In this document: positions 1 through 46,153 of the stretch, piece after piece
Layout of the letters: each line of letters opens with the position of its first letter
Position numbering within the stretch: the stretch's first letter is position 1
Origin: Planctomycetota bacterium
Lineage (GTDB): Bacteria; Planctomycetota; Planctomycetia; Planctomycetales; Planctomycetaceae
Reading direction: 5' to 3'
Length of the DNA: 46,153 nucleotides
NCBI GenBank assembly: GCA_003669615.1
Contig: QWOO01000060.1
Span: 1-46,153, forward strand
Program-made: the position numbers and the translations under genes
The notes under the pieces: model-generated
Database searches by the model: none
What the model saw: only the letters and a program-made list of their open reading frames with translations
Told to the model about the DNA's origin: nothing

Positions 1-66
1 CCTCATCTGATCACCGTGCTCACGAATCTCGTTCGCCAGCCCCACCGACCACGCGAGTGCCTAACT

Positions 67-3000
67 ATGTGGACGCCTTTCAAGCACTGTCTCGCTTTCC
101 TCTTCGCGACAATTGGCGTCCTGCTGCGTGACTCGACTGTCATCGCAGACGACGTTTTTCGCGACAAAATCGCGCCGCTTCTTGAACGCAAATGCCTGAA
201 CTGCCACAACACCCGTGACCACAAAGGTGAGTTCTCTCTGCAGACGGCCATGCAGTTTCAGTCGTCCGGTTTTGTAACCTCGGGAAAACCGGACGAGAGT
301 CATCTGCTGACGTTGCTGGTGTCAGAATCTCCCAGCACTAAGCCATCGATGCCAAAAGATGGAGCACCGCTCTCCGATCAAGAAGTCCAGCTGCTGCGCG
401 ACTGGATCGCGGCCGGCGCGGAATGGCCCGAGGGATTGGAATTGACGGAACCCGTCATCGACAACTTCGACTGGTGGTCGTTCCGACCGATCACTCTTCA
501 TGATCCTCCGACTCCAGACAGCGATGCCGCGAAGCAGTGGATTCGCACGCCAATCGATGCGTTCGTCCTGGCAAAGCTCAAAGAGAAAAATCTGCCGCCC
601 TCCCCGGAGGCCGATCGACGCACGCTGATACGCCGCGTCACGTTCGATCTCATCGGACTGCCTCCTTCGCCCGAAGACGTGCAAGCGTTCGTGGAAGACG
701 CTTCGCCCGACGCTTACGAAAAACTGGTCGATCGATTGCTCAGTTCTCCGCAATATGGAGAACGTTGGGCTCGCCACTGGCTGGACGTCGTCCGCTACGC
801 CGACACCTGCGGCTATGATAAAGACAAACTGCGTCCCAATGCCTGGCCTTACCGCGATTACGTGATCCGCTCTTTCAACGACGACAAACCGTACACTCGT
901 TTCGTGCAGGAACAGATTGCCGGCGATGCCTTGTTTCCCGGTGAGCCCGATGGAATCCTGGGACTCGGTTTTATCGCCGCCGGACCATGGGACTTCATCG
1001 GACATGTCGAAGTGCCGGAATCCAAAATCGACGGCAAGGTGGCCCGCAATCTGGACCGCGATGATATGGTCTCTGGAACGCTCAACACGTTCTGCAGTGT
1101 GACGATTCAGTGCGCTCGCTGCCACAATCATAAGTTTGACCCGTTCACACAGCAGCATTACTACAGTTTGCAGAGCGTCTTTGCGGCCGTCGACCGCGCC
1201 GAACGTCCGTTTGATGCAGATCCCAAAGTGGAGGCCCGTCGCGCGGAGTTGACGCAGTTGCGAGACTCATCCAAAGCGGATCTCGAAACTCTGGCGTCGC
1301 TGATTCGAACCGAAGGCGGTGAGCCGCTCGCGACTTTAGAAACGCAACTCGCCGAACTGCGTCCGAAAGTGGAAGTTGCTGCGAAACGGCCCGAGTACGG
1401 TTATCACAGCGACATCGCCGCTGCTGCAGACAGCGAGAAGTGGGTGGAAGTGGATCTGGGTCGCGATGTGGAAATTGCCAGCGTCGTGTTGAATCCCTGT
1501 CATGATGAGTTCGGTGGTATCGGCGCAGGATTCGGCTTCCCGGTGAGATTTCGAATTGAAGCGATGACCGCTGCCGATCGAGCAGTACCCGCTGAGAAGC
1601 CTGCATCACCCACGATGCTGCGGGATGAATCGGCGGCGGACTTCGCGAATCCCGGACTGGTTCCGATTGTGACCAGCAAACCCGTTACCTCGCGTTTTGT
1701 GCGAGTCACCGCGACAAAGCTGGCGACTCGGCAGAATGATTTTATCCTTGCCCTTTCCGAACTGCAGGTGCTTGATGCTGCAGGGAAAAATATCGCCGCC
1801 GCGGCCGCTGTTTCCTCACTCGATTCGATTGAAGCGCCGGACCGCTGGCGCAGATCGAATCTGACGGATGGTATCTGGCCGTCCGCCGTTGATCCTTCTG
1901 CCGCCGCACAACTGGCCGACATGACTCGTCAACACGATGCTATCCTGCAGCGGCTGGATACGCCCGAACGAATTCAGCAGCGGAAGACTCTCACCGAACA
2001 TCTGGTCAGCGCTGATAAGGAACTTGGATCACTACCGCAGGGTCGCATGGTTTACGCCGCTGCCGCAAGCTTTGCTCCTCAAGGAAATTTCAAACCCACA
2101 AACGGCATGCCTCGCAGCGTCACTGTGCTGCATCGAGGCAACGAAACGCAGCCGGGTGCGCCCGTGTCGCCCGGTACAATTCCGCTGGCTTCCACTGACG
2201 CATGGCAATTCACGTTGCCTGCCGATCATGCCGAATCTGCTCGCCGCGCGGCGCTGGCGAAGTGGGTCACTCAGGACAATCATCCGTTGACCTGGCGTTC
2301 GATCGTGAATCGAGTCTGGCAGTATCACTTCGGTCGCGCGATTGTGGATTCGCCGAACGACTTCGGCCGCATGGGCCAGCAGCCCAGCCATCCGGAATTG
2401 CTCGACTGGCTGGCGAGCGACTTCCTGAAGAATGGTCAGTCGTTCAAGTATCTGCATCGTTTGATCGTCACCAGTGCCACGTATCGTCAGGCTTCTCAAA
2501 GCAACGCCGACGCAGAAGCGATTGATGGCGAAAATCAGTTTCTCTGGCGAATGAATCGTCGACGTCTGGAAGCCGAGGAAATCCGCGACTCCGTCCTGGC
2601 CGTCAGTGGTCGCCTGAACTCAGAAATGGGTGGCCCCGGATTCTATCTGTTCGAACTGGAGAAGCCCGAACATTCGCCGCATTACGAATACAACAAGTTT
2701 GATCCGGAAGACGTTCGTTCTCACCGTCGCAGCATTTACCGGTTCATCGTGCGAAGCCAGCCTGATCCGTTCATGACCACGCTGGACTGTGCAGACTCGT
2801 CGCAAAGCACTCCGCGTCGGCATGAGACGCTGACAGCGCTGCAGGCCCTTTCGCTGCTCAACAATCGATTCAACGTTTCCATGGCCCGACATTTTGCCGA
2901 ACGACTTCAGTCAGACGGCGACACCATCGACGCTCAGATCACCCGCGCCTTCGTTCTGCTCACAGGCCGCACTCCTTCGGACGAAGAACTTCAGTCCATG

Positions 3001-3081
3001 ACCGAATATGCCACTCAGCACGGCATTCCCGCCCTGTGCAGGCTGCTGTTTAATCTGAGTGAGTTTGTGTTTGTGGATTGA
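67..3081 (+). CDS. PSD1 / planctomycete cytochrome c domain protein (DUF1549 + DUF1553), secreted
   Basis: ORF with N-terminal hydrophobic signal (MWTPFKHCLAFLFATIGVLL), CLNCHN haem-like motif, GERWARHWLDVVRYADT (DUF1549) and a DUF1553-like C-terminus (LTALQALSLLNNRF). ATG at 67 preferred over 16. Confidence 0.93.
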   Translation: MWTPFKHCLAFLFATIGVLLRDSTVIADDVFRDKIAPLLERKCLNCHNTRDHKGEFSLQTAMQFQSSGFVTSGKPDESHLLTLLVSESPSTKPSMPKDGAPLSDQEVQLLRDWIAAGAEWPEGLELTEPVIDNFDWWSFRPITLHDPPTPDSDAAKQWIRTPIDAFVLAKLKEKNLPPSPEADRRTLIRRVTFDLIGLPPSPEDVQAFVEDASPDAYEKLVDRLLSSPQYGERWARHWLDVVRYADTCGYDKDKLRPNAWPYRDYVIRSFNDDKPYTRFVQEQIAGDALFPGEPDGILGLGFIAAGPWDFIGHVEVPESKIDGKVARNLDRDDMVSGTLNTFCSVTIQCARCHNHKFDPFTQQHYYSLQSVFAAVDRAERPFDADPKVEARRAELTQLRDSSKADLETLASLIRTEGGEPLATLETQLAELRPKVEVAAKRPEYGYHSDIAAAADSEKWVEVDLGRDVEIASVVLNPCHDEFGGIGAGFGFPVRFRIEAMTAADRAVPAEKPASPTMLRDESAADFANPGLVPIVTSKPVTSRFVRVTATKLATRQNDFILALSELQVLDAAGKNIAAAAAVSSLDSIEAPDRWRRSNLTDGIWPSAVDPSAAAQLADMTRQHDAILQRLDTPERIQQRKTLTEHLVSADKELGSLPQGRMVYAAAASFAPQGNFKPTNGMPRSVTVLHRGNETQPGAPVSPGTIPLASTDAWQFTLPADHAESARRAALAKWVTQDNHPLTWRSIVNRVWQYHFGRAIVDSPNDFGRMGQQPSHPELLDWLASDFLKNGQSFKYLHRLIVTSATYRQASQSNADAEAIDGENQFLWRMNRRRLEAEEIRDSVLAVSGRLNSEMGGPGFYLFELEKPEHSPHYEYNKFDPEDVRSHRRSIYRFIVRSQPDPFMTTLDCADSSQSTPRRHETLTALQALSLLNNRFNVSMARHFAERLQSDGDTIDAQITRAFVLLTGRTPSDEELQSMTEYATQHGIPALCRLLFNLSEFVFVD

Positions 3082-3104
3082 CCGCGAATGTAGTCCAGAA
3101 TTTC

Positions 3105-3145
3105 AGCCGACGAAGCGGTTACGTAGACAAGCCGCTCCGTCGGCT
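3105..3145. repeat. Imperfect hairpin, 14-bp arms (3105-3118 / 3132-3145), downstream of the DUF1553 gene
   Basis: agccgacgaagcgg / ccgctccgtcggct, 1 mismatch in 14; reverse complement resembles 4704-4735. Confidence 0.7.
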
Positions 3146-3296
3146 TGCGGCTTTTCTTGAGGCGACCTTCCGAATCAGATCCCCTGCCGTTATGAACGTT
3201 TCCCCTCATCCTCAGTGAATCTCCCGGAGCTTTCCCGGTTAGCCGGAAGTCGGACACGAGCGAGCGGCTGGAAAAGACTGGCCGGGTCCTGTTGAA

Positions 3297-3354
3297 CTGA
3301 GCCTGAGGCGCTAGCCGATTCAAGAACAGAAATCAGCTAGCGCCTCAGGCTCAG
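3297..3354. repeat. Long inverted repeat, 24-bp arms with 10-nt loop
   Basis: ctgagcctgaggcgctagccgatt (3297-3320) versus aatcagctagcgcctcaggctcag (3331-3354): 23/24 complementary. Confidence 0.9.
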
Positions 3355-3400
3355 CCGGTCGCTTTCCTGCTCATATGACACCTTCACAAAAAGCTCAACC

Positions 3401-3871
3401 ATGCCCGTCTTTGACTTCCGATTCACCGTCCCGGCACCTGTCGAAGCGGTTTCTGAGTTTCACTTTCAGACCGGCATTCTGAAAGCCCTGACTCCGCCGC
3501 TGATGATTATGAAGGTGCATCAGTTCGATCCCCTGGCAGACGGATCCATTGGCCGATTCACCATGTGGATGGGGCCAGTTCCGGTGCCCTGGACGGCCCA
3601 GCATTCTAATGTTTCACCGCTGAGTTTCACGGACACTCAGATCGCCGGACCGATGAAGTTCTGGAAGCACACGCATACCTTTCGAGCCATCAACGAAAGG
3701 TCCACCGAGGTTCACGAGCACATCGAATTTGAACATCATTCGGGATTGAAGGGACTTTGGTCGCGATTGCTGTTCCCGAAGCCAGCACTGTACGCACTTT
3801 TCTGCTACCGTTCGTGGGTGACTCGTCGAGCCGCCACCCGAATCTGGCAAGAGCAAAAGTCTGCTGCATGA
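3401..3871 (+). CDS. SRPBCC-like (polyketide cyclase/dehydrase-type) protein
   Basis: 156 aa ORF; FDFRFTVPAPVEAVSEFHF start and ligand-binding fold-like pattern. Stop overlaps next ATG (ATGA). Confidence 0.65.
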   Translation: MPVFDFRFTVPAPVEAVSEFHFQTGILKALTPPLMIMKVHQFDPLADGSIGRFTMWMGPVPVPWTAQHSNVSPLSFTDTQIAGPMKFWKHTHTFRAINERSTEVHEHIEFEHHSGLKGLWSRLLFPKPALYALFCYRSWVTRRAATRIWQEQKSAA

Positions 3872-4662
3872 ATCGTTCTGTATCCTGTCCGTTTGATCTG
3901 CCCCGATTGATCAATGAAACCAGCCTTCGGCATGTGGAGTATCATGCCACGTTGCCTTCGACCAGTACGACTGCATTCGAATTGCTGCAGCCGCTGCTCG
4001 ATGTTTCTCCTTCCCTGGTTCTGACCTGCGAACAAACGGCCGGTCGCGGTCGCAAGGGAAACTCCTGGTGGTCATCGACTGGAGCTCTGACGTTTACACT
4101 GGTGATCCGCGCTGACGAATTGCCCATGACGCCCGAACGGCGCCCCATGATTTCTCTGGCCGCTGGCCTTGCCGTTCGCGATGCGTTGCAGTCGCACGCT
4201 CCGGAGCATGACTTTTTTCTCAAGTGGCCGAATGACGTCTTCACCGGCGAACAGAAGATTTGCGGAATCCTTGTCGAACAACACAGTCTCGGCGAACATC
4301 AGGCCGTACTGATTGGCATCGGCGTCAACGTCAATAACTCGCTTCGCGACGCGCCGACGGAAGTGTCGCAGCGAGCTATCTCGCTGTTTGATCTGGAGGG
4401 CCATTCCCTGGAACTGACTTCGGTCCTGATCTCCATTTTGCAACGACTCGATTTTCGGATCGGGCAGCTTTCCTCCCAGCCTCGGATGGCACTTTCAGAA
4501 GCCAATCGTCATAACATTCTGACGGGCCGCACGGTCACTCTGCAACTGGCCGATCAGACTCTGACCGGCACGTGCATCGGCATTGATGACGAAGGCCAGC
4601 TTGTGCTCCAATCCGAAACCGCCCTGCACCGCTGCGCCAGCGGAATTGTGCTGCGATGGTGA
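3868..4662 (+). CDS. birA: Biotin--[acetyl-CoA-carboxylase] ligase
   Basis: Motifs TCEQTAGRGRKGNSWWSSTGALTFTLV, LKWPNDVF, KICGILVEQ, GIGVNVNNS are diagnostic of BirA/BPL. Start at 3868 gives a 4-bp overlap with the upstream stop. Confidence 0.93.
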   Translation: MNRSVSCPFDLPRLINETSLRHVEYHATLPSTSTTAFELLQPLLDVSPSLVLTCEQTAGRGRKGNSWWSSTGALTFTLVIRADELPMTPERRPMISLAAGLAVRDALQSHAPEHDFFLKWPNDVFTGEQKICGILVEQHSLGEHQAVLIGIGVNVNNSLRDAPTEVSQRAISLFDLEGHSLELTSVLISILQRLDFRIGQLSSQPRMALSEANRHNILTGRTVTLQLADQTLTGTCIGIDDEGQLVLQSETALHRCASGIVLRW

Positions 4663-4754
4663 GTGGACGAGTTCAGTGACATGACTTAATGTGACGAAAA
4701 GACGCGAGCCGACAGAGCCGCTCGACTACGTAATTTCGCTGACTGGAATCCTGC

Positions 4755-5714
4755 ATGCGACTCGGAACTGTTCTTACGCCCATCAACGACGAAAACCTGC
4801 AGCTGGCAGCCCAGTGCGGAGTCACCGACGTCACACATCGTTATCCGGGCCCCGATGTCAGTGTTCTGAAGAAAGCTCAGGAACGAATCGCATCCTTCGG
4901 CATGCAGCTGTCCGTCGTCGAAGGTTATCTGCCCATTGAGAACATCAAGCTGGGCTGCGATGACGGGACCGAAGTGGAAGCGATGAAGACGCTCATCCGA
5001 CAGATGGCCGATCTGGATATTCGGCTGCTGTGCTACAACTTCATGGCGGGAACCGACTGGTGCCGAACTCGCACGGACGCTCCTGAACGAGGCGGTGCGA
5101 AGGTCACGGCCTTTCATCTGAAGGATGTCGAAAAGGCGCTGCTGCTGGGATATAAAGCCCCCAATGCAGACTTTGATGAACTGGCTAAAAAACTGACTCC
5201 TGAGAAGCTATGGGATCAGCTCGAGCGGCTTCTGAATGAACTGCTGCCGGTCGCCGAAAAGTGCGGAGTCACACTGGCCATGCATCCCGACGATCCGCCT
5301 CTGCAAAACCTGCTGGGCAAACCGCGAATCATGCACAACGTTGAGTGCTTTGAAAAACTGATCACGCTGGCCCCCAGTGCCTCCAACGCCATCTGCTTCT
5401 GCCAGGGCTCCTTTGCTACGATGAATGTGGATATCCCCGCCACAATTCGCCGCCTGGGTTCGCACATCAAATACGTTCATTTTCGCGATGTGACAGGGAC
5501 ACCCGAATCGTTCGCGGAAACATTTCATGACAACGGTCCGACAGACATGGCGGCGGCTATGCGAGCTTATCGGGACATCGGCTTCACGGGTCCTATGCGA
5601 CCTGATCATGTGCCCCAAATGGTGGGCGAGGACGACGGAGAACCCGGCTACACGATGCTGGGTCGTCTGTTTGCCTACGGCTACATGCGCGGCCTGATGG
5701 ACGCCACGAAATAG
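4755..5714 (+). CDS. uxuA: Mannonate dehydratase (UxuA family)
   Basis: CYNFMAGTDWCRT, MHPDDPP, CFCQGSFA, HFRDVTG, RPDHVPQM motifs. Confidence 0.88.
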   Translation: MRLGTVLTPINDENLQLAAQCGVTDVTHRYPGPDVSVLKKAQERIASFGMQLSVVEGYLPIENIKLGCDDGTEVEAMKTLIRQMADLDIRLLCYNFMAGTDWCRTRTDAPERGGAKVTAFHLKDVEKALLLGYKAPNADFDELAKKLTPEKLWDQLERLLNELLPVAEKCGVTLAMHPDDPPLQNLLGKPRIMHNVECFEKLITLAPSASNAICFCQGSFATMNVDIPATIRRLGSHIKYVHFRDVTGTPESFAETFHDNGPTDMAAAMRAYRDIGFTGPMRPDHVPQMVGEDDGEPGYTMLGRLFAYGYMRGLMDATK

Positions 5715-5825
5715 CGTCCGCCACTGCATGCTGACCTTGATATTCTGCAGTTCAGCGTTCCATGCGTACTGCACACTCCGTTTATTTCACAGTCAACTTC
5801 CAGCATCGCCCGATTCTCAAGAGAC

Positions 5826-6227
5826 ATGACAGACTCCGCATCCCACGAGACTCCTCTGACTGAAGGTCAGATTTATGACGCCATCGGTTCGGACGGAATC
5901 GCACGGCTTGTGCATGCCTTTTATCAACAGATCCCTCAGGACGACGTGCTCGGCCCAATGTATCCACCGCACGATCTTCCGGGCGCAGAAGAGCGATTAA
6001 GACTGTTTCTGCTGTTTCGCTTCGGAGGTCCGCAGGACTACCTGCAGCGTCGAGGCCATCCGATGCTGCGAGGTCGCCACGCTCCATTTTCCATCAACCA
6101 AACAGCCCGCGATCGCTGGGTGCAGCTGATGGACAACGCCCTTGAGCAATGCCGTTTTTCGCTTCAGGTATCGACCGTGATCCGTTCATTCCTGGCCCAG
6201 GTAGCGACGTTTTTGATCAATCAGTGA
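5826..6227 (+). CDS. Group II truncated haemoglobin-like protein
   Basis: IYDAIGSDGIARLVHAFYQQIPQDDVLGPMYP, RLRLFLLFRFGGPQDYLQRRGHPMLRGRHAPFSI: trHbO-like core. Confidence 0.88.
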   Translation: MTDSASHETPLTEGQIYDAIGSDGIARLVHAFYQQIPQDDVLGPMYPPHDLPGAEERLRLFLLFRFGGPQDYLQRRGHPMLRGRHAPFSINQTARDRWVQLMDNALEQCRFSLQVSTVIRSFLAQVATFLINQ

Positions 6228-6229
6228 AG

Positions 6230-6385
6230 CCTCTGTCGTTGTTCGCTCCGCGAACAAAACGGGTGATACAATCGCACTCGACCAAAGCGGAAACTGTTCG
6301 AATAACAATCGCATTTCAGGTTCGTGATTTAGGCACATGGAGGCATCACACCAGAACCCGTTTTGTTCGCGGAGCGAACAACGAC
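6230..6385. mobile_element. REPIN/MITE-like element, family 1 copy A
   Basis: Perfect 29-bp terminal inverted repeats: 6235-6263 gtcgttgttcgctccgcgaacaaaacggg and 6357-6385. Each arm holds a TTGTTCGC-TCC-GCGAACAA hairpin. Interior homologous to copy B on the opposite strand. Confidence 0.85.
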
Positions 6386-6449
6386 TTTGGTTCGTGAAGC
6401 GAACAAAAGTGCAGAAGGCGGTGCAAGTCCGTATGGTGTGAAGTTCCGG

Positions 6450-9400
6450 CTAAGATTCACGTTGAGTCCGGGCAGCACGCCAGTTGGCCAGGCCCTGAAT
6501 AACATAGAAGAAGACCGGTGTCAGCAGGATGCCGAACATTGTGACGCCCAGCATGCCCGCGAAGACGGCCGTTCCCAGAGTTCGTCTCATCTCCGCACCC
6601 GCACCTTCACCCAGTACCAGCGGCACGACGCCGAAGATGAACGCAAATGATGTCATAATGATCGGACGCAGACGCAATCGGCATGCGTCAAGAGTCGCCT
6701 GGAAAACATCAACTCCCTCCTGATTCTTTGCCCGCGCGTATTCGACAATCAAGATCGCGTTCTTGCACGCCAGCCCCACCAGAACCACGAAACCGATCTG
6801 TGTGAAGATATTGATATCCATTCCGGCCATGATGACGCCCACCACGGAACACAGCAGACACATCGGCACCACAAGAATCACGGCCAGCGGCAAAGCCCAG
6901 CTTTCGTACTGAGCTGCCAACACCAGAAACACAAGAATCACGGCCAGCAGGAATGCATACATGGCCGTGTTACCCGCCAGTTGTTGTAAGAATGCGAGCT
7001 CCGTGTATTCAGCCCGCATAGATGGCGCGAGGTTTCTGTCGGCCACATCTTTCAATGCCTGAATGGCTTCCCCGGAACTGGCACCGATAGCCGCTTCCGC
7101 ATTCACAAAAGCAGATGGATACAAATTGTGTCGAATGATCATCAGTGGCCCCGTCACTGTTCTGATCTGAATGAAGCTGGACAGAGGCACGCTTCCCGCA
7201 GTACTCGACGTCACATACATCCTCTGCAGGTCCTGAGTCTGCATGCGATACTTTGCATCGGCCTGTACGTTTACCTGCCACGTACGCCCAAACCGATTGA
7301 AATCGTTAACATACAGCGAACCAAAATTCACCTGCAGAGAACTGAAAATGTCGCCCATGGAAAGGCCCATTTTTTTCGCCGCATCACGATCTATGTCCAG
7401 CTGCAGCCATGTCGTATTGGCTCGAAAGCTGGAAAACAAATCGCGCAGGCGAAGATCGTCGGCTCCTTCCGCCACTATACTTTGACTCACGGATTCCAGC
7501 ATTCCCAGGCCGTTGTCGCCACGATCCTGAACGACGATTTTGAAACCACCGGCGGTTCCCAGTCCTTCGATCGGCGGAGCACCCAGAATATTAATATCTG
7601 CATCTTCGACTTCTTCCAAAAACAGTCGCCGGAGATCTTCAGCAACATCGTCGGCCGTTCGATGCGTCAGCACACGATCCTGAAAATCATCCAGCATGAC
7701 ATACATCGATCCGAAATTTGCCGCATTCGCATTCAGCAGCAAAGACTGGCCCGCCAGAGCGACCGTATGGCGAACTCCATCCACATCGCCAGCCAATTTT
7801 TCCACCTGCGCCATGACCGCCTGAGTTCGTTCCAGCGAAGCCGAATCGGCCAGACGCACATTCAGAACCAGGTAGCCCTTATCCTGAGCCGGAATGAAAC
7901 CTGTGGGAGTAACCGTAAACAAGTGCCACGTCCCATAGATCATTCCTCCATACAACAGCAATACAACGACGCTGCCCTTCATCATCCATCCCACCGTGCG
8001 AACATAGCCGTTGGTCGCACGATTGAAACCACGATTGAACAGACCGAATGCAAATGACAAAAATCGATTCACCGTTCGACCGGCCAGCCAGACCACAATC
8101 ACGCACGCAATCGCGGCCAGCCAGATCCAGACGGCCGGATCAATCTCTCGCAGTGCGGGAACACGCTCGGCCTGCTCAGCCAGAAATGGGCCAAGGTATG
8201 CATAACCCAGCCACGCGCCGAGAATCGCAAGCCCCGGACGGGGCAGCGCTTCGGCATGCGCACCATGTTCACGAGGACGCAGAAGAAGAACAGCCAGCGC
8301 GGGACTGAGTGTCAGCGAATTGAACGCGGAGATAATTGTGGAGATCGCAATTGTGACAGCGAACTGCCTAAAGAACTGACCGACCACCCCACTGATAAAC
8401 GCACACGGCACAAACACGGCAGTCAGCACCAGACCCACAGCAATCACCGGCCCGGCGACCATTTCCATCGCATGAATCGCGGCTTCACGCGGGGCCATGC
8501 CCTGTTCAATATTGTGTTCGACCGCTTCTACCACAACGATCGCATCGTCGACCACGATCCCTACGGCTAGGACCAGCCCAAACAGAGTCAGTGCGTTCAG
8601 ACTAAAGCCAAACGCCAGCATCGCCGCAAAGGTTCCGACAATGGCCACCGGAACAGCGACCAGCGGAATGATGGCCGGTCGCCAGCCCTGCAAGAACACG
8701 AGCACTACGATGGCAACAAGGATGACCGCATCACGCAGCGAGATAAACACTTCCTTGACGGATTCGCGAATGAAAGGCGTGGTGTCATAGACAATCGCGT
8801 AGTCAACACCTTCGGGAAATCGCGTCTTCAGATCGTCCATCTTGGCTCGCACTTCCGCGGCCGTTTCCAGAGCGTTGGATCCGGGCAGCTGATAAATCGA
8901 CAGCGCGATGGACGGCTGCGTGTTGAGTGTGCAGACCTGATCATACGACATTGCACCCAGCTCAATTCGTGCCACGTCACGCAAACGGATCATGCGACCA
9001 TCGCTGTCCGTTCGCAGCACCATGTCGCCAAACTGCTGCTCACTGGTCAGTCGTCCCAGCGTGGTCATCGTGTATTGAAAGACCTGGCCCTGAGTCGTCG
9101 GCTGCTGCCCAATTTGCCCTGCGGCCACCTGAGTATTCTGTTGTTCGATCGAACGCAGCACGTCCTGAGTACTGATATTGCGGCTGGCCATCTGCTGCGG
9201 ATCAAGCCACACTCGCATGCTGTAGTCTCGCTGACCGAGAAACGAGATATCGCCCACGCCCTCCACACGCGACAGCTCATCCCGCATCTGGATAGTTGCG
9301 TAGTTGCTGAGATACAGGTTGTCACGCGAGCGATCCGGTGAAAACAGATTCACAATCATCAGCACGCCCGGTGCCTTTTTCTTCACCGTGACGCCGCGCC

Positions 9401-9773
9401 GCTGCACCAGATCGGGCAGTGTCGGCTGAGCCAGAGCAACTCGATTCTGAACCAGAACCTGAGCCAGGTTCAGATCCGTGCCTGAAGAAAAAGTGACCGT
9501 CAGCGTGTACGTTCCGTCGTTCGTGCACTGCGACGACATATAAAGCATGTCTTCCACACCGTTGACCTGCTGCTCGACAGGAGCAGCGACAGTGTCGGCC
9601 ACGACCTTTGCATTGGCGCCCGGATACATCGTCGACACTTCGACCGTCGGCGGCGCAATCTCCGGATATTGCGTGATGGGCAGCGTGAAAACTGCAATGC
9701 CGCCGGCCAGTGTGATCACCACCGACAGCACGGTTGCGAAGATCGGTCGATCGATGAAGAAGCGTGAGAACAT
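6450..9773 (-). CDS. RND efflux transporter permease (AcrB/HAE1-like), with insertion in central loop
   Basis: MFSRFFIDRPIFATVLSVVITLAGG start, APPTVEVSTMYPGA, GIVVDDAIVVVEAVE (proton-relay DD), QIGFVVLVGLACKNAILIVEYA. Confidence 0.95.
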   Translation of the reverse strand: MFSRFFIDRPIFATVLSVVITLAGGIAVFTLPITQYPEIAPPTVEVSTMYPGANAKVVADTVAAPVEQQVNGVEDMLYMSSQCTNDGTYTLTVTFSSGTDLNLAQVLVQNRVALAQPTLPDLVQRRGVTVKKKAPGVLMIVNLFSPDRSRDNLYLSNYATIQMRDELSRVEGVGDISFLGQRDYSMRVWLDPQQMASRNISTQDVLRSIEQQNTQVAAGQIGQQPTTQGQVFQYTMTTLGRLTSEQQFGDMVLRTDSDGRMIRLRDVARIELGAMSYDQVCTLNTQPSIALSIYQLPGSNALETAAEVRAKMDDLKTRFPEGVDYAIVYDTTPFIRESVKEVFISLRDAVILVAIVVLVFLQGWRPAIIPLVAVPVAIVGTFAAMLAFGFSLNALTLFGLVLAVGIVVDDAIVVVEAVEHNIEQGMAPREAAIHAMEMVAGPVIAVGLVLTAVFVPCAFISGVVGQFFRQFAVTIAISTIISAFNSLTLSPALAVLLLRPREHGAHAEALPRPGLAILGAWLGYAYLGPFLAEQAERVPALREIDPAVWIWLAAIACVIVVWLAGRTVNRFLSFAFGLFNRGFNRATNGYVRTVGWMMKGSVVVLLLYGGMIYGTWHLFTVTPTGFIPAQDKGYLVLNVRLADSASLERTQAVMAQVEKLAGDVDGVRHTVALAGQSLLLNANAANFGSMYVMLDDFQDRVLTHRTADDVAEDLRRLFLEEVEDADINILGAPPIEGLGTAGGFKIVVQDRGDNGLGMLESVSQSIVAEGADDLRLRDLFSSFRANTTWLQLDIDRDAAKKMGLSMGDIFSSLQVNFGSLYVNDFNRFGRTWQVNVQADAKYRMQTQDLQRMYVTSSTAGSVPLSSFIQIRTVTGPLMIIRHNLYPSAFVNAEAAIGASSGEAIQALKDVADRNLAPSMRAEYTELAFLQQLAGNTAMYAFLLAVILVFLVLAAQYESWALPLAVILVVPMCLLCSVVGVIMAGMDINIFTQIGFVVLVGLACKNAILIVEYARAKNQEGVDVFQATLDACRLRLRPIIMTSFAFIFGVVPLVLGEGAGAEMRRTLGTAVFAGMLGVTMFGILLTPVFFYVIQGLANWRAARTQRES

Positions 9774-9894
9774 AGGTGAAAGTGTCTGACTATTTTTGAG
9801 TATTTCTGATCGAAAAAGCCAAGTGATGGGACGCGGTCTGCTTCGACATGTGACGGAGGCCTATTCCTTTTTCACACTCCCAAATCGATTCGCA

Positions 9895-9967
9895 ATACAA
9901 GCTCGAAGCGCCAGCGAGTGGGTTCCACCCGATCCTGCGCCGGCTCGCTGGCGCTTCGAGCTTGTAT
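9895..9967. repeat. Perfect 24-bp inverted repeat with 25-nt spacer
   Basis: atacaagctcgaagcgccagcgag (9895-9918) / ctcgctggcgcttcgagcttgtat (9944-9967). Confidence 0.92.
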
Positions 9968-10039
9968 CAATTCAGAGCCTTTCCAGTACCGAAAAGTCAT
10001 TCCGCAAAAACACGAAACCGACATCATCGCCTGCCGGAC

Positions 10040-13000
10040 TCAATCATGATCCACACTTGCTGGCGGCCTCACTGCTGCCCGATCGCGAGACACCGTCGCA
10101 AAGGCCGCACGCGCCGGACGACGAAGGAATCCCAGACGCAGAATGTCCATCACAAAATGTCCCGCTCGAAACAGTCGGCTGTCATGCGAAAACAGGCTCC
10201 AGTGGGACAGTCGATCGACCACAAGAAAGAACACCGGAGTCAGGAAGATGCCGAACAGAGTTACGCCAAGCATCCCGCTGAACACGGCGGTCCCCAGCGC
10301 ACGTCGCATTTCAAACCCAGCCCCTTTCGCAATCACCAAAGGCACGACGCCCAAAATGAAAGCGAAGGATGTCATCAGAATAGGACGCAGTCGCAAACGA
10401 CAGGCTGCGAGAATCGACGCGTGAAGCTCTTCGCCCGCATCACGTCGGAGCTTTGCAAACTCCACGATAAGAATCGCATTCTTGCAGGCCAGCCCGATCA
10501 GCACGACGAAACCAATCTGCGTGAAAATATTGATATCCAGTTCCGCCACCGCGACGCCGGCAATGGAACACAGTACGCACATGGGGACCACAAGAATAAC
10601 GGCCAGTGGCAGCGACCAACTCTCGTACAAAGCCGCCAGCACCAGAAACACAAACACCACAGAGAACAAAAACAGCATCAGTCCGGTACTTCCGGAAGTC
10701 CGTTCCAGATAAGCCAGCTCCGTCCACTCGGCCGCCATTGAAGATGGCAATTCACGAAGGGCCACTTCTTCCAGAACCTGAATGCCTTCTCCGCTGCTGA
10801 CACCGGTGGCGATATTGGCTGTAATGGCGGCGGCCGGATACATGTTGTAGCGAGTGACCATCAGCGGTCCGCCGATCATGCGTACGTTGGCCACCGCACC
10901 GAGGGGAACCATCTTACCATCGCGGTTGCGAACTTTCAGCCGCCGAACGTCTTCCGGCCTGTCACGGTACTGTTCATCTGCCTGCACAACGACCTGCCAC
11001 GTTCGCCCGTACATGTTGAAGTCATTCACGTAACGCGAGCCCAGATAGCCCTGCAACGTCCCAAAGACTTCTCCCAGACTTATGCCCTGCGAAAGACATG
11101 CGTCGCGATCCACATCGAAATACAACTGCGGCGCGTTGACGTTAAAGACGCTCAACAGGCCTTTGAGCTGCGGCTGCTCCGTGCCTTTGCGAACAAGATT
11201 GTCCGTCTGTTCCTGCAAAGCCTTGAGACCAATATCCCCGCGATCTTCCACCATCAGCTTGATACCGCCGGCACGCCCCAGCCCGGATACGGCAGGTGGC
11301 GGCGAAATGGTGACGGTCGCTTCCGGAATATTTTTCGCGTACTTTTTCAGCAGGCTTTCCTGAATGGAGGCCGCCGTAGTCTCTGGTGACTGACGCTTCT
11401 CGAACTCTTCCAATATGACGAACATGGAACAGAAGTTCGACGCGCGAGCACCCAGCTGGAATGAGTTGCCGGCAATCGAGTTGATGCTGCGAACCCCGGG
11501 TGTATCCAGCGTCAGGCTTTCTACGCGAGTCAGTGTTTCCAGAGTCCTCTCCGCTGATGTCGCATCAGGCAACTGAACGCTGCAGACCAGATATCCTTTG
11601 TCCTGCGATGGGATAAATCCCCGAGGCAGAGAGTTGAAACCGAAATACGTCAAACCCAGCAATCCACCGTAAACCAGCAGAACTAACACTGGCACTCGCA
11701 GCAGTCGCGACGTGGCAAACGCATAGCCGTTGATCGACTTCTGCATTCCAAAGTTGAACAGGCGAAAAAACCAGCCAAACAGGAAGTCCAGCAGCCAGGT
11801 CAGCCAATCCTTCTTACCATGCTTCGGACGCAGCAACAAAGCCGCCAGCGCGGGACTGAGTGTCAGAGAATTGATGGTGGAGATGACCGTTGAGATCGCA
11901 ATCGTTAATGCAAACTGGCGAAAGAATTGTCCGACAATCCCGGAAACAAACGCGCACGGGATAAACACGGCCGACAGAACGAGTCCCACCGCAATCACGG
12001 GCCCCGTGACTTCTTCCATCGCTTTGATTGCGGCCTCACGCGGGGCGAAACCGCGTTCGATGTATTGCTCAACGGCTTCAACGACCACAATCGCATCATC
12101 CACCACGATCCCGATCGCAAGCACCAGTCCAAACAGCGTAAGATTATTCAGACTGAAGCCTGCCGCCACCATTGCGGCAAAAGTGCCCACGATGGCCACA
12201 GGAACTGCAATCAGGGGAATGATGGCCGGTCGCCAGCCCTGCAAAAACACCAGCACCACAAGCGCAACAAGGATCACCGCATCTCGCAGAGATTTGAAAA
12301 CTTCGTTGATCGATTCGCGAATGAACGGCGTGGTATCATAGCCGGCTTCGTAAATGACGCCTTCCGGAAAATCGACAGACAACTCAGCCATCTTGGCTTT
12401 AACAAGGTCGGCGGTTTCCAAAGCATTGGCGTCCGGAAGCTGAAAGATCGCCAGTCCCACGGTCGGCTTTTGATTGAACCGGTTATTGGTCTCAATGGTA
12501 CGAGAAGCGACTTCCACGCGACCGATATCGCGGATGCGTAAAATACGTCCTTCGGCCCCGGTTCTTACAATGATGTTGGCGAACGCCTCGGGCGTTTCCA
12601 GTCGACCTTTCACAGTCAAAGGGATTTGCCACATCTGGCCGTTCATGGAAGGTGGCTGCCCCAATTGCCCCAGCGCCACTTCGCGATTCTCGTCACGAAT
12701 GGCCGCCTGCACATCAGTGACCGATAAATTTCGAGCCGCCAGTTTGTCCGGATCCAGCCAGATTCGCATACTGTAGTCTCGCTGACCAAACACACGAACC
12801 TCGCTCACGCCTCGCAACCGACTGATTTCATCCAGCAGATGCAGTCGCGCGTAATTGCTCAGGTACAGTTGATCGTAGCGTCCATCCGGCGAGTTCAGAC
12901 TGACGGTCAGCAGAATATCGGGCGATCGTTTGCGAGTGGTCACGCCCGTTCGACGGACCACTTCGGGCAAAGAGGGAATCGCCAGACTCACGCGATTCTG

Positions 13001-13324
13001 AACAAGAACCTGAGCCAGATTCAGATCGACGCCCGGTTTAAACGTCACCGTCAGAGCATACGAACCGTCATTGGTGCTCGACGAATTCATGTACAGCATG
13101 TCTTCCACGCCGTTAACCTGCTGTTCAATCGGCGCTGCCACGGTTTCGGCTACGGTTTGAGCACTGGCGCCCGGATAGTTACAGCCCACTTCCACTGTTG
13201 GCGGAGCGATCGGAGGATACTGAGCCAGCGGCAGCTGATAGAGCGCAATTGCCCCCACCATCGTGATCACTATGGAAATCACGGATGCAAAAATGGGACG
13301 ATCGATAAAGAATCGTGAGAACAA
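10040..13324 (-). CDS. RND efflux transporter permease (AcrB/HAE1-like)
   Basis: MFSRFFIDRPIFASVISIVITMVGAIALYQLPLAQYPPIAPPTVEV; GIVVDDAIVVVEAVE; close paralogue of 6450..9773. Confidence 0.95.
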   Translation of the reverse strand: MFSRFFIDRPIFASVISIVITMVGAIALYQLPLAQYPPIAPPTVEVGCNYPGASAQTVAETVAAPIEQQVNGVEDMLYMNSSSTNDGSYALTVTFKPGVDLNLAQVLVQNRVSLAIPSLPEVVRRTGVTTRKRSPDILLTVSLNSPDGRYDQLYLSNYARLHLLDEISRLRGVSEVRVFGQRDYSMRIWLDPDKLAARNLSVTDVQAAIRDENREVALGQLGQPPSMNGQMWQIPLTVKGRLETPEAFANIIVRTGAEGRILRIRDIGRVEVASRTIETNNRFNQKPTVGLAIFQLPDANALETADLVKAKMAELSVDFPEGVIYEAGYDTTPFIRESINEVFKSLRDAVILVALVVLVFLQGWRPAIIPLIAVPVAIVGTFAAMVAAGFSLNNLTLFGLVLAIGIVVDDAIVVVEAVEQYIERGFAPREAAIKAMEEVTGPVIAVGLVLSAVFIPCAFVSGIVGQFFRQFALTIAISTVISTINSLTLSPALAALLLRPKHGKKDWLTWLLDFLFGWFFRLFNFGMQKSINGYAFATSRLLRVPVLVLLVYGGLLGLTYFGFNSLPRGFIPSQDKGYLVCSVQLPDATSAERTLETLTRVESLTLDTPGVRSINSIAGNSFQLGARASNFCSMFVILEEFEKRQSPETTAASIQESLLKKYAKNIPEATVTISPPPAVSGLGRAGGIKLMVEDRGDIGLKALQEQTDNLVRKGTEQPQLKGLLSVFNVNAPQLYFDVDRDACLSQGISLGEVFGTLQGYLGSRYVNDFNMYGRTWQVVVQADEQYRDRPEDVRRLKVRNRDGKMVPLGAVANVRMIGGPLMVTRYNMYPAAAITANIATGVSSGEGIQVLEEVALRELPSSMAAEWTELAYLERTSGSTGLMLFLFSVVFVFLVLAALYESWSLPLAVILVVPMCVLCSIAGVAVAELDINIFTQIGFVVLIGLACKNAILIVEFAKLRRDAGEELHASILAACRLRLRPILMTSFAFILGVVPLVIAKGAGFEMRRALGTAVFSGMLGVTLFGIFLTPVFFLVVDRLSHWSLFSHDSRLFRAGHFVMDILRLGFLRRPARAAFATVSRDRAAVRPPASVDHD

Positions 13325-13479
13325 GGAAACTCATTTCCACAGTAATGAAGTCAACTGACACCAAATACAATCAGCTCAAGAAACGTTTGCGTCTTTTCCT
13401 GCAGCAGATCAACTCAGTGATCAGCAAAAATGAGCCGAGAACTTCACACACGTGGCCGGACAGCAGAGAACGATGCGAC

Positions 13480-14625
13480 TCAGGATTCCGGGGAGCTTAA
13501 CCTGGGATTGATCTCCATCTTTCTTCGCAGCCGCTGCAGGCCCGTCACAATGACCTGATCGCCCGCCTGAAGCCCCGCGCGAATGACACGCCGCTGACCG
13601 ACGAGCGGCCCGGTCTCCACATTTCGAGCTTCGGCGATCGTTTTATCTCCATCTTTTCCAACGACGAACACGAATGGGCGTCCCTGATCGGAAGCCATCG
13701 CCTCTTCCGGAATCAACAGGGATGGCTCCGCCTTGCCAACAGGAAATTTGATACGCACAAACAGACCTGGCGCAAGCAGTCCATCCGAATTGTCCACGGT
13801 CGCTCGGGCTCGTAAGGTTCCGGTCGCGGGATCGATCTGGTTATCCAGAAAGTCGACTTTGCCGTTCACTGCGAACTCCTCAGAGTCCGCCAGCGCTATG
13901 TTGACTTGAACAGCCTCTTTCATTGCCGAGACGATCGCGCCGATGTTCTCAAGACGCCGCAGACGCAGCACCGTTCGTTCATCAATGTCGAAGTAAACAT
14001 AAACCTGCTCGAGCGGAATAATAGTGGCGAGTGCTGTCTGATCGGTCGTCACAATGTTGCCCACGTCCACCATACGGCGACCAATGCGCCCGTCCAGCGG
14101 TGCTGTGATTGTGGTGAACTCAAGATTGAGCTGGGCCATGCTGTACGCCGCCTGAGCTTCCTGCAGCGCAGCCCTTGCTTCATCCAGATCAAATTGAGCG
14201 GTCTCGAATTCGTTCTCCGAAAGAGCCTTCTTCGCCATCAATTCTTCAGCACGTCGCAGCTGGCTGGTCAGTCGCTTGATGCGAGCTTCGATCTGAGCGG
14301 CTGCAGCAGATGCACGCTGCTCTTCCGCAACAAAAGGTCGGTCGTCAATTTTAAACAGCACGTCGCCCTTCTTAACCTGAACGCCATCTTCAAAATGGAC
14401 GCTGTTAAGATAGCCGCTCACGCGCGAACGAAGCTCCACGACTTCCGTAGCGGCGGTCCGCCCGGTGAACTCTTCAAACTCCGTTACTTCCTCCGTCGTG
14501 GGAGTTACGAACATCACACTCATCGGAGGTGGAGGCTCAGGCTTCTTTTCGACGCGATTGCAGCCGGCCGTGATGATCATCACCAACGACGAGGCGACCG
14601 CAGATAACGTGAGACATTGCGACAT
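13480..14625 (-). CDS. RND efflux periplasmic adaptor (MFP)
   Basis: Lipoprotein-like N-terminus (MIITAGCNRVE), RVSGYLNSVHFEDGVQVKKGDVLFKIDDRPF, ITAPLDGRIGRRMVDVGNIV. Confidence 0.93.
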   Translation of the reverse strand: MSQCLTLSAVASSLVMIITAGCNRVEKKPEPPPPMSVMFVTPTTEEVTEFEEFTGRTAATEVVELRSRVSGYLNSVHFEDGVQVKKGDVLFKIDDRPFVAEEQRASAAAAQIEARIKRLTSQLRRAEELMAKKALSENEFETAQFDLDEARAALQEAQAAYSMAQLNLEFTTITAPLDGRIGRRMVDVGNIVTTDQTALATIIPLEQVYVYFDIDERTVLRLRRLENIGAIVSAMKEAVQVNIALADSEEFAVNGKVDFLDNQIDPATGTLRARATVDNSDGLLAPGLFVRIKFPVGKAEPSLLIPEEAMASDQGRPFVFVVGKDGDKTIAEARNVETGPLVGQRRVIRAGLQAGDQVIVTGLQRLRRKMEINPRLSSPES

Positions 14626-14667
14626 GTCGGAACCGTTGAAAATTAAGGAAAACGAGGCAGGATAAAA

Positions 14668-14687
14668 ATGACTGACTAGTCAGTCAT
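14668..14687. promoter_or_regulatory. Probable TetR operator, 20-bp perfect palindrome
   Basis: atgactgactagtcagtcat, between divergent MFP (start 14625) and TetR (start 14839) genes. Confidence 0.8.
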
Positions 14688-14838
14688 AGGGTGGTATTGT
14701 AGGGTAGACTTGTGGAACTCGCCTTTCAACAGGCCAAACACCATTCTTTCCGGTTTAAGCCGGCCCAAAGTGATGGGATTCTGGAAATCCCACCTTCGAG
14801 CACTTCAAGCCTCTATTTTTCGCACTCTCCGATCTCTC

Positions 14839-15465
14839 ATGGCACACGTCGCCCCAAACTCCAGCAATGCTGCGGATCGCAGAGCCGAACGACGGCAGGC
14901 GATAATCTCGACCGCGGCGCAGCTGTTTGCTCGGGATGGTTACGCGAATTGTGAAATGGAAAGCGTGGCCATTCAGAATGGCGTCGCGAAAGGCACGCTC
15001 TACCTGTACTTCAAGAGCAAAGAGGAGTTGTTCTGCGCGTGCGTTGACAGCGGGATGAAACAGCTTCAGACAACCGTTCAGGCCGCCGGCCGCCGGCACG
15101 ACGACCCATTTGTAAAGATCTCTGAAGCCATTCGCGCCTATCTGATGTTTTTCGAACAGCATCCGGAACAGGCCGAACTCCTGATCCAGGAGCGCGCTTT
15201 TTTCCACAACCGCCAGCAACCCACCTACTTCACGTATCGTGACGAAAGTCGAGAACACTGGCGCAGTGTTTGGAGTGGTCTGCTTGAGGATGGAAGCATT
15301 CGCCCGGAACTGAAGGTCGATCAGATCCTCGACTTTGTCGGCAATCTGGTTTACGGCACCATGTTCACCAACCACTTCCTCGGTCGATCGGCCGAAGAGC
15401 AGCACGCGGTGATCATGGACATCTTCTACCGTGGTATCTGGAGCGATTCGCAGCGCACGAGTTAG
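14839..15465 (+). CDS. TetR/AcrR-family transcriptional regulator
   Basis: RRQAIISTAAQLFARDGYANCEMESVAIQNGVAKGTLYLYFKSKEELF = TetR N-terminal HTH. Start at internal ATG 14839. Confidence 0.92.
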   Translation: MAHVAPNSSNAADRRAERRQAIISTAAQLFARDGYANCEMESVAIQNGVAKGTLYLYFKSKEELFCACVDSGMKQLQTTVQAAGRRHDDPFVKISEAIRAYLMFFEQHPEQAELLIQERAFFHNRQQPTYFTYRDESREHWRSVWSGLLEDGSIRPELKVDQILDFVGNLVYGTMFTNHFLGRSAEEQHAVIMDIFYRGIWSDSQRTS

Positions 15466-15561
15466 CCGATGGTCGGTTCGACAATCGCAGGCTGATGTCG
15501 TAAAACGGTCGACTGAGTTGTCTCAATCATCGTAATGCGCGCCCCATCAGCGGAAGTTTTC

Positions 15562-16644
15562 ATGCAATCAAATCGCCGCCACTTTGTTCAAACGGTCAGC
15601 GGCGGCATCGCCCTGTCTGCGTTGGGAAGCCGCTTGCTCAGTGCTCCAACTCAAGAAAACAAGCCGCGAATTAAAGTCGGCCAGATTGGAACAAGCCATG
15701 CCCATGCGAGCAAGCTGGCGGTGTATCGGCAGTCACCAGATTATGAAGTCGTGGGCATTGTGGAACCCGATGCAGAGCGACGAAAGTTGGCGGAGTCGCA
15801 GGCCACTTATCGGGACCTGAACTGGATGACCGCCGAGCAGTTGCTGAACGTGCCCGGTCTGCAGGCCGTGCTTGTAGAAACGGAAGTACGCGACCTTCTG
15901 AGTACGGCAGAAACCTGCGTTGCTGCAGGGAAACACGTGCACATTGATAAGCCGGCCGGTGAGTCGCTGCCGCATTTTGCACGCATTCTGGATTTGGCAA
16001 CGAAGCAGAATCTGCTCGTCCAGATGGGCTACATGTTTCGCTATAACCCGGGCGTCGTGCTGCTGCGCGAGTTTCTGAAGCACGGCTGGTTAGGTGAAAT
16101 TTTCGAAGTCCACACGGTGATGAGCAAAGTCGTCGATCCCGTCAGTCGTCGAGGTCTGGCCGAATATCCTGGCGGGATCATGTTTGAACTGGGCTGTCAC
16201 GTCATCGACCTTGTGATTGGGGTCCTTGGTGCACCTGAGAAGGTCACCGCGTTTCCTCGGCGTGTCAGCAGCGAACAGGACGGACTGCAGGACAGCATGC
16301 TGGCGGTATTGGAATATCCTCGAGCGACAGCAACGGTTCGTTCGAGCGCGATTGAAATCGACGGCGGCGAACGGAGGCATCTGGTGGTATGCGGGACCGA
16401 AGGCACGTTTCATATTCAGCCGCTGGATAATCCGTCAGCTCGAGTGACTCTGGCAAAACCGCAGGGACAGTATCTGAAAGGCAGTCAGACGGTGACGTTT
16501 CCAAAGTATGTGCGTTACATCGACGACGCAGCCGACATGGCGAAGATCATTCGCGGAGAAAAGCCATCCGACTTTTCTGCAGAGCACGACCTGAATGTGC
16601 AAACATGCCTGCTTCAGGCCAGCGGCATACCAACAACAAGATGA
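15562..16644 (+). CDS. Gfo/Idh/MocA-family oxidoreductase with Tat signal
   Basis: MQSNRRHFVQTVSGGIALSALGSRLL (RR motif), KVGQIGTSHAHASKL, HIDKPAGESLPHFARI, LVQMGYMFRYNPGV. Confidence 0.9.
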   Translation: MQSNRRHFVQTVSGGIALSALGSRLLSAPTQENKPRIKVGQIGTSHAHASKLAVYRQSPDYEVVGIVEPDAERRKLAESQATYRDLNWMTAEQLLNVPGLQAVLVETEVRDLLSTAETCVAAGKHVHIDKPAGESLPHFARILDLATKQNLLVQMGYMFRYNPGVVLLREFLKHGWLGEIFEVHTVMSKVVDPVSRRGLAEYPGGIMFELGCHVIDLVIGVLGAPEKVTAFPRRVSSEQDGLQDSMLAVLEYPRATATVRSSAIEIDGGERRHLVVCGTEGTFHIQPLDNPSARVTLAKPQGQYLKGSQTVTFPKYVRYIDDAADMAKIIRGEKPSDFSAEHDLNVQTCLLQASGIPTTR

Positions 16645-16650
16645 AGGCAA

Positions 16651-16810
16651 CCTCTGTCGTTGTTCGCTCCGCGAACAAAACGGGTTGTGAAGAACCGGTC
16701 TCCATGTGCTTAACCACGAACTCACAACGCGACTCCCATCCGCACTCTTTATCCCTTCGGCAATCTGCGCTTCCATCATCCGTTTCGTTCGCGGAGCGAA
16801 CAACGACTTT
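16651..16810. mobile_element. REPIN/MITE-like element, family 1 copy B
   Basis: Left arm 16651-16685 identical over 35 bp to copy A (6230-6264); right arm 16780-16807 is the near-perfect inverse (ccgtttcgttcgcggagcgaacaacgac). Confidence 0.85.
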
Positions 16811-16905
16811 GTGCGATTGACGGCAACTCTGGTGATTCTATCCTTCCCTGAGCTTCCACAATTTCACCGAGTGCGCATTCACAAGATTCAGCAGGACCTG
16901 CCCAA

Positions 16906-17397
16906 GTGTCAGACATCTTCCCCATCAATCCTCTCGCGCCGCATGATTTCTGGATGAAGAAAGCGCTCGATCAGGCCATTCAGGCGTTTGATGAGGGCGA
17001 AGTGCCGGTCGGCGCAATCATTGTGCATCAGGAGCGAGTGATTGCGGAAGGTCGCAACCAGCGTGAAACACTTAACGATCCCACTGCACACGCGGAAATG
17101 ATTGCGATCACTCAAGCAGCCGAAGTTCTGCAGTCATGGCGACTGCTCGACTGCACGTTGTATGTGACGCTGGAACCGTGCCCCATGTGCGCCGGGGCCA
17201 TCGTCCAGGCTCGTATCCCCCGAGTGATTTATGGAACCGCCGATCCCAAAGCGGGCGCCTGTCATTCGCTGTTCAGCCTGACCTCCGATATTCGCCTGAA
17301 CCATCAGTCGGCAGTGCTTGGCGGCATCATGGCGGAGGACTGTAAGGCCATTCTTCAGGAATTTTTCCGGCAGCAGAGAGCACTTGGGAAGAAATAG
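16906..17397 (+). CDS. tadA: tRNA adenosine(34) deaminase
   Basis: [21 protein letters not shown] (HAE), [33 protein letters not shown]. Confidence 0.95.
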
Positions 17398-17885
17398 GCG
17401 TTGATCTTTGCCACTTGTCAGCTGCCATTGCACAAATCTTTGCAAGGTCTTTCGGCAAAAATTGCCGCCACACGCGTCGACCAGCGAAACCTGCCTGATG
17501 GAACCCTAAAAACACGCCAGAACTGAGAGTTACCGTCCGAGGCCTCGAAGAATCGTCCTCAAAACTTTAACCGCTATTGACCCAATTTTTCGGTTGGGAT
17601 AAATCACCTTCCGTTGCGACGTGTTCGTCGGCAGATTCAGCCAAACACAAGCAACTCCTTTCCTCTTTCTGCTGTTCTCCGTCAGTCGGCGAAACTTACT
17701 GCGTCCTGCGGTAAACCAACCGACCTCCTGTCTCACCTCAAAGGTTTCAGAATCAGAATGCAGAATTCAGCCGCACTGAAGTTTGTATTCCTGACCTGCG
17801 AACCTGATCTCCTCTCACCTTCCCGCAACAGTTTCCGGTGAAATTGCCTGCGCGTTAGTGACCCCTTTCTTCAGGGAAGAAGCTC

Positions 17886-19061
17886 ATGCTGTCCAGAAGA
17901 TTCTCTGTCGGTGCCGCGCTTGGAGCGCTGGTTGTCTCTTTGCAAAGCGCAGCCGCCCAGGCTCAGTACTACGATGGCTGTGGGAGTTGTGGAGCTGTGG
18001 CTGCTCAGCCTATTGCTCAATGCACTCCTATTCAGCCAGTTCAGGCGACGTGTTATCAAACCGTCCCTGTGACAACATACACTCGTGAAAAGCAGACCGT
18101 TGAGGTGCCGACTTACGAGACGGCGTATGAAGATCGTGAAGTCACGGTCATGCGACCCGTCACTCGCACACGCACCATGGAAGTGCCTACCGTAAACTAT
18201 CAAAACGTCACCGAATACCGCACGGTGAATAAGGATATGGGACGCTGGACAACCAGCTATCACCCAATTGCCAAGTGTGCTCCATGTCAGGTCGATCCTC
18301 GACCAGGCGTGATTGGCTGGATGAACCGCTCCGGTTATTCGATGCGGAATGCGTTCACGCCAAACTACACAACATCACGCCAGTATGTTCCCAACATGGT
18401 GTCATGCAGTGTGCCATATACTCGCCAGGTCGCTGTTTCGGGAACACGCCAGGTGGCCGTTCAGGAAACTGAAATGGTCGCGGAGCGCAAAACAGAACGC
18501 GTTCCGGTGCAGAAACTGGTCATGAAGAGAGAAGAAGTCACGGTCATGCGACCGCAGACCGCTTATCGAACTGTGCCGATTGGAACTTCCATGGCCTACG
18601 GCTCTCCCTTTATCGGGGGAACTCAAATGGCTTACGGCGGCTATCCAATGATCATCGACAGCACTGCCACACGTTCGGCCCTCGCTCCTGCACCAGATCC
18701 GATCAGTGCCGAGCGTTCTGCTTTCAAATCGGACGAAGAAGAAAGTGACGACTTCAAACGGAAGTCGGGCGCAGAAGGCAACATTCGCGGATCTTCTCTG
18801 CAACGGTCTGCACCACTGGACAGCGGCAGTGAACCAGCCTTCCCGGCGGAGACTCGTCGCGATTCAAAGAAGTCTGATGACCGTGTCATGCCTGCCGTCT
18901 TCCGCAAAGAAACGGTAGTCGAAACTGCTGCAGCTCGACCTGTCTCCACACGATCATCCGGATGGCGTGCTGCTCGCAAGACGAGCGATCGCAACATTTC
19001 TTCGGAAAAGAGCGTTGAAAAGTCAACGATCTCAATGTCGGACTCACGTCCTGAAAAATAG
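17886..19061 (+). CDS. Secreted, low-complexity VP(T/V)Y/RTV-rich planctomycete-type protein
   Basis: Signal peptide then YDGCGSCG and repeated VPTYETAYEDREVTVMRPVTRTRTMEVPTVNYQNVTEYRTV / REEVTVMRPQTAYRTVP segments. Confidence 0.75.
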   Translation: MLSRRFSVGAALGALVVSLQSAAAQAQYYDGCGSCGAVAAQPIAQCTPIQPVQATCYQTVPVTTYTREKQTVEVPTYETAYEDREVTVMRPVTRTRTMEVPTVNYQNVTEYRTVNKDMGRWTTSYHPIAKCAPCQVDPRPGVIGWMNRSGYSMRNAFTPNYTTSRQYVPNMVSCSVPYTRQVAVSGTRQVAVQETEMVAERKTERVPVQKLVMKREEVTVMRPQTAYRTVPIGTSMAYGSPFIGGTQMAYGGYPMIIDSTATRSALAPAPDPISAERSAFKSDEEESDDFKRKSGAEGNIRGSSLQRSAPLDSGSEPAFPAETRRDSKKSDDRVMPAVFRKETVVETAAARPVSTRSSGWRAARKTSDRNISSEKSVEKSTISMSDSRPEK

Positions 19062-19098
19062 TTCGCATCGCCCTGGTGTGAACTGATCTCGAAACACG

Positions 19099-19123
19099 AT
19101 GCATTCTCCCCGAATGCATTTTT
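19099..19123 (+). terminator. Rho-independent-type terminator of the 17886..19061 gene
   Basis: ATGCATTC-tcccc-GAATGCAT stem (8 bp) followed by TTTT. Confidence 0.7.
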
Positions 19124-19188
19124 CATCCTCTCCTGTCTCTCCTCTCCTCTCTCTCCTTTCTGCTGTACAAGTTGATGCGTCCCCTCGC

Positions 19189-19211
19189 GGCACCGGTATC
19201 ATACCGGTGCC
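19189..19211. repeat. 23-nt palindrome, 11-bp arms around one base
   Basis: ggcaccggtat c ataccggtgcc. Confidence 0.85.
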
Positions 19212-19284
19212 CATTTTCTTGCGCGGATCGTGGGTCTGGCCTCGTGCATCACGGCCGCAAACACCCGGGAAGAGTTTCAACCGT

Positions 19285-19324
19285 GGGTGAGTATTCTCAA
19301 CGGCGGGTGATTATTCTCAAGCGA
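19285..19324. repeat. Imperfect 20-bp tandem duplication
   Basis: gggtgagtattctcaacggc / gggtgattattctcaagcga. Confidence 0.7.
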
Positions 19325-19454
19325 GCGGCTACTACGCAGACGCATTCCTGCTTGCGAAAAGCATCACCGTCACGCCGCAGTTGTGCGGCATTGACTGCGG
19401 CTGCAAGACAGAAGATTGTCCCGCCCCTGAAGACTTCAAGGCTCTGGACTGGCT

Positions 19455-20378
19455 TTACAGAACCAACTGTTCTGCTTTAAAGACCGGACCTTCCACACAG
19501 GTACGGCGGTAATCCCAGGTTCCGTCGGGCTCAACAACTTTGGTCACGCAGCTGAAGCAGGCTCCAAAGCCGCAGGCCATTGGCGTTTCCAGTGACAACC
19601 AGCAGGCCACCGATTCCTGTCGACAGATCTCCGCGACCGCTTTCATCATCGGTTCCGGCCCGCAACAGTAAACATGCACGCCCGACTTCGTCAGTGACAG
19701 CTTGTTCTTCAGCAACTGTGTCACAAAGCCATGGTGTCCGACGGAGCCGTCATCAGTGGCGATCTGCAAATCCAGTCCGGGGATCGTGAATTCGTCGACG
19801 CCCGCGAGATAGTTTTTAGATCGAACTCCATAACACAAAGAAACAGTTTCGGGGCGTCGCGTCACGGTTCGATTCCCGCTGCCGTACTGGTTCAGCCCTA
19901 AAGCTTCCCGAGTGACCGCAAGAAACGGCGTCTGTCCAATACCGCCCGCCACACAAATCAAATGTTCGCATTCAGGGACTGGAAACCCATTGCCCAGAGG
20001 ACCCCAGACACTGACGACATCGCCCTGAGCCCACTGGCTCATCAGGCTGGTCATTTTACCGACCTTCACAAATCCAAATTCAACGCCGGCCGGCTGACCT
20101 TGAGAATCATAATAAACATCGAACAACGCAAACGGCCGACCCAGCAGCGGGTCGCTGCCGGTGGACGGTCGAATCATGAAGAACTGGCCGGGCGTAACTG
20201 CCGCGGCCAATTCCGGAGCGGAAACTCGCACGGCCCAGGTATCCTGAGCCATCTGGCGCACGCCCTCGATCGTTGCCGTATGCTGCTTCGCACAGAGAAC
20301 CATCCCTGGCAAAGTACACGATCCATTGTCACTCATATCACGGCCCTGTTGAGTTTCGAACGAGTCCAGTTCGCCCAT
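19455..20378 (-). CDS. pyrK: Dihydroorotate dehydrogenase electron-transfer subunit-like protein
   Basis: FAD/NAD-binding and 2Fe-2S C-terminus (ETPMACGFGACFSCVTKVVEPDGTWDYRRTCVEGPVF); adjacent to carB. Confidence 0.88.
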   Translation of the reverse strand: MGELDSFETQQGRDMSDNGSCTLPGMVLCAKQHTATIEGVRQMAQDTWAVRVSAPELAAAVTPGQFFMIRPSTGSDPLLGRPFALFDVYYDSQGQPAGVEFGFVKVGKMTSLMSQWAQGDVVSVWGPLGNGFPVPECEHLICVAGGIGQTPFLAVTREALGLNQYGSGNRTVTRRPETVSLCYGVRSKNYLAGVDEFTIPGLDLQIATDDGSVGHHGFVTQLLKNKLSLTKSGVHVYCCGPEPMMKAVAEICRQESVACWLSLETPMACGFGACFSCVTKVVEPDGTWDYRRTCVEGPVFKAEQLVL

Positions 20379-20382
20379 GACT

Positions 20383-23300
20383 TCAGCCTGCCACCCAGTC
20401 CTGAATAGATTTCACGCTCGGGTTCGGCTGATCACGCAGTGCTTCCAGAGCATCGACAACCGCCGAACAGCCCGGCATGGTTGTCACACACGGGACGCCA
20501 TAGGTGACCGAGGCTGCGCGAATCTTGCCTTCATCAGTGCGAGCTCCCTTGCCGCTGGGTGTGTTGAAGATCAGATGGATTTCTCCATTTGCCATCAGAT
20601 CCAGCAGATTAGGACGCCCTTCCTGCACCTTGCGGACGATCTCCACTTCGATGCCCGCTTCCTGAAACACTCGCGCCGTTCCGCTGGTGCAGACAACCTG
20701 AAAGCCAAGCTTCTTCAGCCGACGAGCCGGCTCGATCATGCGTTTTTTATGGGCTTCCGCCATGCTGATGAAGACCTTGCCCTTCATGGGCAGTCGAGAG
20801 CCAGCGGCAATCTGAGCCTTCGCGAAGGCCAAAGCAAAGTCGGCATCGATTCCCATGACTTCGCCAGTCGACCGCATTTCCGGACCCAGAACAATGTCCA
20901 CGCCCATGAAGCGGTTGAATGGAAACACGCTTTCCTTGACGGAAGTGTATTTCGGCACAATCTCTTCGGTAAAGTTCTGAGCTTTGAGCGAAACGCCGAC
21001 CATCACTTTCGCCGCGATCTTTGCCAAAGAATGACCAATCGCCTTCGATACAAATGGAGACGTTCGGCTGGCTCGAGGATTCACTTCCAGAACGTAAACA
21101 GTGGCATTCGCATTGTCGCCATCCACTTTCACAGCGAACTGAATATTCATCAGACCGCGAACCTGCAAGGCGGCGGCCAAAGATTTCGTGGCTGTGCGAA
21201 TTTCATCAACAACACTGGCCGGAAGCGAATACGGCGGCAAAACACATGCTGAATCGCCCGAGTGCACTCCGGCTTCTTCGATGTGTTCCATCACGCCGCC
21301 GATGACAGTGATCTCTCCGTCAGAAAGCGCGTCGACATCCACTTCGATTGCATCTTCCAGGAATTTGTCGATCAAAACCGGCTTGTCCGATGACACGTCG
21401 ACCGCTTCGGTCATGTACGATTCCAAAGTGTGCTGGTCATAACAGATGACCATCGCCCGCCCGCCGAGCACATAGCTTGGTCGGACAAGGATCGGATAAC
21501 CAATTCTTGCTGCGGCAGCTCGCGCGCCTTCGATGTTGGTGGCAATTCCGTTGGGTGGCTGATGCAGTCCAAGCTTTTCAAGAATGACCTGAAACCGGCC
21601 ACGATCTTCCGCCGCATCAATCATGTCGGGACTGGTTCCGATGATCGGGATGCCGGCAGCTTCCAGGCCACGAGCCAGATTCAGCGGAGTCTGTCCGCCG
21701 AACTGCACAATCACGCCATCCGGCTGCATGCGATCGCAGATGTTCAAAACATCTTCAATCGTTAATGGTTCGAAGAACAGGTAATCGGATGTGTCATAGT
21801 CCGTCGAAACCGTTTCCGGGTTCGAGTTCACCATGATGCTCTCGATGCCCAGTTCTTCCATCGCAAACGCGGCCTGACAGCAGCAGTAGTCGAACTCAAT
21901 CCCCTGGCCGATGCGATTAGGACCGCCGCCCAGGATCATGATTCGTTTTTTGCCGGGCGTCTTTGGGGGAGTTTCGTCTTCCTGTTCGTACGTTGAATAA
22001 TAGTACGGAGTGTGAGCTTCGAACTCTGCCGCACACGTATCAACCTGCTTGAACGTTGCGACGATGCCCAGACGTTTGCGATATTCGCGGACTTCCATCT
22101 GCGAACAGTCCCACCAAAAGGCCAGCTGCGCGTCGGAAAACCCGTCTTTCTTGGCTCGTGTCAGCAGTTCAACAGACGCATCCTGCAGCCGGCTGATGCT
22201 GCGAATTTCGTCTTCCAGCCGGACCAGTTGTTCGAGATTCCGCAGGAACCAGGGATCGATATCGGAGATCTGATGAATGTCTTCTACAGACATCCCGAAC
22301 TTCAAGGCATATCGCAGATAGAAAATACGCTCGGCATTTGGAATCGCCAGCTTACTCTGGATCTCGTCCTTCGTTGGCTGCTGACTGGTGCCCCACAAAT
22401 CTTTCTTTCCGCCACCCAGCCCGAAGTGGCCAATTTCCAGACCTCGCAATGCCTTCTGCAGCGATTCACGAAACGTTCGACCAATGGCCATGGTCTCGCC
22501 GACAGACTTCATCTGTACAGTCAACGTCGGGTCGGCTTCCGGAAACTTCTCGAATGTCCAGCGAGGAATCTTCGTGACGACATAGTCAATCGTCGGTTCA
22601 AAGCAGGCCAGCGTTTCGCGAGTAATGTCGTTGGGAATCTCGTCCAGACGATAGCCCACAGCCAGCTTGGCGGCGATCTTCGCAATCGGAAAGCCGGTCG
22701 CCTTTGAGGCCAGTGCCGACGAACGGCTGACTCGCGGATTCATCTCGATGACCGTCATGCGGCCAGTATCAGGATGAATGGCAAACTGCACGTTTGACCC
22801 GCCCGTTTCCACACCGATCGCTCGCATCACGAGAATCGTGGCATCACGCATCCGCTGGTATTCTTTGTCCGTCAAAGTCTGAGCCGGTGCGACGGTGATG
22901 GAATCGCCGGTATGGACTCCCATCGGATCAAAATTTTCAATGGCGCAGATGATGACAACGTTATCCGCGTTGTCGCGCATCACTTCCATCTCGTACTCTT
23001 TCCAGCCGAGAATGGATTCTTCCAGCAGCACTTCATTGATGGGAGACAGAGCGATCCCGCGACGGACCTTGTCTTCAAACTCCTCAATGTTGTAAGCGAT
23101 GCCGCCGCCCGTTCCGCCCAGAGTGAAGCTGGCGCGAATAATGATGGGCAGCCCGATGTCCTTCACAGCCGCGCGGGCTTCTTCCATGTTGTGCACGGTA
23201 AAGCTGCGAGGTACATCCAGGCCAATTTCAAGCATGATTTTCTTGAACGTGTCACGCTCTTCGGCCCGCTTGATCACTTCTTCTTTGGCACCGATCATCT

Positions 23301-23640
23301 CGACGCCATACTTTTCGAGGACGCCGTTTTTGACGAGGTCCATGGCGGTGTTCAGGCCGGTCTGTCCGCCAAGTGTAGGTAACAGCGCATCGGGCCGTTC
23401 TTTCCGAATGATTTCTTCCACATACTGCCATGTGATGGGCTCGATATACGTCCGATCGGCCGTATCCGGGTCTGTCATGATGGTCGCCGGGTTGGAATTC
23501 ACCAGGATGACTTCGTAGCCATCTTCCCGCAGCGCTTTGCACGCCTGAGTTCCCGAGTAATCGAACTCACACGCCTGACCAATCACAATTGGGCCGGAAC
23601 CAATGATCAGGATCTTTTTAATGTCGTTACGACGTGGCAC
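20383..23640 (-). CDS. carB: Carbamoyl-phosphate synthase large subunit
   Basis: [57 protein letters not shown]; second half [25 protein letters not shown] start at 23640 gives the canonical N-terminus (ORF-track ATG is 23679). Confidence 0.96.
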
Positions 23641-24173
23641 TTTGCAGTGGTCCTTCCAGTGGCGAAGACTGATTTTCACAGATTTTCGCAGGTAAACTCG
23701 CCAGAGCCTGGCCCGCGCGTACCGTTTTCGCAGACGGGTCGGAGTTCTTCCGAAAGACAGCGAAGCGGGTGGCGGACAGCCGTTGGCGTCAAAACGCGCA
23801 AAATTTGGAGCAGGGTACCAGCATTTCCCCGACGTTCAAGAACGTAGCAACTCAATGTCCCAAACGAAGGCACGGAATGCGGTGTTTCCCCCTAAAAACT
23901 CTCACTTTTGCCGCTCTCCAAAGTCTGAGACCGCGAGATCTCAACGCGGCGACGGAGAATTTCAGCCCACCTGCCTGTCAGGGCGACCATCCGTTAAGAG
24001 CTCTTCGACATCGCCGGGCAAGTTCTAACGAACCACACCGGAACGAAACTGCGGGATCAGGCGGCGCAGCTCACATTCAACGGCTAGTTGCAGTTTTCCT
24101 GTGCTTCATTCAGTTGTCGACTGCGAATGGGACCAGCCGCTTCGCATATCCAAGATACTGTCCCAGGTAAGTG

Positions 24174-24383
24174 TCACCCATAATTGGACCAGATCGCAGA
24201 CAGATCGCAGACAGATCGCATTCGAAGCTTTCGCATAATACTGCCGCGATGCTTCTCAATCGTCTTCATACTAAGGTTCAACTCCGAAGCAATCACCTTG
24301 TTGGGGAATCCGCCTGTCACCATTCGCCCGCCCTGCAGAGCGGCGAAGACGGATATCGTAAAGACCGGAAGACGCAACCACAC
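24174..24383 (-). pseudogene. Remnant of a LuxR/NarL-type response-regulator HTH
   Basis: VTGGFPNKVIASELNLSMKTIEKHRGSIMRKLRMRSVCDL matches the LuxR HTH core, but no receiver domain is in frame, a TAA stop lies close upstream, and the C-terminus runs into an 11-bp tandem repeat. Confidence 0.65.
24191..24220. repeat. 11-bp tandem repeat, about 2.7 copies
   Basis: agatcgcagac agatcgcagac agatcgca. Confidence 0.9.
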
Positions 24384-24445
24384 AGCAAAAATGCGTTACT
24401 TCGCAATTTGTTCGCCGGCCTGCTCAACGCCACCGGCCGCATCCG

Positions 24446-24754
24446 CTAATCCGACGAGCCGCCCGTCAGAAAATCGGGCCCTTTGCCCGTGCGTCGCTCG
24501 TACTGGCCACTGCTGTTTTTGACGTACTTTGTAATCCCCTTCTTTTCCAGATTACTGTCACTCAACATTCTTTTGGATTTTAACGGGGACCATGTTCCAG
24601 CGACAAACGGAGCACACATTACGCGTCTCACAGGCTGACCTGTCACGGGATGCAATGTCAGCGGCGGATCCTTTATGCCCTGCTCAATTTCAAAAGTTTC
24701 GCCGATCGTGTCATCCTCTTCGGACAGAACAACGCCATAGACATAAACGGGCAT
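24446..24754 (-). CDS. FmdB-like small protein lacking the zinc-ribbon cysteines
   Basis: MPVYVYGVVLSEEDDTIGETFEIEQGIKDPPLTLHPVTGQPVRRVM resembles FmdB layout. Start at internal ATG 24754. Confidence 0.6.
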   Translation of the reverse strand: MPVYVYGVVLSEEDDTIGETFEIEQGIKDPPLTLHPVTGQPVRRVMCAPFVAGTWSPLKSKRMLSDSNLEKKGITKYVKNSSGQYERRTGKGPDFLTGGSSD

Positions 24755-24867
24755 AGTCAGACTCTCCAATTCACTGTTCAGACCGTGCAGGGGTCGGGCG
24801 AGATGGGGCCACGTTTCGGCCAAGGTGTCCAGCAGGCACTGCAAACATGCTCTGTACGCCCATCTTT

Positions 24868-25872
24868 TCAGGTCGACCGGTGAATTGCAAATTTCGCAAT
24901 CGATTCGAGAGCGGTTCGGGCCTTTGACGCGGGCAAAGTCCGCAGGCAGCGTATCGCGCGGCCCACAAAATGCTCGGCGGTCGCCCCGGCCGATTCGACT
25001 CCCTGGCGGATCAGCGGATCAATCCGCAGACGCTGCTGCTCAGCAATATCGGGCGAGAATAATAATTCTCGCAGCCGCTGACGATCAGAAACGGAAGCCA
25101 GCCTCAACGCGCGCATCAGAGGCAGCGTCAGACGGTGGTTGGAAAGATCGTTCGCAGCATCTTTCCCCGTGCTCTCGGAAGATTCCGTCAGGTCCAGCAC
25201 ATCGTCGGCAATTTGGAATGCCAGACCCAGGCGAGTCCCGAATTGCTTCAGCTGAGCCTGCTGTCCCTCAGAAGCCCCCGACGCACGAGCCCCCAGACGA
25301 CAACTGACTGCAAACAGCTGTCCGGTCTTTCCACCAATCACCCGGAAGTAATCACGCTCGGATGTGGACTGTTCCAGACGCGCGGCAATCTGGTTGAGTT
25401 CCCCTTCGCACGTCCGGTCGGTCGCTCGTCCGATGAGTCGGCAGGCTTCGGCATCACCGGTCGTGGCGGCCAGATGAAAGGCTTTCGAAAACAAGTAGTC
25501 GCCGAAAAGTACACTGGTTTCTGTGTTCCAACGACGATGGACGGTCGACACATGACGCCGCAGATCTGCATCATCAATGACATCGTCGTGAACCAGCGTC
25601 GCGGTGTGAATCAATTCGACAGCCGCAGCCAGACGCTGAGCTTTGTCCAGAGCGGCCGGGGAGTCGTTGAACAAACGCGCACTTAACAGAGTCAGAACAG
25701 GACGGATTCGCTTGCCCTGAAATCGACTCACATGCTGAGCCACATCCTGAACAAACATGTTGGGATTGCGGAACTGTCGCTCCAGCAGCAAATGAACAGA
25801 GAACAGATCGTCAGACAAAATCTGCTGGATCTGCTGTTTCAATTCGTCGCGATCGGCCACGACTACAGGCAT
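24868..25872 (-). CDS. Polyprenyl diphosphate synthase (trans-isoprenyl type)
   Basis: GKRIRPVL, ELIHTATLVHDDVIDDADLRR (FARM), GGKTGQLF, FQIADDVLDL (SARM). Confidence 0.93.
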   Translation of the reverse strand: MPVVVADRDELKQQIQQILSDDLFSVHLLLERQFRNPNMFVQDVAQHVSRFQGKRIRPVLTLLSARLFNDSPAALDKAQRLAAAVELIHTATLVHDDVIDDADLRRHVSTVHRRWNTETSVLFGDYLFSKAFHLAATTGDAEACRLIGRATDRTCEGELNQIAARLEQSTSERDYFRVIGGKTGQLFAVSCRLGARASGASEGQQAQLKQFGTRLGLAFQIADDVLDLTESSESTGKDAANDLSNHRLTLPLMRALRLASVSDRQRLRELLFSPDIAEQQRLRIDPLIRQGVESAGATAEHFVGRAIRCLRTLPASKARTALESIAKFAIHRST

Positions 25873-25900
25873 GACTTAGCTGCTTCCCAAGAGGACTGGA

Positions 25901-26386
25901 TCAGGGGTCGGCCAGACTTCGGACAAAGTGTCCCGACCGCCCACCCGACTTCTCCAAAAGACGAATGCTGTTGATTTCCATCCCGCGGTCAACTGACTTA
26001 CACATATCGTAGATCGTCAGACAGGCGACACTGACCGCGGTCAGAGCTTCCATTTCTACACCAGTTTTTGCCTCCGCCGAGACACTGACTTCGACTCGCA
26101 CGGTATTCTCTGCCGGAAACGAAAACAAGATTTCCACTTTTTCCAGCGGCAGAACGTGACACAAAGGAATTAAATCGGACGTGCGTTTCGTGGCCATAAT
26201 TCCCGCCAAACGGGCCACTTCCAGCACATCACCTTTGGAAAACGTTCTCTGCTGAAGAGACCGCAAAGTCTCTGCCTGCATTAACACGCTGCCTTCCGCT
26301 CGCGCCGCTCGGCAAGTCACTGGCTTCGCCCCCACATCCACCATCCGACTCGCCCCGTCAGCGGAAAAATGGGTAAATTCACTCAT
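25901..26386 (-). CDS. moaC: Cyclic pyranopterin monophosphate synthase
   Basis: FSKGDVLEVARLAGIMATKRTSDLIPLCHVLPL, KTGVEMEALTAVSVACLTIYDMCK. Start at internal ATG. Confidence 0.95.
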   Translation of the reverse strand: MSEFTHFSADGASRMVDVGAKPVTCRAARAEGSVLMQAETLRSLQQRTFSKGDVLEVARLAGIMATKRTSDLIPLCHVLPLEKVEILFSFPAENTVRVEVSVSAEAKTGVEMEALTAVSVACLTIYDMCKSVDRGMEINSIRLLEKSGGRSGHFVRSLADP

Positions 26387-26588
26387 AAAATCGCCATACG
26401 AGTTGTTGTCGAAAAGGTTAAGGACCTGCCAGACATGAACGTTGTGCCATCCTGGCAACCTGAGGCCTCGCCCCAAAATATTTCACTTCGCGTTCCCGCG
26501 AATTCGACCGTACAGGGCTCACATTCACAAATCAAACTCTCGCGAAACAGGGATTTTTCCGCTTCTTGACGACCTGACGCCGAGCCGA

Positions 26589-28613
26589 TCACGGAGCAGG
26601 CAGCTGCCACCGGGCATCAAAGAGACCAGCCCATACGGTTTTCTCTTCAATTTGGTCATCTCCAACCGGTGTGACGTTCTGCACCGCTATGTCTCCCAGA
26701 CGAGGGAACAGCCAGGCGTTCGAGGCTCGACAATCTTTTTCGTGAAACGTATGGCCGGAGTTCAGAACCACGTACTTTGATGGGTTGAGCGGATTCGGAA
26801 AAATCAGGCTGACACCATGATCCCCGGCTGACCATTCCTGGTCGCCGATCCGGATTTTTTCTTTTGTCCACGTGATGGGCAGCCGGTCCACAATTCTGCT
26901 CAGCACCGCGTTGGACCCCGGGTCTCCAAACAGAACCAGATGATTGTTCGCAATCGTCTCATCGTCCAGGCGGACATCGTCAACCATTCGCACATCGCCC
27001 CGCATCCACTGAGCGAACTCCTGAGCAAATCGATCGAGCGTCCACTGTGACCAGGCACCGACGTTCTCGTTCCACGGTGTTCCCGTACCGCGCACGCAAA
27101 CGAATGAACTCATAAACGCATCGTCAATCGGGCCCTGCAGACCGGGACGCTTTCTAACTTCCGGATTGTCACCGAAACCTCGTGACTCGTCATAATCCAG
27201 AACCTGCCAGCCTGTTTCGCCTTTCACGTAGAACACATCCGGCAGCAAACCGTCGGCTGCGGATCGACATTCCAGTACCGTTCCGTCAATGATGGCGTCA
27301 GTAGCCACATCACGCGTGAGCCGGAGCGCCGCTACGTTGCTCGTTGTCACATCCACATCGCCCGAGTCCGTGATTTTTGCTTCCACAGTGCTGGGTTCGT
27401 AGACGCTTTCGACTTCCTCAATTGTCATCCAGTCGCATTTGTTGAACCGCAGCGTATGAGTCGTGAAGCGGATCTCCTTTCGCTCTCCAAAGCGAGGCCG
27501 ACCTTTCTGAGAATGCTCCAGATGAAAGGCGATGAACTGCTTCTGGCTTTCAGGGTCAAACGCGTGACCCATCTTCGGTCCGACGATCACATTGATCGGC
27601 ACATCAAGTGTCTCCGCGGCTTCCGCCATTGACGTACTGGCCAACAACTGCGGATCGTTTTCACCACCGTAAGTGCAGACCGGAACATTGAATGCATTCA
27701 TCGCATAGTTGACCGAATCATAGATGGCCAACGTTGTATGTTGCGGCTCCGGAAGACGCTGCTCGGAATTCTCGGGATCTTTTTTCTGGTACCGATAGAA
27801 GTCGACAAATCCTGCGCCTGGACCAACGGACGACCACACATCCGGATGGTGCAGGCCCAGATGCCAGGCCCCGGCTCCGCCCATGGAAAAACCATGCAGC
27901 GTGATTCTGGCTTCATCGATTCGGAATCGACGTTTCACATCGTTCATGGCTTCAAACACATCAGTCTCGCCGGCAAAGCGATATGCGTTATTGCCACGAC
28001 CATAGACGTCCAGCTGAATCCAGTTCTGCTCGGGCTGGTCAGACTCGGCCTTAAGCGGCTTGCCATCCATTCGATGAATAAAATTCACCTCGTTCATCTG
28101 ATCGGCTCGCCCGTGCAGAACCACATGCAGAGGCCAGCGGCGTCCATCCTTTGGATTTACGCCCGCGGGCAGCGTCAACGCATACGGCTGAACTGAACCA
28201 TCAACATCGCTCACATAGCCGCGAATGGTGATCCCCGGCTGAAGAGACCATTCGGCGTTTCCCGCGTTGAGCTGTTCTGCACGCACTGCACCCTTCTGCA
28301 GAACACTGCGCAACTGATCGACATAATCCGCTTTGGGAAACTCCTGAAACCGCAGCATCCATGTGGCCGCTTTTTCGAAAATGGCCACATCTGCCAGCCA
28401 TCCTTCTCCGTCACGAGTTTTCAGTTCAGGCTTTTTACGAAGCGATTCCATGGCATTGCGGAGAGAATCTCGTGCTTCGATGAGTGGTCGCAGAGTTTCC
28501 TCCGAGGGTGGTTCCGGTGGCTGGATTTTTTCCTGAGCCAGCACAAGCCCACAACTCACGATCATCAGCACCAGCGAAAGGCGAACCGATGGGAAACAAC
28601 GAAAATTCTTCAT
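26589..28613 (-). CDS. Secreted alpha/beta-hydrolase / prolyl-oligopeptidase-like peptidase
   Basis: Signal peptide, LHVVLHGRADQ, ARITLHGFSMGGAGAWHLGLHHPDVW (G-x-S-x-G), late His in VGPKMGHAFDP. Confidence 0.83.
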   Translation of the reverse strand: MKNFRCFPSVRLSLVLMIVSCGLVLAQEKIQPPEPPSEETLRPLIEARDSLRNAMESLRKKPELKTRDGEGWLADVAIFEKAATWMLRFQEFPKADYVDQLRSVLQKGAVRAEQLNAGNAEWSLQPGITIRGYVSDVDGSVQPYALTLPAGVNPKDGRRWPLHVVLHGRADQMNEVNFIHRMDGKPLKAESDQPEQNWIQLDVYGRGNNAYRFAGETDVFEAMNDVKRRFRIDEARITLHGFSMGGAGAWHLGLHHPDVWSSVGPGAGFVDFYRYQKKDPENSEQRLPEPQHTTLAIYDSVNYAMNAFNVPVCTYGGENDPQLLASTSMAEAAETLDVPINVIVGPKMGHAFDPESQKQFIAFHLEHSQKGRPRFGERKEIRFTTHTLRFNKCDWMTIEEVESVYEPSTVEAKITDSGDVDVTTSNVAALRLTRDVATDAIIDGTVLECRSAADGLLPDVFYVKGETGWQVLDYDESRGFGDNPEVRKRPGLQGPIDDAFMSSFVCVRGTGTPWNENVGAWSQWTLDRFAQEFAQWMRGDVRMVDDVRLDDETIANNHLVLFGDPGSNAVLSRIVDRLPITWTKEKIRIGDQEWSAGDHGVSLIFPNPLNPSKYVVLNSGHTFHEKDCRASNAWLFPRLGDIAVQNVTPVGDDQIEEKTVWAGLFDARWQLPAP

Positions 28614-28701
28614 GAGTTCAATCCTGTCAGGGGACTCACCTGCGTCCGGAAAACCGGAGGCCGCACAACTGGGCTTCGATGCGGACTGTAATTCAAAAAG
28701 T

Positions 28702-28759
28702 GAACCCGAGCCATCACCGAGGCGGCTTTTGATGCACGCCTCGGCAAGGGCTCGGGTTC
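28702..28759. repeat. Two-tier hairpin (11-bp + 8-bp stems)
   Basis: GAACCCGAGCC atca CCGAGGCG - 12 nt - CGCCTCGG caag GGCTCGGGTTC, downstream of the CDGSH gene. Confidence 0.88.
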
Positions 28760-28812
28760 AGAGCAGCGGCCTGATCCAATGTGCTCAGGTCGACTATGTT
28801 TTACGGTGAAGA

Positions 28813-29022
28813 TCAGACCTGAGCTCGCTCGGCCGAATCAAATCCGCAGGTCTTGTGAGCGCCGTCGCAGAACGGGCGTCGGGCGGAAGCGCCGCATCGG
28901 CACAGGGCAAATGTTTCTTTCCCGTTCAGGCTAAACACATTGCCGGCGGCATCGGTGATGGTAGCCGGGCCGGTCACCAGAAAAGGACCATTGTCTTTGA
29001 CCTGAATTTTGATTTCGGACAT
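28813..29022 (-). CDS. CDGSH iron-sulfur domain protein
   Basis: ALCRCGASARRPFCDGAHK (C-x-C-...-C-D-G-x-H). Confidence 0.93.
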   Translation of the reverse strand: MSEIKIQVKDNGPFLVTGPATITDAAGNVFSLNGKETFALCRCGASARRPFCDGAHKTCGFDSAERAQV

Positions 29023-29236
29023 GTTTTATGTTTCCCGTTGCCAGCATGAATGCTGAGGTATGACGAAGTACGATCCATCGCATGGGATGGAGTTTCCTGC
29101 CTACAGGCTAACGGTTTCCGTCGACACCCGCAATCACCGGTCTACCGGACGTAAGACGGGGTGCGAACTGCTGAATCGCTTCGTTCCCCGAGCCTGACGA
29201 CATTGGCAGACGAAATTGCCTGACGTCCGGTTTCAT

Positions 29237-30541
29237 CTAATCCACATCCGCCAGTTCAATGCGGATTTTCACAATCTGTTCACGGACGCTCATAAACGCG
29301 GCCACTATGGTTGGGTCGAAATGAGTACCGCTTTCCTCTTCCAGGATCGCAAAGCACTTGTCGATTGGAAACGCCGGCTTGTAAACGCGTTTGCTGCTGA
29401 GCGCATCGAATACGTCGGCGACCGCAACAATTCGTCCGCTCAGAGGTATGTCGGTTCCCTTCAGGCCAATGGGATATCCGGTTCCATCCCACCGCTCATG
29501 ATGCGTGAGTGCAATCTCGGAGGCCATTCGCAGCAGCGGCGATGATCCCACATTAATCATCATGTCGCCCAGCAGCGTGTGCGATCGCATCTGCTGAGTC
29601 TCGGCATAGCTCAGTGGCTGAAACACTTTTCTTCCAAGACCCACATGCCGCTGCATCATTTCGAATTCTTCCGGAGTCAGCTTGCCCGGCTTCCGAAGAA
29701 TGTCATCCCCAATGCCAATCTTGCCGATGTCATGAAGCGGCGCAGCATGTTCCAACAGCTCACATGTGGCTTTATCCAGCCCAAGTTTTCGAGCAAGTAT
29801 TCCTGCGTAACGTCCGACGCGAATCACGTGGTGCCCGGTTTCGTTATCGCGGTATTCCGCCAGTTTGGCGAGACAGTGAATCAGTTCCAGCCGCGACACC
29901 ATCAGTTCGGCAGTGCGCGACTGAATCTGCGATTCGAGATCACGACTGTGATTCAGCATTTGATCAAACTGAGCTCTCAGCAACAGAGCATTGCGAACGC
30001 GAGGCAGCAACGAGGTAGCGCGAAGTGGCTTGGTCAGCAGTTCGGCCGCTCCCAACTCAAGCGCGTCCGTTCGGACTCGCTCATCTTCCGAAGCGGTGAT
30101 CATGATCATCGGAATGTTTCGAAGATCCGGACTCGAAACGACCTGCCGCAGAATCTGGAGACCAGAAACGCTCATCACGACATCACATACCACCAGGTCG
30201 GGCTGCAGACCGATAATGCGTTCCAGCGCACTTTCGGGATCGGTGTGCGTTTCGACGGATTTATAGCCGGCCATGTGCAGGCACTTTTGAATCAGACGGA
30301 CGTTAATCGGTTCGTCATCAATGATCAGAATCCTGCGATTCTGATACTCGTCGCCGCGAGCCAGCGCGGAGGCGAAATGTTCAGTCACGCCGAGCACGTT
30401 CCGCATTGAATCGCCCCCACCCAACGAACTTTGGGTGGCTGGGATTTCGATACCCAATATTTTTTCCAGCGATTCATTTGAGCGGCTTGAAAGTAGTCCG
30501 GAAGACATGGCTTCATTCATCCAAAAAACAGGAATAGTCAA
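29237..30541 (-). CDS. Response regulator with HD-GYP domain (probable c-di-GMP phosphodiesterase)
   Basis: REC (ILIIDDEP...DLVVCDVVM...LLTKPL) then HDIGKIGIGD, THHERWDGTGYPIGLKG, IVAVADVFDAL. Confidence 0.93.
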   Translation of the reverse strand: MTIPVFWMNEAMSSGLLSSRSNESLEKILGIEIPATQSSLGGGDSMRNVLGVTEHFASALARGDEYQNRRILIIDDEPINVRLIQKCLHMAGYKSVETHTDPESALERIIGLQPDLVVCDVVMSVSGLQILRQVVSSPDLRNIPMIMITASEDERVRTDALELGAAELLTKPLRATSLLPRVRNALLLRAQFDQMLNHSRDLESQIQSRTAELMVSRLELIHCLAKLAEYRDNETGHHVIRVGRYAGILARKLGLDKATCELLEHAAPLHDIGKIGIGDDILRKPGKLTPEEFEMMQRHVGLGRKVFQPLSYAETQQMRSHTLLGDMMINVGSSPLLRMASEIALTHHERWDGTGYPIGLKGTDIPLSGRIVAVADVFDALSSKRVYKPAFPIDKCFAILEEESGTHFDPTIVAAFMSVREQIVKIRIELADVD

Positions 30542-30560
30542 TTGATGCAGTACCAGTTAC

Positions 30561-32789
30561 TCAGATCGTCATCGCGTCCATACAGCCTGACTTCTGCAGC
30601 TTTTCTCGCAGCTGCGGCAGAACTTCCAGACAGGATTGCAGCTCCTTGCCAAACGCTGCGATCTCATCCTGAAGTGCAGACAGTCGAACAGTCTCATCAC
30701 TCGAGCGGCGCTCCAGACTTCCGGCCGCAATCGTCAACGAGCCTGCACACAGATTTGCAGCCACACCCTTCACTCCATGACTCAACTGAAACACGGCGAA
30801 CCGATTTTCATTTTGCACAGCCGTCTGCAAATCACGCAGGGTTTGTTCGCCACGCATTTCGAACATGTTCAGCAGTTCGACGGCCAGTTCGATGTCACCA
30901 AAACACTGATTCAAAAGGACCTCTTCGTCAAAAGCTCCCTGAATCGACGCACTGCCAATCGCGGCGCGCTGAGGTTCAGGAGCCGACCGTACGGATCCGC
31001 GAGCCTGTGGAATCGGCAGCCAGTGCAGCAGGACTTCCGTCAGCGAATGACAGGTAATGGGCTTTGTCAGATAGTCATCCATGCCGGCTTCAAGGCACAT
31101 CTCCCGATCTCCGGAAATCGCATTGGCCGTCAAAGCGACAAGAGGCAGTCGACCGCCCAAACGCGCCATCCCGGTTCCCTGACTTTCAGCCTTGCGCACT
31201 TCAGCAGCGACCTGCAGACCGTCCATCAGCGGCATTTGGCAGTCCAGCAGGACGAGGTCATACTCCCGAGTCAGCGATTTTTGCAGAGCCGCCAGACCAT
31301 CGGACACCACATCACATTCCAGCCCAAAGCGACGCAGGAATTCACGAACGACCACCTGATTGATTTCGTAGTCTTCCGCCACAAGCACTCGAAAGTCTTT
31401 CGTCTCGCCTTCCGCCACTGCGGCTTCTGTCAACTCGTCACTCGTCGAAAGAGTTCGCAACGGCATTTCGTAAGTGCTGTTCACATGATCCTGGACAGGC
31501 GGATGTAGACAGCACGTAAACCAGAATGTGGAACCGATCCCCTCTTCGCTTTCCATACCGATCTCACCGTCGAATAACTCGACCAGACGTTTGCAAATCG
31601 CCAGCCCCAGTCCTGTGCCGCCGAACCGCCGAGTTGTACTGCCGTCGACCTGCGAGAATACCTGAAACAGGCGATGACGACGGTCCAATGGGATCCCGAT
31701 GCCGGTATCCGAGACCGAAATTCGCACTGTCATTTTTCCAGTATCAAGATCTGTCTCAAGCAGCTCGGCTTCAGTCCGTACGCGTCCTTCTTCTGTAAAC
31801 TTGACCGCATTGCTGACAAGATTCAGCAAAATTTGACGCAGCCGATTACGGTCGCCGGAGACCCACATCGGGACGCCGCCATGAAGATGACAGGCCATTT
31901 CCAGACCGCTCTTCTGAACCGCTGGGTCCATCATTTCGCACACATCCCGCAGCAGACGGTGCAGATCGAAGTCCACAGCATCGAGCTCCAGCATGCCCTG
32001 TTCAATCTTGGAAAAGTCCAGAATCCCGTTGATCAGGCTGAGTAAACAATCGGCAGACGACTGGGCGCCGCGGACATATCGCAGCTGCTGAGAATCCAGC
32101 GGCGTTGTCGACAGAAGCTCAAGCATCCCCGTCACGCCGTTCAGCGGCGTTCGGATTTCATGGCTCATGTTTGCCAGAAAATGGCTTTTGGCTTTGCTGG
32201 CACTTTCTGCCGCCGCAATTGCCCGCGTCCTTTCATCCACAACGCGAGCCAGCTTTTCCAGATGGTGTCGCTCATGCTCTTTCATGATACTCTTGGCCGT
32301 CAGTGACATCGCCATCTGCCGGATCTCGATCGCATCAAACGGCTTTCGAAGCACGAGAAATTGATCCGTACGCCCCAGGCGATTCACAATCTGACGCCAT
32401 GAATAATCGGAGTAAGCCGTGCAGATCACGACTTCCAGCAGAGGATCAATCTCCCAGAGCCGAGCAATGGTTTCGATGCCATCCCAACCGGGTGGCATGC
32501 GGATATCCACAAACGCCATGCGATAGGGCCGATCGTTCGCAACGGACGCCTGAACGAGAGCCAGCGCTTCCTGCCCCTGATAGGCCGAGTCGATTTCGAA
32601 GCGAGTATCACAGGCGCTCCTTTGCGACAATTCACTGGTAGCGCCAAACAGTTCAAGTTCGGCTTGTTCCACTTCTCTGTTAACACAAGGTTCCAGCAGC
32701 TTACGAAAATCCTGATGAATGGCCGCATTGTCATCGACGATCAGAATTCGAGGAGCCGAGGCAATCATTGCTGTGAAGTTTTCGCTCAT
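30561..32789 (-). CDS. Hybrid histidine kinase: REC - HisKA - HATPase - REC - HPt
   Basis: [97 protein letters not shown]. Confidence 0.93.
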
Positions 32790-34837
32790 ACGTACTGCTC
32801 TGCCTTCTCATAAGAACTTGTGTTCACAGATTCCGTCGCAGAAGAAGCATCCGACCGCGGCTCTGAACTCGCACTGAGCTGCTGAGAACGTCGGACAGCT
32901 CGTGGAATCGAGATGATGAAGACAGCGCCCAATCCAGGACCGTCGCTCTCCGCCCAGATCTCACCGCCCATTTCGCGAATAACATTGGAACAGTAGTGAA
33001 GCCCCTGACCGGATCCCTCAACACGAGTCGTGTAGCCCTGTGCGAACAACCGATTCTGAACTTCAGACGTGAAGCCGACCCCTGAATCTCGTAGTGAGAT
33101 CTGCAGACTATCGTCAGCGAAGATGTCGATTGCGATTTCCAGCACATGTTCACGATCAGCGACCGACTGCATGGCCAGGAATGCGTTCTTTTCCAGATTC
33201 ACAAGAACCTGTGCCAGCCGACTGCGGTTCAGATGGAACTCAGGCAGGTCGCCCGCAATAATTTTGACCTGTGCGCCCGTCTGCTGTTGCAGAGCGGCAT
33301 TGAGCAGCAATGATTCTTCCAGGAGCGATATCAGTTCCACGCGCTGACGAAAATCGGAGCGACGTGCGTGCCCCTGTTGCGAAGCGATGGCATCCCGAAT
33401 ATGGCGGATCGTATCCTGCAAACGCCGAAGTTCTTCCAGGTTCTCACAGCGTTCGCGTTGCAGCGTATTGTTCAGCGACACAAGGTAATGCACCAGCTTG
33501 GGACCGCGAGGATCCTGACTGAAGAAGTGTGCCGCCTGCGGAGCCTGCTCGGCCAGCATCAGGGTGGCCATCTCCAGTCCGGACAGTCGCGAAGCGGTCA
33601 GACGATCTTCCACAAGCTCAACGCAGCAATTAGCGGTATTCACCGCGTTACCAACATTGTGTAGAACTTCCGAAGCGATTTCGGCCATGCCTGCACGATG
33701 AGCGGCCGCCTGAATCTTTTCACGAGATTCCGCAAGCTTCTCCACCATACCGTCAAAACTGCGAGCCAGGATCCCGATTTCGTCTCCCCGAGTCGACTGC
33801 AACCTTGCATCAAGATTGTCCGTCTCGCCCACTTTTGCGACGTGGGCAGCCATCTTCTGCAGCGGAGCGACAACTCGATATCGCAATGCCAGCCCGGTGC
33901 CAAACAACATCGACACAACACCGATCAGACCACAGATCGTGGCCAGATTGGCAGTGGCGCGTCCCTGCAGTGAAATCGTGCGAGGAATCAGCAGCGTCAC
34001 TATGATCAGAGGCTTTTCGAAGACATCGTTATGAACAATGGATGCTCGCAGAGTGGCCTTATCAATCTCGACTGTCTTTGCGGCAACACCGCTGACTGGC
34101 AGACTGGTTCGAATCTGGTCCGAAATGCCTGAGTTGTTAAAATCCAGGATCGCCAGATTGCTGGCTGCGTGAATTTGTTCCGACAAATCGGCCGTCACTT
34201 TGGGGTTCAGAAATCGCCCCATAATGACCGAGCCACGCACCGGGCCTTCGCGTTTAGATGTCAGAATCGGATGTGCGGCGACCAGAAGTGGACCGAAGCT
34301 GGTGTGGACCATCCCTTCAAGCGACTGATCTTTGTCAGAAAAATCCGTAAAAGGACTGCCGGCTGCCTGTATCATCGCGAGCACTTCCGGAACTGCTCTG
34401 GGCTGTCCGCTTTCTGGAGCAATGCAGCTTGTGGCGAGCACTTCCGATTGGCCATTGACGATCGCCAAAAAATCATTGCCCGTTGTCTGATGAAAAGACC
34501 GCGTGAGATTCGACTCCCGGTAAGCTTCATTCCCGTCTGTCACGAATACACAGGTGTCGTCCCACGCCGCGTAGTCTCCCGCCAGCATGGAAATGGTTCG
34601 CGTCTCCGCTTCGATCGCCTCAATACATCGTCCCAGACTGTGAACAGCACTTTCGCGTTCAATGCTGGCAAATGCCGGCAGCATGACATAGTGCTGCATC
34701 GCCCATGTAGTGCCGACGAAAAACGTCGACAGGGCGACCAGCAACAGCGTCATTTGATAACGAATAGACATTTCCACCCAGTTCGTGCAGACCTGTTCAG
34801 TGTTCGGACACTTTCCGATGATGATATGACTCAACAC
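32786..34837 (-). CDS. CHASE4-HAMP sensor histidine kinase (start possibly 34771)
   Basis: [39 protein letters not shown] (CHASE4-like), [16 protein letters not shown] box, [28 protein letters not shown] overlap with 30561..32789. Confidence 0.85.
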
Positions 34838-35104
34838 TTTGTTTAACGCTAGAACACGTTGAGGCGACAGGCCTACACATGTTTCTGGAATTCAACGTGG
34901 CCCGACCAAGTGCGGGGATCTCCTGCCGACGTTACGATGTCAAGTGCGGAAAAACCCTCTGGGTGCGATTACGCCTGGACCCCACGGCCGACGTAGCCGA
35001 GGATCAAAGTCGTCCAGCATTCACGATTTTCTGCATGGGCATGTGTGCGCCGCCGGTTTTGATCGCCTGCGTTCAGTCGTAACATTCTTCGAGAAAGTGA
35101 TCCG

Positions 35105-37492
35105 TTGAATTCTGGAACTGCCGAGTCTTCCCCTGCTATTTCCCAAATCGCGGCGGCCATCTTAGGGCGTCACGCGATGCCGGCGGCGGCTCTGATCCTG
35201 GCTGTCCTCGTCCTGCCAGCGCCGCTGACTGAAGGCGACGCGGGCGCTCGAATTGGCTTCCTGCTGTCGATTTCCGCCCTGCTGGAAATGACCCACGGGT
35301 TCCGTCGCGCAGAGTACAAAGATCAGAAGTCCGCCTGGATCAGCGGCGCAATCTCACTGGGCCTCGGCACTGTGCTGATGAACGCACCTCTGTTTGCAAC
35401 AGAAGCACTGCGCCTTTTTCTGGCTGGCTGGTTTGGTCTGGATGGACTCCGAAACCTGGTCGCTGCGGTTCGAGGCCATGATAAATACAGCTTTCGTTCG
35501 AGAGATCTTTTCTACGCCATCGTCAATATGTTGATCGCGTTCACGGTCCTTCGGGTGGATCCACAGTGGCTGATCTGGGCGATGGCATTGGCCGCTTCTT
35601 TTCGGATCCTCTGCACTGCTGCGACAATGGCTCAGTCCAGGCTGCTGACGGCGGAAATGTTGTCAGAGCCTGGCAGCCTGACCGATGGCCTGCCGGATGA
35701 TGCACGCGTCCAGCTGGCGGCCGACGAAATCGTCAAGCAGGAACTCGCTCGAGCCAGCGTCGATCGAAACTGGATCGGCAGTTTTTTGTTGACACTGCTG
35801 GCCATTCACGTCGGCCGCATGGGGTTTGACCGCACGTTTCTGGGCCTGATGTCGCCTGGCTTTGCCGTCATTGGCGATATGTTTGCAGGGCTTCTCCTTG
35901 CGTTTCTGATTGTCATTCCGGCGATCGTCGTTTCCAACCGACTCACTCGCCGATTGGAAGGCTTCGCGTGGGACTGGTGTCTGCAACACAGCTCTGGCAT
36001 TCTGCGCTGGCTAAAAACACCTCTTCAGTCTCTGCTGACCTTTCGCCTGCGTCAGGTCATTCGGCTGCGTCACGCGCGATGTTCTTACGTCACGGCTTTC
36101 AGTCGCGGTCTGCAGATCGGCCTGCCCCTGGCTGCCATCATCGCTGCGACAACTCCCATGTGGGGCATGAGCTGGTATTTTGATACAGAAAACTGGGCCG
36201 CCGGAATCTGGAATTCCTGGGCCGAGCATCGCACCGACACGTGGCGCGAAGCAATGGTGACCGCAGTGTCCAAAGAGCTGCCGCTGGACACTGCGGAGAC
36301 TGCTTTCTCTGTCTCGCCCGAGGGCGTGCAGTCGGATTCTGATTTTGCTTTTATCGTGATCGGAGATCCGGGCGAAGGTGATGCTTCACAGCTGAGTCTC
36401 AAAAGTCAGCTGCTGACAATTGCGGCTCGAGATGACGTGAAGTTTGTTGTGATCTCGTCAGACGTTGTCTATCCCACAGGTGCCATGAAGAATTATGAAG
36501 CCTGCTTCTGGCTGCCGTTCATGGGTGTGACCAAACCTGTGTATGCCATCCCCGGAAATCACGACTGGTATGATGCTCTGGAAGGCTTTGCTGCCACATT
36601 CTTCAAACCTGATGCGGCGCGCATTGCTATGCGGGCGCGAGTGGAAACAGATGCCAGAATCAGCAGCACAACCGAGTCCCATATTGAAGAGCTGATCGCC
36701 CGAGCGACTGATTTCCAGCGGCAATATCAGGTTCCTACGCAACTACAGCAGGCCCCCTACTTTCAACTGCAGACGGATGACTTCGCGTTGTTCGCCGTCG
36801 ACACCGGAGTCGCTAAGCAAATCGATCCTGTCCAGTACGAATGGCTCGAGGCAGGACTGACCGCCGCTCGTGGCAAGAATATCATGGTCGTTCTCGGACA
36901 TCCGTTCTTCGCCGGTGGAAATGATCTGACGGTCCAGGACGATCTTCTGGAAACTCCGACGGAATTTGCACAACTGCGTTCGTTACTTCGCAAACATAAC
37001 GTCTCCATCATCATGGCCGGAGATACGCATGACCTGGAATACTATCGCGAGGATTCCACGGATTCGCCTTCGGTACACCATTTCGTAAACGGCGGTGGCG
37101 GAGCGTATCTGAGCTTCGGCACATCGCTTGATTGGCCAAAGACACCCGTCACTTCCCACTGGTCCTTCTTTCCCAATCGCCAGCAAGTCGTGGAGAAGAT
37201 CGATGCCACAACGCCGATCTGGAAACGTCCGGCCTGGCTTTGGACGCGGTATCTTGGTGGCTGGCCGTTCTCGGCAGAGTTCCTGTCGGCCGCGTTTGAT
37301 TCCAACACAGCTCCGTTCTATCAGAGCTTTGTGGAGGTTCGTGTAGAGCCGTCAAAGAATCAAATTCGACTCATTCCCTACGGTGTCCACGGCCAGTTGC
37401 GTTATCGGGATCTGCAGCAGTCACCAGACGCCTCTATCGCGAACCCGGACGAATCAGTGGAATGGACAATTCCGATGCTGAAACAACCCTGA
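35105..37492 (+). CDS. Membrane protein: HdeD/DUF308-like N-terminus fused to calcineurin-like metallophosphoesterase
   Basis: N-terminal half with many hydrophobic segments; C-terminal half FAFIVIGDPGEGD, VISSDVVYPTG, YAIPGNHDWYD, VVLGHPFFAGG, IMAGDTHDLEYY. Confidence 0.8.
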   Translation: MNSGTAESSPAISQIAAAILGRHAMPAAALILAVLVLPAPLTEGDAGARIGFLLSISALLEMTHGFRRAEYKDQKSAWISGAISLGLGTVLMNAPLFATEALRLFLAGWFGLDGLRNLVAAVRGHDKYSFRSRDLFYAIVNMLIAFTVLRVDPQWLIWAMALAASFRILCTAATMAQSRLLTAEMLSEPGSLTDGLPDDARVQLAADEIVKQELARASVDRNWIGSFLLTLLAIHVGRMGFDRTFLGLMSPGFAVIGDMFAGLLLAFLIVIPAIVVSNRLTRRLEGFAWDWCLQHSSGILRWLKTPLQSLLTFRLRQVIRLRHARCSYVTAFSRGLQIGLPLAAIIAATTPMWGMSWYFDTENWAAGIWNSWAEHRTDTWREAMVTAVSKELPLDTAETAFSVSPEGVQSDSDFAFIVIGDPGEGDASQLSLKSQLLTIAARDDVKFVVISSDVVYPTGAMKNYEACFWLPFMGVTKPVYAIPGNHDWYDALEGFAATFFKPDAARIAMRARVETDARISSTTESHIEELIARATDFQRQYQVPTQLQQAPYFQLQTDDFALFAVDTGVAKQIDPVQYEWLEAGLTAARGKNIMVVLGHPFFAGGNDLTVQDDLLETPTEFAQLRSLLRKHNVSIIMAGDTHDLEYYREDSTDSPSVHHFVNGGGGAYLSFGTSLDWPKTPVTSHWSFFPNRQQVVEKIDATTPIWKRPAWLWTRYLGGWPFSAEFLSAAFDSNTAPFYQSFVEVRVEPSKNQIRLIPYGVHGQLRYRDLQQSPDASIANPDESVEWTIPMLKQP

Positions 37493-37659
37493 TGTATCAA
37501 AAGTTTAAATTTTTCAGCTGCCCTGCCCTTCGTGCAGAATTCCTGATTCCACTGTTTCCGCAGCCTGCGCTCAGTTCTACAATCGACGTGCTCTGAGCGA
37601 TCTGGCGATGAGCGCAGTGTCTTCAATTCTTTCCTGTTCTGTTGCTCGCGGTTTCAATC

Positions 37660-38202
37660 ATGACCGTAGGATTTGTACGTCCGGATGTCACTGACATGGT
37701 TCTGCGCGTTTTCGAACGCTCAGTGCATCCGGAGCTCATTGAAACCCTCTGCGAAACCACAATTCCCGTTGGCCGCAATCAGGCCACACTGCGTATCAGT
37801 CGCTATGGGCACGCAATTGAATTTCGCACAAACGGAAGAATGGTCACAGAAATTGCCACCAGCAAATTTGCGCCGCTGCCAGTTCAGGGTCGCATGGTGG
37901 ATCGCCGTCTGATCGGCTATCGAACTCATATGTTCGACAGTCCCGGCCTTCGCTACCACTGCAGTTATCAGTTGGAATCGCTTCCGGCCGAAGTCTACTT
38001 GCAGGTTCATCGTGAGATGCAGCTGGACTCCCGCAAAGCCATCCTGAAAGCTTCGCTGCCAGGTTCCAGTCCCAGCAGTCCAGACTGCCTCAGCTACCTT
38101 ATGAGCGACCTGATCCCCGAAGGCCTCGTCGTCCACTCGTTCCACACCTACCCCGACAACGGCGCCGTGCTGAGAATTCAGACGCTGTTTGAAGTCCTGT
38201 AG
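37660..38202 (+). CDS. DUF2617-family protein
   Basis: RPDVTDMVLRVFERSVHPELIE start and HMFDSPGLRYHCSYQLE; recognised by pattern only. Confidence 0.65.
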   Translation: MTVGFVRPDVTDMVLRVFERSVHPELIETLCETTIPVGRNQATLRISRYGHAIEFRTNGRMVTEIATSKFAPLPVQGRMVDRRLIGYRTHMFDSPGLRYHCSYQLESLPAEVYLQVHREMQLDSRKAILKASLPGSSPSSPDCLSYLMSDLIPEGLVVHSFHTYPDNGAVLRIQTLFEVL

Positions 38203-38280
38203 GTCGATTGGTCTTCCTCTGATTGACCTTCAGCGTCGAGTTGCCTTCGCCGCTGCGGCAAAATTATCGAGACTCGCCTA

Positions 38281-38322
38281 TTGACACCTACTGTTCTGGC
38301 AGTAGATACTGTGCTTGCAGTA
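38281..38322 (+). promoter_or_regulatory. Probable BlaI-type promoter/operator: TTGACA box and two tandem dyads
   Basis: TTGACA 38281-38286; CTACTG-N6-CAGTAG 38288-38305; TACTG-N6-CAGTA 38307-38322 overlapping a possible -10 (GATACT). Confidence 0.72.
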
Positions 38323-38344
38323 CGTCTTGCACAGGAGGGTCATT

Positions 38345-38746
38345 GTGGCGAAGAAGAAGATCAAGTTCATCGAACCGGCGGAGTTCGAACTTCAGATACT
38401 GGGTGTTCTGTGGGAACACGGTCCAGCAACGGTTCGTCAGGTGCTGGAATGGCTCTCGGATGGCAAAGAGCGAGCCTACACGTCGGTGCTTTCTGTCATG
38501 CAGGTCATGCAGAAAAAGGAACTTCTGAGCGTCGCCGATGAACGTGACGGACTGGCTCATATTTTCAAGCCCATGGTCACTCGCGAACAGGTGGCCGTGC
38601 CGTTGCTGCAGGGGCTGGTCCGCAAGATTTTCGGCGGCAGCACGAAGACAGCGATGCAGCATCTGTTGAACTCCGACAAAGTCGACCGAAACGAAATCGA
38701 TGCGATGCGCAAGCTGCTGGATGATCTTGAAAGCCGCGTCAAATGA
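38345..38746 (+). CDS. BlaI/MecI/CopY-family transcriptional repressor (GTG start)
   Basis: PAEFELQILGVLWEHGPATVRQVLEWLSDGKERAYTSVLSVMQVMQKKELLSV (winged helix). AGGAGG-like RBS (caggagggtcattGTG). Confidence 0.92.
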   Translation: MAKKKIKFIEPAEFELQILGVLWEHGPATVRQVLEWLSDGKERAYTSVLSVMQVMQKKELLSVADERDGLAHIFKPMVTREQVAVPLLQGLVRKIFGGSTKTAMQHLLNSDKVDRNEIDAMRKLLDDLESRVK

Positions 38747-38757
38747 GCCGAACGAAC

Positions 38758-38825
38758 ATAGTCGCCTTTCGCTCCGCGAAAGTAGCGAACATACACGTTA
38801 CTTTCGCGGAGCGAAAGGCGACTAT
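38758..38825. mobile_element. Minimal family 1 element, copy C (27-bp perfect arms, 14-nt loop)
   Basis: atagtcgcctttcgctccgcgaaagta (38758-38784) / tactttcgcggagcgaaaggcgactat (38799-38825). Confidence 0.85.
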
Positions 38826-38890
38826 CGAATGACGTTCCTTACCAGCCGCAAATGCATTTCGGTTGATTTCATTACCATCGGACCACAATC

Positions 38891-41800
38891 ATGCCAGACG
38901 CCATCACACTGCTCAGTGAAACGCTGATTCGAGCACTCGGTCACTCCCTGTGGCAAGCCGCGCTGATCAGCGCAGCAGTATGGTTCCTGCTGCGCACGCT
39001 GCCCGCGAAATATGCCGAGCGTCGTTACGCCATCGCGTTGGGCGGATTGGCAGGCATCGTCGCGGCCGCATTGGTCACGTGGTCCGTGTTGAGGCTGGAG
39101 CCGACAGAATCCAATAGCGATGGGATACAATACCGTCGCCCAGTGGAACAGACTGTTCGCATTTCCGACTCTCCTTCGGCATCGCGTCAATCCTCGCCGG
39201 CAGAGCCGCAGGCAGAAGTCGCGGAACTCGCCGAGCACACTGATCAGAACCCGACGTCGTTCGCTGCCGACGCAACATCATCGATCAACCCCAGCAGCCC
39301 GATCGTCGCTCGCTGGCTGGCCGTGATCTGGCTATGCGGCGCCGTTGTGATGTTGTTGCGAGGTCTCACCGGATTCGTGATCGCTCGCCGCTGGCTGGTC
39401 GAATCTGCTGCGGTGGCTGAATCCGGTCTGCAGGAACTCACTGAGATCGTGAAAGAACTCAGCGGCCGACTCAAGCTGCGACTAATTGTCCGAATCGTGC
39501 TCAGCGACCGCATCGACACGCCGGCCGTAGTTGGCGTTCTTTGGCCGGTGATCATGGTGCCCGTATCGATGCTCACCGGAGTTCCAGCCGACCAATGGAG
39601 GATTATGATCGCTCACGAGCTGGCTCATATTCGTCGCTGGGATCCGCTTGTCAGTCTGATTCAGATGGTGGTCGAATCGCTGCTGTTCTTCAATCCGTTC
39701 GTCTGGTGGCTGAATCGAATCATTCGAGCCGAACGCGAAGCCTGCTGCGATGCCGTGGCCGCTCGCATCTGTGGGCAGCCGATGTCCGTCGCGAAGACTC
39801 TGATTGACGTTGCAGCGTCCATCCATCGGCCTGTGATCTCTTCGGCGCTGGCCTTTGCTGAACCGTCCAGTGAAGGCGAATTATCCGATCGAGTCCTCCG
39901 TCTCGTTCAGCCCGACCGCGCGCCGCGTTTGAGGATCTCATGGCTCAGTGTCACGGTGGTCATGGTGGCCCTTGCCGCCACGTTCATTCTGCTTCAACGC
40001 GGAACCGACATCGCCGTGCAGACGGCCGCCAACTGGATGTCGCCAAAGGAACGAGTCGAAAAACTCGTGCAGCTTGAAGCTGAGCAAAACGGAAACTTCG
40101 TTCCGGCAAGGGCAGCCTCAGCGGATGGTTCACGTACATCCGATGACCCCAACGCCGGCAAGATCGCCGTGCATGTGATCGTTAAGACGGACGATGGCAG
40201 CAAGATCACGCCAAAGCTGACGCTGCACTATCAATCGCGTGCAGGCAACAATGGTGTTTCCGGGGCTCTTGACGGTCTCGATGCGGAAACTGTCGAATAC
40301 AAAAAAACTCACTACTTTCGTCCATGCCGACTACTTATCGGAGCTTCGCATCCAGACTTTGCCGCCGTCAGTTCCCCGGTCGTTACGCTAATGCCGGAAG
40401 CTAAGGAAAAAACGATCGAGCTGATCCTGACCAGAGGTTCGAATGTCGACGCCGTGGTTACAAACGAACATGGACAGCCCATTGCTCTGGCCGAAATAAT
40501 GTGCGCTGCTGTGTTCGGATTTGGCGGCAGTTGGTCAGGAGGAGGTCCGCAGAGAATCCAAACGGACGAAGGTGGCCGACTTAAGCTTTCACGCATTGCT
40601 AATGCAACGTATTCCATCGAAGTCATGGCGAACGGGTATCAGCGGCTGAGGCTTACCCAATCGCTGGAACAAGCCGTATCGACGAATTCCAATGAGCCAT
40701 TCAAGTTGGTGCTCAAGCCTGCACGACCGGTGTCTGTTCTGATCCTCGATAAGGAAAGCAGTCAGCCGATTGGCAATGCCAGGCTGCGGATCACCTATCG
40801 CAAGTCGGCGAAAGAAGGAATAGATTTTGGATTTAGTCGTCGCTGGGCAACGCCTGACCCCTGGCTGGACTATGCGATCTCTAACAGTGATGGAGTCGCG
40901 GTGCTTGACCAACTCGAAGACGACACTGTCTACACCTTTGCGGTTGTTACCGAGAGTTATGGTGTTGGAGTTTTCGAAACAAAAGCTGGCGATGAGGAAC
41001 GCGCGATTTCCCTGAGCCCGGAAACGAAGATTTCGGGACGTCTCACGGGCGATTTGCAGCAACTTCAAAAGTCGACGGATGTTGCAAAACCCGGTTTTCA
41101 GGTTTCGGTCCGGTCCCGCATCGGATCGGTGTCGCAGGATCTCTCGGGCCTTTATTGGGTGTCGGTTGATCCCTCGGGCTACTTCGAAATTGATCGTCTG
41201 GCACAGGGTGAACGATTGACGCTGGAACTCCCGAATGAAAAGAAGGAACTGCAGATCACGGAATCGATGACGGAGCTGGAAATTCCTCTTCAGCCAGTCG
41301 AGTCCGAATCCAGCACGCCAGTTCGCGACGTCGTCATTCGCCTGACCGGAACAGATCCTGAGGCTCCGGCTCAGGGCACGCTGTTCGTTAACTGGAGCCA
41401 TCCCACCGCTCGCATGGATGCCCAAGTCAACAACAACATGCCGGTCACCTCCAATGAAGTCCGATTGAAGGTTCCCGTGGGGGCTTTCCTCAATTTCCGG
41501 CAGGAGAGCCTCGCCGGATACCACATTGACGATCAAAGCCAGATCGCGATTCTACCAAGTTCAACCCCGCAGGTGATCGAAGCTTCCGTAACGGCTGTCG
41601 GTGGAGTCTACGGATCGATCAAGCGAGCTGACGGAAGTCCGGCCGACCGCGGGTTCGCGACTGTTCTGGCGATGGAGTTACCGCCGAGTGAAAAGGATTC
41701 GAGCCGCGTGAACTCGCCCTATTCGCAGGCCGGTTTCCAGTTCATGAAGTCCGTGCCGTTTGGCGGTCGCTACCGTCTTCTGGTTCATGAGGACACCGAC

Positions 41801-42628
41801 GACGCTCACGTATGGACGGTCAGCGAGGAGTTTACGATCGATGAAAGCAACCCGATCGTGAAGATGGATGTTGTCCTGCCAACAGGTCGTGATCTCAAGC
41901 TCCATGTTGTCGATAAAGACGGAAAGCCGGTGGCTGCTCAGGCGGTGAAATTGTCGTTCAGCTTTACCCAGAAGCCCGGCGGTCTGCTCAGTCGCAAATC
42001 CGTGCAAGTTTTTAGTAGTAGTTCGTTTGAAGCGACGAGCGTCACAGACTCCAATGGCATCTGTACTTTTCGAGGACTCTCAATCGATCATCCGCTGGAA
42101 GGCATTGAGCTAAAACTCACGGCGACGACTGAGCCTGGACCCTACCGGGGCAAGTCGCAGACAATTTCGCTCGCGGAAACCAAACAGCCGGTCAAGATCG
42201 TACTGTCGCGTGGACTCACCGCCAGCGGATATCTCATCGACACCGCGACCAACAAGCCGGTGCCCAATGCCGAGATTCGCCTGATGCCTCAGCAGTACTC
42301 TGCTGAGAGAGAGTATCAGGGATGGGCGAACGCCAAAACAGATGCCACGGGCCGCTTCGAATTCTCCGGTCTCGAACCCATCGAATACAGAGGCTCAATT
42401 AATGACGCCTATCCCAAAGGCGCGGTGCTACAGCCACAAAGCGATGGCGGACTCAGCATTTCCTATCCCGCGAACGTCCAACAACTCAACCTGACCCCAA
42501 CAGATCCACCCAGCGAACCCGTCCGCTGGGAAGTGATTCTGGATCCTCGAAGCCGCTGGATTAACGTAGGTCGATCTGTCCTCAGATCGACACGTGTGCA
42601 ACCTGATCCGCCAAAGCCGCCACGTTGA
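38891..42628 (+). CDS. M56 (BlaR1-like) metallopeptidase with very long C-terminal beta-sandwich-like region
   Basis: HELAHIRRWDPL (HExxH), NPFVWWLNRIIRAEREACCDAVAA, then about 850 aa with carboxypeptidase-regulatory-like repeats (e.g. SGYLIDTATNKPVPNAEIRLM...TDATGRFEFSGL). Confidence 0.9.
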   Translation: MPDAITLLSETLIRALGHSLWQAALISAAVWFLLRTLPAKYAERRYAIALGGLAGIVAAALVTWSVLRLEPTESNSDGIQYRRPVEQTVRISDSPSASRQSSPAEPQAEVAELAEHTDQNPTSFAADATSSINPSSPIVARWLAVIWLCGAVVMLLRGLTGFVIARRWLVESAAVAESGLQELTEIVKELSGRLKLRLIVRIVLSDRIDTPAVVGVLWPVIMVPVSMLTGVPADQWRIMIAHELAHIRRWDPLVSLIQMVVESLLFFNPFVWWLNRIIRAEREACCDAVAARICGQPMSVAKTLIDVAASIHRPVISSALAFAEPSSEGELSDRVLRLVQPDRAPRLRISWLSVTVVMVALAATFILLQRGTDIAVQTAANWMSPKERVEKLVQLEAEQNGNFVPARAASADGSRTSDDPNAGKIAVHVIVKTDDGSKITPKLTLHYQSRAGNNGVSGALDGLDAETVEYKKTHYFRPCRLLIGASHPDFAAVSSPVVTLMPEAKEKTIELILTRGSNVDAVVTNEHGQPIALAEIMCAAVFGFGGSWSGGGPQRIQTDEGGRLKLSRIANATYSIEVMANGYQRLRLTQSLEQAVSTNSNEPFKLVLKPARPVSVLILDKESSQPIGNARLRITYRKSAKEGIDFGFSRRWATPDPWLDYAISNSDGVAVLDQLEDDTVYTFAVVTESYGVGVFETKAGDEERAISLSPETKISGRLTGDLQQLQKSTDVAKPGFQVSVRSRIGSVSQDLSGLYWVSVDPSGYFEIDRLAQGERLTLELPNEKKELQITESMTELEIPLQPVESESSTPVRDVVIRLTGTDPEAPAQGTLFVNWSHPTARMDAQVNNNMPVTSNEVRLKVPVGAFLNFRQESLAGYHIDDQSQIAILPSSTPQVIEASVTAVGGVYGSIKRADGSPADRGFATVLAMELPPSEKDSSRVNSPYSQAGFQFMKSVPFGGRYRLLVHEDTDDAHVWTVSEEFTIDESNPIVKMDVVLPTGRDLKLHVVDKDGKPVAAQAVKLSFSFTQKPGGLLSRKSVQVFSSSSFEATSVTDSNGICTFRGLSIDHPLEGIELKLTATTEPGPYRGKSQTISLAETKQPVKIVLSRGLTASGYLIDTATNKPVPNAEIRLMPQQYSAEREYQGWANAKTDATGRFEFSGLEPIEYRGSINDAYPKGAVLQPQSDGGLSISYPANVQQLNLTPTDPPSEPVRWEVILDPRSRWINVGRSVLRSTRVQPDPPKPPR

Positions 42629-42873
42629 CGTCTTATTTCAAAAAGTGACAGGACGTAGGGTGTGACAAGTTCGCCCTGGCGAACGCAGGCACACCATTTC
42701 GCCGCCATGTGGTGTGCCTACGCTCCGCTGGTCACACCCTACAAAACACACGGCCAATGCCGCTCTTCTTGCGAGGCAGGCATTCGCATAGCCGCGCTCA
42801 GCGCTGATCGCACTCTGCATCCATCACGCACCGCGAACGAATGCCGATCTGGGGACAGATCGGCGTACATTAA
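42561..42873. repeat. Composite fold-back element: 32-bp terminal inverted repeats around a nested hairpin cluster
   Basis: Left 42561-42592 ttaacgtaggtcgatctgtcctcagatcgaca; right 42842-42873 tgccgatctggggacagatcggcgtacattaa (27/32 to the reverse complement). Inner 12-bp repeat 42655-42666 / 42731-42742, 10-bp repeat 42687-42696 / 42710-42719, hairpin 42669-42684. Confidence 0.83.
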
Positions 42874-43982
42874 CCGCAGCAACTGCCAGATGGACCGGCT
42901 TCGGCGGAGCAGCTTTTGTCATGAGGCACGTTCCAGAGTTCCAGCAGCTTTGACGATTCATAATCACCGGCTGTGATCTGGAAGCCCAGGTCATTGATCA
43001 TTCGGAAATCTTCCTCAGCCTTCTGGCCGGGCGTTGTCAGGTAATCGCTGACAAACATGGAATTCGCCGGATACAGACCCAACGCCTGCATCGATCGCAG
43101 GTTCACTTCACGACCACCGGCAATTCGCAGCTCGGCCCTGGGATTGGTCAGGCGAAACATTGCCAGAACTTTCAGACAGAAACGCGGATCCAGTTCGCGA
43201 ACAGCCTGCAGTGGCGTGCCGTCAATCGAGTTCAAAAAGTTGATCGGAATGGATTCAACCTGCAGCTCGGAAAGTTTCATCGCGACATCAACGACATCGT
43301 CATGAACTTCGCCCATTCCCACGATCATCCCGGCACAAAGTTCCAGACCTGCGCTGCGGCAGATATCCAGCGTCTCCAGACGGTCCTTGAACGTATGAGT
43401 CGTGCAGATCTCTTCGTGAAATCGTTCGCTGGTATTCAGATTGTGGTTCACTCGATCCACACCGGCGGCCTTCAGCTTCAGCGCCTGATCGGGCTTCAGC
43501 AGACCCAGGCAGCAGCAGATGTGCAGACCATAAGTGTCTTTGATCTGACGGACGACATTGGCCACATGATCGACTTCACGATCGGTGGGCCCGCGGCCGC
43601 TGGCAACGATGCAATACGTACGAGCTTTGCTTTCCGCGGCCTTGCGAGCCCCATCCATCAGGCGTTCGGCATTCAGGAACGCGTACTTTTCGATCGGCGC
43701 TTCGGAGATCTTTGATTGAGAACAATAATTACAGTCTTCGGGGCAAAGACCGCTCTTGGCATTCTTGAGATAATAGAGCTGAACGGTCTTACCGAAGTAC
43801 TCGCGACGCACACGAAAAGCGGCATCCAAAATCGCCAGTAACTGGTCGTCATCTGCCCGCAGAATACGCATTGCATCTTCGCGAGATAACGATTCACCGC
43901 CAAGAACAGCATCCGCCATCTCATTCCATGACAGGGCGCTCGGGGAAAATTCGGCAGACACAACGGGAGCTGAAACAGACAT
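42870..43982 (-). CDS. bioB: Biotin synthase
   Basis: KSGLCPEDCNYCSQSK (radical SAM CxxxCxxC), HNLNTSERFHEEICTTHTFKDRLETL, GGREVNLRSMQALGLYPANSMFVSDYLTTPGQ. Confidence 0.97.
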   Translation of the reverse strand: MSVSAPVVSAEFSPSALSWNEMADAVLGGESLSREDAMRILRADDDQLLAILDAAFRVRREYFGKTVQLYYLKNAKSGLCPEDCNYCSQSKISEAPIEKYAFLNAERLMDGARKAAESKARTYCIVASGRGPTDREVDHVANVVRQIKDTYGLHICCCLGLLKPDQALKLKAAGVDRVNHNLNTSERFHEEICTTHTFKDRLETLDICRSAGLELCAGMIVGMGEVHDDVVDVAMKLSELQVESIPINFLNSIDGTPLQAVRELDPRFCLKVLAMFRLTNPRAELRIAGGREVNLRSMQALGLYPANSMFVSDYLTTPGQKAEEDFRMINDLGFQITAGDYESSKLLELWNVPHDKSCSAEAGPSGSCCG

Positions 43983-44223
43983 TCCGAAATCACTTCACTT
44001 GAGGGAACAAAAACAGCCAGACAAATCTGAAGCCCGGTCATCCAGGCGGGAAGAAGCCGAACTTTTCAAAAGGCGAGCCTCTGTCGTCTTCTCAGGTCGC
44101 GAAGTTTACCGAATGCCAGTCCCCGTTTCACGCATGGAACGGTCGCCCGTTGTTGTTTGCACGCTTTTGACGGTACCATGCGGGTGGATTTGCCAGTGAA
44201 TTCGAGTCAAGTGGATTATTCTT

Positions 44224-45207
44224 GTGGCCGATTTTCGTCGAAAACGCCGTCATCTGAGCCTGCCCATCTGGAGCAGTGTGCTGCTCATGACCGTCAATAT
44301 TGCGCTGATGGCCGTGCTGATCGTCCAGCTGGCTCGCCAGAGTTCCTGGCTGGCGCTGACCCTGGGATCGATTGCTTTAGCGATCAGTCTCTTCGGAATT
44401 TCCTTCTATTCGTTTCTGACGATCAAGGAAATTCAGCTGAATCGGCGTCAGTCAAACTTCGTCGACAGTGTCACTCACGAACTGAAAACTCCGATTGCCG
44501 CCTTACGCTTGTACCTCGATACACTGCTGATGCGTGAGCCTGCAGCGGCGGACCGCAAGGATTTTTATGAGACCATGAATTCCGAACTGGGGCGTCTCGA
44601 TCGCCTGATCAACCAGTTGCTGGAAGTTGGTCGGCTGGATGCCATCGGCCATCAGACGGAGGCCGAAACCATTCATCTGGAAGACCTGCTGCGGCAGTGT
44701 GCCAAGGCCGCCTGTCTGCATGATAAGCATGAGTTCAACGACGTGTTTCGTTTTGAGGTCGCTCCGCTGGCATTGACGTCGCGGCGGCTGTTGCTGGAAA
44801 TGATCTTCGGCAACCTGCTGGACAATGCTGTCAAGTACGGTGGAAAACCTCCGAAGGTCACGGTGCATGCGTTCTCACGCGGACGGGATCGAGTCGTGGT
44901 GCGAATCCGTGATAATGGTGCCGGAGTGGCTCCGGAAAACCGGCGTCGCATTTTTCAGATGTTTGTCCGCGGCAGCGACGAACTGCATCGCACCAAAACC
45001 GGGACAGGCCTGGGACTGTACATCGTTCGTACGCTTGTCGGGCTACTCAAGGGACGAATCGTCGTGCTCGACGCGGAGTCCGGTGGCGGCACTGTGTTTG
45101 AAGTGACATTGCCAGGTCGGCAACTGGATCTGCCTCAATCGGAAAATCGCGAAACTCACAGCCGCGTTACCGAACTGGCTTTATCAGCACAGGAGAAACC
45201 ACAATGA
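44224..45207 (+). CDS. Sensor histidine kinase (GTG start)
   Basis: SNFVDSVTHELKTPIAALRLYLDTLL (H-box), FGNLLDNAVKYG, GTGLGLYIVRTLV. Overlaps next gene by 4 bp. Confidence 0.93.
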   Translation: MADFRRKRRHLSLPIWSSVLLMTVNIALMAVLIVQLARQSSWLALTLGSIALAISLFGISFYSFLTIKEIQLNRRQSNFVDSVTHELKTPIAALRLYLDTLLMREPAAADRKDFYETMNSELGRLDRLINQLLEVGRLDAIGHQTEAETIHLEDLLRQCAKAACLHDKHEFNDVFRFEVAPLALTSRRLLLEMIFGNLLDNAVKYGGKPPKVTVHAFSRGRDRVVVRIRDNGAGVAPENRRRIFQMFVRGSDELHRTKTGTGLGLYIVRTLVGLLKGRIVVLDAESGGGTVFEVTLPGRQLDLPQSENRETHSRVTELALSAQEKPQ

Positions 45208-45941
45208 GAATTCTGGTCGTTGAAGATGAAGATGCGATCGCCAAAGGCCTGCGTTTCAATTTCGAACGGGAAGGTTATCAGGTCGATCTGGCCGGAGACG
45301 GCCCAACGGCCCTGGAGCTTTACGAGTCCGCTCAGCCGCCGGTCGATCTGGTTGTCCTTGACTTGATGCTGCCACTGATGAGTGGCTATGAGATCTGCAA
45401 AACCCTTCGTCGGCTGGACTGGGAGATTCCGATCCTGGCAATGACGGCCCGCACGTTGTCCGAAGACAAAATTCAGGCCTTCGACTGCGGCGTCAATCAG
45501 TACATGACCAAGCCGTTTTCGCTGCCGGAGCTGCTCAGCCGCGTTCGAAATTTGCTGGATCAGCGTCGCCGCAGTCTGGAGCGACGAACTGTCCGGCCGA
45601 CCGAAGACGTCGTGCGATTTGGCGACGTCACTGTGAACTTCGGCAGGTTTGAGATTCGTCGCAAAGATGAAGTTCAGACCATGACGACTCGCGAGCAGGA
45701 GCTGCTGCGATATTTCCTGGAACAGGACGGCGTGGTGCTGTCTCGAGCTCGCATACAATCGGATGTGTGGAAGGATTCGGCCGACATCTCCAGCCGTTCC
45801 ATCGACAACTTCGTGATGCGGCTGCGACGCATGATTGAGAACGATCCATCATCGCCTCGGCACCTGCTTTCCATCCGCGGCACCGGGTATCGCTTCGTCC
45901 GCGAACGCGCCGAAGAACCCGGTGCAACGGAGGAGTCATAG
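45204..45941 (+). CDS. OmpR/PhoB-family response regulator
   Basis: MRILVVEDEDAIAKGLRFN, VDLVVLDLMLPLMSG, MTKPF, C-terminal winged helix SIDNFVMRLRRMIENDPSSPRHLLSIRGTGYRF. Confidence 0.95.
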   Translation: MRILVVEDEDAIAKGLRFNFEREGYQVDLAGDGPTALELYESAQPPVDLVVLDLMLPLMSGYEICKTLRRLDWEIPILAMTARTLSEDKIQAFDCGVNQYMTKPFSLPELLSRVRNLLDQRRRSLERRTVRPTEDVVRFGDVTVNFGRFEIRRKDEVQTMTTREQELLRYFLEQDGVVLSRARIQSDVWKDSADISSRSIDNFVMRLRRMIENDPSSPRHLLSIRGTGYRFVRERAEEPGATEES

Positions 45942-46099
45942 TCGTTGTTTGCTCCGCAAACAAAACGGATTGTGGAGTGCCGCATCCACGAAGCAGAAAT
46001 CATCGAACTGTGTTTTTGTTGCTGCTTGTTTAAAGCCTTGTGAGCTTTGCGGAGTGCACTCTTGCATCCGTTTCTTTCGCGGAGCGAAAGACGACTATG
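45938..46099. mobile_element. REPIN/MITE-like element, family 1 copy D
   Basis: Left catagtcgttgtttgctccgcaaacaaaacggat (45938-45970), right atccgtttctttcgcggagcgaaagacgactatg (46066-46099); interior resembles copy B. Confidence 0.8.
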
Positions 46100-46100
46100 G

Positions 46101-46153
46101 TCACGCCTTCAGCGATTCCTTTGCCACTCGCATCACATTACCACCGATGATCA
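46101..46153 (-). CDS. 3' end of a convergent gene; tail resembles peptidase M19/amidohydrolase C-termini (partial)
   Basis: Minus-strand translation IIGGNVMRVAKESLKA*, resembling GGNFLRV-type tails. Confidence 0.4.
   Translation of the reverse strand, partial: IIGGNVMRVAKESLKA

Follow-up and report, generated by a model that had tools for sequence, protein, structure and literature searches.

Covariation within, and not between, the hairpin arms of a GTCG-footed REP-like dimer of a planctomycete

The window, by which is meant the whole stretch of 46,153 nucleotides analysed here, comes from a planctomycete draft MAG (3.77 Mb in 350 contigs, 62% complete) and contains copies of a hairpin element; copy D, the last of them, stands at the end of a response-regulator-like gene (Table 1). 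AACGG forms the inward continuation of both copy D arms. Each arm had been predicted to be a self-complementary hairpin, and both sequences lie where they were placed; a stem search finds the two stems to be perfect and 8 bp long, and the right stem CTTTCGC/GCGAAAG, originally given as 7 bp, is therefore a genuine hairpin described one pair too short, an eighth pair, T-A, being present. Folded singly as ssDNA, the left arm reaches -6.7 and the right arm -7.4 kcal/mol, and for each arm 1 of 200 shuffles folds at least as well. A tandem duplication lies elsewhere in the window, on the minus strand at 6450-13324: two large genes next to each other, encoding 1107 and 1094 aa, are 72-78% identical in DNA along several stretches spaced 3.55-3.72 kb apart.

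Table 1. Copy D, its parts and further dimers, in window coordinates
Feature	Position	Strand	Remarks
CATA ahead of left foot	45937..45940	+	its TA and the G of the foot make up the TAG stop codon with which the response-regulator-like gene upstream ends
Copy D, whole element	45941-46095		two inverted hairpin arms, each with foot GTCG, 8-bp stem and loop TCC
Left REP of copy D	45941..45963	+	foot GTCG 45941-45944; stem TTGTTTGC/GCAAACAA, loop TCC, 45945-45963
Left inner flank of copy D	45964..45980	+	AACGGATTGTGGAGTGC; AACGG near-invariant in family A, remainder variable
Spacer of copy D	45981..46055
Right inner flank of copy D	46056..46072	-	minus-strand sequence AACGGATGCAAGAGTGC
Right REP of copy D	46073..46095	-	foot GTCG 46095-46092; stem TCTTTCGC/GCGAAAGA, 8 bp, loop TCC, 46091-46073
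CATA ahead of right foot	46096..46099	-	tetranucleotide identical to that on the left side
Family-A REP dimer	6235..6385	.	between convergent genes
Family-A REP dimer	16656..16807	.	11 bp past a gene end
Family-B REP dimer	38761..38822	.	GTCG C CTTTCGC-TCC-GCGAAAG

Hairpins of this kind are numerous in the genome: BLAST with copy D as query gives 75 matches, and a pattern search gives 317 as compared with 160 for a control pattern. There are at least 100 GTCG arms, falling into two families, and 103 well-paired arms with an exact GTCG foot were collected. Family A has the consensus GTCG TTGTTYGC-TYC-GCRAACAA AACGG and forms dimers mostly of 146-158 bp; family B has the consensus GTCG C CTTTYGC-TYC-GCRAAAG and forms dimers mostly of 50-81 bp. 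The foot is GTCG in both families alike and the loop is TCC or TCT in both; the loop, which had been expected to be constant, is thus nearly so, with TCC in 44 and TCT in 5 of 49 family-A arms. Family-A spacers are of near-constant length (58-70 nt between 44-nt arms) and the arms are almost identical, whereas the spacer sequences are mostly unrelated, and most copies are therefore not recent transpositions. No movement, empty site or excision product was seen. The clearest sign of local duplication is a pair of back-to-back family-A dimers with copy-D-type right arms and similar spacers (G000:C304 4697-5012; L003 1229-1540).

Copy D combines a family-A left arm with a right arm that has the A frame and a B-like stem. 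Three further dimers of the genome have the same right-arm stem next to an inner flank like that of copy D, so that the right arm represents a single variant held in common, perhaps patched in from family B, rather than an independent event. The chances seem evenly balanced that it is a mosaic, in which recombination or conversion placed a family-B stem in a family-A arm: the B-like stem CTTTCGC/GCGAAAG is accompanied by the A foot spacing and the A inner flank AACGG in all four dimers, but only two stem pairs differ, so that two paired point changes could also account for it. A mosaic origin is compatible with the main explanation advanced below, and the general covariation is independent of the copy D right arm.

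Two RAYT-type transposase genes, C84 and C200, whose proteins are 68% identical, were found elsewhere in the same genome with the NCBIfam model REP_Tyr_transpos (NF047646; E 7e-14 and 5e-14). C84 is bracketed by family-A hairpins and C200 by near-identical family-B dimers; in the sister species G006 the gene C61 is likewise flanked by REPs. The scores lie under the curated cut-offs (52 vs 80 bits for NF047646, 16 vs 23 for Pfam Y1_Tnp), and on account of the former the proteins are called RAYT-like, of a divergent branch. They are about 227 aa long with a conserved N-terminal part, and HxH 146-148, WQ 185-186 and Y206 are invariant in an alignment of ten sequences. The closest solved structure, by sequence and by fold, is that of E. 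coli TnpAREP in complex with a REP hairpin (4ER8), which the predicted structure (mean pLDDT 76) matches at E 1e-5 with a low TM-score of 0.37/0.49. Three PF01797 matches (C341, C289 and C74) were rejected as partner transposases because none, unlike C84 and C200, is bracketed by GTCG dimers. The genome also holds a third REP-like family, of the GTAGCA-GGCACAC-TCC-GTGTGCC type (L088 792-850, G000:C289), and hairpins of this type flank other RAYTs in relatives (L289, L337, L374).

Homologous genes were followed in 80 loci from GTDB species genomes, mostly of planctomycetes with some Verrucomicrobia. Foot-hairpin-TCC repeats flank the gene on both sides in 53 of the 80; at 22 of the 80, some of them at contig ends, the scan found no hairpins of the kind. 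Stems in the flanks range from CTTTCGC to CATCACTC, GGCACAC and CCTGTCGC while TCC stays, and half of 74 flanking dimers have different stems in the two arms, as read by a scan that required pairing; such scans are biased and were used only for reading feet and stems. An unbiased scan of the flanks of the 80 genes finds 327 occurrences of GT[ACG]G-N8/9-TCC; a 6-bp stem is closed with every position paired in 192 of them, as compared with 0-1 such stems for other loop triplets or reversed sequence. The foot tracks the RAYT protein tree, with 7 changes vs 26.4 for shuffled labels. All GTCG rows fall in a single clade (support 99/95), which also includes four GTGG members and one GTAG member, and feet outside this clade are GTAG, GTGG or GTTG.

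The elements are extragenic, 33 of 40 dimers lying outside crude ORF calls even though such calls cover 89% of the flanks. Of those scored in this genome, 31/33 lie between tandem or convergent genes and 2/33 between divergent genes. A dimer is faced by 41 gene ends, many within 30 bp, and in 7 of the 41 the G of a TAG stop is the first base of the GTCG foot, as if the element supplied or sought the stop codon at gene ends. Among the stop-sharing genes are C84, C200 and the response-regulator-like gene that precedes copy D (45937-45944; L068 1113; L012 259); all three end in the same CATAG-TCG junction. This placement, together with the conservation of arms and not of spacers, might suggest that the hairpins owe their retention to a function for the cell at gene 3' ends (protecting the mRNA end, stopping transcription or binding a protein) and that the RAYT is incidental or long past. 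Such a host role is nevertheless unlikely: no U-run follows the hairpins, an Rfam search of them gave no match, and a host role predicts neither a foot that follows the transposase clade across genomes nor a TCC common to all.

Covariation of the stem was assessed in 388 candidate arms from seven genomes; 119 head-to-head dimers were found in these genomes. In order to avoid choosing paired stems, arms were anchored on the foot, the inner GC pairs and the loop only, and the collection is blind to stem pairs 1-6. The alignment has 255 distinct rows, in which pair 2 occurs as C-G, T-A, G-C and A-T, pair 3 as T-A and G-C, pair 4 as T-A and A-T and pair 6 as C-G and T-A. The covariation statistic comes from an R-scape-like script of our own and not from R-scape itself; its null preserves both tree and column rates, and the tree, built on 35 columns, is weak. 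Against this tree-aware null pairs 2 and 3 covary significantly over the seven genomes, their values being unmatched anywhere in the null, and pair 6 falls at the margin (E 0.15); no pair of columns outside the stem passes E<0.05. In this genome alone no pair reaches E<0.05 by the same null, the best being pair 6 (E 0.07), and the claim thus rests on the seven genomes. The original prediction that the stem varies at paired positions is borne out at this level, by a large arm set in which only stem pairs pass, whereas the three stem types on which it drew represent too few events for proof.

The two sides of a stem pair also change together on a single branch at more than the expected frequency (pair 2, 6 vs 0.8; pair 6, 4 vs 0.3). 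Overall the excess of such double changes is seen for pairs 2, 4, 5 and 6, and in this genome for all of pairs 2-6 (all p<=0.014). Pairs 2-6 are all Watson-Crick in 242 of 282 arms and one pair is broken in 24. This scarcity of half-changed stems could be taken to mean that the compensatory changes arise by mutation rather than selection, template switching at quasi-palindromes copying one side of the stem onto the other; that is an improbable explanation, since intermediates, T-G wobbles among them, do occur and since it leaves the constant foot and TCC loop and the RAYT association unexplained. In G006 (loci L182-L208) the 3' stem of 33 arms contains one C more (GC-C-GAACC or GAACA), which forms a bulge or a larger loop; a bulged and an unbulged arm are combined in 11 of its 17 dimers and two bulged arms in none.

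Comparison of arm with arm locates the conservation within the single hairpin. In 22 family-A dimers Watson-Crick pairing of pairs 2-6 within the arm is 98.6%, vs 84.5% (sd 1.6) with the halves shuffled, while stem identity between partner arms of the same 22 is 85.0% vs 83.5% (sd 1.4) for shuffled partners, no more than chance. Over the inner 18 nt, beyond the stem, the similarity of partner arms falls below that of random ones (55.6% vs 62.0%, p 0.0006). Among 109 dimers 158 stem pairs differ between the partner arms, and 54 of these are double changes that leave both arms paired. All 16 dimers of G025 have arms that differ at the two bases after the stem (expected 9.2, p 5e-5); in G006 the difference lies in the first two bases of the stem and affects 16 of 17 dimers. 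Arms in these families thus tend toward a non-matching pair. With stem matching within arms far above shuffled and partner arms at or below chance, the short hairpin of each arm is the conserved unit and not the pairing between arms; the covariation lies within arms with none between them, as originally proposed. It is accordingly very improbable that selection acts on a long hairpin or cruciform formed by pairing arm to arm across the entire dimer and that the local hairpins are by-products, as might be argued from the best fold of the entire copy D as one strand (the long hairpin, -33.9 kcal/mol, better than all 200 shuffles) and from compensatory changes across the two hairpin sides in P. 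fluorescens REPINs reported by Bertels and Rainey (PMC3116915), for in these dimers the partner arms resemble each other in the stem no more than random arms do, resemble each other less than random arms in the inner 18 nt, and are regularly different in G025 and G006. The long pairing is possible but carries no mark of selection and is not what evolution keeps.

Copy D is thus very likely a head-to-head REP dimer (REPIN-like) of a REP/RAYT system, in which the RAYT binds folded single-strand arms and the stem is kept paired while its letters drift. TnpAREP proteins are known to bind REPs as single-stranded hairpins, with foot and loop bases that matter; in group 3 systems cleavage suffers when the stem contains a mismatch, and the cut can be directed by the foot (PMC8266576). 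Applied to a GTCG foot, the IS608-like guide rule of PMC8266576 would predict a CA or CG dinucleotide. A nearly fixed foot and loop, stem letters that are free if paired, and arms that are independent are what such hairpin binding predicts. By analogy, the RAYT would bind each arm as a folded single strand and would read the foot and the TCC loop, requiring a paired stem of largely free sequence; a cut near the foot would then allow the element to be moved or copied. The need for a paired stem would keep it paired while its letters drift and would leave the arms free to differ. The original proposal of the short hairpin as the unit, as in REP sequences, is supported in that each hairpin family flanks a RAYT-type gene; mobility and the chemistry of recognition we infer. 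More tentatively, a RAYT clade, mainly of Pirellulaceae-like planctomycetes, may have replaced a GTAG guide foot by GTCG and altered its cleavage site to match, and may work on dimers whose ends must differ (left and right types), so that stems evolve to be complementary but mutually distinct.

The system shares with other REP/RAYT systems (REPtrons; TnpAREP of E. coli, Stenotrophomonas and Marinomonas) short tagged hairpins in head-to-head dimers with a paired stem and near-constant loop, as well as a transposase gene bracketed by its own repeats; it differs in its foot, GTCG rather than GTAG or GTGG, and in its RAYTs, which with their length of about 227 aa and conserved N-terminal part score below the NCBIfam and Pfam cut-offs. 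By broad definition the elements are REPs or REPINs, being short palindromes of many copies, extragenic in position and arranged as inverted doublets, and the proteins are RAYTs, with an HUH motif and catalytic tyrosine, a TnpAREP fold (at low TM-score) and a gene flanked by REPs. REPINs of Pseudomonas fluorescens SBW25 are likewise inverted REP doublets with a variable spacer; unlike these, where changes compensate across the hairpin sides (PMC3116915), the dimers here show none between arms and an excess of differing arms. REP dimers of the GTAG superfamily (Rhodopirellula baltica, Stenotrophomonas; PMC3733652, PMC2817692) also comprise subfamilies with alternative complementary stem residues and heterodimers, but at most a degenerate GTMG tag would accommodate the GTCG foot; membership was rejected because the foot is neither GTAG nor GTRG, and the element is filed only as a GTCG-footed relative. 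The CGTC REP superfamily was rejected as well, because the foot is GTCG and because that class has no associated transposase genes, whereas here such genes are bracketed by the repeats. With IS200/IS605 elements (IS608, ISDra2) the system shares the HUH/Y1 transposase fold and hairpins with a 5' guide tetranucleotide; unlike them, the dimers have no internal transposase gene and their arms are inverted rather than subterminal hairpins on one strand.

That REP stems change in a complementary manner was noted for Stenotrophomonas in 2010 (PMC2817692) and for most GTAG families in 2013 (PMC3733652), and selection for complementary mutations has already been proposed (PMC3733652, PMC2817692). Di Nocera and colleagues also described a heterodimer preference in many REP families and suggested protection from hairpin-cutting enzymes (PMC3733652), and attention had earlier been drawn to the many tyrosine transposases of R. 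baltica and the repeats that flank them (PMC3733652, PMC2817692); a description of a GTCG-footed RAYT clade was not found in the literature searched. The covariation is therefore a well-supported instance of a known REP rule, with a variant GTCG tag. It turns the old qualitative remark that complementary mutations keep REP palindromes into a counted test of the short against the long hairpin. In addition, the feet GTAG, GTCG, GTGG and GTTG form a natural series on one transposase tree, and the idea of foot-guided cleavage thus becomes directly testable by foot swaps between sister RAYTs.
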